The notes under the pieces are model-generated. The model ran no database searches. It saw only the letters and a program-made list of their open reading frames with translations, and was not told the origin of the DNA. Both the position numbers and the translations under genes were made by a program. A DNA stretch of 64,000 nucleotides from Hyaloraphidium curvatum (Eukaryota; Monoblepharomycota; Hyaloraphidiomycetes; Hyaloraphidiales; Hyaloraphidiaceae). Shown here piece after piece: positions 1-64,000 of this stretch; position 1 is the stretch's first letter, and every line of letters begins with the position of its first letter. The stretch is from positions 124,001-188,000 of the forward strand of contig JAIVFI010000025.1 of the NCBI GenBank assembly GCA_025558095.1, written 5' to 3'.

Positions 1-973
1 CATCAAGAAGGAGCTCAAGGACCCCGTGCTCTGGCTCTTCTTCGGCGCCATGTGCGTATGCCTGATCATTGATCCGCCCTGCACTTCTGACCCCACCCGT
101 CACCTTAGGCTCTTCATCGTCATCCCCATTGCCGGCGCCGCCGCTCTGCTCCCCTCCATCATCCTCGGCCTCGGCTTCAAGACCTCGACCCAGGCCAACG
201 GCCTCGCCGCCGCCGTCAACGCCATGGCCGTCGTCACCACGCTGCTCAACACTTGGCACTCGGACTGGGTCAACGAGCGCTACTGGCACGTCATGGGCAC
301 CGTCAGCTTCTTTGGTGGGTTTGCGCCGTTCCTTTCCGCGGGCATGCGTCTGATCGCCCGCCGCTCCAGCCCTCTGCGGTTCCCTCCCCCTCGCCATCAC
401 CGCCACGAACCCCACCCTGGTGTCCCCCGGCGGCCGTCTTGCCTTCGTGCTCCTGGCCGGCGTCATCTCGTCGAGCTACCCCATCGTCTGGGCGTACCGC
501 GCCAACACGGCCAAGGGCACCTCGCGCGCCACCGTCAACTCGGCCCTGACGCTCACCGCCTATGCCGGAGGTGGGCATCCGCGGCCGCCGTCCTGCGGCC
601 TTAATCTCACGGCGCGTTCCAGGTCTCGTCGTCGGCCCCCAGCTCTTCCCCAACCAGGACGCCCCGAACTACGTGCCCGGCATGTGGGCTTCGTTCGGCC
701 TGTACTGGGCCGGCCTCCTCTGCTTCTCGGGTGCGTCGCGCTCTTGGCCGCACGCCGACCCGCCGTCCTGACGATCGTTCCCCGCATCCAGTCATCCCGC
801 TCGTCCTCCGCCGCCAGCTCAAGAACGACGCCGAGGACGCTCGCATCGTGCTCGCCGGGCACGAGGCCGCCCTGCCCCAGAGCGACGTCAAGATCGGCAT
901 GGAGAACATGGGCGAGGCCGCCAAGCCCGCCGATGCCGTGCAGATGCCAGTGGCCGTCAACGAGAAGGTGTGA
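1..973 (+). CDS. MFS transporter, anion:cation symporter (DAL5/allantoate permease-like), 5'-partial
   Basis: C-terminal half of a major facilitator superfamily carrier, cut by the window edge. I place five exons: 1-51, 109-314, 370-570, 623-730 and 792-973, with introns of 57, 55, 52 and 61 bp that keep one frame. The family signature is in exon 3, where NTAKGTSRATVNS matches the N-x-A-G-x-x-K/R-x-x-x-x-N block that follows TM8-9 in ACS-family permeases. It is followed by VGPQLF and PNYVPGMW, like the G-P-Q-F-F and A-P-x-Y segments of DAL5 or TNA1 carriers. At least five hydrophobic segments are visible. The C-terminal tail is hydrophilic and ends with VAVNEKV. Known members carry allantoate, nicotinate or similar anions at the plasma membrane; the substrate here cannot be inferred. 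Confidence 0.82.
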
Positions 974-1197
974 TGCGGACGTTGGTGTGCACAGTGTAGG
1001 AGTGCGCGACGGAAGTTTTTGGATCGTTTCGTCGGTGGCCGTCGCGGAGACGAGACGGACAAGAGTAAAAGAAACGTGTGTACATACACGCGACTGGTGC
1101 GCAGACCAGTGACTGTACAGAGAGTTGGCTAAAAGTGACGACGTGGAAAGTTGTTTCGTAAAATCTGCCCGCCAATCCATGAGCTTCGTGAACGTCG

Positions 1198-3524
1198 TCA
1201 CTTGGTCGCCGCCGCGATCGCCTCGAGCTCCTCGCCGACCTTGGGAAAAGTCGGCCGATCCGCCGGCTCCTGGGCCCAGCTCCGCTCCATGACCGCCCAA
1301 ACGCTGTCGAGGACATCCGCAGGGCGATCAGGTCTTGCTCCCTTGGATGTGACCGCGTACGACACCTGCAAAGCATCCGTCAGATGAGCCCTCGTCGGAG
1401 CCAGCTGGACTCACCGCCCAGTAGTTGGGAGCCCCCCCGAACGGATACAGTCCGTTGCTGACGACCTCGTAGCACAGCATAGCGAAGCTGAAAACGTCCG
1501 CCGGCGGCCGGAGGGGTTCTCCCATCATGATCTCGGGCGCCATGAAGCCCACAGTTCCGCCCGGCACGTGCGCGTCCGGCCCGCCGATGCTGACCGATCC
1601 GTCGCCCGGCTGGCGGAACTTGGAGAGCCCGAAGTCCGAAACCAGTGCGCGCCCGGCCGCGGCGTCGACGAGGACGTTGGCGCACTTGAGGTCACCGTGC
1701 AGGATGCCGAAAGAATGCAAGTAGCTCATGCCCCGCGCCACGTCGCAGAGGAGGCGCAGACCCTGGTCGCGAGGCCACGAACGGGATTTCAGGTATTCCC
1801 GCAGGTTGCCGCCGTCGGCGATCTCGGAGATGAGCATCGGGGGATCAATGGTGAATGCGATCAGAGGCAGCACTGGAAACCATGTTCACTGCGCGATCTC
1901 AGGGCATGAGGAAGCACCTGCAACTTACCGTTGCGCTGGGCCAGCCCCTCCCAGTTCTTGATCTCCTTGGCGAACGCTCTCGCTGCATCCACGTCGAACT
2001 CTCGCCTAGCCACCTTGACCGCCACCTTGACCGATCCCCGCAAAACTCCCTCGTAGACGACGCCGAAATTGCCCTTGCCCAGGATTTTGGATTTGTCTAC
2101 GATAACGTCCTCCGCGCGGACCACGAACTTCGACCCGGCGACCGCCGTCAGGGGCGAGTCGGGATCCGGCATGGAGGGCACTCGCGAAACCACGGGGGCA
2201 GCGGGCGGCGTTGCAATGACTGGAGGAATGGCGGCTTTGCCTTGATTGTTGGCGACAGCGGGAGCGGGAACAGATTCCGAAGGGGCGACAGAGTACATGG
2301 GATTCCGGGGGAGGGGATCCATCGGCCCGTCCGTGCTGACGATTGGCACCGAAAGTGCCGCCGAGGCCGGGCCAAAATACGAAGATGGCACCGTCATCTG
2401 CGAGACGGCTGTCATGTCCGTGGTCGAGGGGATCGTGGCGACGGAGGCGCTGGCGGCCGTGACCGTCAGCGCTTCCGATGGGCGGGATCCAGGTGGCCCC
2501 TTGTCCAGATCGTACACAATCGCCTTCTCCCCGGCTTCTGCGTCTGTCGCCATACTGTTCTTTCCAGCATTTTCCTTAGCTTTCCGCGACCGGTAGTAGA
2601 CGAGCCCGCCGGCGGCGAGACCGACCGCGGCAAGTCCGCCGATGACTCCGCCGACGATGGCGCCAATGGGAGTCGAGCCCGAGTTCGGGATCGGTGACGC
2701 CGTCGGGCTGGATGTCGCGGAGGCGACCGTGGGGAAAGCCCATACCGGGCTGGCGGTCACGTTGACGCAGTAACCGGTCATTGACCCTGCATATGGTCCG
2801 TCAGCCATTGGAGGCGGCGGAAGGGCTGCGTGCGTTTCTCACAAATCTGCCCGTTCACGGGATAAACGAACGTCTCGCAGCCGCCGGGATACAGCGAACC
2901 TCGCTGGAGACCGGCAATCGGGGTCTTGCATGCCTCGTCTGCAAAGAACTGCAAGGTTCCGTTCCCCGGGCCGTCCGGGCACTGCGGATAGCCGAATCCG
3001 GGGAGCCCTAGCGCAGCCAGTGGGATGCAGTTCTCGGGGAGCACCGCCGCGGCAAAGGTGTAGTTGCCAGAGCAGTTCGCAGCCGAAAAATCCGTCGCAG
3101 TAAAATAGACGCCAGGGGACCCGGTCAGGTTCAGTGTTGTGATCTCGAGCGGGCAGACCTGGGAGATGCCGATGTCATTGAACACGACTGGTTGCGGTTG
3201 TACCGTCAAACACGCCACCGCAGACCCTTTAGGCGAAGACTTACTCGAGTTGCAAGGCGTCTCGGCCCCGCACTGTCCCGGGAACGCGACCTGAATAGCC
3301 TGCGGCCGAGCGGGCGTCGGGTTGCAATTCGTTTCGAGCCAATAGCCGTTGATCACAGTCCCGGCATGTGCTCCGCCAAAAAAGGTAGAGAAAAGGAGTG
3401 CCGCGAGGGAAGAGAGTCGCAGCAGGCGCGTGCCATCGCTCGAGATGCGAGACGGGAGTGCGTCGCAGTTCCACCGCCCCTGCCCTCCCACCGCGGGACG
3501 TGCGACCGGCGCACGACGCCGCAT
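1198..3524 (-). CDS. Receptor-like TKL protein kinase with signal peptide, Cys-rich ectodomain and one TM
   Basis: Four exons on the minus strand: 3524-2843, 2786-1929, 1872-1415 and 1365-1198; introns are 56, 56 and 49 bp and the protein is 721 aa. The N-terminus has a hydrophobic signal-like stretch (about residues 34-50) ending in GGAHAG. A Cys-containing ectodomain with several N-x-S/T sites follows. A Gly/Ala-rich TM lies near 268-290, then YYRSRKAK as stop-transfer. The cytoplasmic kinase (about 440-715) has GKGNFGVVYEG (P-loop), AVKVAR (VAIK lysine), HGDLKCANVLV (catalytic loop), DFGLSK and APEIMM. The order fits a TKL-family receptor kinase. HGD replaces HRD, so it is a non-RD kinase. 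The catalytic Asp is present and the enzyme is predicted active. The ectodomain matches no family I recognise. It diverges from the ankyrin kinase at 3771. Confidence 0.88.
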
Positions 3525-3770
3525 CGCAACCCGACCGAAGCCCCCGTCCTCGGCAGGCGCTCCCGGGCGCTACTGGCCGCGCTTGCTCTCTAGAATGCCC
3601 TGGAAGTGCGTGACTGACTGACTTGATTGACGGACTTGGGCTGGTGTCCGGTCTCCTGCGCCGGTCGGTCTGTATACCGCAGGAGGCTGCCGGCCGACGG
3701 CGAACGTGCCGACGGCACTATCTTTATCTCCTCTTCGCTCCCGGCGGGGGGCCGGGCCAGCGATCGGGCC
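3525..3770. promoter_or_regulatory. Shared 246-bp promoter region of two divergent TKL kinases
   Basis: The only non-coding DNA between the start codons of the receptor-like kinase (minus, 3524) and the ankyrin kinase (plus, 3771). It must hold both promoters and both 5' leaders. No clear TATA box is visible. The plus-strand reading frame is open upstream to 3627, but ATG 3771 begins the first segment that looks like protein (MASAAVGP), so I treat 3627-3770 as leader. Two kinases under one regulatory interval suggests co-expression (inference). Confidence 0.45.
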
Positions 3771-5509
3771 ATGGCGTCCGCCGCGGTCGGACCACGTCCT
3801 CCGCCTAGTACCAGAACTTCGAGGACGATAAGCTCGGACGACCCGCTGTTCGCCTGGGTCAAGGCGTGCAAGAATGGAGATGACAATACCATCTCCATGC
3901 TTCTCGCCGACCCGAACTTCGACCCGAACGCCCGTGATTCACAGGGGTTCACGGGCCTCATGCACGCGAGCAGTAAGGGGACCGTCAGGGCGCTGAAGCG
4001 GCTTCTTTCGGATCCTCGCGTGGATACCGAGGTTGCCGGCACCGGAGGGTACCGTGCCTTTCATTTTGCGTGCCGTGGAGGACACCTGGACGCGGTCACC
4101 ACGCTCCTGGACGCGGGGGCGGACCCAAACGCAAAGAAGGACGACGGCATGACCGGATTCATGCTTGCGGTGCGGGAGGGTATGGAGGATGTGGTGGATG
4201 CCCTGCTGCTTCGTGCCGGTACCGACAGCAAGGCCGTGAAGTGCTACATGCAGGACAATAACGGGCGCACGGCTTTTGCCCTGGCCTGCCTCTCCCAGGA
4301 CGTTGTAATGGCGGACAAGCTGATTCGACGCTCTGACGACATTGGGATCGATTTTCCGGACTCAGATGGCGACACGCCGTTCCACCATGCCTGCCGTTCC
4401 AACAACGAGCAGCTCGTTCGGGTCTTTCTGCGGCATCTGGGCACCTTTGACATGTCTCCCTGCAACAACGCGGATTACCTTCCTTACGAGCTTTGCCGGC
4501 CGGAACTGCGGGCCCTCATCGAGAAGAAGGAGCTCATCGCGTCGGCCCAGCCGGAGCGCCTTCGAGTGCGTTCTTCCGAGATCATCTTCGACCCGGCATC
4601 GAAGCCTTTGGGGATCGGGGCCCAAGGAATTGTTTTCACGGGCGAGTTTAGGGGCCAGCACGTCGCGATCAAGGTGATGAACCCGAGGGGAACGCAGAAC
4701 GAGGCACGCGATTTTGCAAAGGAGATCGAACATTGGGCCATACTGAACGGCCACGAGAACGGTGAGTGCCTCGTGTCCTCTCCTTGGCCTTCCCCGCCCT
4801 TATGCTCGGCGTTCAACCAGTCCTGCCACTTCTTGCATGGAGTGACGATCCCCTCTGGATGGTGTGCCCGCTTGCGGACGGCGGAAACCTTGCCATGTGG
4901 CTCTGGCATCACCGTGAAGACCCTGAATACCCCTTGCTCTCCCTGCGGCTGCTGCTCGATGCCGCACGGGGCATCCTGTTTATGCACCAGAGCCACGTCG
5001 TACACGGCGATCTCAAGCCGGCCAACATCCTGGTATCGGGCGGCTCGGCCATGATCGCGGACTTTGGCCTTGCCCGCGTGCGGATGTCCGTCTCGGCGCC
5101 CTCCGTGAGGGATTCGGACGGGATCTCGGGGACGCTGCCGTTCTGCCCGCCGGAGTTCTTTGAGGAGCTTCCCGGCGCGTTGCCAGCCAAGAAGCGGCAG
5201 ACCACGGATGTATATGCCTTTGGAATGGTCGCGTTCATGGTAGGCAGCCGCGGCCTGGAGCCCTTCAGCGAGATTCAGGACAATCAGAAGGTGTGAGATT
5301 TTGTGGTTGCGACAGTAACATGAATAGCTTATCCTTCGCGACAGATGGTCCGCAACATACTCAGGGGCAAGTTCGACAGGCCGGACGGGACGCCGGATTG
5401 GCTTTGGAAGATAGTGAAGCGGTGCACGGCCAGGCATCCGCACGAGAGGCCAAAGATGGAACAGGTGGTCGCGGAACTTGAGAAGTCGTTCGAAGCACTG
5501 ACTGCATGA
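3771..5509 (+). CDS. Ankyrin-repeat TKL protein kinase
   Basis: Three exons: 3771-4761, 4821-5290 and 5345-5509 (introns 59 and 54 bp), giving 541 aa. Residues about 30-250 hold five or six ankyrin repeats, with hallmarks such as GFTGLMHASSKG, HFACRGGHLDAV and DGDTPFHHACRS. The kinase domain (about 270-535) begins with GIGAQGIVFTGEF, where the last P-loop glycine is replaced. It then has VAIKVM, HGDLKPANILV, ADFGLARV and a PPEFF segment in place of APE. HGD makes it non-RD, but the catalytic Asp and the DFG are intact, so it is probably active. No signal peptide or TM is seen, so it is probably cytosolic, with the ankyrins selecting a partner. Ankyrin-TKL fusions are known from plants, animals (ILK) and amoebae. 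An earlier in-frame start is possible but lacks an ATG. Confidence 0.87.
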
Positions 5510-5591
5510 GGCGAACAACGCACTGCTTCACCTTGTAACTGCATAACAAGAATGGAGGTACAAATGCGCAGTCGACACCTGCACAAAGCGC

Positions 5592-7111
5592 CTACAGACT
5601 TGATCGAAGCTCCTCCACCATGCGCTCCCCTTCCCTGTCGCCAGACAGGTAGCCGCCGTGGACCCACGAGAAACAGACCTCGTGGGTGTGTTCGCCCGCA
5701 AAGAACACCCGTCGCACCCCGTCGGGTCCGACCAGCGGTTCGCGGAGCTGCCCGTAGAGCTTTTCGACAACCTGGGGCCAAGGTCCGGAGTGAACCTTGA
5801 CGTGCGAGTATGCACCTGAACGCAAACAGTCAGATCGAGCCAGTTACCGATGAGGTCAGGCCCACCGCCGTAGAACTCGTTGTGGCCCCAGCTCGTCCTC
5901 TTCATTTCGACCGGTTCGGGCACATCCCGGTCCGCAAACATCCGTCTGAGCTCCCCCATGACAAAGCTCCGGCACTCGTCGTCCGAGAGCTTCTCCAACC
6001 ACCACGCGTACGTCGCGTTCGAAAACACGCCGAGAACGGGTCTCCTCGGGCTGTAGAAGTTGCCCACGGCGACGACAAAGAAGCCGGCGTGCGGCGGCTT
6101 TGAGACCGTGCTGCGCGGGCTCGGGTCCCACAGAGATCTGGGCACGTATGTCTGGAAGTACTCGACATCCGCGTCCCACCAAGGCTCCTCGAAGCGGAGG
6201 TAAGTCTTGTTGAGCAGGCCGATCCCCATGTCCTCGATCGCACGCCGCTTGCCAGCCGGCAGCGGCGGGGTAAAGAGGCGTTCGTAGAACGAGTTCCACT
6301 TCAGCGCGCCGAGAGGAATGGTGCAAAGCACGTGCGTGGCCTCAAAGGTCGGATGGGCCGGGTTCCGCGTGCGGAGGACGACCTTGCCGGGTTGCGAATA
6401 GTCGATTGACTCGACCGGGGTGCTGAGGAGGATGTCGCGGCCGACGACGAACCCGTTCCGCTCGATCAGGTTGTTGACCACCGTACGGTACCCGCTGACG
6501 ACGTACGAGTCGGCCGTCGTCGTCGACCGGAAGGGCCCGTCCACGTTCATTTGCAACAGAGCCATCTCGTCGGCGTCGCAGCACTTGCTCGACGCGCGAG
6601 AGATGAGCATGGTCCGTACGAGCTTCAGGTTCTTCTCGGAACGGTCCGCGGCCTCAGTGGCGAGGATCCGATCGAGTTCCCGGTTCATCCACGACCAGAC
6701 GTCCACGTCCTCCGCGGGATGCTCCTTGGCATACCGCACCGCCGCGTCCGTGACCGCTCCCACGGTTCGAAAGCACCACGACGCCGTGTCAGGCGGCACC
6801 CTCTCCGTCGTTTCGGGGTACAGAAGCACCGTCCGCTCGTCGTTGTTGAACGTGGCCCCATCGGCATAGTCGAACAGCGGGTTCCGACGCGGGCCCGCTG
6901 GCTCGTCGGGCGCGCCCTGGATCCACGATCCACCAAAGTCTACTGGGGTGCCATCGCCGAGCTCCACGGTGTATGTGCGGCCCCCGACGTGGTCCGTCGC
7001 CTCGAGGATCAGGGGCGAGTGGCCGGCGCGCTTGAGGCGGATCGCCGCCGCCAGGCCGGACATGCCGCACCCGATAACGATCACGCGCGGGGCAGACGCG
7101 TTGGAGGCCAT
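5592..7111 (-). CDS. Flavin-containing amine oxidase (MAO/polyamine oxidase family)
   Basis: Two exons, 7111-5866 and 5815-5592, giving 489 aa. The N-terminal Rossmann fold is clear: VIVIGCGMSGLAAA (GxGxxG), the acidic EA ending beta2, then GGRTYT and DFGGSWIQG, as in MAO and spermine oxidases. The C-terminal FAD motif FFAGEHTHE and GGYLSGDREG close the fold. The 50-bp intron (donor GTGGGC) restores NEFYGGAYSHVKV, matching the W-x-x-x-x-x-x-G-S/A-Y-S block of the family. A second in-frame donor 18 nt downstream would leave a 32-nt intron, which is less likely. No signal peptide; the start is MASNASAPRVIVIG. Expected reaction: oxidative deamination of an amine or polyamine with H2O2 release. 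The substrate is unknown, and there is no PTS1 (the end is RSSL). Confidence 0.9.
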
Positions 7112-7293
7112 TTTTACTACGAAGACGATGTTGCTGGATGAGCTGAGCGAGCGCAGCCCGCGGTCGGTTCCGTTCCGCTGGCCGGACGGAACGCGATCGA
7201 ATTGCTCCGCACCCGATCGGCGAATGAGGAGGCGCAATGGAGCGAGACCAGAGGACCACGAATCAAAAATAAGGCAGAGCAGAATCACAGCCG

Positions 7294-9786
7294 CTACGGC
7301 ACCACGAACTCCATGTTCCCGTTCAGCTTCAGCAGCGCCCCGTTGTTCGCCGTCGCGCTCCCAAACACCGCCTTCCCACCCTTGTCGATCGACGTCGCCC
7401 CGTTCCCCAGCGCAACCGACCCCACGAACACGTTCTCCGACGGCGAGAACGAAACGGCCGCCGCGATGCGGCCCTGGGGCTTCGCGGCCGTGCCGCCGAG
7501 CGGGCAGCTCATGGTCTGCGAGGCCGGCGAGAAGCCGATCTTGGTGATGCTCAGCTCGGACTGGAACCCCTCGCACGCCTGCGCCGACACGGCCAGGTAG
7601 GAGTTGCCCACGATGTCCACGGCCAGGGCGCCGAAGGCGATGTTGGCGAAGGTGAGGTGGGTGACGGCGGATGCGTCGGGCAGGAAGCTGCTGTTGAGCT
7701 GGGCGATCCGCACGTCAGCTCGCCGATAGGGAGCCGGAGCAAATCAGACGCACCTTGGCATGCATGATGCGGTTCGACACCCCGGCGTTCGACACGAACC
7801 CCGCGACGGTCAAGGATCCGCTGTACACCATCGCGAGCCGCAGCTCGCCCAGCGCCGTCCGCACCAGAGCGCCCACGAAATCCGTCCCCGTTCCGCCGAT
7901 CGCGGACAGGAAGTCGATCTTGCCGTTGGTCGAGACGCAGTTGGCGATGAAGATGTCCGTGGAGCCGCCCCTGAAGGGCACGGAGAAGCTGTCCTCGAGG
8001 GTGACGGGGTTCGTCGCCGAGGTGAAGACGCCGGCGATGACGAAGCGCGTCGCGTCGGTGCCGCTGTCGGATCCGAACGGGTAGGTCAGCACCGTGCACA
8101 AAGGGCGGGGCCGTCCGACGCACGGGACGATGTCCTTGATCAGGAGCGTCGTGTTGTAGGAGCGCGCAAAGACGATCGTGCGGTCGGCCTTGTACTTTGC
8201 CACGAAGCCGTTCTGCTTGTTGGCGCCCGGGTTGGGATTGTGGATCACCTTGTTCGTCAGGAACGGGTTCAGCGGTCCGAGGTTCGAGGCGAAGGTGAGG
8301 TTCCTCGACCGATCTGCGGGAAGGGTGCGTCAGCTCCACTCGAAGGCGAGCGAAGAATGCAGCCCACAGGAGCCGGCAATGTGCAGCGATCCCTCCGAAT
8401 CCACCATGAGCGCCTCGGCCGCGTCCACGTGCGAACCCCCAAAGGCAGTCGCGAACCCTTGCGCTCCCGTGTCCGCGGCGATGTCCGCGACGACGAAATC
8501 CGTGTCGACGCCAGGGAAGCGGATGTCGCCGCGCCCGAAGCCCATCTTGTCCGTCACGGTGGTCGTGAACAGCTGTATGGGCACGGGTCGTCAGAGCGTA
8601 GGTGGCGCACCGGGGCCGACCCCGCACGCACCACGTAGATGAGCGACTGATCCAGCGAGACGTCGATGTCTGAAGCGACAACGGGGCCATGGTGAGAGGT
8701 GATCCGCATTTTCCCCTGCGAGCCACGAACCGTTGACAGTGATGTTGGGGGGCGCCGCGAGCGCCGCGGTGGACGCGCCCCACGCCGTCACCCACACCAC
8801 CTTGCCATCCGAGTCCAGCCTTCGACCTGGGCATCAGCCGTGCATTCGCATCCCGTGCGTACCGGCCCCACCTCATGGCAAACACCCCCGGCCCCCTGAA
8901 CTTGGGCAGCCTCGCGACCGTGCCGTTCCCCAGCTCGACCGGGAACTCCAGCGCCGCGTTGTCGAGGTGGTACGTCCCCGCGACGGCGAGGTGGTTCCCC
9001 GGGAGGGCCTTGGCGGCGGTGAGTTCGACGCCGGGCGGTTGGTCCGAGGACTTGAAAAGGACAAGGGGGTACGGAGGGGGACGGGTGGTTGTGGTGGACG
9101 TGCGCGTCTGGGAGGTCGTCCGCGTCTGGGAGGTGGTCGTCGGCGTCGCCGTGGTCGTCGTGAGCGTCGTCGTGACGGTTGTCCGCGTCGTCTGGGCAGA
9201 TTAAGGGAGCCCCGGGGCAGGGCGTCAGAACCGGGCGGTGCGCAACCAGCCAACAGCCGGCACCCACCGTGACAGTCGATGTCGGCCGCTGCGTCGTCCG
9301 CACCACGCGCTTCGACGTGGTCCTCTTCGGCGCCGGCAGCGCCACGTTCACCGCAAACGTCGTCTTGCCCGCCGGCCACCTGAAAGCCAGCAGGTTCACC
9401 CCCGGCGCCGCCTTCTTCACGACGACAAAGTTCCGCGACGCCGGCAGCCTGGCGATCGTGAACTTGAACCGCCCGTCGGCCCCCGTTTTCGCGGACGCGA
9501 GCACCGCCAGCTTCACCCCCTGCCGCACGCCGAGCTGCAGGAACGTGTTCTTGAGCGGCTGATCCTTGGCAGCGTTGAAGACCTTGTTGGGAGTGACGTC
9601 GACGAACGCGCGGCCGGTCACGAACACGGCGCCCTTCTGCCGCGGGAGGAGGCGGTTCCGTGCGGGCGGCCGCGGGGAGAGGCCGTGTACAGACGGGTCG
9701 ACGCGCATCGGGCCCGGCGCCCGCTCCGCCCCCGCGATCGCGGCCAGCGCGGCCAGCGCGAGCAGCGCCGCAAGCATTACGCGCAT
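7294..9786 (-). CDS. Secreted SBBP-like beta-propeller protein with Thr-rich linker
   Basis: Seven exons: 9786-9268, 9191-8872, 8819-8731, 8669-8632, 8572-8368, 8313-7754 and 7698-7294, giving 711 aa. Introns are 76, 52, 61, 59, 54 and 55 bp, and all phases agree. It starts with an Ala/Leu signal peptide (MRVMLAALLALAALAAIAGA), then RPPARNRLLPRQKG, a possible dibasic processing site. A domain of about 120 residues precedes a linker made almost only of Thr, Arg and Pro (near residues 170-215). From about 215 on, repeated units of the form LDSDGK-VVW...G and D-x-x-G-x-L-H-I-A-G-S recur, like SBBP/beta-propeller repeats. Several Cys and N-x-T sites fit an extracellular protein. No TM or GPI signal is seen at the C-terminus. 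The function is unknown; adhesion or cell-wall binding is a guess. Confidence 0.75.
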
Positions 9787-10328
9787 CTTTGCGGCAGCGG
9801 GCCCGCCCGCGCACCGGAGTCGGTCGCAAAGATTGCGGCGCTGTGCTGCCGCTTGGCCGACCGGCGGGCGGGTGGCAAGGAGGGTCCGACCCAGACCGGC
9901 CCTTTTGCCTCGGTCGGAACAACGGTGGATCGCATGGAGGACATGTATCGGACCTTTGCTCGATACCGCGTGCCACGGAGGTGGATGCAACCCCCGCGAT
10001 CGCCTCGTTGCAGCTCTGCCACCCCCGAACCGCCTCCATTTGTCCGACCGACCGATCCACAGCCTTACCTCACCGCCCAAAGAGAATATCGGGCCGCAGC
10101 CGAATAGCCCGCCTCCTTTCACGATCAGCGGGCTTTGGTAACGCGGCCCCCCCTCTCCGCACCATGCTTGGGCGGCACCTCGAACGGTCGGGGGCGCCTC
10201 AATGGGTGCGTTCCTCCTGCCTTTCGCCGCTAGGACCGCGGACGGATGGATGGATGGATGGGGGTGGGAGGGCGAAGGGGAAGGGTGGGGGATGTACAGG
10301 TGTATTCCGTTCCGGGGGGTGTGGGGGG
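9787..10328. other. Intergenic region between propeller gene and RPS14
   Basis: 542 bp upstream of the propeller gene and downstream of RPS14. It contains a short tetranucleotide run of TGGA (about 10246-10260) followed by G-rich sequence to 10330. Open frames here have arginine/proline-rich, non-protein-like composition and no supporting motif. It probably holds the propeller promoter and the RPS14 3' UTR. Confidence 0.5.
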
Positions 10329-11494
10329 TTACAGCCGGCGACCGCGGCGGCCGCCCTTCCGGCGGGTCGAGTCGGTCGGGATGGGGGTCACTGGCACGCG
10401 GGCGTCAGCAACCGCACGCTTCGCGGGCGGCCCGGCGGCCTTCTCACCGTCCTCGATCCTCCCAATCTTCATCCCCGCCCTCGCCAGCGCCCTCAGCGCG
10501 CTCTGCGCCCCCGGACCCGGCGTCTTGGTCCCGTTGCCCCCCGTAGCCCGCAGGCGGATGTGCAGCGCGGTGATGCCGAGCTCCTTGCACCGCTGCGCGA
10601 CGTCCTGCGCGGCGAGCATGGCGGCATAGGGAGAGGACTCGTCGCGGTCGGCCTTGACCTTCATGCCGCCGGTGACGCGGACGAGGGTTTCGCGGCCGGT
10701 GAGGTCGGTGACGTGCTGGAAAGGCGGGGTGTGTGAGTTGGGTTCGAAAGGAAGGGAAGCAAAGAGGGGGAAGTGCCGGTTCCGCTCCAAGGTGTCCCCA
10801 GGAGGAGGCCCCGTTCCGTCGTTCGCGGTCCTCATTCGCCGCAGCCATGCCTTGCGGTCCGTAGTGGGATCCGCGTCCGACGGCCGCCGGCCGCAACGAG
10901 ACCGGATCCTCGCCCGCCCACTCCCCTCTGCCCATCGCCGTCCACCCGCCACCGCCCGCCATCTCCCCCTTCTCCGCCTCTCCCATTCGGGACACGTACC
11001 ACAAAGGTGTCGTTGAAGCTGGCAAAGATGTGCGCGACGCCAAACACGGTCTCGCCCTCCTTGACCTGCGGGCCCAGCTGCACGTTCTCGACGGGCGCGG
11101 CGGCCTTGGCGGCCTTCTTCGGCGGCTGCGTGGGGAGGGGTGGTTAGCACGATGGAAAGGAGGAGGGATTGGGGCAGGGCATCGCGGGGGAGGAGGAGGG
11201 GTGGAATGGATGGGAGCGGGGAGGGGGCCAACGGGCCGGGAGGGGGCAGAGCCGGCCGGGAGCGCGGCCGCCTGCCTGCCGCGGGGCAGCGTAGTGCCAA
11301 CACCGCGCCGCGCAGCCCACCGGGCGTCCCCGCGGAGAAGGCACGCCCCGCGGCGACCGGCCCGGCACGTCCTGCCCGGCCCGCCTCCCTCCCGCCCTCC
11401 CTCGCCCTCCTCCCTCCCTCCCTCCCGCCGTCACACCGCCGTCGCAGCGTCCCCGCAATGCCCTCCCGCTGCCGCCCGCCGCGACGCTCACCAT
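10329..11494 (-). CDS. RPS14: 40S ribosomal protein uS11 (S14)
   Basis: Four exons: 11494-11492 (the ATG alone), 11125-11000, 10715-10448 and 10390-10329, giving 152 aa. Introns are 366, 284 and 57 bp. Exon 2 encodes [20 protein letters not shown] and [15 protein letters not shown]. Exon 3 encodes [17 protein letters not shown], then [18 protein letters not shown] and [11 protein letters not shown]. The protein ends with the universal [20 protein letters not shown]. Length and tail match eukaryotic S14, a platform protein of the small subunit contacting the 3' end of 18S rRNA. The first intron follows the start codon directly, as in many fungal ribosomal protein genes, and is the longest in the window. 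The third intron is 57 nt, in frame and stop-free, so a naive translation inserts about 19 residues after GRIED. Confidence 0.96.
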
Positions 11495-11633
11495 CGTGGA
11501 TTCGCGGTTCGAGGAGTGTCGGCGTGTGCGGATCGGACGCGGGAGTTGTTAACCTAACCTAGCCATTTTAAATTGCGCTAGCGCGGGACGGCGGGACCAA
11601 ACTCTCCCCCATCCTCCGGAGCCATCAAACGCG

Positions 11634-12925
11634 ATGCCGGCCGCGACGCCCTCCGCCGGCCCGCCGATGAACTCGCAGCTCGCACAGCTGCACCGCGAGC
11701 GCGTGGCGCGGCTCGCCAGGGCGGCGCCCGCCGGTCCCGCCGGGGAGTCACCCGCGCCGACGAAGCCCGCGATGAAGCGCCAAATCATCGACCTCACGGG
11801 CGGCTCGGACGACGACGACGACGTGCGCATCATTGCTGTGCGTCCGGCGAAGCTCGCCCGGCGCGCCCCTCCGGCACCCGCCGTGTCCCCCGCCCGCCTC
11901 CTGCGCCCGCCTCTGGCAACGCACCCCTTCCTGGCCCCCCGCAGCACCCTTTTCGCTCCTCCGGGCCCCAAGTCTGCCCTCCGCGTCGCCACCTCCGGGT
12001 TCTCTTTCATGTGGTGGCACCGCTCCTTCTACCCCCGCAAACTCCAGAAAGGAGCCGAGTTCGAGCACTACCTGAAAACCTTCTCATCCGTGGAGATCAA
12101 TTCGACTTCTACACGTTCGTGAAGGAGGGAACGTGGAAATCGTGGCGGGCCAAGGCAGAGGCGGTGCGGTGCAGGGACGGGAGGGAGGTGCGGATCGCCG
12201 TCAAGGTCAACAACTACTTCACGCACAAGAAGAAGATGGTGGGATGCACCGGGCGCGGGCCAGCCATGCAAGCCGTTGAACGACGTTACGCCGCGCAGCA
12301 CGCCGACGCCGACTTCTGCAACGCCTTCGCGGGCTTCTTCTCCGGCGCCGCCCTGCTCGGCCCGCACCTCGGCCCCCTCCTCTTCCAGCTCCCGCACTTC
12401 TTCCACTACTCGCGCACCCGCCTCGAGGACATCTGCCGCGCCGCGACGATGCTGGAGCACATGGGCCTCGGCGGCAGGATGGCCGTCGAGCAGCGGAACC
12501 CGTCGTGGTGGCGCGACGACGTCTACTCGGCCTTTGCCGCGCACGGGATCTGGTGCGTTCCTCCGCTCCCCGCCCGCAGGCACGCGCTCACCGTCCCGTG
12601 CGTGCGCAGCCTGGTGCACATCCACGTCGCCAACGACCCCCTCCGCCCGTGGATGCCCACCTTCCCCGCCGGCCCCGCCTGGCAGCCCCCCTCCCGGCCC
12701 ATCACCTCCACCTCGCTCGTGTACCTCCGCCTGCACGGCCCGCAGGGGAGGTACGTCGGCTCGTACGGCACGGCGTTCCTGAAGGAGACTGCGTTGTGGG
12801 TCAAGGAGAGGGCGGGGGGAAGGGAGGTCTGGGCCGCGTTCAACAACACGGACAGCGGGAGAGGGTGGCCGGATGCGTGCGCGGATGCGAGGCAGCTGGC
12901 GGGGGAGGCGGGTGTGAGGGCGTGA
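11634..12925 (+). CDS. DUF72-family protein with N-terminal SIM-like motif; apparent frameshift
   Basis: DUF72 (YecE-like TIM-barrel) proteins are widespread but of unknown function. Exons proposed: 11634-12238, 12299-12552 and 12610-12925; both introns (60 and 57 nt) are in frame and stop-free. Recognisable segments: ATSGFSFMWWHRSFYP, FSSVEINST, VKVNNYFTHKKKM, LGPLLFQLPHFF, VEQRNPSWW and VYLRLHGPQGRY. The frame breaks inside the family's EINSTFY block near 12107: EINST is read in one frame and FYTFVKEGTWKSW in the next, as if one base were missing. No intron can bridge this. The first 50 residues before the domain include KRQIIDLTGG followed by five Asp, which resembles a SUMO-interaction motif. 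Either this is a young pseudogene, a recoding site or a base error in the assembly. Confidence 0.72.
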
Positions 12926-13482
12926 GGATGCGGGATGCGGGATGCGGGGGTCGGGGTTCGGGAGGGAAGGCCGGGATGCCGTGGGGATGGATAAGAGCGG
13001 AGTTGCGGGGAGACTGAAGCGGTTGATCGTCCTTTTTCGCTGATACACGGGTTGCTTCGTTCGAAAGCGATCAGGGTTCCTCACCCTGGTGACGGGTTGC
13101 GGATGCGCAGCGCGGCTCCCGCGTCATTCGTCGTCCAAAAGGGACACTTCGAGATGCGTACAGGCAGCTCTGAACGTGGGCACCTCGCATGCGAAATGCA
13201 AGACGGGCCTCTGGAGCGCGGGCAAGCCCGCGACCGCCCGTTCGACCACGCCTTCCCGTCGTCGGTAGGAATGCGCAAGGTTGTGCACAGTGGGGAACGC
13301 CGGTCCGTGCATCGGGTCGAAAAGCTTATCCCAGTTGCAGAATTGGATTTAAACAATCAGCTCCACATGTATATACACACTTTTGCCCTTCGTGGGTCCA
13401 GACATATTACTTCCTGTTATGCCAATCCGGGCTCGGAGACTCGCTGGAGAGGATCAGGGTGCTCGCCTGTCCCCATCGATCA
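12926..13482. other. Intergenic region between convergent genes
   Basis: 557 bp between two genes that end towards each other (DUF72 and the Lys/Arg-tailed secreted protein). Short overlapping open frames occur on both strands, but none has a motif, a signal peptide or splice support. It presumably holds two 3' UTRs. Nothing else seen. Confidence 0.5.
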
Positions 13483-14458
13483 TCACCTCTTTGTAGTCGC
13501 CCTGACTCCTTTCCTGGTGGTTACCCTGATGCCCTTCTTGGTGGTGACCTTGTTCCTCTTGGATGACGTCCTGCGCTTGGTTGTGGCCTTCTTCGCGGCC
13601 GTCGTGTACTTGACCCCCGGAATCGGGTAATCGCGCAGGTCGCTGCGGCGCGCGGGGTGGGAGGCTGCGAGACGGTTCGGGCGGCGGGTTGGCACCCGGA
13701 CGGATCCGCCGACCGGTGGCCACCCACCAAGGTTGTCGGCCAGCGGTCCGCACGCCTCGAACCGGTTCCACCCGCACGAAACGAACGACCGGACGGCCTG
13801 AGGAGGATCCCGACCCAACGTGCCGCGGAAGTTAGCTGCTTCCCTAGGCATGCGGCGCAACGGCAAGCACCTGCCCATCACTCGCCCGGCACAACTCGTC
13901 GGTCGCGCCGAAGAAGGCTTTCTCGGACCAGCCGGCTAGGTTGGGCACCCGCAGGTTGGGGGGGATGGGGTCCAGCCCGCTCATCACGGGGCAGCCGGGA
14001 GGCTGCGCCGGGCCGATGAGGTGTAGGATGAAGCCCCGGCCCGAGGGGAACTGCTGCAGCGCTCGGAACAAGGGTTCGTCGACGGGGAGGCCCAGGAACC
14101 CTCGGTACGAAGGAAGACGGCGGTCCGGAACGTCGACGCACATCTCGGCCATGAAGATGAAGGGCAGGTAGGACAGCCCCGCGTTCCGGCACCCTGCCTG
14201 CGCGGCCGTGTAGTTCCTGAGGGAGCTGGGTGGGCACGGGCCAGATCGGATGCCGGGGAGCGTTCTGTTCGGATCCAGAAAGATGGGAGCCTCGTTCACG
14301 ACGTTATCCAGGTCGGTGGGGCGGCACACGCCGTTCCTGATGCCCCGCCAGAACACGTAGTACATGACGTGCCAAGCATCGGCGGTGTCGCAGAGCAGCA
14401 GGATGACGAATGCCGCGAGGGCGAGCAGCCCGCTGCCGCGGAGTTGTGGGGAACGCAT
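13483..14458 (-). CDS. Predicted secreted protein with basic Thr/Lys/Arg-rich tail
   Basis: Two exons, 14458-13871 and 13797-13483, with a 73-bp intron, giving 300 aa. The start MRSPQLRGSG opens a signal peptide (LLALAAFVILLLCDTADA). The frame is open further upstream to 14641, but that part is arginine-rich and would bury the signal, so I chose ATG 14458. The mature part has about nine Cys, N-x-T sites (NRT, NYT) and aromatic-rich motifs (WHVMYYVFWRG, YLPFIFMAEMCVDV). The second exon adds FVSCGWNRFEACG and ends with about 40 residues of Lys/Arg/Thr repeats (TTKKGIRVTTRKGVRATTKR). Such a polycationic tail could bind cell wall or nucleic acid (inference). I recognise no family. Confidence 0.68.
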
Positions 14459-14971
14459 CGCGCGGGAACGCCCGACCTTGGCTTGATGAGGATCGCCACA
14501 GGAGCCGAGGGAACGTGCTGCCAAGGTGGAGGACCGGAAACGCCGGAAGCGGGAATGCCCTTGCGCGGATTTCTGTCTGGAAACGCACGCCGTGCCTTCA
14601 GCCACCCACCTCCGACGTAAGCGCGTGCACCAGTCCTTCAACCCGAACCAGGTGAGTCCGCCGGTGCAGCAGCTTGAAGCATCTTCCCACGTGGTAGAAA
14701 TGGATTTTTAACATACCCCTCGAGATAAGCATCGCCATGCGCTTTGCCCGGTGACCGGCAGAAGCGGGAAGCATGTTGTCCGGGAGGAGCCCCGCCCCGG
14801 ATCTGTTCCGGAAAGGCGCAATAATTGCGTCAGGTCTGAAATTGCCCTTGGGTCGCATGTTTCCGAGTCGCGTTGGAAGTCTGACTACTTGCTGGCGGGG
14901 GCCGCGGAGGGGCGCTGGACCCGAAATCGCTGCACCTGGGTCTCAAACATTCCCTGGATCCCCCGGCGAAG
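14459..14971. other. Intergenic divergent promoter region
   Basis: 513 bp between the divergent starts of the Lys/Arg-tailed secreted protein (minus, 14458) and the large helical secreted protein (plus, 14972). It is locally less GC-rich, with ATTTTTAACATA near 14702-14713 and AATAATTG near 14819. These are the only AT-rich tracts and are candidate core promoter elements. No gene recognised. Confidence 0.4.
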
Positions 14972-17900
14972 ATGTGGCTACCCGCGCTTCGGGGGCTTGC
15001 ATTCTTGCTCCTCGCGTGCCTTTTGGCCACCGGCGCGTCGGCGGAAGGCCCACCGCTGGACCCCGCGCAGCTGCGCGCAAAAGAGGACAGCGAGCTCGCG
15101 CGCCTGTGGCGCGAGGTAGCGAAACCCGGCCCCCCGGCACCGCCGAGCGGCGATGGCGCGGTGGCTGATGCGGCCGCGAGCATTCTCGGCGCGGCGGCGC
15201 GTTCGCGGCCCGCCAAAGCGCTCCTGCGCGTGGCGCTAGAAGCCTCGGCCAAGGCCGTCTCCGGCGTCGCGGTCGGGCAGCTGAAGGTTGTCGGCGTCGT
15301 GCTGGAGCAGCTCGTGAATCTGGGGCAGTTCCGGCTGATGGGCCCGGGCGCCGTCGTGTCGGCCGACTGGGCGATAAAGGGCATGGCGTTCGTGGAAAAG
15401 ACAGCGGATCCGTATGGGCTTTACGGCTTGCGGCGCAAGATTGGAGATAAGCTGAAGAAGCTCTCCCCCAAGGCGTTGGGAACCGTGTACGGGGCGTTAG
15501 GGGAGGCCGCTGGAGCCGTCGAGGGAGAAATGAAACGCCACACCAAGGGCGCCCGCGGTGAAAACCTTTGGGGGAAGGGCTTGGAGATGGCGGCGCGGGA
15601 CGCATTCCTGGTCGCGCTGAGCACGGGGCTCAAGGAGGAATATCGCGTGCTCCGCAAGGCGATCAAGAAGGTGCTCGGAGACCTCGAACGGCGCATCCGC
15701 GAGCTGGCGGACGGCATGGTCGGGAAGACCCCCCGCGACGCAGATGCCGGCAAAGGCAAAGGGACTCGGAGGCGCCTGCGACCCCGCAAGGCGTCCAAAT
15801 GGGGCTCGCTCGCGGCCCTGGCAGGCGGGCTCGCATCGGGGAAAGGTTCCGGGCTCGCCGCCTTGGCCGGCGGGCTCGTATCGGGCCAGAGTTCGGGGTC
15901 GGGGCTCGCGAAGATCGCCCTGGATGCTGCAAAGAAGGCTGCCGGGGTCCCCTCGGCCGGCGACCAGGGCCAGGGCTCGGGCCCGGCGGATGCCGCACCT
16001 GAAAAGCCGGACGATCCCATCTCGGCTGCGGTGGAGCAGATCGAGGACACAGAGGCATTCAAAGCTGCCGTTGCCACTGCCAAGAAGGTCGCCGACACCG
16101 CCGCAAAGACGCTCGGCTCCGCATTCGACGCCGCCGTGGGCGCGGTCCAGAAAGCGATCGTCGCGGCGGCCACGGGCCTGGCCAAAGAAGGCAACGAGCT
16201 GGCATCCTCGGCCATGGCCCTGTTCCCGGCCCTCGCGAACCGGACCGAGGAAGCCTTCGCGCTTCTCTTTGACCGCTCCCGCGGGGAAATGACGGCTGCG
16301 ATCGCCGCCTCGTTCGACGCCATGGCCAACGCGTGCACCGCCGCGCTGGAGAAGGCCGTCGGCGTCTTCGTGAACGGATTCGAGAAGTTCATCAACGATC
16401 CCGTCACTGTCACCCAAAAGGCGAGCATCGTCCGCATGGACCTCGACGACGCCGTCGCCCCCCTCCGCGCGCGGATCCGCGGCCGCGGCGCAGTGCTGGC
16501 CATCTCCTTCGCGGCGAACCTGAACGACACCCGCGACGTGATGTTGGGCCTCGTCGGGGCCGGGTTCTCGGTGCTGGGCGACGTCGTCGACACGCTGCGG
16601 TACCGCGCGGAGATCGCGCTGGCCGAGGCCGAGGCGGCAACTCTGCAGAAAGCTGCTGGGCTCGCGGCAAAGACCAAGGCGGAAGTGGCGATCGCGTTCG
16701 GATTCACGCCCGCGGATGCCAAGACCGAGAGCGAGGAGGAAGAGTCGGACGGGCCCAAAGAGGGAGGCGGCGCGGGGGCGCTGCCCGCACCGAGTGCTCC
16801 CGCACGCGACTGCGAAAAGGAACCCGCAGCCACCAAAGCCGAGTGCGAGCGGCAGGAGCTGGATCGGTTGAGAGGTGGGCGCGGCAGGCACCCCGATCTG
16901 CCCCCATGCCGACGTCCCCGGCATCCGCAGGCAAGATCGACGCTCAGGCCGACAAGGACCTCGTCGCTCGCATCGAAAACGCGGAGGCCAAGGCGGCAAA
17001 GATGGCCATGGCCGTCGGCGCGTTCTTTGCAAAGACGAACCTCGGGGGAAGCGCGATCAAGGCGCTCAAGGCGAGCGCCGGGCTCTTCGGGAAGGGCATG
17101 AAGGTCGCCTCAAAGACAGGCATCAGGTGAGTTGCCTCAGCCGGATGGATGTGCGGGCGGAGCGCTTCACCGCCCTTCGTGCCGTCCCGCAGGGGCCTCG
17201 AGATGCTCATCAAGCTGGAATCCAAGGTGACGGGATTCACGCTCAAAATCGCGGCGAAGACCGTCGTCAGCCAGGTCGGTAAAGCCGTCGATATCGCGTT
17301 CGAAGTGGTCAAGGACGACAACGACGTGCGTGGAGGCGCGCCGCCGGCCGGGCTCGGTTTCCGCTGACCCGCCTTCTAGTTCACGTTCTGGCTCCTGAAG
17401 AACTTGGTGCCCGGCTTTGATGCCGCGCAACAGAGTGTCAAGAACATCGTGGTTGCGACCGTCAGAGGACTCATGCCCCATGTCGAGAGCGAGATCGCCT
17501 TGCTGCTCTCGCGTTTCAACGCGGCCTTCCTGGACATCGTGCACAGGCTGGACGGTGCGATGGACAAGATCCTGGACATCTTCGGGCAGCTGGCAGGGGC
17601 GTTTGGGAAGGATGTTGCGGCTGCGGGATCGCGGATCACGAATGACGTGCTTGACAGGGCCAACGCGACGGCCGAGAGGAAGGCACCTGAGCGGTATCGC
17701 CTTACGCCGCCCTCTGTGGCAGGAGACGGGGATGTCGGGGATTCGGATGCCGACAACGAGGAGGAGAAGGAGGATGACGATGAGGAGGACGACGAGGACG
17801 AGGAGGACGGCGACGGAGACGAGGACCGCCGGCTTTCCCGCCGCAAGAGCCGATCCAGCCTCGATTTGTTCAAGACCTTGGCGTCCAAGGCGGCCCAATC

Positions 17901-18753
17901 CGCCAAGGAGGGCCAATCCGCCAAGCTCCCCGCCCGGCCGGCCATTGCGGCCGGGTCCGGCGGGGCGGCGCCCCCGAAGCGCCCGAACAAGCTCAATACC
18001 CTGGCCGACGATCTGGGCCGCAAGGCGCGCGCGCTGGCTGCTGACGCCGCGCGGAGCGCCGGGGACAGCAAGATCAACCGCATGGTACGCAGCAAGGCGC
18101 GGCGGATCCTTGCGGCTATCGAGGCGCGGCTGCAGCCCATGCTGGACCGGCTGGTGCCCGCGCTGCAGAAGAACGTGCTCAGCATGGCGGATCGGCTGGC
18201 AAAGGAGGGCGACCAAGTGGCCGAAGAACTGATGCCGCACATTCGCGTGGCGGTGGCCGATACGAAGGACGTCATCGAGGCGTACTTTCTGGAGGCAAAG
18301 GGGCGGCTCGTGAAGGAGGTGGAAGCGACTTTCGACGAGCTGATCCCGTGGGCCAAGGTGACCATGCGCAAGGCTATCGCGATCCTCATCGACGCGGCCA
18401 AGAACGAGATCCCCGGTCCTTTCGACTTTGCCGTCGACGCAATCATAGACGGGGTCAAGCCAGTCATTGAACTCGGCATGGCCAAGGTCGAGAGCAAGAT
18501 CGACCAGCAGGGCCAGAAGCTCAGGGAGACGGTCGCCCTCAAGGTGAAAAGTGTCTCGGCGATGGTGCAGGGTTCCCTCGACAAGGTGGAGACGACGTTG
18601 GAGGTGAAGATTGTGCAGCTGCAGAAGGCGGCGCACGAAAAGATCGTGCACGCCGAAAAGCAAATGGTGGGAAAGATGGACAAGGCCGGCACGCGGCTTC
18701 GGTGCAAGGTCGCCAAGGACAGCGGCCGCAAGCTGCCGGCAGATTGTGAGTGA
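14972..18753 (+). CDS. Large secreted Ala/Lys-rich helical protein, family unknown
   Basis: Four exons: 14972-16874, 16931-17126, 17193-17325 and 17380-18753, giving 1201 aa. A clear signal peptide (LAFLLLACLLATGASA) is present and there is no TM afterwards. The whole mature chain is rich in Ala, Lys, Asp and Glu with long amphipathic-helix character, for example KAAVATAKKVADTAAKTLGS and AKVESKIDQQGQKLRETVAL. Short Gly/Ser repeats (AALAGGLASGKGSG then AALAGGLVSGQSSG) sit near residue 280. A strongly acidic run (about 30 Asp/Glu within 50 residues) lies in exon 4. The C-terminal quarter repeats helices reminiscent of apolipoprotein- or LEA-like chains. There are few Cys. I do not recognise a family; it could be a lipid-binding or structural matrix protein (inference). 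Confidence 0.7.
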
Positions 18754-18976
18754 CGGGGTTACCGGGAGGTGCAGAGGCAGAACGGACGTAGATGGAGCTG
18801 GCCGGGATTGGATTGAGCAAATGCAGACTTGGGTGGACGTAGGGACGGTGGGAGCGGGATGGAACCCAACGCCATTGGCCTCGCTTGACTTGCGGTGGAG
18901 CACCGCCGAGAGCACCACTAACTAGAATCATGTGGCCCTCCCTGCTAACATCCAACTCCCGGCCGAATCTGTCCTC

Positions 18977-19342
18977 CTACTGATACACAAGAAGGAACGA
19001 CTTGCGGAAACCGTCCTTGGCCACGTTCCATCTCGTGCGCGTTCCCGCCGGGATCGTCCACCCATCCCCCGGCCCGAGCGTCACCTTCTTTCCCGTGTCC
19101 AGGTCGGTGAGCTCCAGCTCTCCCTCCAGCACGAACGCGTGTTCAGTGAAGATCCAGTGCACGTCAAAGGCCCCGGCGCGCTGGCGGTACTCGCCCGCCA
19201 TGATCTTGCCGTCCCGTTCCGTGTGGCGGACGAGGACTTCGGGGTGCGCGTCGCCGGAGAAGTTGGTGCCGCCGTTTGCGGGGGCGTCAAAGGGGGTCCA
19301 GCCCGAGGGGCTGGCGGGGTCGGATTTCAGGCACGCGAACAT
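18977..19342 (-). CDS. Small cupin-fold protein (DUF861/cupin_3-like)
   Basis: Single exon, 121 aa, no signal peptide. The sequence is a compact beta-barrel. DVHWIFTEHAFVLEGELEL corresponds to cupin motif 1 with E-H spacing, and TLGPGDGWTIPAGTRTRWNV to motif 2 (G-x-x-P-x-G). The final segment FRKSFLLVYQ closes the fold. DUF861 proteins include EutQ-like and (S)-ureidoglycine aminohydrolase relatives; the metal site is incomplete (only some of the usual His are present), so an enzymatic role is uncertain. The ATG at 19342 is the only in-frame start giving the whole fold. It is isolated, lying between the large secreted protein and 650 bp of non-coding DNA. Confidence 0.82.
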   Translation of the reverse strand: MFACLKSDPASPSGWTPFDAPANGGTNFSGDAHPEVLVRHTERDGKIMAGEYRQRAGAFDVHWIFTEHAFVLEGELELTDLDTGKKVTLGPGDGWTIPAGTRTRWNVAKDGFRKSFLLVYQ

Positions 19343-19993
19343 TGGTCTGGTGAAGGGTGGTCAGTTCGCCTGCTCGCTCCGGATCACGGACGCGTTCGGC
19401 CGGGAAGGTGTGGTTCGAATTTGTCTCCCAGCGTTGGGGGAGACAGCTCCCGACTCGTTGCCCCGAAAGGGGCGCCCGGCTTTCTCTCCCTTCAGACAGC
19501 TCAATCCTGAAGCAACAGGCAACACTAGCAACATTTGAACCCAAAAGCATCACGAAGTGCTCGCATGGTCGTGGTCGGTGTGCGCTTTTTGGAGACGCGC
19601 CATGGTCTGGTCTGGTCTGGTCTATCCACCGGCGTCGTACTACATGAGTAACTCGATGCCAGCAGGTAATCGCGCCAAAGCGCATGTGTCCGGCGCCCAT
19701 GCTTTTCCGTCAATTCCTTCCGTCAAATCCACGAATGGGCAGAAGATGGATCACAATCGCACTGTACCGGCGCCCGGCCCATCCGGAACGGAAAGCTTTG
19801 GTTATCAATATCAATTGCAGAATGTCTCGCATGGGAAATGTGCATTGATGAAAAGCTAGCTTCTGCTCGTGCCGTTCTGACGATCTGACTCATTGGCAAG
19901 CCTATTGGTCCCACTCGACAAGGCCATCGATCACCGGACGCCGGACGCCGCTAAATCATTCCAGCAACACTTTCGCAATGGCAAGACTCCGCC
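19343..19993. other. Intergenic divergent region, relatively AT-rich
   Basis: 651 bp between the cupin gene (minus) and a small secreted protein gene (plus). It has a short CTGGT repeat (TCTGGTCTGGTCTGGTCTAT, about 19604-19623), and the interval 19640-19900 is clearly more AT-rich than the neighbourhood (TTATCAATATCAATTGC, about 19802-19818). No motif-bearing frame is seen. It is likely the promoters of both genes. Confidence 0.5.
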
Positions 19994-20367
19994 ATGTCCA
20001 AGCTCGCCGTCGTCGTCGCTTTCGTGCTCGCGCTGCTCGGTACGCGCCCCGTTCCCGCGGGCGCGCGCACTGCCTTCCGCGCTTACCTCTCTCACCCCTC
20101 GCCCTCCCCCTCATTTTCCTCCGCGCAGCCCTCGTCTTCAGCGCCGCCGCCGTCCCCCCCGGCGCCCTCGAGGATACCAACTGGTCCAAGTTCTGCGACT
20201 TCTTCGTCACCGAGGGCTGCTACAACGGCAACAAGGGCAGCTGCGTCTCGACGGTCTGCAGCAACGACATCAAGAACTGCAACCAGTTCTGCAAGGTCAT
20301 CGAGGGGCTGGGGCTGTACACGTGCCAGCAGGGCGGCTGCGTGTCGCTGTGCAACCAGGTCGTCTGA
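19994..20367 (+). CDS. Small secreted cysteine-rich protein (94 aa)
   Basis: Two exons, 19994-20039 and 20129-20367, joined across an 89-bp intron that ends in a pyrimidine-rich tract. Splicing completes the signal peptide: MSKLAVVVAFVLAL joined to ALVFSAAAVPP. The mature part is about 70 residues with nine Cys in pairs (KFCDFF, GCYN, SCVSTVC, NCNQFC, TCQQGGC, LCNQ). This pattern is typical of small disulfide-rich secreted proteins. An odd Cys number suggests dimerisation or one free thiol. No family is recognised; whether it acts as an effector, an adhesin fragment or an antimicrobial peptide is not decidable here. The gene stands alone, with 650-680 bp of non-coding DNA on each side. Confidence 0.75.
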
Positions 20368-21046
20368 GGGGTGGGCGTCGCCGCTTTGCGGGATGATCGG
20401 GACGGGGGCTGATCGTACGCGCGCGCAGCCGTCGCTGCGCAGGGCGTCGCTCCTGCGGTCAAGGGGCTCTCGATCTGCGGGGTCGGATGCCGCGGCAGGG
20501 GGGAGCAAGATGCCTGGGATCGGACGCCTTCGGGCACCGTGAGCGTGGTGCACATTGTAGTCGAGCAGTAGCGTAGTTAGCAGCTCTTGTTTCTATCGCT
20601 TGGGGTACATGCTTTGAAGATCCACGGATGGCCGTCGGTTCCTCTTGTGCCCAGTCGCGAGGCGTCGGTATCCCAATCACTCCAGCACCCCCGACCATCT
20701 GTCACCCACCTCGGGCCAGCGCATTGCAGCTATCGTCCACTTCCCGAACCAGTCTCCGGTGCGCTCAGGCGTTGGGACGCGCGATCACCGCGCGGAGGCT
20801 GGCACCCTCAGTTCGGGCGCAGCCCGACCGCTCAGCCCCGGCGCCGGCGCCATGCCGGAGACTTATACGCGCAGCCGGGCGCGCATGCCGGCACAGACGC
20901 CAATCGACTCTCTTCTTGCTCGTGGCCCCATCGGTCTTCGAGCCCCATTTGCAAAGCCCACGCTGCTCCCCGCACGAGCTCCCATCCCGTCCGCGCCACC
21001 GCTCCCATCCGCCCTCATTCCCCGCCGACGAAGCCCCGGGAACGCA
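20368..21046. other. Intergenic region
   Basis: 679 bp between two plus-strand genes. Several overlapping frames are open for 100-150 codons on both strands, but their composition (Ser/Pro/Arg/His) is that of random GC-rich DNA and there are no motifs. It probably holds the 3' UTR of the small secreted protein and the promoter of the next gene. Nothing else seen. Confidence 0.5.
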
Positions 21047-21486
21047 ATGGGCAACACCGAATCGCAGGTGCCTTTGCCCCTCCACTTCCCTTTCGGGCCC
21101 GGCTGATCCCCCACACCACCCGATCGCAGGTCGATGACGACGCCGTGTGCTTCGGCCCCGACCCCCGCCCCTCCCCCTCCTCCTGCACCTGCCCCGACCT
21201 CGGCCCCTGCGGCCGCCCCGCATGCAACAAGTTCGTCTACCTCTCCCGCGGCCGCGTGGTCGAGCGCGGGTACTGCGCCGGCGCGTGCCACTACGTCCCC
21301 CCGCGCGGCGGCCGGCCGTGCGGGTGCGCGCCGCGGAGTGGGAGCGCGCCGTTCTGCGAGAGGCATCTGAGGAGGATGGCGTGGGAGACGGGGAGGAGGT
21401 TGTGGGTGCCCATGCGCGGCGTTCAGTGCGAAGCTGACCGAAGCGCTTGCTTTCGCAGCCGGGAGGTGACCTTTGTCGAAGACTGA
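21047..21486 (+). CDS. Putatively N-myristoylated Cys-rich protein
   Basis: Two exons, 21047-21067 and 21130-21486 (62-bp intron), giving 125 aa. Exon 1 encodes only MGNTESQ, which fits the N-myristoylation consensus (Gly2, small residue or Ser at position 6), and an intron follows directly. Exon 2 has a Cys-dense core (CTCPDLGPCGRPACNK, YCAGACHY, PCGCAP, FCERH) that could bind zinc. No known zinc-finger class fits the spacing. The last 25 residues (after VPMRG) look less conserved in style and might instead be an unspliced 3' region. No family is recognised. A membrane-anchored zinc-binding adaptor is a reasonable guess. Confidence 0.5.
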
Positions 21487-22580
21487 GCGGGATCGTCGCG
21501 GAGCCGCATTCATCGTGGCACCCGCTGTATTGGAAGTTGATCGCCGTGTACTTAGGGTCTGTACAGGATCTCTGTCTTCATCCGAGTGCGAGCTCCGGCC
21601 TGTCAGTCGGCGCCGGGGCCGTCCGCGCGCCGCCACCATCCCAGCCTCGCTAGTCCGGTTCTGCACATCGGAACGCGCCCGAACTTGGGGAATGTGGCAA
21701 GCGGTAGTGGCCCCGCGGATCGGCCAGCCGACGCGCTCTCTGCGTTGATTGGTGAGATGGACCCTTCTCGGCCGACGGCGGCAACGGCCTCAACCCCGCC
21801 GCAGTTCCCCGACAACGCCAGACCTGCATACCCCCCCGTCTCCCCCCCATCCGATCCCGATCCTACCCCCGCGGGCGGCCGCCCCCGCGCGGATGCGCGG
21901 GTTGGCAGCCCGTCACGGGCCGGGACCCCGGATGCGTCAACGGATGCGTCACCTCCCCCCCGGACCCTGGCCGGACGTGGCCGGCGGCCGCACCGGGTCG
22001 CGTTCGAGGCCGCCTATTATCGGACGAGTGGTGGTGTTTTCGGTTTTCGGGCGCGTCCGATCGGGTCCGCGGCGGGGCGGAACCCTGGGCGGGCTGCGGC
22101 GGCGAGGGACCGTTCGTGTCACATGCGGGTCCGGCCACCGGGCGCCGGGGAGGGATGCATGGAATGGCGGCGATATAGCCCCGGTCGCGTCGGAGAGGTG
22201 CATAAAGTTCGATGCGGGACGGCTGGGGAATTCTGTTAGGGTATAACGGGCCGGGGATCATGTCAGTAAGGTCGGCCGCGTCAGCGATGAGATCGATCTG
22301 GGATGCCGCCGGGCCGGCCGGGAAGAGTTGGGACGCCGCGGACGGACGGCGGCGGAAACGGCCGCATGTAAGCTGGAAAGGGAGGCGGTATGTTTACCGC
22401 CCATCGTTGCCCGGCCGCAGGGCGCACCGGGGACGGGGGGATTGCCGCCGCCAAATGACGATCCGGGTCCGGACTCCGTGGCGCAACCCATTGAGCCAAA
22501 ACTCCCCCGCTCCTGACGCAACAACCTCAAACACACAACCGCAAGTAGCTCATTTTAGAGGACAGTTCGGCGCTCCCGGC
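21487..22580. other. Long GC-rich intergenic region
   Basis: 1.1 kb without a supportable gene. Overlapping frames on both strands are Arg/Pro/Gly/Ser-rich and carry no motif. There are C-tracts (21831-21850) and a CATAAAG element near 22201. The sequence just before 22581 turns AT-richer (CACACAACCGCAAGTAGCTC, about 22531-22550), as expected for a promoter or leader of the downstream gene. Confidence 0.45.
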
Positions 22581-23363
22581 ATGCAGGAACCGCTGCCGGT
22601 GTACCGCCGGGCGTCGGACCCCGTCCGCGTCGGCGGGCGGACCAAAGACGCTTCGTTCGTGCGGGCGCTGCTCCCTCGCCCCCTCCCGCCGGCCAAGGCC
22701 CCGCCGGCCGCCCGCGCCCCCTCGTTCGCTTCATTTGCTTCGGACGTGACGTGCGCGCCGCCCGGCGACGCGGAGCCGTCGGCCGCCGAGGGCCGCGCGA
22801 TGCGGCGGACGCTCTCGCACATCTGGACCGAAACCCCTGACTCGCAGAGCTTCTCGTACGACGTGCCCGACGACGTCTCGGACGCCGAGACGTACGACTC
22901 GGATGACACCCTCGAGGACCGGACTCCCCCGCCGCCGCGGGGCCCGCGGCACCACTCCCGCGCCTCGCCGACCACCGGGCGGCACGTGCTCCTCCCGGGG
23001 GCGTTCCTCTCGCTGCCGGACCACTGGGGATCCCGCGGGCCGCTCGGCGCCGCCCTGGATCTGCCGCGCCCGCCCTTTTCCGCCGCCCCGCCGCCCGCCG
23101 CACCACCTCGGCGGAAAAAGACCGTGGCCTTCAGCGAATCCGCGCTCGTGAGGGAGACCTACTCGGCGGACGAGTACGAGCGGGGGTACCCGCGCGAGGA
23201 GGTGCTCCGCATGTGGGAGGAGGGGATGGCGGCGCTGGCCGCCGACGGGAGGCCGAGGAACGGCGAGGGGGGGGGGTGGGGGGAGGGACCTGTGGGGACG
23301 GACGTGCCCAGTTTGTGGGGTTACTGGGAGTCGGGGCTGCAGTGGTTCAGGAGGAAGCAGTGA
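22581..23363 (+). CDS. Intrinsically disordered protein with PP1-docking (RVxF-like) motif
   Basis: Single exon, 260 aa from ATG 22581; the frame is open upstream, but that part is arginine-rich, non-protein-like sequence. It is largely disordered: Pro/Ala-rich N-terminus, acidic middle (YDVPDDVSDAETYDSDDTLE), Pro-rich stretch. Near residue 185 is KKTVAFSESALVRETY followed by SADEYERG. This resembles the fungal block K-x-V-x-F-x-E...E-T-x-S-x-x-E-Y-D-R. KTVAF is a classical RVxF-type docking site for protein phosphatase 1. This suggests a PP1-regulatory or scaffold protein (inference); the 'V-x-F ... E-Y-x-R' block also occurs in uncharacterised fungal proteins. The C-terminus ends in LWGYWESGLQWFRRKQ. 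Confidence 0.62.
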   Translation: MQEPLPVYRRASDPVRVGGRTKDASFVRALLPRPLPPAKAPPAARAPSFASFASDVTCAPPGDAEPSAAEGRAMRRTLSHIWTETPDSQSFSYDVPDDVSDAETYDSDDTLEDRTPPPPRGPRHHSRASPTTGRHVLLPGAFLSLPDHWGSRGPLGAALDLPRPPFSAAPPPAAPPRRKKTVAFSESALVRETYSADEYERGYPREEVLRMWEEGMAALAADGRPRNGEGGGWGEGPVGTDVPSLWGYWESGLQWFRRKQ

Positions 23364-23640
23364 CATGGATGGGTTGGGGTGGATTCGCAAAGGAGGGAGG
23401 GCATTGGGGAGGACGATGAGTTTCGCGCACGGTTGGGGCGGGATCTGTAGATCTCCTGGGATACCTCGGAATAGGAGGCACGGGGCGGTAGAAGCACCGG
23501 GCCAATAAGGTTTCGTCCGCGATGCGCCAAATTCTCGAGCGATCTCACACTCCGTCAGACGGGATCGCCGCATCACCTGTTCCTCTCTGCGCCCTGCGCG
23601 GTCCCATGCCGCCCCAGGCCACCCGATCTTCCCTCCATCC

Positions 23641-25131
23641 TCAATCGTCCTCGTCCTTATCCTCATCCCTCTCCCTCGGCGCGTTCGGCAGCCCCGCCCT
23701 CCCACACCCCTCCCACTCCACCACCCACCGGTTCGCGATCGCCATCTCGGCCCTCGGCACGCCCTCCCCGCCTTCCTGCAGGCAGAAGTTGAAGTCGAGG
23801 TGCTCGCACCCGCGGGTGCCCGAGTGGTAGCAGTCCCCCCGCAGGCGGAGGAGGGGGGCCGAGTAGAGCGCGGCGCCGCCGAACGCCGAGGTGACGCGGG
23901 AGATGGGTTCCCTCGCAGGTTGTCCCGCCTTGGCCACGTCCGCCGGGGGCAACCTTTCCGGCCCGACGAAACCGCAGTCCCACCCGTCCCACTTGCCCGG
24001 GTACGCCGCGCAACGTCCCCCGTGGGGCACGCTGCAGTTGAACCAAAAGTGCTTGTCCGCCATGAAGACCCTTATCCGGGCGTCCCGGAACGCGAACCGG
24101 TCGCAGTAGAACCCGAAGCTGTCCTCAGAAAAGGGCTCCGCGGGGAACTCGGCCATCGTCCCGTTGGGGAGCGGCGAGTTGCGGTACCATCCGCAGACGC
24201 CGTTGGCAAAGAGCACGGACCACCCCGGCAGGCGGTCGGGCATGGTGTACGGGGAGGGAGGGGCGAGCGGGGGGCGGCCGCCGTGGTCCTTGCGCGGGTG
24301 GGAGCGCGGACCGCCGGAGACCTCGATCCGGGCGGTGCCGAGGCGGCCCACGACCTGCTGCGTGTCCTGCCCCGCGGGGGACGCCGGGGAACCCGCCGCG
24401 GCCCCCGCTTGGCCGGTCTCAACGAGGTCCCACCTCCGCTCGGCCCGCAAGAGGTTCCCCCAAACCCCGTCCCACCCTTCCGTCCCATTCTCCGCGCGCA
24501 CCCGCCACGCGTGGCACATGTCCGTGTCCACCGCCAATAAAAAGTCCACCGGCTCTCCTCCCGGCACCCCGCCCAGGTGGGCTGGGAGGTACCACCCCCA
24601 CGTCCTCAGCGCGTGCAGATACCCGTCCCGCGCTGTCCGCAAGACGCGGAGGTCCTTCTGCCCGGCCGTCTCGGCGGTGAACTGGACCAGCAGCGCCGAG
24701 CGCAGCTTGGTGTGGTTTGAAGGGGGAAGGGGAGGTGCGGGGCGGTCCGGCGGGGCGTACGGCGGCGTCCACGTGCGCAGCGGGTCGTCCTCCCACACTT
24801 TAAGGAAAGGCACGCCCCGCGATTTGAAGAAGCGGCGGAAGGCGCGCGGCGTGCCGTCCTTCGAGTCGTTCTCGACGAGCACGACGTGCACCGCTTTCAC
24901 CATTCCCGCGAGCCGCTCGACGTTCGCCAGCACGCCCGGCAGCTCGTGCGCCGTGTTGCGCGCGATCATCGCGACGAGCACGACGACGTCGGCGGGGCGG
25001 CGCGGGGCAGGGGGTCCGCGAGGGGACAGCGCGCGCCACGCCGCGAACGCGAGCAGCGCCAAAAGGAGCGCGCGGAAGAGCCGGCCGCGCCGCATGCCGT
25101 GGGCGGGCGCGTGGAGGCCCGCGGTGGCCAT
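23641..25131 (-). CDS. CAP59/CMT1-like alpha-1,3-mannosyltransferase (GT69 type)
   Basis: Single exon, 496 aa, type II membrane topology: a short basic N-terminus (GMRRGRLFR), one TM (ALLLALLAFAAWRAL, near residues 20-35), then a lumenal catalytic domain. Family segments are clear: VVVLVAMIARNTAHELPGVL, VHVVLVENDSKDGT, FLLAVDTDMCHAW (the DTD serves as the D-x-D metal site), ANGVCGWYRNSPLP and EDSFGFYCDRF. The CAP59 mannosyltransferase family is fungal and includes Cryptococcus CMT1 and CAP59, which act in capsule and glycan synthesis in the Golgi. Here it probably adds mannose to a cell-surface glycan. The C-terminus is a highly acidic tail (ERDEDKDEDD). An in-frame intron near residues 405-420 (VAKAGQPAREPIS) cannot be excluded. 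Confidence 0.86.
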   Translation of the reverse strand: MATAGLHAPAHGMRRGRLFRALLLALLAFAAWRALSPRGPPAPRRPADVVVLVAMIARNTAHELPGVLANVERLAGMVKAVHVVLVENDSKDGTPRAFRRFFKSRGVPFLKVWEDDPLRTWTPPYAPPDRPAPPLPPSNHTKLRSALLVQFTAETAGQKDLRVLRTARDGYLHALRTWGWYLPAHLGGVPGGEPVDFLLAVDTDMCHAWRVRAENGTEGWDGVWGNLLRAERRWDLVETGQAGAAAGSPASPAGQDTQQVVGRLGTARIEVSGGPRSHPRKDHGGRPPLAPPSPYTMPDRLPGWSVLFANGVCGWYRNSPLPNGTMAEFPAEPFSEDSFGFYCDRFAFRDARIRVFMADKHFWFNCSVPHGGRCAAYPGKWDGWDCGFVGPERLPPADVAKAGQPAREPISRVTSAFGGAALYSAPLLRLRGDCYHSGTRGCEHLDFNFCLQEGGEGVPRAEMAIANRWVVEWEGCGRAGLPNAPRERDEDKDEDD

Positions 25132-25402
25132 GCCCCGCGCGCCGCGGGGACTCGAGACTCAAGGTGACCGGGGATTCAAGGGACGGAGAGTCAAGGGATC
25201 GGGAGATGACTAGCTCGCTTCGGCATAGGTTTCTTTCCAGTGATGTGCTTCGATAGACGGATATCCGGCTTTATTGGGCGGGTTTCTTTGGGAAAGCATG
25301 GCCGCAGGACCGGCAGATCGAGCCGCGGCAACAGCAAGGCCAGCCCGTTCATTCATCAGGTCAATGCGCCATCTTCATTCGTCGGAGCGAGATGACTGCT
25401 CG

Positions 25403-25734
25403 TCATTCATCGTCTTGCGCGAAGCCGACGTCCCCTTCCGAGACCCTCATCCACATGTCCACCTTGAACGCGGCCTCGTCACCCTCCCCGGCGTGCAGAT
25501 GCACGACGTGGACCTTGCTGTACCCCCGCTTGAGCATTTCCTCGACGTACGCGAGGTGTTCCTCGTCCACCGACGTGTCGAAGTCGAATATGACGAGCTC
25601 GTCGGCCGCCGGGGGTCCGCTGAAGAGGACGGGCAGCGAGGACGTCGTGCCGCCCTCCAGTACGAGCTCCTCGATCCCGCACACGGGAGCGAGCGAGGCA
25701 GCATGAAATGAAAAGAAGTTCCGTTCCGATGTTG
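25403..25734 (-). CDS. Hypothetical protein, 3' exon(s) only; 5' end unresolved
   Basis: A protein-like open segment ending in an acidic tail (VGFAQDDE). It contains ELVIFDFDTSVDEEHLAYVE and YSKVHVVHLHAGEGDEAAF, with balanced hydrophobic and charged residues unlike the random frames nearby. There is no ATG in frame. The upstream sequence ends in a good acceptor (TGATTTTCAG, just above 25734). Joined in phase to a possible donor at 25827 (CAGG then GTCGGT), the frame reads SLDAARVSFGQRLFYQ into ATSERNFFSFHAASLAPV, which looks continuous. I could not find the first exon before the divergent phosphatase gene at 26017. A short conserved-looking gene or a remnant are both possible. No family is recognised. 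Confidence 0.4.
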
Positions 25735-26016
25735 CTGAAAATCAGCGACGGTGATGGACGGACGGGTTGCCCCGGCACTTGGCTAACTGCCCATGGGGCA
25801 GTTGCACGACCTGGAGCATTACCGACCCTGGTAGAAAAGCCTCTGTCCGAACGAAACACGAGCGGCATCCAGCGAATCCCGGTCGAAGCATTTGTGGAGC
25901 GCCGACCATGGGGCTTCTACGGACACGATGCGACGCGATGCGGGCGGTTTTGCGTGCGGCCATTTCTGGCCATCGCGCCCTTCGATCCCCCAAACGCTCC
26001 CTCGCCCGATTTCGCG

Positions 26017-27532
26017 ATGCCTACCGCCGCCGCCCTCGTGATGTTCCTCCTCCTCGCCGGGCCGTGCGCCGCACAGCCGCCGACGCGCATCGTCAAGGTG
26101 CTGGAGCACGCCCGGCATGGGATTCGGGCGCCCGTGTCGGACACGCTGGCGTTCACTACGGCGCCGCCGTGCTGCTCCGCCGCCCAATTCTTCTCGGTGT
26201 GGCCGATGGGCCCCGGTAATCTGACGCTGCTGGGCGGCCAGCTGCACCAGGAGCTGGGCGCCTACGCGCGGCAGGCCTATTCCGGCACCACCGCGTTCCC
26301 GGACCAGTACGATCCCCTGAAAGTCTACATCGTCGGGGACGTCGACGACGCGCGGTGCGTGTACAGCGCCATGAACCAGAGCGTCGGGCTCTTTCCCGGG
26401 GCGGCGCCGGGGGTGCTGCCGGACTACGGCCGGGCGTCCCTTTCGGCGTTCTTCTGGGGCACCAGGTCCGACGGGTTGGTGGACACCGCCATCTCCGCAT
26501 TTCGATGCTCACCCATCCCGGATTGTCAGGGCCAAATGTCCCTTCTTCGTCGCCAACACGGTCCGCAACGAGGCCTCGCCCTTTTACGCAAACATCGGCG
26601 CCTCCGTCTTCCCCCAGATGCAGGCCGTCTGCAACAACTCGGTCGGCACCCCCACCTGCGCGGGCCTGGGCCCCATTGAGATGCTCCAATGGTCGCAGTC
26701 GTCCGCGGACGTGGCCATGTCCTCGTTCGCCTACGGGAGCTACAACGGGACGGGGGCGGGCAACGTGCTCCCCGGCTGGATGTCCGACGAGCTGTTCGAT
26801 GCCCTGCAGGCCGGTTCGGACGCGTCGGAGTACTGGGCGCCCAACTACAACGCCGAGAACCCCGCGTGGCCGCAAGGTTCGTCCGCCGCTATTCGTTCCG
26901 CGGCACCCGGATCACTCACCCCGCCAACGACGACAGGCAAGCAGGTCCAGTTCGGCGGATTCTTCCAGCTGCTCTCGCTCTTCCTCTCCTCCAACGCCTC
27001 CTGGGCGCAGGGCACGGGGATCAACGCCGCCTACTCCTTCCCCACGGGCCTCGATCCCGCCAACACCACCTTTGCCGTGATCGTCGGCCACGACACCTCG
27101 GTGGACCTCGTGCTCACGGCCCTGGGGGTGTACCAGCGGTTCAACTACTCGCATCCGCCGTTCGCCGCCGCGCTCTTTTTCGAGCTGCACCAGTCGGCGG
27201 CGAACGCCTCGGATTTCTTCGTGAGGACGCAGTACAGGTACCAGTTCTGGAACAAGGCGAACGCCACGGTGGTCCCCGTAGTGCCGTCGTTCTGCCCCGC
27301 GGAGCTCTGCCCGCTGCGCACCTTCGTCGCCTACATGCGCGACAACCTGTACCAGGCGAACCTGGAGGCGTTCAAGGATCAGTGCGGCAAGAACGGGACG
27401 GCGACGACGACGGCGGCGACTGTGACCGCCACGGCGACGGCGTCGACGAGCAGACCTGCGGGGGCGGCGGCGTTCCGGAGGGGTTGGGAATGGAGAATCG
27501 CCGCGATTGCGGCGGTGGCAGCGGTCATGTAG
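26017..27532 (+). CDS. Histidine acid phosphatase (branch 2), secreted or GPI-anchored
   Basis: Three exons: 26017-26474, 26530-26876 and 26937-27532, giving 466 aa. A signal peptide (LVMFLLLAGPCAAQPP) is followed by VLEHARHGIRAPVS, the RHGxRxP catalytic motif, and by VIVGHDTSVD, the HD proton-donor motif. The catalytic His attacks phosphate in this family (acid phosphatases, phytases, MINPP-like enzymes). Paired Cys and many N-x-S/T sites fit extracellular life. The C-terminus is Thr/Ala-rich (TTTAATVTATATAST) and ends in a short hydrophobic segment (AAIAAVAAVM), which resembles a GPI-anchor signal. Intron 1 has two in-frame donors 9 nt apart (26466 or 26475). Intron 2 is 60 nt, in frame and stop-free. 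Confidence 0.88.
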
Positions 27533-27811
27533 AAGCGGTCACACGAAAGATAGTTGCTTCGACATGAAATTGAGCGGCGCCGTCGCCATATGCGGGCCGC
27601 AATGCCGCATGGATTTGGTGGGGGAGGATCGGGGTGGCTGGGCGGTGACGTCAACCGAAGCAAGTTTCTGCGCAGAAGGTCCGCCTAGCGAGCGTTCCAT
27701 CGGAACGGAAACCTCGGGGGACATTTTCGAAGGACTTTCCGACCTCCGAAGAATAAAAAGCAAGAGGAGGAGCGCTCGCCGTCTCCCAGCAAGGCAACCC
27801 ATCGCACTAAG

Positions 27812-29536
27812 ATGGCTCTCGTCTCCATCTCCCTCACCTTGCTTCTCGCGGCCGCCGTCGCAGCGGTCCTGGCCTGGCGCCGTGTTGCCGACGCGGCGCG
27901 CTTCCTGGCGGCCCGCTTCTCGGACTACTTCCTCAGCCCGATGCGGAGCATCCCCGCGCCCTTCTCGGCGCTCTGGAACCCCAACATCTTCGTCGAGGAC
28001 ATCGTGTCCGGCGCCCGCCACTTCCGCTGGGAGGCCATCCACGACAAGCTCGGCTCCATCGTGCGCACCAACACCTTCACCGTCTCGGTCGCCGACCCCG
28101 CCCTCGCGCAGTGCATCCTGAAGGCGCGCGACCTCCCCAAGGTGCGTCACGGGCATGCTCCTCGGTGCTGCCGACTGACGATTCCCTCAGGCGTCGATCT
28201 TCTACGACCTCTTCCGGCTGCCGCAATTGCCCCCATCCATGTTCAACACCACGGACAAGGACTATCACCGCACCCGGCGCCGGCTCATGTCGCCCTCCTT
28301 CTCGATCGCCTACCTCAACGGGCTCGAGGGACACATGTCGCAGGTGTGGAGCCAACTTACCGGCCGCGTCGATCGGGACATCGCCTCGACGCCGGAGAAG
28401 GAGGCCAGGCTCAACATCGTGCAGCTGATGAACGGCGCGGCCTCGGACGTGATCGGCGCCACTGCTTTCGGGCAATCGTTCGGCGCCGTGGACTCGGCGG
28501 AGCAGCACCCGTTCCTGAAGGCCATGGACGGTTTTTTGAAGAGCCTGATGATGTGGACCGCGGCGCCGCAGCTGTTCGAGCAGTGGCGCACTCTCCCCAC
28601 CGCCGGCTCGCTCGAGTTCATGGAGAAGTTCACCGCCGACATCGTCGCGGAGAGGCAGCAGCTGACGGCTGCAAATCCGGACGCGGCGCCCAAGGACATC
28701 TTGCAGAACCTGATCACCGCCAAGGACAAGGAGAGCGGCGCGACCCTCAACTTTGATGAGATCGTCACCGAGTCATCGCTCATGCTCGGGGCCGGCGGTG
28801 AGTCCCCGCGCGACGGCCTCGATCGAGCACTGGCTGACTGCGGGCACAGGTGATACGACCGCCATGACCATGTCCTGGGTCATCTACTTCCTGGCCAAGA
28901 ACCCCGAATACGTCCCCAAGCTTCGCGCCGAGCTCGCCTCGCTCCCGCGCCAGGACGGCCTCTTCCACCACTCGGACCTCAAAGCCCTCCCCCTCCTCAA
29001 CGGCATGATCAACGAGACCCTCCGCCTGCACCCGCTCAACGTCGGCGTCCCGCGGATGGCCCCGGCCGGGGGCTTCACCTTCGAGCGCGACGGCAAGAAC
29101 GTGACCATCCCCGAAAACACCGTGATCATCGTCAACACCTGGACGATGCACCGCAGCCCGGCGCTGTGGAAGCGTGCGCGGGACTGGTGGCCGGAGCGGT
29201 GGCAGCAGGCCGAGGCCGAGGAGGCCGAACCGGGGCCGAGGACGGTGTACAAGGACGCGTTCTTCCCGTTCTCGATGGGATCGAGGGACTGCATCGGCAA
29301 GGTGGGCATCCGACTGGAGCCACTTTCTTGCCCGCGCTTACCTGGATCGCCCCCAGAACTTTGCAATGCAGGAGATGCGCATCATGATCGCCAACTTCGT
29401 CGTCAGGTACGACTTCCGGCTCGCGGAGGGCTCCGAGACCGTCGAACCGTGCGAGAACTTTGTTTTGCAGCCCGCGGGGAAGCGGATCGACATGATGGTG
29501 CGGCGGAGGGCGACGAATGTGGCCGCGACGGCTTGA
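27812..29536 (+). CDS. Cytochrome P450 monooxygenase
   Basis: Four exons: 27812-28141, 28191-28797, 28850-29301 and 29357-29536, giving 522 aa, normal for a microsomal P450. The N-terminal anchor is SLTLLLAAAVAAVLAW. The I-helix motif GAGGDTTA spans the exon 2/3 junction. The K-helix ExxR is NETLRLHP. The heme loop FSMGSRDCIGKNFA spans the exon 3/4 junction, with Cys as the thiolate ligand. The meander region WWPERWQ is also present. The sequence around LQNLITAKDKESGATLNFDE is typical of fungal CYPs; clan and substrate cannot be assigned. A TATA-like AATAAAAAG lies about 60 bp upstream of the ATG. It sits between two secreted-protein genes and there is no partner reductase nearby. Confidence 0.92.
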
Positions 29537-29947
29537 TTTGGATCAGCGGGTCGGCACAACATGGAAATGTGTACTCCCATTTGAATGAATGTTCGCTTCG
29601 AATGTTCTGATCTTGTTCGTGAGGCCAGTGTGGTGCCGCCTCGAGAAACCTCTGCGCTGTGTTGCGGGCGGCTTCGACCGTGGCGGGGTAGGCCGCACTG
29701 CCACAACCGATTTCCAACCGCCCCTGCGCCGAAGGTCCGCCTCGCAGAGCCCCTGTTCCATCGCGCGGCTGTGGCGGCCATGAATTCCTATAAAGACCCG
29801 GGGCCGGGAGGGCCGAACCCACCATCACCTGAACCCGAACAAGGCCGCGAACCACCCTACCTCCTCTCCTGCACTGGAATCGACTCCGATCTCAATCGGA
29901 CTTTGCCGACACCGCGAATCTTCTTCTCATACACCTCCAAACGCGCC
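29537..29947. other. Intergenic region upstream of secreted protein gene
   Basis: 411 bp after the P450 gene. It contains the TATA box listed separately at 29789. No gene is supported; the plus-strand frame that runs through it into the next gene lacks protein character before the ATG at 29948. Confidence 0.5.
29789..29795 (+). promoter_or_regulatory. TATA box of secreted-protein gene
   Basis: TATAAAG, one of the few perfect TATA-type elements in the window, about 155 bp before the start codon at 29948. The spacing would give a 5' UTR of about 125 nt. A TATA promoter fits a strongly or conditionally expressed secreted protein (inference). Confidence 0.55.
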
Positions 29948-30433
29948 ATGAAGGTCTCGACCGTCCTCGCCACCGTCGCCGCGTGTGCCGCGGCCGCCAC
30001 CGGCGCCGCCGCCGCCCCGCTGGCCTCCTCGAACTCTGGCTACTACCCGCCCACCACGCCCCCCAACAACGTGAAATGGGTCTGGGGCGGATGCCTCCCG
30101 AGCTCCGCGAACCCGAACATGCAGTGCACCTACTCCACAAAGTACTATTCTGGCGATTTGGCCGGCGACCTCACCCCGGACGGGCAGCAGTGCGGGGATC
30201 CCACCGCCGCCTTCTGGTGCGGCTCCTTCGTGGACCCCACCAAGAGCTTCTACCCCGGCGAGAGCACGGACTACATCCTGCCCGCGTACGCGAGGTGGCA
30301 CTACGTGGGGTGCTCGTCCACGAGCGCGCCGCTGAGCTGCCCGGCCAACGTGCAGGTCTACCAGACCTACCACGGGCAGACCCCGGACAACACCCAGTGC
30401 GCCCAGGGGACGGGCTTGTGGTGTGGGTACTAG
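29948..30433 (+). CDS. Predicted secreted protein, 161 aa
   Basis: Single exon with a textbook signal peptide (MKVSTVLATVAACAAAATGA). The mature part has eight Cys and is rich in Tyr, Pro, Ser, Thr and Gly. Examples are SNSGYYPPTTPPNN, VKWVWGGCLPSSANPNMQC, FWCGSFVDPTKSFYPGE and ARWHYVGCSS. It ends at GTGLWCGY. Tyr- and Trp-rich, Cys-stabilised small proteins are often cell-wall or carbohydrate binding, but no family is recognised. The gene has its own TATA box. An upstream in-frame extension to 29585 exists, but it would place the signal peptide internally. Confidence 0.75.
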   Translation: MKVSTVLATVAACAAAATGAAAAPLASSNSGYYPPTTPPNNVKWVWGGCLPSSANPNMQCTYSTKYYSGDLAGDLTPDGQQCGDPTAAFWCGSFVDPTKSFYPGESTDYILPAYARWHYVGCSSTSAPLSCPANVQVYQTYHGQTPDNTQCAQGTGLWCGY

Positions 30434-30772
30434 GTCGTGGCAACCGAAAGCCTGCGATGTATTCCCAGAGCAGAAATACCACTACAGAACAATCCTACGA
30501 ATTGCGTCCACCTGGCACCAGGCCATCTCAAACCGCCGAGAAGCAGAAGCTCTCCAGCGTCGCCGACACCCCGAATGCGCGCAGCACCGTCCAGAGCGCT
30601 GCGGTCGGCGCGCTTCCCGCGGGACGGGGTGCTGGACAACCTCGTCTTGCACATGGCTGGAATCAGTCAGTCACGAACGCGATCGGGCCCGATCACGACT
30701 CTACATCCCCCATCGCTCCCTGGGCGACGGCGCCCTCTGCATACTCGACTCCTCGCGGGGGGGCGGGTCGCG
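30434..30772. other. Intergenic/leader region of the triple-kinase gene
   Basis: 339 bp. The frame of the downstream kinase gene is open through it, with in-frame ATGs at 30575 and near 30656, so the kinase protein could start earlier than 30773. The encoded sequence is Arg/Pro/Ser-rich and not convincing as protein. No other feature seen. Confidence 0.4.
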
Positions 30773-33700
30773 ATGCAGCCCGCCCGGGAGGCGGGAAGGA
30801 GGCCCGGCGATGGACGTCCGAGCGGAACGGCGGTGCCCGGCAGCTCTGGAAGCGCGGGGACGGACCGAACGGCCGGTGCCGACGCCAAACCTCGCCTGGC
30901 GCGCTCCAAGACCTCCTTTTGGGTGGAGGAGAACGACATCTCCTACGACCGGGACGTCTGCCTCGGCAAGGGCGGCTTCGGCATCGTGTACAGGGGAAAG
31001 TACCTCGGGCTCACGGACGTGGCCGTCAAGGTGGCGCTGGACGTGTACAGCACCGAGCAGGCGGACGCATTTCTCGAGGCCGAGGTTAAGGTGTGGGCGG
31101 AGCTGCCGGCGCACCGCAACGGTGGGGCCTTGACTGGCGGATTGCCTCGTCGAGTTGACGAGTCCATCTGCTCAGTTGTGCCACTCCTCGGATACCGCAC
31201 CGCACCGACGCTGCTCATCACCGAGCTCTTCCACGGCGGCAGCATGAAGAGCTTCCTTGAGAAGAAGGCTTGGGACCGGGACCTCGCCCTGCGACTTCTG
31301 GCCGACGCTGCGGTGGGCATGACGTTCCTGCACTCGAAGGGTGTCGTCCATTCGGACCTCAAAGCCGAGAACGTGCTCGTCGACGACACCGGCGGCACCC
31401 CGGTCGCCAAGATTGCCGACTTTGGCCTGGCCAAGGTGCGCACGCGTGTCGAGGACACGCAGGGCAACAAGGCGTACCAGTACCGCGGGCTCGCCGGGGC
31501 GACGATCCGCTACGCGCCGCCCGAGTTCTTCGAAGACGAGCCGCTGCGCAAGCCCTCGGACGTGTGGACCTTCGCGATGATGTGCTACCAGGTCTTTTCG
31601 GGCGGGCGGGATCCGTACGAGAACCTCAGTTCTGCACCAGCCGTTTGTGGCACTGCTGCCGTCTCATTCATCCTTTCTCACTCCTGCGCCGCCTTAGATC
31701 ATGAAGGCCATGTTCCGCGGGGATCGGCCGTCCCGGCCAGACGGGGTCCCCGACGCCGTGTGGGAACTGATGGTCTCGTGCTGGGCCGAGGAGATGGAGG
31801 CACGGCCGACCATGATCGCGGTCGCGACGGCGTTGAAGCGGGTTCTGGAGCAGCCCGCCGTGAAAAAGGCCGTCTGGGTGGAAGTGACCGACGTGGAGAT
31901 ATTCCGTGATCGGCCGCTGGGTTCGGGCGGGTTCGGAGAGGTGTTCCGCGGCCGGTTCCGCGGCGCCGACGTGGCGGTGAAGGTGATCGATGGGACAATG
32001 GAGGAGGATCGAGCGCGGGCGCTGTTCGAGGCCGAGCTGAAGATGTGGATTGACGTGCCGCAGCACAGGAACCGTGGGTTCGTCGCAAGATGTGCCATGA
32101 TCTCTGCTAACGACGCTCTTCACCCAGTCGTTCCCCTGATTGCGTACCGCGCCAACCCGACTTTTCTCGTCACGGAACTCTGCTCGGGCGGCAGCCTCAA
32201 GTCCTACCTGTCGAGCAAGGGCTGGCCCAAGCCGCTCTCGCTGCAGCTGCTCGCCAACGCCGCAGCAGGCATTGAGGTGCTGCACGCTGCGGGCATCGCA
32301 CACTCTGACCTGAAGGCCGACAACGTGCTCGTGTCTTTCGACGCTGCCGGCAACCCTGTGGGCAGGATTGCCGACTTTGGCATCTCGAAGCTACGCACGC
32401 GGGTCCACGACAGCAAGGGCAACAAGGGCTATGACTATAAAGGCGTATACGGGGCGACAGTGAGGTTTGCACCGCCCGAGTTCTTCGACCAGGAGCCGAT
32501 GGGGAGGCAGTCTGACGTGTGGACGTTTGGCATGATGTGCTATGAAGTTCTGTCTGGAGGACGGGAGCCTTACGAGGACCTCACCTCGCCGGCAGCAGTT
32601 GGTTTTCACCGCGCGTCCGAATTCCTGGGCTGACACATCGCTGCTCCGTCTCAGGTGATGAGAGCCATCTTTACAGGCAGCCGGCCTCCGCAACCACCCG
32701 GTATTTCAAGCGCAGTTTGGAGCCTTGTTGAGCAATGCTGGAGAGAGGAGCGATCGGAGAGACCCGCCATGGCCGAGCTTGCGGAAGTGCTGCTCGAGGA
32801 ATCTGCATCAGCAGATCAGGAGCGGCGGGACAGGGAGGAACGCGAGGCCGATGCAAGGGCCAGGAGGGAGACCGAAGAGCAGGCGAGGAAGGACGCCGAG
32901 AAGCACGCGAGGAAGAAGGCCGAGGAGAGGGCGAGGAAGGAGGCCGAGGAGCAGGCGAGGAAGGAGGCCGAGGAGCAGGCGAGGAAGGAGGCCGAGGAGC
33001 AGGCGAGGAAGGAGGCCGAGGAGAGGGTGCGCCGCGAGAGGGAGGAGCGCATGCGGAGGGAGGCTGAAGAGGCAGCCCGGCAGGAGACCGCCCGAAAGCT
33101 GCACCGCGACGCAGAACGCCGCATCCGCAATCTGGTTTCCAAGAACGACGTCAACGTCGATTTCTCAAAGAAGCTCGGCGAAGGATCATTCGGCAGTGTT
33201 TACGTGGGCACCCTGCACAAGACGAACCGAGTTGCTGTCAAGGTGCTCAAGGGGGCCTTCGACCGCGAGACCGAGAAGCAGTTCTTGGCTGAGGTCGAGA
33301 TGTGGAGCGGTTTGGTGCAGCGCAACAGTGGGTTCGCTTTCGGGAGCGCTCCAGTGCTCCCCCCGACTAATCCACATCATATGCGCATCTAGTCATGCCC
33401 CTGATGGCCGTCTGCCTGGATCCGCCGATGATGATCAGCGAGATTGCCGACGGCGGCAACATGCGGGGCTACCTCAGTCGCATGAACTGGGACCAAGACC
33501 TCGGATTGCGCCTCATCTGGGAGGTCTCGGCATGGCCTACCTGCACTCGTTCAATGTCCTGCACGGCAACCTCAAGTGCAGCAACGTTCTCGTAGACGAG
33601 GGCCGCGCGCTCATCACCGACTTCGGCCTCTCCCACATCCGCGATCGAGCCACGGCGATGGAGTTCGAGTGGAACGAGGGGAGGGCCATTGGCGTGTTCG

Positions 33701-34101
33701 ACGAGGATAGGTTCGTGTCCCCCGAGCTGATGAGCGGCGAACCTCTGCGGGCACCTGCAGATACGTTTGCTTTTGCTATGCTGTGCTACGTGGTTGTCAG
33801 CAGGGGGCGGTACCCGTTCGGAGACAAGTCTAACGGGACCGCGGTGCGTAGCCGTTCGCGCCATCGTGCTGTCCCGGAGTTCGCTGACAGCCACCGCCCA
33901 ACGCAGCTAATCTATGCGGTGCTGCACAAGGACGAGCGTCCCCAGCGTCCCGAAGGCACGCCGAATGGCGTGTGGCAACTCATGCAGCAATGCTGGGCTC
34001 GCGATCCCGCACAAAGGCCGCCGTTCGCCACCGTTCGGGACCAGCTTCAGGAGCTGCGCAACTCCAGGGCGGAGGTGCCTGCCGCTGTGCTGTACAAGTA
34101 G
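30773..34101 (+). CDS. Triple tandem TKL kinase protein with coiled coil; third kinase degenerate/frameshifted
   Basis: Seven exons: 30773-31121, 31176-31642, 31698-32073, 32128-32597, 32655-33327, 33393-33843 and 33907-34101 (about 990 aa). Kinase 1 has GKGGFGIVYRG, VAVKVA, HSDLKAENVLV, DFGLAK and APPEFF. Kinase 2 has GSGGFGEVFRG, VAVKVI, HSDLKADNVLV, DFGISK and APPEFF. A charged Glu/Arg/Lys/Ala coiled coil (about 130 residues) links it to kinase 3, which has GEGSFGSVYVG, VAVKVL, HGNLKCSNVLV, DFGLSH and SPELM. The exons run in phase from kinase 1 through kinase 2 into kinase 3. Two abnormalities are confined to kinase 3: the catalytic Asp is Asn (HGN), and the frame breaks at about 33531 before GMAYLHS, consistent with loss of 1 or 4 nt. 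It may be a pseudokinase, or decaying. Start uncertain: ATG 30773 chosen. Confidence 0.8.
32883..33026 (+). repeat. 24-bp coding tandem repeat (coiled coil)
   Basis: Six copies of a 24-bp unit based on GCGAGGAAGGAGGCCGAGGA plus GCAG, at 32883, 32907, 32931, 32955, 32979 and 33003. The middle three are identical, and the outer copies carry a few substitutions. It encodes the octapeptide ARKEAEEQ inside the linker between kinase 2 and kinase 3. The copy number is likely to vary between strains through slippage. Confidence 0.9.
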
Positions 34102-34307
34102 CAGGCTGCACGGTGCGAACCGCGCGGTTTTCAGTTGGGGCGCTGAAGAAGGACAATGGGCCGTTCTGGGCGGCTCCTGCCGTCCATGTAGCTCAATGGA
34201 ATGTGTTCTCCGACCCTACGACAATACAACGAGGTCGCCATGCGCGACAAGGGATCGTTTGGCCTGCAAATCTGCCGCCAAGTAACTCTTGCAAGGTGCA
34301 GTAGGCG

Positions 34308-34769
34308 TCACGCTCCAGCCCTCTTTGCCAGCATCTGCCTGACCGCCTTCCTCGTCGCAGAGCTCCCCACGTCCGCCGGCCTCTTTTCCCGCGCGAACAA
34401 CCCGCTTCCGGGGATGCCCAGCCCCGGATCCACCCTCCAGTCCGCCAACAAAAACCCCACCGCCTCCACGCGATCGTTCTCGCACGCAAGGTATAGCGCT
34501 GTCCGCCCCTTCGCGTCCCGTGCGTTGGGATCCGCCCTCCCGTCCTCCAACAGCACCCGCACCGCTTCTGTCCGGCCCGCCGCCGCGGCGGCCTGCAGCG
34601 CCGTGAAGCCCAGCGCCCCAGTGGCACCAGGCTCGATATCGGGGAGGAGTCGCAGGAGCGTCGGGAGGTCCCCGGCCTCGGCGGCGGAGATGAACGCGTC
34701 CCGAGCCCACGAAAGGACGCAGGTCTTGCGCGTCGAGACGTCGCCGGGCTCAGCGAGCTGCGAGTCCAT
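34308..34769 (-). CDS. Small ankyrin-repeat protein
   Basis: Single exon, 153 aa from ATG 34769 (MDSQLAEPG). An upstream in-frame ATG at 34898 would add 43 residues but leave only 24 bp to the divergent hydratase gene. Three ankyrin repeats are visible: WARDAFISAAEAGDLPTLLR, GFTALQAAAAAGRTEAVRVL and GRTALYLACENDRVEAVGFL. A degraded fourth follows. There is no kinase domain or TM. It ends with RQMLAKRAGA. Probably a protein-interaction module. Its position directly after the triple kinase (convergent, 206 bp apart) and its repeat style similar to the ankyrin kinase at 3771 suggest it could be a detached ankyrin portion of a kinase (inference). Confidence 0.75.
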   Translation of the reverse strand: MDSQLAEPGDVSTRKTCVLSWARDAFISAAEAGDLPTLLRLLPDIEPGATGALGFTALQAAAAAGRTEAVRVLLEDGRADPNARDAKGRTALYLACENDRVEAVGFLLADWRVDPGLGIPGSGLFAREKRPADVGSSATRKAVRQMLAKRAGA

Positions 34770-34922
34770 CGCGTCCCGGCAAATACTGCGAAGCAGGAGT
34801 GCGCCGTCGTCGATTTCCTCGATCGAGCTGGGATGGCGGTGCTTGATGTTGTTGACGCGACGCGCGGTGGCAAGGCAGCCAACGGGCCTGTCTCCCATTC
34901 CTTCTCCTGTCCGTTGCCCACG

Positions 34923-36176
34923 ATGCCGCCGGTCGACCTCTCCACGCTCCCCGTCAAGCGCGTCCCCTTCCAGTACACGCACCGCGATGTGATCCTCTAC
35001 GCCGTGGCCGAGGGTGCCGGCTTTGAAGACCACAAGTGGGACCTCCTCCCGGGACCCTCTTAGTTCGCCATCTCACGCGTCACCGCCCCGCCTTCTACCT
35101 TATCTCACCCATTCTGCCCCTACAAGATTCGTTTGGGAACGCCATCCCTCGTTTGACGTCCTTCCTACATACATCACCGTGCTCGCGCAAAAGGCAGACA
35201 CCTTCGATCTCCGGCCCTTCGAAGTCATCGCGGCGCAAAATGCAGTCGACGTCCCGGGCATCAAGATAGACCCCAAGCTGGTTCTGGACGGAGGCAGGAC
35301 GATCGAGTGGCTCGTGGGTCTCCCTGGGTGGGGTGTTGACTAGGCTGACCCGTGATCCGGCAGGCTCCCATCCCGCTCTCGGCAAAGGGCGAGACCATCT
35401 CCAAAACCACCGGCGTTTACGACGTCGGCAGCGCCGCCGTGATTGAGACCACCTCTACCGTCGTCGCCAACGGCGTCGAGGTCGCCAGGATCGTCGGGCA
35501 GAGGTTCTGCCGCGGCGCCGGGGGGTTCGGCGGGCCAAGGCCGCCCAAGGAGGCCGGCGCGGCGGTGCCGGAGGGCAAGGCGCCGGATGCCGTGATGGAG
35601 ATCAAGATTCCGCTGAACCAGACGCTGATTTACCGGCTGAGCGGGGACACCATGCCTCAGGTGGGGCGTTCCTCGGCAGCCAGATGGCACAGGAGGCTCA
35701 CGTTTCTATCTGGGCAGCACGTGGACCTGGAGCTCGCCAAGGCCAACAACTGGCAGATGCCGATCGTCATGGGTGGGTTTCCCGACCCCCCTTTGCGCCT
35801 CGTCCCGCTTTCGCCCACTGACACCCGTCCTCCCCCGCCCACCAGGCCTCGGAACCTACGGCATGACCGGCCGCGCCATCCTCAAGCACTTTGCCGGCGA
35901 CGAACCCTCGCGGATGAAGTCCATGAAGGGCCGCTTCTCGGCCGTGGTGTACCCCGGCGAGACGCTGCGCGTGGAGATGTGGAAGGTGCGCGAGACGGCG
36001 GACGAGGTCGAGGTGGCGTTCGTGAGCAGGGTGGACCAGCGCAAAGGGACCGACGGGAAGGGTCTGGTCGTGATGAACATGGGTGAGTGTGTGTGCAGTG
36101 TTGGGCGATCGGGAGCTCATAATCTTGGGCAGGCTCGGCAGTGTGCAGGAAGGCGGCCCCGGGGGCGAAGATCTGA
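34923..36176 (+). CDS. MaoC-like enoyl-CoA hydratase 2 (peroxisomal beta-oxidation type)
   Basis: Six exons: 34923-35035, 35127-35313, 35364-35660, 35718-35772, 35846-36082 and 36133-36176, giving 310 aa. It has two hot-dog halves, like the hydratase-2 part of multifunctional enzyme 2 (HSD17B4, fungal Fox2). The N-terminal half has FVWERHPSFDVLPTYITVLA. The C-terminal half has the active-site block YRLSGDTMPQHVDLELAKAN, with Asp and His as the catalytic pair, and PIVMGLGTYGMTGR. Reaction: hydration of trans-2-enoyl-CoA to (3R)-hydroxyacyl-CoA. The protein ends in GAKI; AKI is a known PTS1 variant (Candida tropicalis multifunctional enzyme), suggesting peroxisomal import. The terminal exon of 44 nt exists mainly to supply this tail. 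No dehydrogenase domain is attached. It shares a 153-bp promoter with the ankyrin gene. Confidence 0.88.
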
Positions 36177-36297
36177 TGTGTTTAGGCAGCCAAAAAAGGC
36201 GAACCGAAGAACGAAACTCTGATCAGAGAACAGTTCGGCGCCTCGTCCACGCCTAGGGCGTTTCGTCCGATTGTCCCCTGTTGAGACGCGACTACGA

Positions 36298-37662
36298 ATG
36301 AAAACTCTGCGGCTCCTTGGGTCACAAATCGCCCTCGGCCGACGATGTACGAGCACTTTGGAATCTCTGCCGTGCGGACTTGCGTTTCCCGGACCCCGCG
36401 GACAGCCTGCCGGCCGTACGGCGCGCCCTCTTGTTCGTTGGCGCCCTCCCGGCCACTTCCCCTCCCGTGCCCTCCCGAGGCGGTTTTCGGCCGCCGCAGC
36501 CCCTCTGGCCGATGATTTTGCCGCGCATCGTGGCAGCGTCGAGCGCCTTCTGTCGAAAATCGGGGAGCTGCGCGACTGGGACGCGCTGGAACGGGAGCGT
36601 GCCTCTCTGTCCCGCGAGCTCGCCGACCCAGACATCTGGCAGACCGCTCCCGACCGCGCCTCGGAGATTGGGCGGCGCTCCGCCGAGATCGCGTCCCTGC
36701 TGGACGCGCGGAAGGAGATGGCGTCGCGCCTGGCGGACCTGGTCGAGCTGTGGCAGCTCGCCCGCGCGGACGGCGATGCGGGCACGCTGCGCGAGGTCTT
36801 TTACGAGCTGCAGGACCTCGATGCCTCCGCGGAATCCTACTACCACGGCCTGCTGCTCCCCGAGCCGGAGCACAAGCTGGCCTGCATCGTGGAGCTCAGC
36901 GCCGGGCAGGGCGGCGTGGGCGCGGCGCAGTTCGTCTTCATGCTCTACCAAATGTACGACCGCTGGGCTCGGGCGCGCGGCTGGTCGGCGGTGCTCATGG
37001 ACGAGAGCGGGCTGGGCGCGTCCATGTCGGGGGAGATGGCGGCCAAAAGGATGGTGCTCCGCGTAGACGGCGAGGGGGCCTACGGCTGGCTGAGGGGTGA
37101 GAACGGGCTGCACAGGTTCATACGGTACACGCCCAACGAGAGGGAGCAGCGGCGGATGACGTACTTTGCCGCCGTCAAGGTGTACCCCGCCGAGGCCGAG
37201 GACGATCCCTCCGAGGAGCTGCTCGATATCCCGGCCTCGGACCTGCGGGTCGAGACGATGCGGGCCTCGGGGGCGGGCGGGCAGCACGTCAACACGACCG
37301 ACTCGGCGGTGCGAATCACCCACCTGCCGACGGGGACGACGGCGCAGTGCCAGCTGGACCGGTCGCAGCACCGCAACCGCGCCATGGCCATGCAGTGGCT
37401 CCGCGCCAAGCTGCTGGATGCGGAGCTGGAGAGGAGGGAGAACGCAAAACGGGCCGAAAGGAAGGCGGCGCCGGTGATCTCGTTCGGGAGCCAGCTGCTG
37501 CGGACCTACACGCTCAACCCGACCGAGTTGCTCAAGGACTACCGGACGGGATACGAGTCGCGGGACGTGAGGGGCGCGCTCGAGGGGGACATTGACGAGC
37601 TGCTAGAGTCGCATCTGCTCTACTCGTTCCGAATGTCTGTCGGCGAGCCCGAACAGAGCTAG
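36298..37662 (+). CDS. Mitochondrial class I peptide chain release factor, RF2-type
   Basis: Single exon, 454 aa. The N-terminus (from MKTLRLLG) is Arg/Ala/Pro-rich without acidic residues for about 55 residues, as in a mitochondrial presequence. The helical domain 1 follows. Then comes the RF2-like ELSAGQGGVGAAQF (bacterial: A-G-A-G-G-T-E-A-Q-D) and GLHRFIRYTPNEREQRRMTY. The catalytic MRASGAGGQHVNTTDSAVRI carries the universally conserved GGQ that triggers peptidyl-tRNA hydrolysis. The RF2 stop-codon tripeptide SPF, expected after HRF/LVR, is replaced by TPN, and the RF1 PxT is also absent. So codon reading (UGA/UAA) is uncertain. Start chosen at the first ATG; the frame extends only 9 codons further. 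Confidence 0.87.
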   Translation: MKTLRLLGSQIALGRRCTSTLESLPCGLAFPGPRGQPAGRTARPLVRWRPPGHFPSRALPRRFSAAAAPLADDFAAHRGSVERLLSKIGELRDWDALERERASLSRELADPDIWQTAPDRASEIGRRSAEIASLLDARKEMASRLADLVELWQLARADGDAGTLREVFYELQDLDASAESYYHGLLLPEPEHKLACIVELSAGQGGVGAAQFVFMLYQMYDRWARARGWSAVLMDESGLGASMSGEMAAKRMVLRVDGEGAYGWLRGENGLHRFIRYTPNEREQRRMTYFAAVKVYPAEAEDDPSEELLDIPASDLRVETMRASGAGGQHVNTTDSAVRITHLPTGTTAQCQLDRSQHRNRAMAMQWLRAKLLDAELERRENAKRAERKAAPVISFGSQLLRTYTLNPTELLKDYRTGYESRDVRGALEGDIDELLESHLLYSFRMSVGEPEQS

Positions 37663-37682
37663 CTCCAGCGCAACCATGCCTG

Positions 37683-39140
37683 CTATTGAGGCGACGGGGC
37701 CGGCACCCCCACTTCGCCGCGGTTCACGTCCCGCCACCGCTCCAGCTGCAGCTCCTCCTCCGTGATTAGCTCCAGGTCCAGTTTTGCCACCGCCAGCGCG
37801 TTCTGCGCCACCCCTCCCGCCCCCGCCACGCTCTCCTGGGCCCCGACCCCTCTGATCCGCACGAACTGCACCGGCTTCCTGGAGCTCGTTTCGTCCAAAA
37901 ACGCGAGGAAGGTATCCACGGGGTCGCCCTTGCGCAAGTGCAGCTGCAACCACCCTGCCCCGGGCTCGGGCGCGCCCTCGAGCACCCAGTTGGCCATCCT
38001 GCTGACCACCTTTCCCCCCCACGCCTTGGGTGACGAAAAGCCGTACCGCGATATGCGGTACGGTTTTGGCAGCGCGAGCATGATCCACGGCCCGGCGTTG
38101 TTGTCCGTGACCACCAGCGACGCCCCCATCACGTCGTTGACGTCCCCCGACGCTACACCCGACGCCGTCGCCCGCACGCGGTCCTTCATCGTCGACAGCC
38201 GCGGCGCTTCCCCCAGGTACGTCCCCCTGGGCGCGCGCAGGGGTCGGCTCCCCGGCCCGAGCTTCGGGTCCGCGAACGGCCGGCCCTGCGCGGAAAGGCG
38301 GTCCAGCGCGCCGCGGAGGACCAGGGGGCGGGGGATGAATGGGAAGGAGTCGCAGTAGGCGAGGATCTGGTTGGGGATGGCCTCGAAGCGCACGTTGGAG
38401 AAGAGGTTGGCCCAGGGGGCCGAGTGGTCGTCGCCGGCAGGGGCGTCGTCGGACGCCCCAGCCGCTGTCGGGGCAATCGACGCCGTCGATGGCGCCGCTG
38501 GCTTGGTGCCCTCGACGTATTTGACGGCGCAGTACAGGACCTGCATCTCGTACAGCACGAGCAGGTCCGGGTGGGAGAGGAGCTCCTCCATGACGTCGAG
38601 CGGCAGCGCGGAAAAGTCGCCGTTCCAGACGACGGTCCCAAAGTGCTTCGCGGCGAACCCGATTATGGTCGCCGCAAACTCGCGGCATTCGTCGAACTCG
38701 AGCGCGCCAGAAAGCATCTCCAGCGCATTTTCGGGCCGCAACGTCGCCTCGACGAACGCGCCGGCGTGTTTCCGCAGCCGGGGCACGTCCAGCTGCACCG
38801 CCCACGCGTACAGCGCGAAGCACGAGTCCCGCGACACTGCGATCGTGCCCGAGTACAGGAACTCGAGCACGGCGGGCCACACGCCGCGCGGGTCGGGGAA
38901 GTGCAGCGCGACGGCGTGCTCCGCGGCCTCGCGGAAGTCCGAGGTGAGCGCGGTGCGGAAGAAGCCCGAGTGCGTGGCGAGGATCATGCGGTGCAGCTTC
39001 CGGTCGAGACCGTCGGGACCCGTGACCGTGACGTCCGAGAAGTCGCCCGTTTGGAGGAGGGATGCGAAGGCGCCAGTCCGCGAGAACCCGTCGGGGTCCA
39101 GCGGGTCCGAGTACGTGATCGTCTCCCCGTCCGCGCCCAT
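37683..39140 (-). CDS. BTB/POZ-BACK domain protein
   Basis: Single exon, 485 aa. The BTB fold (about residues 25-135) is seen in GDFSDVTVTGPDGLDRKLHR, ILATHSGFFRTALTSDFREA and VLEFLYSGTIAVSRD. A BACK-like helical part follows (LRKHAGAFVEATLRPENALE, FAATIIGFAAKHF). The C-terminal third has GASLVVTDNNAGPWIMLALP and RISRYGFSSPKAWGGKVVS, a beta-sandwich pattern like discoidin/F5-8C domains in other BTB proteins. Such proteins serve as cullin-3 substrate adaptors (family knowledge); the target is unknown. Start at ATG 39140; the frame is open far upstream only as antisense of the next gene. It diverges from the gene at 39312. Confidence 0.85.
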   Translation of the reverse strand: MGADGETITYSDPLDPDGFSRTGAFASLLQTGDFSDVTVTGPDGLDRKLHRMILATHSGFFRTALTSDFREAAEHAVALHFPDPRGVWPAVLEFLYSGTIAVSRDSCFALYAWAVQLDVPRLRKHAGAFVEATLRPENALEMLSGALEFDECREFAATIIGFAAKHFGTVVWNGDFSALPLDVMEELLSHPDLLVLYEMQVLYCAVKYVEGTKPAAPSTASIAPTAAGASDDAPAGDDHSAPWANLFSNVRFEAIPNQILAYCDSFPFIPRPLVLRGALDRLSAQGRPFADPKLGPGSRPLRAPRGTYLGEAPRLSTMKDRVRATASGVASGDVNDVMGASLVVTDNNAGPWIMLALPKPYRISRYGFSSPKAWGGKVVSRMANWVLEGAPEPGAGWLQLHLRKGDPVDTFLAFLDETSSRKPVQFVRIRGVGAQESVAGAGGVAQNALAVAKLDLELITEEELQLERWRDVNRGEVGVPAPSPQ

Positions 39141-39311
39141 TGCGGCGACGAGGCAAAGACAAGCAATAGATACAGAAATGGAGACGCCCTCGTCGACCGC
39201 CTCAACACTGACGGTGGGGCCCGTCAGCCCGTTCAACTCGTCTTGCTGAGAGGTCCAGCTGTGCGCGGTCGCTGTGCGCGGGCTCTTTCCCCTCTCCCCC
39301 GCGTGGCCGCG
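39141..39311. promoter_or_regulatory. Shared promoter of BTB gene and divergent membrane-protein gene
   Basis: 171 bp between divergent ATGs (39140 minus, 39312 plus). It includes a small AT-richer tract (AGACAAGCAATAGATACAGA, about 39157-39176). It must drive both genes, so co-regulation is likely. No defined factor site is recognised. Confidence 0.4.
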
Positions 39312-40398
39312 ATGAGCGGCAAGGCGGGCCGCGGCGATGCTCGCGAGAAGGAGAAGCACTCCGCGGACACGGTGCCGCTTTTGACGCAGGGCGGCGCGCC
39401 GTTGTCGTCGGGACCCGCGCCGGAGTTTGCCGAACTGCCCTCCGCGCCGCCGCCCCCGTTCGAGGAGGCCGTCGGCTCGGCGCCCCCGCCACCCCTCCAG
39501 GACGGACAAATGTCGCCGGTCGACATGCCGCCGGACTACTTCGCGGTCAGCGTCACGCCCAACACCCCGGTGATCTATCCGAACGACTGGGTGCCGTCGG
39601 TCCGGGGCCCGACCTCGGTGCACATCGAGCGCGACTCGTTGTTCAACGTCACCAGCTACGCCAAGGAGCTGGAGCACAACCCCGACGAGCTGTGGCGGTA
39701 CCTGATGTCCTTCTCGGACCCGCCGCGGATGGAGATCCGCATCGAGGGCTGGCGTTGGGAGACGAGATGGCACGTCGAGCACTACACCGAGAACGGGCAG
39801 ACCCGCTCGCGGACCGTGTCCAGGGAGGAGCGGGTGACGGATTTCCTCACCTGCATCGACGCGTCGCCCTACATCAACCCGCAGTGGACGCGGGTCGTGG
39901 CGCTCTCGCAGAGCGGCGAGGGCCAGAGCATCCGGGACGTGTTGGAGGAGTTCACGCGGAGCAAGGACCGCCTGAAGGAGATCGTGATGTCGAAGCAGCT
40001 CGTTTGGGACTTCAACGCCCTGACGGCGGCCTTGACCTCGATCGCGAGGTCGCAGTACCCGCACAACATCGCCGTGAGCTACCACCCGACCAACTCCCAG
40101 GTGACCGCGTGCGCGTCCAACAAGGCGGCAAAGCTGGCGCGCCGCTGTTGGGTCTGGTGCCTTCTGAGCATCACCTGCCTCTGGATCTGCGCGCTGCCCA
40201 TCTGGCTGTCGCGGAGGAAAGTGGAGGCGCTCGTGGTATGTGGTTAGCCTTGCTGTTTGTCCGCGCCCGCTAATCCACGGTCCTCACCAGATGGAATTCG
40301 TGCCCGTCGCCCCGGTCAGTGTCTTCTACACGAGGAACTACCACCACATCCTGCAGGCGATCGCGACTCGTTCCCGGACCCCGATAGTGGCCGTATGA
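39312..40398 (+). CDS. Tail-region single-TM protein with Pro-rich N-terminus (fungal-type, unknown)
   Basis: Two exons, 39312-40235 and 40291-40398 (55-bp intron), giving 343 aa. The first 80 residues are disordered, Pro/Ala/Ser-rich and acidic (PPPPFEEAVGSAPPPPL). A globular part follows: MEIRIEGWRWETRWHVEHYT and VTDFLTCIDASPYINPQW, a Trp-rich pattern found in uncharacterised fungal membrane proteins. One strong TM (WVWCLLSITCLWICALPIWL) sits near residue 290, followed by SRRK. The spliced C-terminal 36 residues contain FVPVAPVSVFYTRNYHHILQ and end PIVAV. The likely topology is N-terminus cytosolic. The function is unknown. Confidence 0.72.
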
Positions 40399-40431
40399 TC
40401 ATTCCTTTCGTGTTTTGTATTGATGGCATCG

Positions 40432-41094
40432 TCACCGGAGTACCTCGAACCCCCCCTCAAGCATCCCGATGATCTCGTCCAGCCGATCCACCACCCGATC
40501 CGCCACCCCCTCGAACGCCGCGTTCCCCTCCCTCCGCACCAGCACCGCCACCCCGCCCCCGTCCCGCCCGCACCGCAGATCGTCCCCGTGGTCCCCCACG
40601 ATCATGCAGTCCCGCGGGTCCACGTCCCACGCCGATGCGGCGTGGAGGAAGCCGTCCGGGTGGGGTTTGGGGAGGAACGGCGAGTCCCGATGGATCAGCG
40701 GCCGCAAAGGATAGGCGGAGAAGTGCGTCCGGACGGCGTGCGAGAGCGGCGCCTCGTTGTTCCGGGTGATGATGGTCATCGGCAGCCCCACGTCGGCGAG
40801 GTACTGCAGCAGCTCGTGCGCGCCGGGGTAGACCTCCATGTGCGCGATCGCGTCGGCCTCCATCTCGGCGACGATGCGCTCGGCCTCGGCGCGCTTCTCG
40901 GGCGGGAAGCTCCGCATCGTCGCGATGATGTCCTGCGTGGGGAGGATGCCCAGGCGCTGCCGCATCGCCTTGAAGTCAAGGGTGGATGTCACGAGCGTGT
41001 TGTCCATGTCGAAGAGCACGCCGCGGATGGTCCGGTGCGCGGCGGATTCGGGGGGTGTCCGCACGGGATGGTAGCGCACCCGCTCGGCGCTCAT
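40432..41094 (-). CDS. HAD-superfamily phosphatase
   Basis: Single exon, 220 aa. Motif I is GVLFDMDNTLVTS (nucleophile and acid Asp of DxDxT). Motif II is IITRNNEAP (Thr). The Lys of motif III is in LPKPHPDGF. Motif IV is MIVGDHGDDLRCGRDGG. The small helical cap between motifs I and II suggests a phosphoglycolate-phosphatase-like or beta-PGM-like member (subfamily I). Substrate unknown. ATG 41094 is preferred, since upstream sequence in frame is low-complexity. It converges on the membrane-protein gene with 33 bp between their stops. Confidence 0.88.
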   Translation of the reverse strand: MSAERVRYHPVRTPPESAAHRTIRGVLFDMDNTLVTSTLDFKAMRQRLGILPTQDIIATMRSFPPEKRAEAERIVAEMEADAIAHMEVYPGAHELLQYLADVGLPMTIITRNNEAPLSHAVRTHFSAYPLRPLIHRDSPFLPKPHPDGFLHAASAWDVDPRDCMIVGDHGDDLRCGRDGGGVAVLVRREGNAAFEGVADRVVDRLDEIIGMLEGGFEVLR

Positions 41095-41512
41095 CGTGGC
41101 GGCAGAGGCCGCTCGTCCGCGAGTTCCGGTGCCGGACACCGCGATTCGCGGGCCGAATGCGGTGCCTCGCGTCCAGAGAGCGCGGACCGCCAGCTCTCCT
41201 CTCTCTCCTTTCCCCCTTTCTCCTCCTCCCCGGCTACGTGCTTTGCCTCGCGTCAATGATCCTGTTCATCTTTCCAAGCCGTGCTTTGATTTGCGAAGCC
41301 ACAAAGAGGTCCTTCTATATCCAATCAGGGCATGGGTGGACTCGAAGCGTGCTAAATTAATGCCCAAGGTCCAGCTTTGGGTCGGACGATTTTTTTTGTA
41401 GTGAGCGAGGGCCAAACCGTTAGGCTCATACTTCGCCAAACGGGATCCTGCTCGGCGCCAAAGCGTGGCTGTCGCACGATGACGCTCCACTATCGACTCT
41501 CTTTCACCACAT
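41095..41512. other. Intergenic region, AT-rich, with CCAAT
   Basis: 418 bp between the HAD gene start and the 3' end of the MFS carrier. It contains CTTCTATATCCAATCAGG (about 41311-41329), combining a TATA-like element and a CCAAT box about 220-235 bp from the HAD start, plus a run of T (41391-41398). The CCAAT and TATA are plausible HAD promoter elements, although orientation is not decisive. No gene is seen. Confidence 0.5.
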
Positions 41513-43177
41513 TCACACCTTGACAAAGAGCTTCCGGGACGTGTAGAGGCGCAGCGACAAGGCCACGGCCATCGACGCCGCGCACGATCCCATCACGTAC
41601 AGGATCATCCCGGTCCAGTTGGTCCCCAACCTCTGCCCTGTCACGGGATCGTACGTCGTCCCCGCGTCCACGATCGCGCCGGCGATCGCCGGGCCGAACA
41701 GGTCCCCGGCGGCGAACGCCGTGTACAGCCAGCCGATGAGCGTCGCGAGGCCGGCGATCTGCTTCCTTTTCGGCCTGGCGGGCGAATTCTCGCCCCGCAG
41801 CAGCTCGTCGCGCATCTCCTCCACCACCGCGCTGCTCCGCTTGATGTTGTCGATCTCGTAGGACGCCGTGCTGGGCGCGCTCACGACGACGCCCCCGGAG
41901 AAAAGGCCCCAGATCGCGCTCATCGCGTACAGCGGCGCCAGCGTCCCCTGGTCGTTGGCAAAGGGCAGCCACACGGCCATTGCAACCGTGCACATGAACA
42001 GGGAGAACACCATGGCGTTCTGGAGGCCGATGAAGGTCGCGAGGACGCCGATGAGGATGCGGCCGAGGGCGAGGACGCCGCTGATGATGCTGACCATGGC
42101 GGCGCCGACGCTGGAGGTGCAGGTGGGGCAGGTGTCGCTGATGGCGAGCGCAACGTACTGCTGCGGCACGAAAATGGTGAAGGCCCCCAGGAAAACGTAC
42201 AGATATGTAAGGTTGAAGGTGACGCTCGTAAGTGTCGCGACGAAGAACGGCGAGAAGTGCTTCAGCATGAAACGCGGCACGTTGGGTCGCGGCGTCATCG
42301 CCGATTCGAAGCCATCGATCGAGAGGTGCTTCTCATGGTCCTCCTTTGCCGCGTTGTTCCTCTCTGCAGCTCCGTCCTCGTTCCATGCTGGCATAGGCAG
42401 CTGAACGCCGTCGTTCGTAGCCTCAGACGGAGGAGCCACATCGGCTGCGCGTCCAGGATCTTGTTGCGGTTCCTCGACAGTGGACCCGTCCGTTTCCTTC
42501 GTGGCGGTTTCTGTCCGACGCCCCCTGATGCACAGGAAGGAGAAGAGAAGCAGACCCGTGGCTATCCCGCCCTGCACCCGGAAGGTGAACCGCCAGCCGC
42601 CACCGTCGAGGAGCACCTGTGTGATCCATGACATGACGAGGCCTCCTACTCCGGTTCCAGAAACCGTGAATGCCAGGGGGATGTTGCGGCGCCCAGGCGA
42701 AAACCAAACAGACGTGGCTGCCATCGAGGGCATGATCGTCATTGCGCTCCCAATGCCGAACAGCAGGCTGTACGTCAGGTATAGCTGCCAAACCTGGGAG
42801 CAGAAGGAGCCGGAAACGAGGCCGGCGCCGCAGAAGAGGGAACCCGCAAGCCCGACCGGACGGGGCCCAAGGCGGTCCGTCAGGAAGCCTGCGACCACGC
42901 CGAAGATGGTAATGCAGCCGACGCTGAGCGAAGCAACCAGGGAGAGCGAAAGGTTGGAAACGCTTCCCAGCCCGGCCGTCGCGTCGGCGCCCGTCGACGT
43001 CAGCAGGATCTCTTTCTGCACCAAGCCGAAGGCCAACCCTATGCCGAGCACGACGACGTGGACGATAAATGCGCCCACAGCCACCGTCCACGCTCGGAGA
43101 CCGTCCAGCGGCACTTTAGTGTCTGCGTCGGTGTCCCCATCTTCCGGTTTCTGCACACTGTCCCCAGCTTCGGCCAT
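41513..43177 (-). CDS. MFS transporter, monocarboxylate porter (MCT/SLC16-like)
   Basis: Single exon, 554 aa, from ATG 43177 (MAEAGDSVQ). Twelve TM segments are predicted by eye. The opening LDGLRAWTVAVGAFIVHVVV corresponds to the MCT signature [D/E]G-x-x-W-x-[V/A]. FGIGSAMTIMPSMAATSVWF is the loop 4-5 region. A long hydrophilic central loop of about 100 residues is acidic and rich in Asn/Glu. The MCT family moves lactate, pyruvate or other monocarboxylates with protons; fungal members often have unknown substrates. The C-terminus is LRLYTSRKLFVKV. The gene lacks introns, like its neighbours from 40432 to 44534, with the exception of the gene at 39312. The substrate remains unknown. Confidence 0.87.
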   Translation of the reverse strand: MAEAGDSVQKPEDGDTDADTKVPLDGLRAWTVAVGAFIVHVVVLGIGLAFGLVQKEILLTSTGADATAGLGSVSNLSLSLVASLSVGCITIFGVVAGFLTDRLGPRPVGLAGSLFCGAGLVSGSFCSQVWQLYLTYSLLFGIGSAMTIMPSMAATSVWFSPGRRNIPLAFTVSGTGVGGLVMSWITQVLLDGGGWRFTFRVQGGIATGLLLFSFLCIRGRRTETATKETDGSTVEEPQQDPGRAADVAPPSEATNDGVQLPMPAWNEDGAAERNNAAKEDHEKHLSIDGFESAMTPRPNVPRFMLKHFSPFFVATLTSVTFNLTYLYVFLGAFTIFVPQQYVALAISDTCPTCTSSVGAAMVSIISGVLALGRILIGVLATFIGLQNAMVFSLFMCTVAMAVWLPFANDQGTLAPLYAMSAIWGLFSGGVVVSAPSTASYEIDNIKRSSAVVEEMRDELLRGENSPARPKRKQIAGLATLIGWLYTAFAAGDLFGPAIAGAIVDAGTTYDPVTGQRLGTNWTGMILYVMGSCAASMAVALSLRLYTSRKLFVKV

Positions 43178-43442
43178 AGGCGAGTCCGATTCCACCCTCA
43201 GATTCGCCGGCGGGCGCCCATTGGCGGCCGGAGCACGTGCAGGGCTGTGAATCCGGTCTGGCGCCGGAAAGAGGCACGGCCGTGAGCACTCTGGGGCTCA
43301 ACGCGTAGCGACCCGGGTGGGAATCCCGCGGGAATGCCGCCGTGATCGGCAGGACGGCGATCGAGCTGCTCCACTGCTACACGCTGCCGGACGAAACTGG
43401 ACTGCAATCGCGTCGAACGGACAGATTTGAAAGGGCTCCGGC

Positions 43443-44534
43443 ATGGAAATTGATTCGATCCTGGACGCGTTGGCGCGCAACTTCCCGTCTCGCGTCGTCG
43501 GCCCCGGGGGGGACATCCTCGTCCAGCGGACTTCGCTCGAGCCCCTGGTCCGCGGCTACACGAACCAGGTGCTGATTCTTCCCATGGCAACGGGAGATGC
43601 CGTGGTTGTGCGATTGCACAAGCTCGAGTCATCGGAGCAGCCGTGGCGGAGTCGTGCCTTCATGGAGCTGGAGATTGTCGTCCTCGACCATCTTTCGAAA
43701 ACGGAGGACAGGTATGTCCGGGACAGAGTGCCACGATTCTGGAGGAAAGATGGCGCGCACGGCGGGACCCTGGACTCCTACTTGTTTGACGTCGACGAGG
43801 ACGTGGTCGGAATTGCCTATACTCTGCTTCCAGGAAATGCCTTGAAGGCTCTTCCCACCTCCATGAGCACGCGGCACTCGGTTGTTGCGCAGGTCGGCGG
43901 CTTGTTGGGCCGCCTACATGCCTCCCTTGCGACCTTGCCGGATCCTCCTTCTTTGGACAGCATCCTGGAGATCAAGGATGCCAAGGAGCCTGTTTCGGCA
44001 TCGTTCGCTGCCAAGGAAGCGCGATTTCGGGCAGATCGATGTCGCCAGGCGGGGAGAATCGAGCAAGCTGTCGCGCTCGAGAGGTGCGTGGCGATCATTG
44101 AAACACGGGTGACACCTATCAGCGAGGAGCTTCCGGCGGGTGTAGTTCACACGGACGTCAGCCTGAGCAACGTTCTCTGGGAGACAACGGACTTGGATGA
44201 CTTGCTTTTGACCGGGCTCGTGGATTTTGATTTCGTCCACCTGGGACCTTTCCTTCACGACGTCGGGTTTGCGATCCCGTTCTGGTGCATCTCGCCCACC
44301 ACGCATCTGGTCGACGATGATCTCGTCGCTACGCTTCTTGAGGTATACTGCGAACACCGCCCGCTTTCTGACCTGGAACGGAAGTCCGTTCTCCCGTATG
44401 CAGTCTGCGTGTGGCTCCGCAGCCTGGCTTGGCTCAATCGGGAAGCACACTGGCAGAATCCAGATTTCTGTGCGTTTGAAGAGAAGCAGCGACGTGTACT
44501 GCTTGACCTAACGTCGCGAATACGACCGAAATAG
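43443..44534 (+). CDS. Aminoglycoside phosphotransferase (APH)-like small-molecule kinase
   Basis: Single exon, 363 aa, start MEIDSILDAL. It has the APH/choline-kinase fold. The N-lobe is GYTNQVLILP and DAVVVRLHK (the VRLH Lys is near the expected ATP-binding position). The catalytic loop is GVVHTDVSLSNVLWE (Brenner-type H-x-D-x-x-x-x-N) and the metal site GLVDFDFVHLGP (D-x-D). The substrate is probably a small amine or alcohol such as homoserine, choline, a fructosamine or similar. Resistance to drugs is not implied. The C-terminal part (WLRSLAWLNREAHWQNPDF) is like other eukaryotic APH proteins. It lies directly upstream of the CBS-domain gene (81 bp). Confidence 0.85.
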   Translation: MEIDSILDALARNFPSRVVGPGGDILVQRTSLEPLVRGYTNQVLILPMATGDAVVVRLHKLESSEQPWRSRAFMELEIVVLDHLSKTEDRYVRDRVPRFWRKDGAHGGTLDSYLFDVDEDVVGIAYTLLPGNALKALPTSMSTRHSVVAQVGGLLGRLHASLATLPDPPSLDSILEIKDAKEPVSASFAAKEARFRADRCRQAGRIEQAVALERCVAIIETRVTPISEELPAGVVHTDVSLSNVLWETTDLDDLLLTGLVDFDFVHLGPFLHDVGFAIPFWCISPTTHLVDDDLVATLLEVYCEHRPLSDLERKSVLPYAVCVWLRSLAWLNREAHWQNPDFCAFEEKQRRVLLDLTSRIRPK

Positions 44535-44615
44535 CGGCACCGACATCATGAGTCAGTTTGTGCGCCACAGGGTGTCAGGGTCGCTGTCCTCTCCTTTCTG
44601 CTCATCCAACGCCCA

Positions 44616-45670
44616 ATGGGACAAGTCGTCTCGCTTGGACGGTCCGATGCCGGACCTCGCGAACGGAAGTTCCACGACGTCGACCGGCTCGCCTTTCTCC
44701 GGCTCCCCATCTCGGACTTTGTCCCGAAGCGTCCCCTGGTCAAGCTCGAAAAAGGCGCCACGCTCGGGGACCTCCTCGACGCGTTCCGCAAACACAACTT
44801 GACCTCGATTCCTGTCTGCACCCGGCCCGAAACCGGCGAGGCCTTCGCGGAGTCCTACGAGCTTTTCGACGTAGCCGATGCCATCGACTTTCTGCACGGC
44901 GCATTGGAGGGGACGAAAACGTTGACGGACGAACTGAAGGCCAAGCTGTGGAACGCTCCCGTGTCGGTCGTCAAGGCAAAGACGCCGACCCTGCTTGTCT
45001 TTGGTAGGGCAACGGTCTCGGAGGTCATCGCCGCCATGCGAGCGAACCAGAACTATCGCATGCTCGTTGTCGGAGATGACGATGAATTGGTACACATTGT
45101 CACCCAATCAGGCATTGTGCGCTTCATAAATGACAACTTGGACAAGCTGCATCCGAGACCGGACGCTACGCTGGCAGAGCTGTCCTTCTACGGGGCTCCA
45201 CCCCCTCTCTTGACATGTCGGGAGGATGAGCGCGCGATTGCGGCCTTTGCGGCGATGAGATCTCGGAAGTTCACCGCAGCGGTAAGGTTCTCCCGTTTCC
45301 CGTCAAGCCTGCCTGTTCTGACCCGACTGTGCAGCCCGTCGTAGACAGCATGAGTGTCATGAAACACTTCATCTCGGTACGCGACGCCAGGTTCGTCACC
45401 TGCCCCAACCTGCAGGACCTCCTCCTTCCCGCGATGTCTTTCCTGAAAAAGTACCGCCCCACATACCCACGACATTCGTTGGACGAGACTTTGAGGCAGC
45501 TGATCGGGGTCTTTTCTTCATTAGGACACCATCACGCGTTCTTCACCGACGAAACGGGGGCGCCCGTCAACGTGATCACCTTGACGGACATCCTCGATCT
45601 CCTATGGAGCGGCGGCTACGAGGAAAACGCCTTTCTTCGCGAAAGAATGTCTCTTGAAGAAGATAGATGA
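44616..45670 (+). CDS. Four-CBS-domain protein (AMPK-gamma-like), putatively N-myristoylated
   Basis: Two exons, 44616-45281 and 45335-45670 (53-bp intron), giving 333 aa. It starts MGQVVSLGR, which fits the myristoylation consensus. Four CBS units are suggested: LGDLLDAFRKHNLTSIPVC, VSEVIAAMRANQNYRMLVVG, AIAAFAAMRSRKFTAAPVVD and LRQLIGVFSSLGHHHAFF with VITLTDILDLLWSGG. Length and order resemble the AMPK gamma subunit or plant CBSX/KINbeta-gamma proteins, which bind adenine nucleotides in the CBS clefts. The Arg/Ser/Asp residues typical of AMP sites are only partly visible, so nucleotide binding is inferred. In AMPK the myristoyl group is on the beta subunit, so the motif here is unusual. Confidence 0.82.
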
Positions 45671-45685
45671 ACACCGGACCTCTCC

Positions 45686-48101
45686 TCAGTCAAGCTCCTT
45701 CACTTTCCATCCCGACTTGGCCGCCTTTTTCTTCTCCTGCTTAGCAATCTCCTGCTTCCGGGCTTGGAGTTTGTCAACCTGAAGTGGGAAAAAATGAGGA
45801 ACGGGCGATCTGCCGCTGATGAGTGCCCGACGTACCTCGGCCTGCTTCTTCTTCTTCCCAAACATCATCTTCTCGTAGAGCTGCCGATCCTTGCGCGTCA
45901 TCATCATCTTGGCGAGCTCCTTCCGTTCCTCGGCCTCGCGCTCGGCGTCGGTACGCGGCTTCTTCCTCGTGCCCTCCGAACCGTGATCGCCGGCACGTTT
46001 GCCACCTTTGTGCGGGTGCAACTTCCTGAAGCGCTCGAGCTCACCCTGGAACTCGGCCGAAGAAAGCCCTCGAGACTCGGCCTCGACCTCCAGCGCATTC
46101 ATCACGGCGGCGTCCGAAAGGTCAACGCCCGGCTTCAGGGATGGCAGCTTGAAGGCGGGCTCCGGCGCAGCGTCCTGCTGAGCGCTCTTCTCCGGCTTTC
46201 CCGAAGCGGCACCTTTAGCTGCCTTTTTCGAAGGCTCTGCCTCGGGCTCGTCATGAACGGCCATCTCCTCGTCCTCATCGCTGCCGGCATCGTCGCCTTC
46301 TTCGTCCGATTCCGACTCCTCTTCCTCGTCCCCCTCTTCATCGTCTTCCTCGTCATCCGACTCCTCGGCGTCGGCACCGGCAGGTCCTTCTTCCGCGTCC
46401 TCATCCTCGTCTCCTTCCGGCGCTTCTCCGAGCTCCGTGCGCTGCCCAAGCTCCACCTCGGCGCGCTGTGTCGGATCGTACCCGTTTGCGTCCGCCTTTA
46501 CCCAGGGGCTCAGGTGTGGAGGGAGAAGCTTGCCCACTCCGTAGGGGGTCGAATCCAGGAGCTCGCCCCGGTTGGCGCAATCATATACCCACTGCGGCTG
46601 CACGTAAGCGCGGGAAAGGACGCGGTCTGGGATGCTCTCCCGATCGACAATTTGGTGCGTGATCCTGGAATCCTTCTCCGTGATCGGCGAATTCGGCGAC
46701 GGGTAGCCGACGAGCTTGGCGCCGAAAGAGCGGAGCACAAAGAGCAGCGAAGGGATCGGCGTTTCCCGGTTGCAGTAGAAGACGTAGTCCGAAAAGATCC
46801 CGCGGGAACCGTCCTCTGGCTGGTCCTCGAAGGACAGGGTGGGAATCGTCGCTGCTCTGGCCGCCGACATGGACGAGGCCTGTTCCGCGGCCCTATCCAT
46901 GCTCTTCTTCACCCCGGCTTCCCCGTCCTCGTTGTCTTCGGCCAGCAGCGCCTCGAGCTTCGTGCTCAGAGTCTTGATCCGCTCCTTCGCCTTCTCGGCG
47001 TCGATCCTGGCCTCGGCCGTGTCCGCTTTGCCGCTCTCGACCTCCTTCAGCCCTTTACGAAGCCTCTCGCGCTGTTCCCCGATCCGCTTCTCGACCTCCT
47101 TGACCACTTCCCCCCGGCGCTCCTTGCCCAGCTCGAGCCAGTCGCCCTCGTCCCGGTCGGTGTCCACCTTGGGCGGATACACGAGGTTGGCATCCGAATA
47201 GAGCTTGAAATTGACGAACTGCAGGAGGGTCATGTAGAACTCGAGGAAGGTGAGGAGCACGCGGAGGTCCACGTCGGCGGGAACGGGAGTGGCAAAGCGC
47301 CAAGGAACGACCCAGAGAATCTCCTGGCCCCGGATTTCGGCCGAGTAGTAGATTCCCTTTATGGAAAGGAAGGTCCGTTTGAGCGCTCCGGTGTGCATCA
47401 CAATATGCTGGAACTCTGCGGCGAGCAGCCGGCAGCGCTCGACCGTCTCGGCCGGGAGCCGCTCGGAAGACGGGAGGGAGGCAAAGACGGTGATGAGGGA
47501 AAGAGCATCGTCGAGGTCCCGGAGGGCGTCGACAAACGTCGGGTACCTGGATCACGGACAGTGAGCCGAGAAAACGAGCGCGCCTGCGAGAACTGCGCAA
47601 CAGCTCCACAGCTGGAAGAGGGAGGTGCTTCCCTGATGATCAACGTACCGTTCTTTCACGATGTGGTCCAGCGAGTAGACGGGCTTTTTCTCCTCGAGGT
47701 TCTTCACCAGGCCCCATTCCTTCTTCCCCATCGCCTTGGCCAGCTTCTTCAGGAACGTCTTGTGCTCCCTAAACTTGGCGAGCACGGGCTCATGGAGAAG
47801 GTACTGGATGTCCTTGGCGTAGTAGTACGTCTTTGGCGCGGTCGAGCCCTTGTTGGCCTTCTTCTTGTTCCGGGGCTCGCGCGGGTAGACCCCCTTGAGG
47901 ATGCAGAGGCGCCGGAAGTCGGCCAGCGAGATCTGCAGCTTCTTGAGCGCCTGGTTCCGCGTCACGTAGTTGACCGCCGCCCCCCTCTCTCCCTGCGGAG
48001 ACGGGAAAGCAATGTCAGCGTGCGAGTCAAAGATGCGGGCCGCCGGCCTTCAGCAAGCCCGTTCCCCTGAGGGAGCTCGCCTTCTTCTTCATTTTGGCCA
48101 T
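45686..48101 (-). CDS. NOP7: Pescadillo homologue, ribosome biogenesis (NOP7/PES1)
   Basis: Four exons: 48101-48081, 47992-47649, 47546-45836 and 45778-45686, giving 722 aa. [20 protein letters not shown] opens the Pescadillo N domain, followed by [36 protein letters not shown] and [17 protein letters not shown]. The BRCT domain (about residues 365-475) has [13 protein letters not shown] and [18 protein letters not shown] long acidic stretch and a basic coiled-coil tail ([17 protein letters not shown]) complete it. NOP7 works with ERB1 and YTM1 in 60S maturation in the nucleolus. The first intron (88 bp) has a GC donor (AAG then GCGAGC). No GT lies near the required junction. The third intron is 57 nt and stop-free. 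It converges with the CBS gene (15 bp between stops). Confidence 0.94.
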
Positions 48102-48269
48102 CGCGCAGCTGGGCTAGGGGCTGCGCCCGGCCGCCGAATCGATGGGAAAGCTTCCGGCAGAAGCTGTTGTTTTGTGTTGATCGACGCCAGCGCGTGCTGT
48201 GATGCCGCACTTGTCCAGCTCCGGATCCCCCGTCGTGCTCCGCGAGGGGCGATTGATGCCATCGTCGCC

Positions 48270-49205
48270 ATGCCTGGCACTCTTTTGGGCGGCACCAGCA
48301 TTGGACCGTGGCCTGAAACCGAACCGCTGCTGCTTGGGGAGGGGACGACGCGTCCCTCGAACCCCGTGACCTCGTCCCTCGCGGCCACGCCCCTAAGGCG
48401 ACCCAGTTCCCCGCGGCCTAAACCCCCTGAGCTGCCTTCCGACGTGCTCCTCCACATCTCGCGCTTCATCGTTTTTGATGAAGGCTCCCTGCGGCCCACG
48501 GACTCGCAGACGATTCTTGCCTGTTCTCTGGTCTGCCGCGACTGGAGAGACTCCTTCGAACCTCTGCTTTACCGCTCTTCAGTGGTTCCACACTCTCAGC
48601 TCCGCAAGTACATTTCTGCCCTTCGGGGCCCTCGTCGTTGGGGCAGCTCCCTGCGCGAGCTCATAATCACCGATGTGCCGCTCGATTTCGACCTGAAGCG
48701 CCTCCAACGCCACATCGACGAGCTTTTCCAGGTCATTGCCGGTCGGGACGCGGACGATGCAGACTGCCTCGCCCCGAACATTAGGCTCGTTCTCGTTCTC
48801 GCCGGCCCGATGACGCACGCCATGGCTTCGGAGCTACGACTCAAGCCCTTCGCTCAGCTCAAGGTGATTTCGTGCGGCGCAAGGTCAAGCGTCAATCGGC
48901 GATTCCTTCGGCTGCCGATTAGGCTGGCGAAGGTCGTCGGCGAAGACTTTAGGCGGACGATCAAAGCCCGTAGCCTGCTGCTGAGTGCCTGCGAGACGTT
49001 TTGCCTCGCATTCTTCTTCAGTTTCTCGGCTTTGGGCACGTATCTAGCTCTGTTGCTCTTTCTCGCCGAAGAACCCGAGGGACTCGATGACTCTTTCAAC
49101 ATCTACCTCTCTTTCCTCGCTGCCACGATGAGCGCAGCTTGCTACTGGAAGCTTGGCGACCTGCACGGACCCATCGCGACGACGCGCAACGAACTTGAGG
49201 CGTGA
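48270..49205 (+). CDS. F-box-like protein with C-terminal hydrophobic segments
   Basis: Single exon, 311 aa from ATG 48270 (MPGTLLGGTS). The N-terminal 55 residues are Pro/Ser/Thr-rich. An F-box-like motif follows: ELPSDVLLHISRFIVF and ILACSLVCRDWRDSFEPLLY, consistent with fungal F-box proteins that dock to Skp1 in SCF ubiquitin ligases. Unusually, the C-terminal third has two strongly hydrophobic segments, ETFCLAFFFSFSALGTYLAL and FNIYLSFLAATMSAACYW. These suggest membrane insertion. No LRR or WD repeats are seen. The divergent Pescadillo start is 168 bp away. Confidence 0.72.
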   Translation: MPGTLLGGTSIGPWPETEPLLLGEGTTRPSNPVTSSLAATPLRRPSSPRPKPPELPSDVLLHISRFIVFDEGSLRPTDSQTILACSLVCRDWRDSFEPLLYRSSVVPHSQLRKYISALRGPRRWGSSLRELIITDVPLDFDLKRLQRHIDELFQVIAGRDADDADCLAPNIRLVLVLAGPMTHAMASELRLKPFAQLKVISCGARSSVNRRFLRLPIRLAKVVGEDFRRTIKARSLLLSACETFCLAFFFSFSALGTYLALLLFLAEEPEGLDDSFNIYLSFLAATMSAACYWKLGDLHGPIATTRNELEA

Positions 49206-49469
49206 CCAAAAGCTATCACCTCCTTCTCCCTCCATTGTCTTCCAACTGCTTGTCCCTATCTTCAGGAACCGCGAGTCTCTCTCTATGATCTGATCGCGTT
49301 TGTAATGACTGAAGTTAAAGCGTGGGAAATTGCCCAGACCGAAGTCGGGCCAGGTCCGTTCTGGACTCCTCGGGCACTTCAACTCTTCCGGAAAGCCTCC
49401 TTCGACCACGCTCGGCGTTCAATAGCTGCGGCGTAAGGCCGCTTCTACGCTGCATCGCCGCTTGCCGCG

Positions 49470-52400
49470 ATGGCCGGCAAGAAGGCCACGCTGTTCCTCG
49501 TCGACGTGGGCCCGTCGATGTGGTCGACTCCGTGCCACGACTTCGCCCGCGAGCCCGGCAAGCCCCGCCCCACGCGGCTCGCCGTGGCGGAGAAACTGGT
49601 CGGAAAGCTGCTCGAATCCTACGTGGGCCATCGCGCTCCGGGCGGCGGCGGCAGCTCGGACGCTGACTGGTGCCGTCGTCCCAACGCGTCCTCGCCTGCA
49701 GCTTGCGTCGGGCCGCAAGTCGGACATCGTCTCCCTCGTGCTTTATGGTGCTCCAGGTGCCTTCCTTGAGCGACATCGTTCCGCGCACGGCAACTCACTG
49801 CGCCGCATCTCAACTCCGCCTCCAGAGACCAAGAACGACCTGGCCGCGGACGACGAGGAAAGCTACCAGTCCATCTATGTGGAATACGATTTCAAGACCG
49901 CGGAGCTCGCGTTGGCCCAGACCATCAGCGATGGTCTGCCGCAGGGCGAGGAGCCGGGAGACTGTGGGTCGCGACGCCTCCCGCTCCGCAGCCGCAAGTT
50001 GACGCCAAGCAGTCTTCAGCGCTCTGATCGTCGCCGTCGATCTGATTCAGAAGAAGTGCAGGAACCTCAAGTACGACCGCGAGATCTACGCGTTCACGGA
50101 CGCGAACGCCGCCATGAGCTTCGAGGGCGACGACGTTATTGGCGCTCAGCTGAAGAACATCGGTGCAGGAGTAATCATTGTGTAAGCCATGGTCTGCTGG
50201 ACCTATGACTGCCTTGTCTGAAGGGCGTTTCCGCCAGTGGCATGGATTTTGACGACGCGGAGCGCGGATTCAAGGAGGAGGACAAACCGCAGATGAAGGT
50301 CTGGAGCAAGCGGCTCCATCAGTCGACTTGTCACCTTACGCTACCACCGCAGGCCGACAACGAGCAGAGCATCCGCGACTTTTGCGAAAAGTACGGGCAG
50401 TCCATCTTCACGGTCGGCGAAGCGGCCAAGTACATCACGGCCATCAAGACCAAAGAAGTCCGCCCGACGACCGTCTTCCGGGGCGCCCTGACGCTCGGAG
50501 AGCCCGCGACCCCCGTGTCGGCCGAGGACGAGGACGATCCGGACGTGGTGCCGGCAGGGCAGGGCCTCTCCATCGCCGTGCACGCCTACAACAAGACCTC
50601 GGAGCTCAAGGTGCTCGCCGCGAAGAAGTTCTCCGCTCGCTCGAGGCAAATCCACGGGCAACCCGTCAGCGGGGGCGTCAGCATCCTTCGCTCCTTCCAG
50701 ACGGTCCCGCCAGAGGCCGAGGAAGACCAGGCCAAGGAGGAGCCGCAGGAGGTGGACCAAAGCGATGTCACCAGGGCGTATCGGTACGGCAGCAGGCTGG
50801 TGCCGATCAACGAGGCGGACCAGGAAGGGGGCAAGCTGCGCACCATCCAAGGCCTGTGGATTCTGGGCTCCGTGTTCCCCGACGACGTGCGTAAACTTGC
50901 CGTCGCTTTCAGCCTCTCAAGGCTGACTCATTCCCGACAGGTCCCGCGGCACTACTACCACGGCCAGACCATGCAAGTGCAGGCCGATCCCGGGGACACC
51001 TGGTCGTGCCTCGCCTTCTCGGCGCTCTGCGGTGCGCTCGTCGAAACCGACATGCTGCTGCTCGTGCGGCTCGTCACCAAGGACGACCGCGCCCCCAAGA
51101 TCGGCGTGCTCGTCGGCCGAGGGGAGATCGAGGACCTTGGCGCCAAGCAGCGCATGATGTTTGTCCAGCTGCCGTACGCGCAGGACATCCGGCACTACAG
51201 CTTCACGAGCTTGGATACCATTCTCAAGGAGCCCGACCAACGGCCGAGGAAGCGGAGGCACAAGTACGACACCCGGCAGCAGCCGACGGAGGAGGTCGAG
51301 GACGCCATGGACCAGTGGATCGAGGCGATGGACCTTTCGTCGGCGGGGCCCAACGGGGCCGAGGCGTTCCGCTCCCGCGACACCTTTTCGCCGCTCTACC
51401 ACCGGGTGTACCAGTGCATCGCCGCCCGCGCCCTGGATCCCGACGGGCCCCTGCCTCCGCCCGATCCGGCTTGGGCAAAAGGGATGGAGCCGCTCGCCCA
51501 CCTGCTCGAGAGCAGCGAGGAGGCGTTCGACGAGCTCAAGCGCATGTTCAAGCCTCCGGTCAAGGTCATCAAGGCCGCCAAGAAGCGGCGGGACAAGGAC
51601 CGTGCGGTGTGGATGGCCAAGGACGACGAGGTGCCGGAGAACCCGCGCGGGCGCTACGGCCCATACGGGGAGTACGACGCGGACGACGTGGAGATGCTCG
51701 CGGGCGGCGGGGTGCGCGCGGACGAGGACGGGGACGTGCGGATGGAGGCGACGCAATCGCAGCCCGGGCTGCGCAATGCCCCGGAACCTGTCCGCGGGCT
51801 CGAGATGCGCAGCCTGTTGGGTCCCAAGTTTACGGACCGGATCCACAACGAGACCCCGCTCGAGGACTTCCACGCCATGCTTGAACGGCGCGATGTGGAC
51901 TACGTCCCTCAGGCCGTCGGGATGATGGCCAACGTCATCCTGCAGCTGATCAGGAACGGCACCGGGCAGAGCCTGACACTTGCGATCAACTGCTTGGAGG
52001 TGCTGCGCAAGGCGGTGATTGAGGAGGATGAGGTGCGGCCGTTCAACAAGTTCATGAGGGAACTCAAGGAGGTCGCACTGGATCCGAAACGCCCGAGGAC
52101 TTCGCGTTTCTGGGTCACCTACCTCAAGGAGTACAACGACAACGCGGGCGACAAGCCCAAGCTGATGCCCGTCACCCTCGACGAGCACCACGAGGGCGTC
52201 ACGGCAGAGGAGGCTCGCTCGTGGCTTGAGGACCCGCTGGAGCCCGAGGTGGTGCTGCTAAACGAGGTCGAGCCCGCCAAGCCGCAGAAGAAGGCGGCCT
52301 CGGAGAAACCGGCGCCCGAAAAGGCGGCCGCGCCGGGGAAGAGGAAGGCGTCGCCGGAGCCTGCGCGGCCGGCCGACAAGCGCAAGGCAGCGGACGAGAG

Positions 52401-52686
52401 CTCGCAGCCGCGCGGTGCCGGCTCCAAGAAGCGCATCGTGCTCGAAGACTCGGAGGACTCGGAGGAGTCGGAGGTCGACGCCTCTTTCGCGCCCAAGAAG
52501 ACTGGGAAGCCACCGCCGGCGAAACCCCCCGTGGCCAAGCCCCCCGCTGCCCCCTCCAAGGGGCCGGTGTCGCCGGCAAAGTCGCCGGCCAAATCATCTG
52601 CGCCCGTCTCGCAGTCGCAGCGGTCGCAGCGCCCCACTCACAAGTCTGTGTTTGCTCAGGACAGCGAGGACGAGGACGACGAGTAG
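49470..52686 (+). CDS. KU80: Ku80 (XRCC5), DNA double-strand-break repair
   Basis: Seven exons: 49470-49622, 49702-49756, 49826-49963, 50013-50181, 50238-50298, 50353-50886 and 50941-52686, giving 951 aa. The vWA-like N-domain opens with KKATLFLVDVGPSMW and continues ASGRKSDIVSLVLYG, FFSALIVAVDLIQKKC and REIYAFTDANAAMSFEG. The core beta-barrel region carries RPTTVFRGALTLGE, KTSELKVLAAKKF and RAYRYGSRLVPINE. The C-terminal helical domain (about residues 690-770) is seen in VILQLIRNGTGQ and NCLEVLRKAVIEEDEVRPFN. The Ku70/Ku80 dimer binds DNA ends in NHEJ. A 150-residue Lys/Pro/Ala-rich tail follows and ends in SEDEDDE; the DNA-PKcs-binding EExxxDL motif of animals is not visible. Two introns of 54 nt are in frame and stop-free. 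Confidence 0.92.
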
Positions 52687-52922
52687 AGGGGGCGCGATCG
52701 GGAGCTTTTTCATGGATTGTGTACCGCTTTAGCTTTGTAGTGTAATGATGAACAGTCTCCTCCGTCTGCTTGTTTTGCATGCGGCTTGGACCAGTCCTGC
52801 TGCAGAGTCAGGCCGACGAGCTTTGACATGTCGCGGCTGGCGCCACGGACCGTTGCTGCCCCTTCCTTCCGTGCACTCCATGAAGCCGCGGATAGCACCG
52901 CACCGATAGCGGCGTTAAAAGC

Positions 52923-54221
52923 ATGAAGCCGCACGGCGCGGCGGGCCCCGCGTGGGCGGAGCTCGGGCAGGACGAGGACGCGGACGCGGCCGACACGCTT
53001 CTGCTCGTCGACGCGGCGCCGCCGCCCGAGCCCAAGCCGCCCGGGCGCGTCGCCGAGCGCGGCTCGTTCTCGGGCCCCGCGTCGCCGAGCTACGTGCGCC
53101 CCACGCTCGCGTTCGGCTCGTGCCTGCGCAGCCGCAACACCGCGCTCGCGACCATCTTCATCGCCGGCTGGTACACGCTGTCCACGGCAATCAACGTGTT
53201 CAACAAGTGGTTCTTCGGCCGCGGGAAGCTCGAGTACCACTACCCGTACCCGGTCTTCGTGACCTCGTGCCACATGCTGGTGCACACCATCATCTCGTTC
53301 GTCGTGCTCTACTCTGCGTGGCCGGACTGGCGCCCGACAAAGGTCATTTCGGGCTGGGACTACGGCACCAAGATCATGCCGTGCGCATTCGCCGCCGGGG
53401 TCGACATTGCCCTGACCAACTCGAGCCTGCAATACATCACGCTCTCGTTCGCGAGTGGGTGGACCGTGGGCTGTCTCTGACCTGCTTTGCATCCTGACTG
53501 GCATCTGTGTCCCCTAGCCATGATCAAGTCGGCGGCCCCCATTGTCATCCTCTTCTTCTCCTTCCTTTTCGGACTCGAGCAGCCGCGCTTCGCCCTCCTC
53601 ATCATCATCGTCACCATCTCCGCCGGCACGGCGCTCATGGTCTTTGGCGAGCTGCGCTTTGTCCTCGCCGGCTTCGTTTCCGCTTCCCTCGCCACGCTGG
53701 CCTCGGGCCTACGCTGGACGCTCACCCACCTCCTCCTCGCCAAGGAGGAGCTTGGCATCAACAACCCCGTGGCGACGAACCTCTACCTCGCGCCGGCCAT
53801 GGCCATCTGCATGCTCCTGGTCGGGCTGGCGTTGGAGGGCCTGCCGCGGATGGCGGACAAAGGGCCGGAGCTCTTCCTGTACGTTGGCCTGTCGGGCACC
53901 GTGGCGTGGGCGTTGGTCATGTTTGAGTACGGTGGGTCCGTTCGACGTGCCATGACTGGCGACTGGCGTTTCAGCTGACGTTCTTTGTTGGTCTTAGGTG
54001 TCATCATGACCGCGGGTGCCCTGACCTTCTCTGTCGCCGGCATCTTCAAGGAGATCCTCACCATCGCTGTCTCGCACCTCGTCTTCGGGGACCAGCTCCA
54101 GGCCGTCAACCTGATCGGCCTGGGCATCAGTCTCTCAGGAATCATCGCTTACAACGCCTACAAGCTATCTTCGATGGGTGAGCTGCAGATGCACGGCGGT
54201 AAGGGCAAGGCGCGTACGTAG
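52923..54221 (+). CDS. SLC35/triose-phosphate-type drug-metabolite transporter (nucleotide-sugar transporter-like)
   Basis: Three exons: 52923-53454, 53518-53931 and 53998-54221, giving 389 aa with about 10 TM. The N-terminal 65 residues are disordered. Family motifs: YTLSTAINVFNKWFFG, DIALTNSSLQYITLSF followed across the junction by ATMIKSAAPIVILFFSF and LFGLEQPRF. Later come ASGLRWTLTHLLL and GVIMTAGALTFSVAGIFKEI. The TPT domain places it with SLC35C2/SLC35E and fungal YMD8-type proteins. A Golgi or ER location is likely; the nucleotide-sugar substrate is unknown. The C-terminal tail is short and basic. Confidence 0.9.
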
Positions 54222-54320
54222 AGCGGCAGTGCCGCGCGCGGTCGGGAGAGCTGGCGCATGGGAGGGAAGAGGTAGATACCCCGACGAAGTGTCTATTGCC
54301 GAGCAATCACACCCTTAAAC

Positions 54321-55336
54321 TCAAACGTGCAATGTCGGCCCGCCCTTCTCGAACCACAACGACGTTTCGAAAAAATCCTGCCCCTTGGTGATCTTGCCCT
54401 CCCGGTTCAGCTCGAACATGCCCACGCACGGGAGCAGGAGCTCCCACTTGCCCGACCCTGTGAAGTCCCATTGGTCGAGACGCTTCGCTGGCCGGGGTTG
54501 AGATCGCGTTCCCGAACACTGAATACAAAACTCACAGCAGACGACGGCACCGTCGTGGGTCGCGAACAGGTTGAGCAGCTTCCACTCGACCGGGCCCTTA
54601 GTGAGGTCGATGATCCCCTTGACGATCTTCTTGACGTCGCGCTGGCCGACCACCGGCGGCAGCGGCTGGTTGATGTAGACGATGTCGTCCGACATGAGCG
54701 ACATGAGATAGTCGGGGTCCTTCTTGGACCAGCCTTCGACAAAGGCCCGCACGGTGTTCTCGGAGGTGATCTTGGACCGCGCGAGGGGCTTGTCTGCGTG
54801 GGGCGTCCAGACAAGCGAAGGCCCGTTGTGCGTCCGCCAGTACCTAACGGAAAAATGAGTTCAGCACTCAGACAGAGGAGAGAGAACGTTGGATCGCACT
54901 CGTTGTCGTAGTATTCCCTCCATTCGTAGATGATCCCGTCGGGCGTGAGCTCGAAAATGCTCGTGACGTGAAGCTCCATTTCCCAGTGCCCGGATCCGCT
55001 CCAGTCCCATTGATCCGTCCTACGGGAGACGATCGTCAGACGGACCTCGATCAACGTCACGAGAAGCCCACCTTTCGGCGACGACGGTGTCCCCCTTGCC
55101 GATGCAGGTGTGGATGATGAAATTGGTCTTCGCGGGGGCGAAAATGGACGCGATCATCTTGCGGACGTTCTCCTTGCCCCTGATCGCCTCCAGAGGCTGG
55201 TTGAGGTAACACATGTCGTCCGTGCAGACCGACATGCACTTGACGGGGATGGTCAGGACAAGGCAACGAAGTCCAAGGACGCCTGTCATACCTGCTCGAC
55301 ATCCAGGTTGTCCCAGCCTCGTAGGAAGTGGCGAAC
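54321..55336 (-). CDS. Tandem NTF2-like (LEH/SnoaL) domain protein, 5' end unresolved
   Basis: Five exons: 55336-55292, 55238-55072, 55019-54900, 54843-54536 and 54487-54321 (268 residues), with introns of 53, 52, 56 and 48 bp. It has two copies of one alpha+beta unit. The first has VRHFLRGWDNLDVEQ, TDDMCYLNQPLEAIRGKENV and RTDQWDWSGSGHWEM. The second has VRAFVEGWSKKDPDYLMSLM, DDIVYINQPLPPVVGQRDV and LDQWDFTGSGKWELL. Both resemble limonene-1,2-epoxide hydrolase and ketosteroid-isomerase-like folds. The start is not found: the acceptor before GTTCGC has no upstream exon with an ATG in phase, and the same frame reads TGA five codons upstream. The gene's head abuts a truncated monooxygenase fragment on the other strand. 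Confidence 0.72.
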
Positions 55337-55420
55337 CTGTTCGCCATGAAATCAATAATTGAGACGAGAGCATGAATTCCAGAGGCCGCGAAACATCTTG
55401 ATCCGTCCGGACTCTACCAG

Positions 55421-55810
55421 CGACGCCCTGACGGGTGACATTTCTCGGATCAACGTTGTCGGCAAGGGCGGCAAGACGCTCAAGGAGGCCTGGAAGGAAC
55501 ACCCGTCGACATACCTCGGCGTGTTCGTCGTGGGCATGCCGAACATGGTGGGCAGGATCGGTTCGGACTCGCGGCCGAGCTCATCCCTTCGCCGCCTTGC
55601 AGTTCATGATCTGCGGGCCGGGATCGCCGTCGGTGGTGGGTGGGATCCTTCCGACCTCGCTGTCGCGCTCATCTCTGCGCTGCGCTGCAGTTCACGATCA
55701 TGATCAACGGGATCGAACAGCAGGACGAATGGGTCGCCGATGCGCTCACCAAGCTCGAGAAGGAGGGCGCCAAGACGGTCGAGGCCACACCCGAGGAGCA
55801 GCAGGGCTGA
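55421..55810 (+). pseudogene. Baeyer-Villiger monooxygenase fragment, 5'-truncated
   Basis: Three 3' exons of a BVMO/flavin monooxygenase: 55421-55547, 55603-55635 and 55691-55810, with two clean 55-bp introns. Spliced, it reads DALTGDISRINVVGKGG, W-x-x-x-P-x-T-Y-L-G (TYLGVFVVGMPNM), FMICGPGSPSV, FTIMINGIEQQDEWVADALT and ends EATPEEQQG. This is the C-terminal block of type I BVMOs (ATGFDAMTG, GRGG, GPxSPS, E-QHVEWI). The exon begins after CTACCAG with the residue needing TT from a missing exon, so the expected FDALTG is split. Upstream DNA is the antisense NTF2 gene and holds no FAD- or NADPH-binding part. So about 450 residues are missing. Likely a gene relic or the product of a rearrangement. 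The intact splice sites suggest a recent event. Confidence 0.72.
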
Positions 55811-56253
55811 GTCGAGACAGTAAACTCGTTCCAGGACTCCACCATCTTCGGCTCCTGCGCGTCGTGGTATCTCGGCTCCAATGTGCACGTGGGGAGAGGA
55901 AGGTCCGTGGTTCGCAAAGTTGGATGCGAGGTCGTAGCTGACTGCCCGATCGCGCCTCAGCCAATCCTCCCTTTCCTCGGCGGCTTCAAGCCTTACATCG
56001 ATATCGTGGACGAGGTGCTCGCAAGCAACTTCAAAGGCCTGGTTGTTGCGAAATGAATGCAGCAACTGTACAGTGCTGAATCCAGAGAGATGCGTGAATC
56101 CATAGAGCTGCCGCCAAGCAAATATCATAGAGCCGATCTCCACATCGACTTGTCGTCCTCTCTTCGGGCGGGTTTGGTCGGAAAATCGGTCGGTTGCCAT
56201 CGGCGGCCTCAGGGCTCAGGGCACGCTGGCCGACTCCGGACCTCCAACCCACA
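55811..56253. other. Intergenic region
   Basis: 443 bp between the monooxygenase fragment and the DUF1254 gene. Locally AT-richer (GCAAATATCATAG near 56118). The minus-strand frame is open over 55604-56200, but the translated chain lacks motifs and an acceptable start. Nothing else is supported. Confidence 0.45.
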
Positions 56254-57606
56254 ATGTCACGCACGGCGGGCATCGCGGCCGGCGCGGCGTCGCTCGTGCT
56301 CTCGTCGTACTTTGCGTCGCGCTTGGCGGCGTTCTTCCGCGCCTACGTGGTCGCCTTTCCACTCGTCCTCCTCGACACCACGCGCCGCAACTTCGTGCGC
56401 GTCAACGGCCGGCAGGACGTGCTGCTCTGCGCCCGCCGATTCCCGGACGCCTCGTTCCGCGCCGTCGTGCGCCCGAACCTCGACACGTTGTACGCGCTCG
56501 CCTTCCTCGACATGGACGCCGGCCCGCTCGTGCTCGTCGTGCCGCCCGGCCGCGAGCGGTACGAGGTTCTGCAGCTCATGGATGCCTGGAGCAACGTCTT
56601 TGAGGCGCCGGGAACCAGGCTGCGCGGCACCACCGGGGGAAATTTCCTGATAGCGGGACCAAAGTGGGCCGGGGTGGTGCCGGACGGGCTCCATCTCCTC
56701 CGCTCGCCTACCAGGACTGTGTGGCTTATCGGCCGGACCCAGACTAACTCGGAGGATGACTATGCGACGGTGCACCGACTGCACGACGAGCTGGTGCTCT
56801 CCCATCTCGACGAGTGGACGTCCGGACGACCGTCTGACAGGTCCGGCCCGGTCGAGCTCGGAGGAAAGACCTCCGAGTCGCCGGCAGACGAAGTGGCGGC
56901 CATGTCGGCCGGCTCTTTCTTCTCCTTGGCTGCCGGACTGCTCCAGGACAACCCCCTGTGTCCCGCGGACCCCTCTGCAGCGGCGCTCCTGCGATCGGTG
57001 GGAGTCGAAGCCCGCCTGCCTTTCGCCCCCAACGCGATCGACGCCCTCGCCGCCCGCCTCGGCAAATCCCTCGCCGACCGTTTCCTCGCCCTCGCCCCCC
57101 GCTTCGTCCCTGCGGAACCCAGCGGCTGGTCCACACCCCCCGCCGAGATCGGCCGCTTCGGCACCAACTACCTCCTCCGCGCCGTGGTGGCGCTCGCGGG
57201 GCTGGGCGCCAACGTACCCGAGGACGCGGTGTACCCTACCGCGCGCGTGGATGGGCAGGGGAGGGTGCTGGACGGGAGCCGGAAGTACAGGCTGAGGTTC
57301 CCGCCGGGGGGCACGCCGCCCGTCAAGGCTTTCTGGTCGCTCACCGCCTACGACTCGGACGGGTTCCTGATCCCCAACCCGGCGGGCAGGCACGCCGTGG
57401 GGTCCCTCCGGCCGCTCGCGTTCGGCGACGACGGGTCGCTGGAGCTGGCGATCCAGGCCGCCGAGCCCGGCACGGAGCAGAACCGGACAAACTGGCTCCC
57501 CGTCCGCGAAGGGCAGCCGTTCGCGCTCACCGCGCGCCTATACTGGCCGGAAGAGAGCGTACTCCGGAAGGAATGGACCATGCCGCCGATCGAGAGGGTA
57601 ATGTAA
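56254..57606 (+). CDS. DUF1254/DUF1214 family protein (phage/bacterial-like, membrane-anchored)
   Basis: Single exon, 450 aa, start MSRTAGIAAGAASLVLSSYF (N-terminal hydrophobic anchor or signal). DUF1254 is seen in RQDVLLCARRFPDASFRAVV then RPNLDTLYALAFLDMDAGPL, then VVPPGRERYEVLQLMDAWSN and TVWLIGRTQTNSEDDYATVH. DUF1214 follows: YPTARVDGQGRVLDGSRKYR, FWSLTAYDSDGFLIPNPAGR and TNWLPVREGQPFALTARLYW. Such proteins are common in bacteria and scattered in fungi; a few have been linked to pollutant or toxin modification, but no activity is established. Its wide bacterial distribution and lack of introns would fit horizontal transfer (inference). Codon use looks like its neighbours. The stop is followed by ATGTA repeats (57600-57616). 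It converges with the HIT gene. Confidence 0.86.
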   Translation: MSRTAGIAAGAASLVLSSYFASRLAAFFRAYVVAFPLVLLDTTRRNFVRVNGRQDVLLCARRFPDASFRAVVRPNLDTLYALAFLDMDAGPLVLVVPPGRERYEVLQLMDAWSNVFEAPGTRLRGTTGGNFLIAGPKWAGVVPDGLHLLRSPTRTVWLIGRTQTNSEDDYATVHRLHDELVLSHLDEWTSGRPSDRSGPVELGGKTSESPADEVAAMSAGSFFSLAAGLLQDNPLCPADPSAAALLRSVGVEARLPFAPNAIDALAARLGKSLADRFLALAPRFVPAEPSGWSTPPAEIGRFGTNYLLRAVVALAGLGANVPEDAVYPTARVDGQGRVLDGSRKYRLRFPPGGTPPVKAFWSLTAYDSDGFLIPNPAGRHAVGSLRPLAFGDDGSLELAIQAAEPGTEQNRTNWLPVREGQPFALTARLYWPEESVLRKEWTMPPIERVM

Positions 57607-57625
57607 TGTAATGTAATGCCGTGAT

Positions 57626-58723
57626 CTAGAGCTTCGTCAGCGGTTTCTTGGGCACGCCCGCGTTCTTCAAAATGTTCAGCGGCCCCGTCTTCTTGACAAA
57701 CTCGATCTCCTCCTCCGTCGTGGCGACGATGAGCCCGCTGAGCCCCATGCTGCGCCCGGCGTCAGCTGCGTCCGATCCGATCGCAACGCGCGGGCGGCTC
57801 CCACCTGTGGATGTGGATCCCCGGCCTCGGCTCCGTCCTCGGCACCACAAAGATCCAGCTCGGCGTGAGCATCAGGTTGCTCCCCGGCGCCTCCGGAACA
57901 AAGCCCATGTCGTACCCGACGTCGACCTCGTTCAGCTTCCTCACGCCGTCCGCGCCCAGCGCCAGCTCCATCAGCTTCACGTAGCACACGTGGAGGTCCG
58001 CGAGGTCGGCCTTGGGGGGTATCGGCGCGAGCACGTGGTGGAACGGCAGGCTGGGGAGCTGGAACGGCGCGTAGGGCTTGATCCCGTTGGACCGGACGTG
58101 CGCCTCCACGGCCGCCGTGAGGGGCATCTTGTACGGGAGCACCTGCAGGTGCCGGTGCGCGACCGAGGCGCCAGAGGCCAGTCCGTTGTTGTGGAAGCCA
58201 AACGCGTCGGGGCCGTAGCCCTGCATCAGGGACCACATGGCGCCGAGCTCGGAGCGGTCGAGGACACAGGACTGCTGCTTGAAGCCTGCCACAACACGTC
58301 AGGCGGGCCCGGGAGGCTCCGCCGCGCCACGCACCCTTCGTGGTCAGCAGAATGTGGTTCTCAATGACGGTAAACTTGTTCATGACGACGTTGTAGTCGT
58401 CGTTGGCCTGCCCGACGAGCAACTCCGGCTGGGGAGGAAGGAACGGGTTGAAGGGTTTCCTGGGGCCGCTCGGGGGCGCCGGCGGCGCCGGGCCGGGCTT
58501 GATCGCGAACGCCGGCGCGTGCAGGATGTCGAACTGGGCGCGATTGGCGTCAGGCAGGGAGGCATCGGCGACGGGGAATGGTGCGGACCTGGATCCCGTT
58601 GTCGTCGATGCGGGTCGTGGTCGACGGCGCAAAGACGAGGTCTTTGGAGGCCATCGCGGCCTGGAACTGCCGCCGCACGAGATTCATGACGTTGCCGGTG
58701 TTCACCGACGCCAGCGAAGCCAT
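57626..58723 (-). CDS. Ap4A phosphorylase-like ATP adenylyltransferase (HIT superfamily)
   Basis: Four exons: 58723-58589, 58533-58335, 58285-57805 and 57749-57626, giving 312 aa. The N-terminal part has NVMNLVRRQFQAAMASKDLV, then FDILHAPAFAIKP and NPFLPPQPELLVG. The HIT-type active site is GASVAHRHLQVLPYK (H-x-H-x-Q). The C-terminal GIHIH is followed by SMGLSGLIVATTEEEI, as in yeast Apa1/Apa2. Reaction in the family: phosphorolysis of diadenosine tetraphosphate to ATP and ADP, controlling dinucleotide alarmones. Four exons with 55/49/55-bp introns. The divergent GH3 gene starts 123 bp away. Confidence 0.92.
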
Positions 58724-58846
58724 CGCGGCCGTCCCGGGGTTCTGTTTCCGGGAACTGATCGGAGTTGTCTCCCCGCGCCTCCACCATCGCCTCCTCGCTT
58801 CAGTCGCGCCCGGGGCACATCGGCCGCTCGCGAGTCCCGCATCGCA

Positions 58847-61338
58847 ATGAATCCCGCATCGACCCGCGCCGCCGTGGCGCCGGAGCTGCTGGACGGCAGC
58901 GGAATCCCGCAGCTCGTCGCGCGCATGACCGCGGAAGAGAAGTGCGGGCTCCTCTCCGGGCGGGCTTGGTGGGACACGCGTGCAGTTCCACGCCTCGGGA
59001 TTCCTTCGCTCTACATGACGGACGGGCCCCACGGCGTGCGCAAGACCGTCGTCACGGGGAAGCAGATCAGCAGCGAGCCCGCGACGTGCTTCCCGACGGC
59101 CTGCGCGCTCGCCTGCACTTGGGACACGGCGCTGATGGAGAAGCTGGGCGCCACGCTCGCGCTCGAGGCCCGAAGCCAGGACGTCGGGGTCCTTCTCGGG
59201 CCCGGGATCAACATCAAGCGATCTCCCCTGTGCGGCCGCAACTTTGAGTACCTGTCGGAGGATCCGTTCCTTTCTGGCTCCCTCGCGGCCGCATATGTCA
59301 AGGGCCTCCAGGCCAACGGCGTCGGGTGCAGCCTCAAGCACTTTGCGGTAAACAACCAGGAGAGCTCCAGGATGGGCGTCTCGGCCCAGGTGGACCAAAG
59401 GACCCTGCGCGAGATATACCTGCCCGCGTTCGAGCAGGTGGTGAAGGAGGCCGATCCGTGGACGGTCATGTGCTCGTGAGCAGCTCCGGGTGCGGTCGTT
59501 GATTCGGAGTTTACATTCCCCTCCAGGTACAATCGGATCAATGGGGTCTACGCATCGGAGGATCCGTGGCTCCTCACTGAGCTGCTGCGCGACGAATGGG
59601 GTTTCAAGGGCCTCGTGGTGTCCGATTGGGTTCGTTTTATGTTGCGGTCTTTCGTGGGAGACGACCTCTTACTGTCAAGCATACTGCCAAACAGGGAGCG
59701 GTCAATACGAGCCCTGCCGCCGTTTCAGCCGGCCTCGACCTTGAGATGCCGAGCACGGGCAAGCACAGCGTCGAGCTCCTCCTCGCCGCGCTCCGCGACG
59801 GCAAGATCAAGGAATCCGACGTCGACACGGCCTGCGTGCGGGTCCTCCGCCTCATCCACCGCTCGCTCTCGCACCCTACCGCCCGGCTCCCGAAGCCGGT
59901 GCTGCCGGTCGACGAGCACCACGCGCTTGCCCGGCGCATGGCCGCGGACTCGATCGTCCTCCTCAAGAACGACGGGCTGCTCCCGCTGGACCCGAAGAAG
60001 AAGCAGCGGATCGCCGTCGTCGGAGCGTTCGCGGCCGACCCCCGGTACCAGGGCGCGGGCAGCTCCAAGGTCAACCCGACAAAGGTCGACTGCGCGCTGG
60101 ACGAGATCCGAAAGGCCCTGGACGGCACGGGATCGGAAGTTTCGTACTCGGAGGGGTTCAAGATGGAGGGCGGTACGGACGCCCAGCTCGTCGCCGACGC
60201 TGTCCGGGCAGTAAAGGATGCCGACACGGTCCTCCTCTTTCTGGGCCTGCCTGCCGCCCTGGAATCCGAGGGCTTCGATCGCCAGAGCATCTTCCTGCCG
60301 GCCTCGCAGCTCGCCCTCCTCCGCGCCGTCGCCGCCGTGCAGCCCCGCACGGCGGTCTGCCTCTCCAACGGCGGCGTCGTCAGCACGGCGGAATGGTCCC
60401 CGTCGGCCGCGGCGGTGCTGGAATGCTGGCTCGGCGGGCAGGCCTCGGGCGGCGCGGTCGCGGACGTCCTCTTCGGCGCGGTGAACCCGAGCGGGCGGCT
60501 GTCGGAGACCTTGCCCCTGAGGATCGAGGACACGCCGTGCTTCCTGCATTTCCCGGGGGACGTGGACCGGGTGGAGTACCGGGAGGGAGTGTTTGTCGGC
60601 TACCGGCACTACGAATCTGTCGGGGTACCGGTCGCGCACGAGTTTGGATTCGGGCTGTCTTACACGACCTTCGAATACTCGGACCTCGCCCTGTCTTCCT
60701 CCGAGCTGGGCCCCAAGGACGAGCTCGAAGTGTCGTTCACCGTGCGCAACACGGGCTCCCGCGCGGGCCGGGAGGTTGCGCAGCTGTACGTCGCGCCCGC
60801 GCCGCCTCCCCCGAAGACCCTGCTCGACCCGCCGGTGGACCGGAGCAGGCCGGCCAAGGAGCTGCGCGCATTCGCAAAGACGCGCGAGCTGCAGCCCGGG
60901 GAAACGGAGAGGGTGTCGTTGCGACTGGGGAGGAGGGCCTTCAGCAAGTGGGAGCCGAACAAGGGGTGGACCGTCGAGATCTCGAGGTTCCTCGTCATGG
61001 TCGGCGCCTCGTGCGGCGACATCCGCATCAAGGCGGAAGTGAAGATCTTTTCCGACCCCGTCCCGTTCTCGCGGGACACGCCGATCAGGCGCTTCGTGGA
61101 GCAAGGGAACCCCGAGGTGCTCGCGGTGCTGAAGCCCGCGCTGCCTTTCGACGTCGGGGTAGCGCGAGCGCTGCTCCGGGGAGACCAACCGGAGGGGGAA
61201 GCCGATACCATGATGGTGGCTTCATTCGTCGGGATGCCGCTTCACAAGGCCACGGGATGGAGCCGGGGTTTCGTGACCGAGGCCCTGATCAAGCGCGTCG
61301 TGGACTTGGCGAACGGCAAGGGCATCGTCAAGCTTTAG
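58847..61338 (+). CDS. Glycoside hydrolase family 3 beta-glucosidase
   Basis: Three exons: 58847-59475, 59527-59629 and 59695-61338, giving 791 aa. GH3 N-domain: RMTAEEKCGLLSGRAWWDTR, LYMTDGPHGVR, GVLLGPGINIKRSPLCGRNF, then VGCSLKHFAVNNQESSR. The nucleophile is the Asp in GLVVSDW, with the intron directly after the Trp codon. The C-domain carries ADSIVLLKNDGLLPL and SGRLSETLPLRIEDTP, followed by FGFGLSYTTFEYSDLALS and a fibronectin-III-like end. No signal peptide and no PA14 insert are seen. This suggests an intracellular enzyme hydrolysing beta-glucosides such as cellobiose. The 65-bp intron 2 is supported by frame and by the conserved SDWG/AGLDLEMP junction. Confidence 0.94.
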
Positions 61339-61430
61339 TCGCACATGTTTATTGTGAAGGAATCAAGTGCAATTTACCGCTCGCATGCAACCATGTCCTT
61401 GAGTACTTCCGGGCCGCCCAGCGTTTCCGC

Positions 61431-64000
61431 CTACACCTCGGCCTTCGTGCCTTCCGATTGCGTGTCCGCGCCCTCGAGGTCCTCCTTGACCTCCGGCTTG
61501 AGGTCCTCCTTGACCTCGGCCTTCATTTTGGCTTCCGTGACGGGCGGGCTTTGGTCCTGGTATGCAAGCCCCTTCTCCAAGTCTCCCTTCAGTGCGGGCT
61601 TGGTGTCCGTCGCTTCGCCCATCTCCGGCTCCATGATCTTGTCAGCGGCAGCATACTTGGCTGCAACGCTGTCATCCTCGATCGGCAGCTTCCGCCCCGC
61701 CCAGCGCCAGGCGGGATCCGTGTCCCACACCTTCTTGGCGGCAAAGAAGAGGAGCACGGTGCCGGCGCTCCAGCAGAAGGCGACGAGGAGGTAGCCGAAC
61801 CAGAGCTCGTCCGTGGCACGGGCGACCCCGATGCACACGGCATGCTGAAGGATGTACGTGTCCTCGGCAATGCTTTGGCAAGAAAGAAGCTCGTCGAAGA
61901 GATCGTCTATCTTGCCGGCGACGTTCCTTGTGGCGTTCTTGACGGTGCTGGCCACCTCGACCGACTTTGTCGTGAGGAACGCCCGAGTGGTATTCATGAC
62001 CCGCTCGACACTGTTGGCCAGGTTGTCCAAAGCGAGCTGGAGGGTTTCCAATGCGTCTCGGGCGGCGGTGCTGGCGCTGGCGACAGCACTGTTTGCAGCC
62101 GACATGTCGGCAGCGGGACCCGCGTCCATGGCATTGATCTGCAAAACCAGGTCCTCGGCAGCACGCTCTACCCTGAGAATCGCCGCCTGCACGGCGTCCG
62201 GGGTGCCTGGCAGCACCTGATCCTCGGCGACACTGGATGCGAGCGCCGCAACGTCGGACCTCATGCGACCAAAGACGGCACCAAAGAGCGGGCGATTGCC
62301 GAGGTTCTGCAGAGGAGCAAGAACCTGCCTGATGAGGTCCAACAGCTCCGTGACGGCCTCGCGCAGCTTCGCCTGGACTTTGTCCATGCCGTCGTTGACG
62401 AAATCCACCGCCTTGTCCACCCCTGCGTCAATGGCAGCGTTGATCTCGTCGTTCTTTTCGCCGTTCAGGAGCTCCGACAGCTCTCGCACCGCAGCAGCGG
62501 CCTTTTGCCAGCCCTCCTTTTGAACGAAGGGCAGCTGCAGTTGTGCGAGCAGCTCGTAGATCACTTCCACCGCGCTCTGACCCGCAGCGCATTGCAAGCG
62601 CGCGGCGAAGATAGCGTTGACGTCCACGTTCGTGATGTTGATCCCGAGGAGCTGGTTCAGAGTAGGCAGGAGGGGCTCGAGCTTGTTGGCCCCGACCGCT
62701 TGGCAGGTGGAAGCGATGGCAATGGCGACGGCAATGAACAAAACGGCGAAAATGAACCCAATGACACCAATAGTGAAGCTGGCGAGCAGGCAGTGGCCGA
62801 CAAGTCGCGGGTTCCTCAGGTAAATTCCGACAAAGACGACAATCATCGCGACGACGGAGGCGATCAACATCAGGGATGCAAAAGCAAGGTTCACGGAGTC
62901 CACTTTGCGCAGAAGAGAGATCAAGGCTTGCCACTGCTGGTCGCTGCGAGGCGGCAGGGGCATCGGTCAACGCGCTGATGCATGAAAGGCGCTAAGGACC
63001 CCCAACTTACACATTGCTCAGGAAGTTGAGCATCGGTGCAATGTCCTCGTTCCAGATCGTCTCGATCTTCTGAATGATGGCTCTGGCGGGCGGGGACAGG
63101 ATGCCCAAAACGTAGCGCGCAGCAGCCGCGGCCCCCCCTCGCAGCTTCTGGGCAAACGCCGTCCCGTTGTATCCGAGAAGAGCTTCCTCAGTTTCGTCGA
63201 GGATCTTCTCGACCTTGTCGACGAAAGTCTCAAGCTTGCCCGCTTCTGTAGCCGGATCCGAGTCGTCCGTGGCAAGAGCCTCCCCTTGGGCAGGAACGGC
63301 CAGGGGATTCCTCAGCTCGATGTTGATGGCATCGCGCACCCTGGACCCGACCGCGTCCGCGGCTGACGACAGAGCCCGCTTCGCAACCGCCTTGGGGCCG
63401 GAGGTCGCGTTCAGGATCCCGATCCGCTCCCGCACGGCCTGCAGCTTGTCCCGGGCGTCCGCCATGTTCTGGCCGGCCTGCTGCACCGCGGGCTCAATCG
63501 CAACCAGAGCCTCCTGGAGGGGAATGCGAGACATGGCCAGGTCAAACGCCTGATGGATCGTGGAGTTCAAATCCGAGAACACGTAGTTGCCAAAGGGCAG
63601 AATGCCGATCACTTTGAGGCCAGAGAGGGTGAAAAGATCATCAACTGCCGTGTTTGCAGTTTTCATTGATTCGCTGAACTTGACTGCACCGTCCATGAAG
63701 CAGATTGATGACCAGATCACGAATGCAACCGTGCAGAGGAGGATGAAGGAGGGGAGAAGGTGCCTCTTGGCCGAAAACGGCCTAGAAAAGTTGAGCGGCT
63801 TCTCCACGTAGCGCTTCACGAGCGCAGGGTGGATCTTGGCGCAGAAAACGATGCCGACAACGACGGTGATCAGCGCCAAGACGATCCAAATGATGCACAT
63901 GATGGCCGCCGGCTTGTAGACCTCCCAGACCGTCTGCGCATCGAGGACCTGCCCGGGCTCGATCGCCTGCTCTTTCACAAGAAGGTCGCGAAGCGCCGCC
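61431..64000 (-). CDS. Five-TM prominin-like (or Prm1-like) membrane protein, 5'-partial
   Basis: Two exons in the window: 64000-63011 (still open at the edge) and 62943-61431, with a 67-bp intron, giving at least 834 residues. Topology by eye: TM (MCIIWIVLALITVVVGIVFC), TM (SFILLCTVAFVIWSSICFMD), a loop of about 230 residues with N-glycosylation sites (NST, NAT, NGT), TM (LMLIASVVAMIVVFVGIYL), TM (GVIGFIFAVLFIAVAIAIAS), a second loop of about 300 residues, then TM (YLLVAFCWSAGTVLLFFAA). The C-terminal cytosolic tail carries the repeat EVKEDLKPEVKEDLE. Five TM with two large loops is the plan of prominins and of yeast Prm1. No signature is visible that would choose between them. The N-terminus lies beyond the window. 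Confidence 0.72.

Follow-up and report, generated by a model that had tools for sequence, protein, structure and literature searches.

The window, a 64-kb stretch of DNA from the early-diverging freshwater fungus Hyaloraphidium curvatum, carries three kinase domains of TKL type, K1, K2 and K3 in that order, at positions 30773-34101. An earlier note had claimed three kinases in this order, and a profile search bears it out: at the curated cut-off of 23.1 bits, applied to each kinase domain, PF07714 recognizes three stretches within the first 824 residues (395.8 bits) and one in the C-terminal 169 residues (89.6 bits), the latter being the second part of K3. The presumptive TKL label rests on PF07714 together with the DLKxxN loop, which we take to be a Ser/Thr-type motif; the closest PDB sequences for the single kinase domains are tyrosine kinases, e.g. 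LCK and BTK.

Six short introns, each bounded by GT-AG and 54-65 nt long, interrupt the gene (Table 1). The public model P0001 (677 residues) is identical at every residue to our own translation of the locus and has introns 1-4 at identical joins. One exon spans the K1-K2 join, while exon 5 holds the C-lobe of K2, the linker and the N-lobe of K3 in a single frame, with no stop from K2 to the frame break in K3. The proposed joining of the domains is thereby upheld for K1-K2 and for K2, helix and K3 N-lobe, which are exon-fused, but the remainder of K3 lies out of frame. Exons in phase across the whole span and a chain of about 990 residues had also been proposed. Neither is found as sequenced: the exons add up to 2981 nt, reading on from exon 5 without a shift of frame meets stops in exon 6, and with the frame lost at ~33527 the product comprises 845 residues, ending at the stop 33593-33595.

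Table 1. Features of the triple-kinase locus; coordinates are those of the window.
Feature	Position	Strand	Remarks
N-terminal 55 residues	30773..30937	+	start codon 30773, as in P0001; contains ARSKTSFWVEEND
K1	30938..31853	+	HSDLKAEN at 31349, DFG; contains introns 1 and 2
Intron 1, 54 nt, after HRN, phase 1	31122..31175	+	join as in P0001
Intron 2, 55 nt, phase 0	31643..31697	+	join as in P0001
K2	31893..32798	+	HSDLKADN at 32301, DFG; contains introns 3 and 4
Intron 3, 54 nt, after HRN, phase 1	32074..32127	+	join as in P0001
Intron 4, 57 nt, phase 0	32598..32654	+	join as in P0001
Linker, ER/K-type charged single alpha helix (predicted), 112 residues (602-713)	32796..33131	+	
24-nt tandem repeat, 6.9 copies	32858..33023	+	within linker
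K3 first part, N-lobe and start of helix alphaE	33141..33529	+	contains intron 5
Intron 5, 65 nt, after QRN, phase 1	33328..33392	+	by homology; in no public model
K3 frame break in helix alphaE	33524..33532	+	four bases fewer than in relatives that stay in frame
In-frame stop after break	33593..33595	+	gives 845-residue product
K3 second part, other frame	33529..34101	+	HGNLKCSN at 33562, DFG, SPE; contains putative intron 6
Putative intron 6, 63 nt	33844..33906	+	kinase position same as introns 2 and 4

What has happened to the third kinase? In the one assembly from which the break is known, with no reads behind it, the frame of the conserved K3 sequence shifts between ...RLIWEVS and GMAYLHS.... 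With a single X placed at the break in the alignment, all of the other aligned segments, 62 of 62, carry a residue in this column, so that the K3 DNA is four bases shorter than that of its relatives. Past the break, K3 has no internal stop in 169 codons, against 4.9 expected from mononucleotide shuffles, which makes this second part coding-like beyond chance; its GC3 of 0.79 still looks coding as well. Exon 6 is fully open in the other frame, but without the first ~45 conserved residues. The HxD motif of K3 reads HGN, the catalytic Asp being missing in five of the 63 aligned segments, and we predict this domain to be catalytically dead. The pairing of an active kinase with a pseudokinase, as earlier suggested, agrees with HSD and DFG in K1 and K2 versus HGN in K3, but K3 is also broken in frame. 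Omega for K3 is 0.24-0.30, whereas the two relatives closest to it give 0.12 at comparable dS. This rise is not special to K3: values of 0.33-0.34 occur in two other comparisons within the wider clade. Relative-rate tests on K3 gave p<0.05 in four of ten cases, depending on the outgroup, and no significant result in the opposite direction, a weak indication of rate acceleration.

Could the break be bridged during expression? On inspection, an extra intron at this point was rejected: the break is flanked directly by conserved residues, and removing at least 50 bases here would take the catalytic region with it. A shifted splice site of intron 5 that keeps the frame of the second part is thought unlikely, since the conserved stretch from IMPLMAV to WEVS would be garbled or lost. 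Ribosomal frameshifting was likewise discarded; no slippery site was recognized, and even then the product would lack one conserved residue.

K1 and K2, by comparison, present a different picture. Both show HSD, DFG and VAVK, and thus retain the catalytic Asp and Lys; both are non-RD, HRD being found in two of the 63 aligned segments. Measured against paralogues, omega is 0.14-0.22 for K1 and 0.09-0.14 for K2, and judging from these ratios the K1-K2 module is under purifying selection. The K1-K2 tandem is present at four H. curvatum loci. In the tree, the K2s from tandem loci form one clade (support 100/99), and the K1s fall within a clade supported at 96/90.

The element that separates K2 from K3 had been called a coiled coil, a description that fails on its heptads: in the best register, two of 32 a/d positions are hydrophobic. 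Pairs of opposite charge at i/i+4 number 51 of 108 (23.1 expected; as high in 0 of 2000 shuffles), ILVMF make up 3.6% of the composition, and glycine and proline do not occur. An unbroken helix covers residues 593-676 in the predicted structure model. To go by composition and model, the linker is a charged single alpha helix of the ER/K type, made of 24-nt repeats.

Do the three domains descend from a single kinase that was triplicated within the gene? Intron positions and phases are the same in all three (the phase of the last K3 intron being read in the post-break frame), and K1 and K2 are 55% identical. The domain phylogeny points elsewhere: K3 groups with the single-kinase loci C37_92898 and C7_59233 (support 98/90), and AU tests reject both K1, K2 and K3 as one clade (p 9e-107) and a placement of K3 with the K2 clade (p 1.3e-7). 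These results refute internal triplication for K3, and we find this explanation hardly credible. Of the internal duplication claimed earlier, the K1-K2 part is left with a sister grouping supported at only 69/21. The splice pattern, which had been cited as a sign of duplication, is uninformative on this point, since the same two borders recur in K3 and in single-kinase loci. Among the first 30 matches listed, 11 (K3 and single-kinase loci included) have borders at query 56-65 and 207-220, these being match borders rather than proven introns; exon borders common to the whole kinase family are what the comparison indicates. A joint origin of K3 with the third kinase of locus C1a is absent from the best tree (AU p 0.054), and one with the third kinase of C3 has an AU p of 0.81 on only 64 residues of C3.

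The H. curvatum genome contains well over a hundred domains that match PF07714, K1 or K3, and at least 12 close kinase clusters, one of which is an in-frame candidate for a kinase-pseudokinase-ankyrin-pseudokinase protein. The triple arrangement is less unusual than had been supposed, with a second three-kinase stretch at locus C30 and four-kinase proteins elsewhere (P0007, P0131). The closest relatives of our gene are the K1-K2 loci C1a (P0006, P0003), C1b/C52 (P0002) and C10/C51, along with the Sel1-kinases P0004 and P0005. Its K1 shares 81% identity with the C37 Sel1-kinases and with the K1 domains of C10 and C1a; its K2 is 75-76% identical to K2 of C10, C1a and C1b. Like this gene, the related K1-K2 loci join K1 and K2 in a single frame, although at C1a the public models separate K1 (P0006) from K2 (P0003), contrary to our own frame. 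Related genes also have the same ARSKTS.WV motif ahead of K1, and ARSKTSFWVEEND precedes the kinase in P0002, P0004, P0005 and P0006. Unlike this gene, which is without a front module, they begin with ankyrin, MIB/HERC2, Sel1 or charged coil-like parts, and they finish after K2 or after a single kinase, whereas here a helix and K3 are added.

How, then, should the locus be read? We lean towards a non-RD K1-K2 signalling core to which a now decaying K3 has been fused C-terminally, and consider this somewhat more probable than all else taken together. The break may instead stem from a mistake in sequencing or assembly, though we doubt it; the gene would then encode a full triple kinase of ~990 residues with the K3 pseudokinase as a regulatory or decoy domain. 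That K3 is open on both sides of the break and otherwise undamaged, with coding-like composition and omega well below 1, speaks for an error, as do the exon borders common to all three domains and the three-kinase stretch at C30, which is in frame and includes two pseudokinase-like domains. Yet the shortfall amounts to four bases relative to relatives rather than a single-base homopolymer slip, P0001 ends ahead of K3, a public model identical to K3 was not found among the best 120 matches per search, and K3, with its raised dN, is also without the catalytic Asp.

Alternatively, the locus might comprise two transcription units: one gene for K1, K2 and the helix, and a second unit, gene or pseudogene, that starts in the linker region and carries K3. 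A stop codon follows K2 at C1a, C1b and C10, K2 at C1a is closely followed by a further kinase that may have its own start, and P0001 terminates within the linker, at the end of the 24-nt repeat array. The repeat is without stops, so that openness of the linker counts as weak evidence for continuity. Against two units stand exon 5, in one stop-free frame up to the break, the helix-type charge spacing of the linker in that same frame, and C3, the locus nearest to K2, where K2 leads in one frame through a long charged segment into a third kinase; the third kinase of C3 is not readable throughout in one frame. We regard separate units as improbable.

Under the preferred reading of a K1-K2 core with a decaying K3, the locus would be a single gene in a TKL-type kinase family that has expanded in H. 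curvatum. The stable part would be the K1-K2 double kinase, both halves non-RD, conserved and with catalytic motifs intact; a stiff charged helix and a K3 of different ancestry would have been fused to its C-terminus, and K3 would since have lost its catalytic Asp and, in the current assembly, its frame. The likely product has 845 residues, K1-K2-helix ending in a remnant of the K3 N-lobe. Inside the cell it may act as a Ser/Thr double kinase whose two domains, K1 and K2, control or phosphorylate each other. The helix would be a rigid spacer, and the C-terminal part that it carries, now in decay, would serve for docking or as a pseudokinase. In the sister genes, the sensing part would be the N-terminal ankyrin or coil-like module.

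Does this architecture have counterparts outside H. curvatum? PMC6170490 and PMC10260399 describe plant TKPs (WTK1/Yr15, RPG1, WTK6-vWA/Lr9) as having at least two tandem kinases, non-RD, some of them from fusion of unrelated kinases; a non-RD kinase domain is described for KinI of WTK1 in PMC6170490. The likeness lies in tandem, non-RD kinases, at least two per polypeptide in this gene (also in P0001). Plant TKPs pair an active kinase with a pseudokinase; here K1 and K2 both look active, and K3 is pseudokinase-like and frame-broken; plant TKPs have an immune role, whereas none is known for this gene. The best nine similarity matches (H. curvatum, Tulasnella, a metagenome protein and a chytrid) include no plant protein, and this ranking gives no sign of common descent with plant TKPs. 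Tandem PF07714 kinases in one chain likewise occur in Tulasnella P0007 (four kinase stretches), the metagenome protein P0131 (four), Polyrhizophydium P0009 (two) and P0121 (two and the N-lobe of a third), which are 25-41% identical to this gene but differ in linkers and domain order. Janus kinases also have two kinase domains per chain, and the top Foldseek match of the model is 7t6f, a Janus kinase, in a loose superposition (rmsd 20.6). We rejected kinship on this basis, as the match to the JAK dimer merely reflects two kinase domains; the profile search of the protein gave only kinase-like families, with neither FERM nor SH2, and here the loop is of the Ser/Thr-type DLKxxN and the dead domain comes last, not first. 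In the open-licence literature searched, no paper was found on TKL with Sel1 in fungi, on three-kinase-domain tandem kinases or on the TKL kinome of early-diverging fungi.

PMC3019232 describes TKL kinases as absent from fungi. Against this reported absence, tandem-kinase loci recur in H. curvatum, in some cases with a partner predicted to be dead, and the earlier claim of tandem TKL-type kinases in a fungus was right. A far-reaching possibility, which we put forward as a long shot, is that H. curvatum, independently of plants, built a large intracellular family of tandem kinases and kinase-pseudokinases through the exchange of kinase domains and of sensor modules (ankyrin, Sel1, MIB/HERC2). 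Some members would have three kinases, and the proteins would function as receptors like the plant TKPs, with extra, fast-decaying kinase domains as decoys; this gene would be a member losing its decoy. If the tandem loci are expressed, the fungal kinase-pseudokinase architecture would have arisen apart from plant TKPs, and such a separate origin, if true, would offer a comparison for why these fusions recur. The gene itself displays modularity, with a conserved K1-K2 core, a front that can be exchanged and a third kinase, different in origin, that is seemingly being lost.

Does the gene encode a single protein with three consecutive kinases (here K1, K2 and K3, in their order)? The earlier note had proposed one in-phase chain of about 990 residues with three TKL kinases. 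Six GT-AG introns of 54, 55, 54, 57, 65 and 63 nt separate its seven exons, introns 5 and 6 being placed by homology. The public protein model of this gene, P0001 (677 residues; 'kinase-like domain-containing protein, partial [Hyaloraphidium curvatum]'), matches our translation letter for letter across introns 1-4 and ends inside the charged linker behind K2, which supports K1, K2 and the linker helix as one chain. To this extent, and by the content of exons 3 and 5, the proposal holds, but a change of frame within exon 6, and an exon sum of 2981 nt for the whole gene, speak against its extension through K3. PF07714 (Pfam) matches three stretches within the first 824 residues, plus a C-terminal piece. 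The TKL label would follow from PF07714 and from a catalytic loop of the Ser/Thr type; the closest PDB sequences to K1 are tyrosine kinases.

Coordinates of the gene under study, its neighbours in the window and related loci of the H. curvatum genome (G000)
Feature	Position	Strand	Remark
Exon 1	30773-31121	+	GT-AG intron model
Exon 2	31176-31642	+	GT-AG intron model
Exon 3	31698-32073	+	K1 end and K2 start
Exon 4	32128-32597	+	GT-AG intron model
Exon 5	32655-33327	+	K2 end, linker and K3 N-lobe
Exon 6	33393-33843	+	borders (introns 5, 6) inferred by homology
Exon 7	33907-34101	+	5' border (intron 6) inferred by homology
24-nt repeat, 6.9 copies	32858-33023	+	DNA repeat inside linker
Kinase locus of same type	window 1415-1873	-	
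Kinase locus of same type	window 4814-5482	+	
Cytochrome P450 C-terminal part	window 28714-29610	+	PF00067, 134.7 bits
161-residue small protein	window 29948-30433	+	signal-like start, several Cys
Ankyrin-repeat frame	window 34308-35072	-	Ank_2, 54.5 bits
K1-K2 tandem	C25		gene under study; the window is C25:124001-188000
K1-K2 tandem C1a	C1:351718-356152		
K1-K2 tandem C1b	C1:545884-550495		same segments also on C52
K1-K2 tandem C10	C10:51475-55900		K2 copy also on C51
L032/L075 (locus C3)	G000:C3:240468-242650		K2-like C-lobe, long charged stretch, third kinase
L055 (L055:1-2448:-)	G000:C30:165797-169510	-	816-codon unbroken frame
L038	G000:C23:605721-609332		HCD kinase in frame with pseudokinase-like HGG/DYC domain, then stop

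In the frame continuing from exon 5, exon 6 reads IMPLMAV...RLIWEVS; in another it reads GMAYLHSFNVLHGNLK..., and this second frame is open end to end, yet does not code for the conserved first part. For the alignment a single X was set into K3 at the break; 62 of 62 other segments carry a residue in this column, and the K3 DNA therefore falls four bases short of expectation. In the sequence as it stands, a stop at 33593-33595 ends translation after 845 residues. The catalytic motif of K3 is HGN in place of HxD, whose Asp is present in 58 of 63 segments and absent in 5. Is this a decaying domain or an error of the assembly? Past the break K3 has 0 internal stops in 169 codons versus 4.9 expected from mononucleotide shuffles, and a GC3 of 0.79 versus 0.84 in exons 1-4, which points to recent decay or else to an artefactual break. 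Among the best 120 rows of each of two length-fitting protein-database searches, no protein was identical to K3. The third domain is predicted from its sequence to be catalytically dead, and is frame-broken in this assembly; the gene as a whole is a genuine and conserved double kinase to which this third domain has been fused.

Nei-Gojobori estimates on the core exon (19 comparisons) gave omega values of 0.14-0.22 for K1 (n=4), 0.09-0.14 for K2 (n=4) and 0.24-0.30 for both halves of K3 against its two nearest relatives (n=4), which reach 0.12 against each other (dS 0.88, versus 0.93-1.01 in the K3 comparisons). Against more distant relatives K3 shows 0.37-0.39 (n=2), and as such relatives reach 0.33-0.34 among themselves (n=2), K3 does not stand alone in having a raised omega. 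The tandems C10 and C1a differ with an omega of 0.12 (K1) and 0.07 (K2), and relative-rate tests gave p<0.05 in 4 of 10.

Could the domains stem from internal duplication, as the earlier note held for K1 and K2? Of 67 HMM matches in fetched loci, 7 short ones were excluded, among them the C3 third kinase and the two parts of K3, which were linked by an X and entered as one row; with this K3 and the Sel1-kinases P0004 and P0005 added, the tree comprised 63 rows and 152 columns, and some of its groups were named after it had been seen. Every K2 falls with C3_240471 (100/99), the K1s with the C37 Sel1-kinase loci, P0004, P0005 and C1_1501612 (96/90), and K3 with C37_92898 and C7_59233 (98/90). 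For K3, duplication is contradicted by the AU test, which rejects a single clade of K1, K2 and K3 (p 9e-107); K1 and K2 form sister clades with a support of only 69/21. The same test gave p 1.3e-7 for grouping K3 with the K2 clade, 0.054 for grouping it with the C1a third kinase and 0.26 for a clade of the tandem K1s alone; in a quick 64-row tree, the pairing of K3 with the first half of C3's third kinase had p 0.81.

C3_240471, the segment nearest to K2 (122 codons compared: 87% identical amino acids, dS 0.70, omega 0.09), has neither K1 nor the K2 N-lobe. Its K2 C-lobe continues in a single frame across a long charged stretch and on into a third kinase; this kinase has no HRN-type exon border, and no clear intron accounts for the other frames in which its later part is read. 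Since C25 and C3 share this order, a charged stretch and an extra kinase follow K2 at two loci.

The linker had been called a coiled coil, a reading at odds with its composition. Acidic residues make up 33% of positions 602-713, basic ones 32% and ILVMF 3.6%, with 0 Gly and 0 Pro; 2 of 32 a/d positions are hydrophobic in the best heptad register, and opposite charges at i/i+4 occupy 51 of 108 positions versus 23.1 in shuffles (0 of 2000 as high). An AlphaFold model of P0001 (mean pLDDT 80, 12 rows) contains two kinase folds and a helix unbroken over residues 593-676; at its pTM of 0.52, the mutual placement of K1 and K2 is unreliable. A single alpha helix of the ER/K type is the best reading of the linker.

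Hyaloraphidium curvatum is an early-diverging, free-living freshwater fungus. Searches of its genome (31.9 Mb, 55 contigs) gave at least 158 exon-level matches to PF07714, 171 to K1 and 190 to K3, lower bounds from overlapping lists; well over a hundred matching domains are present in the whole genome. Their partners include ankyrin, Sel1, RCC1 and MIB/HERC2, and the catalytic motif among 63 sampled segments is mostly HGD or HSD (non-RD). A passage of PMC3019232 describes TKLs as absent from fungi. K1 and K2 join inside one frame at C1a, C1b and C10 as well, with a stop immediately after K2 at C1a and C1b and about 28 residues on at C10. Ankyrin repeats precede K1 in P0002 (C1b/C52), together with MIB/HERC2, and in P0006 (C1a); at C10 a charged, coil-like stretch, judged by eye, does so. 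Public models split C1a into ankyrin-K1 (P0006) and K2 plus a downstream kinase (P0003, where an intron bridges the intervening stop codon), whereas the frames suggest ankyrin-K1-K2 and a separate kinase. Kinase segments on the small contigs C48, C51 and C52 are protein-identical to those of C30, C10 and C1; these copies are uncollapsed alleles or recent duplicates.

From the three lists 148 domain-level matches were chosen by hand, leaving out the copy contigs, the bulk of the partial matches and certain short matches across the catalytic loop; among them at least 12 clusters of 2-3 domains on one strand, <=1.5 kb apart, hold 29 domains. Frames were read in 7 of the 12; further clusters lie at C14, C17, C26 and C46. 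L055 encodes, in order, an HSD kinase C-lobe, an HSN/SFG kinase, ankyrin repeats and an HGN/EFA third domain, the last based on a 37-bit match and E 2e-14; Pfam matches the middle kinase and the ankyrins and leaves the other two kinase parts unmatched. L055 is a candidate kinase-pseudokinase-ANK-pseudokinase, better preserved than the gene under study. L038 has one more kinase-like part past its stop, and the public two-kinase model P0123 maps to C30:407849-410164. This wider tandem-kinase family is the more interesting point than the single gene.

The top matches outside Hyaloraphidium in the protein search were from Tulasnella (four kinase stretches), a metagenome and a chytrid (two kinases), and tandem kinases are thus not unique to H. 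curvatum; P0121, from a metagenome, carries two kinases, of which the second has HLN, and by eye the N-lobe of a third. In PMC6170490, 92 plant proteins are attributed to duplication (52) or fusion (40) and KinI of WTK1 is of the non-RD type; in PMC10260399 a decoy role is put forward for kinase 2 of WTK6-vWA. Likeness of our gene to plant TKPs is one of layout at best, and the similarity ranking lends no support to descent from them.

Within the window, the small protein upstream of the gene has no match in Pfam. The ankyrin frame lies just downstream on the opposite strand, convergent with the kinase gene. P0242, a public model of 289 aa from the same contig, is 50% identical to K3 and is probably the product of the minus-strand kinase locus.
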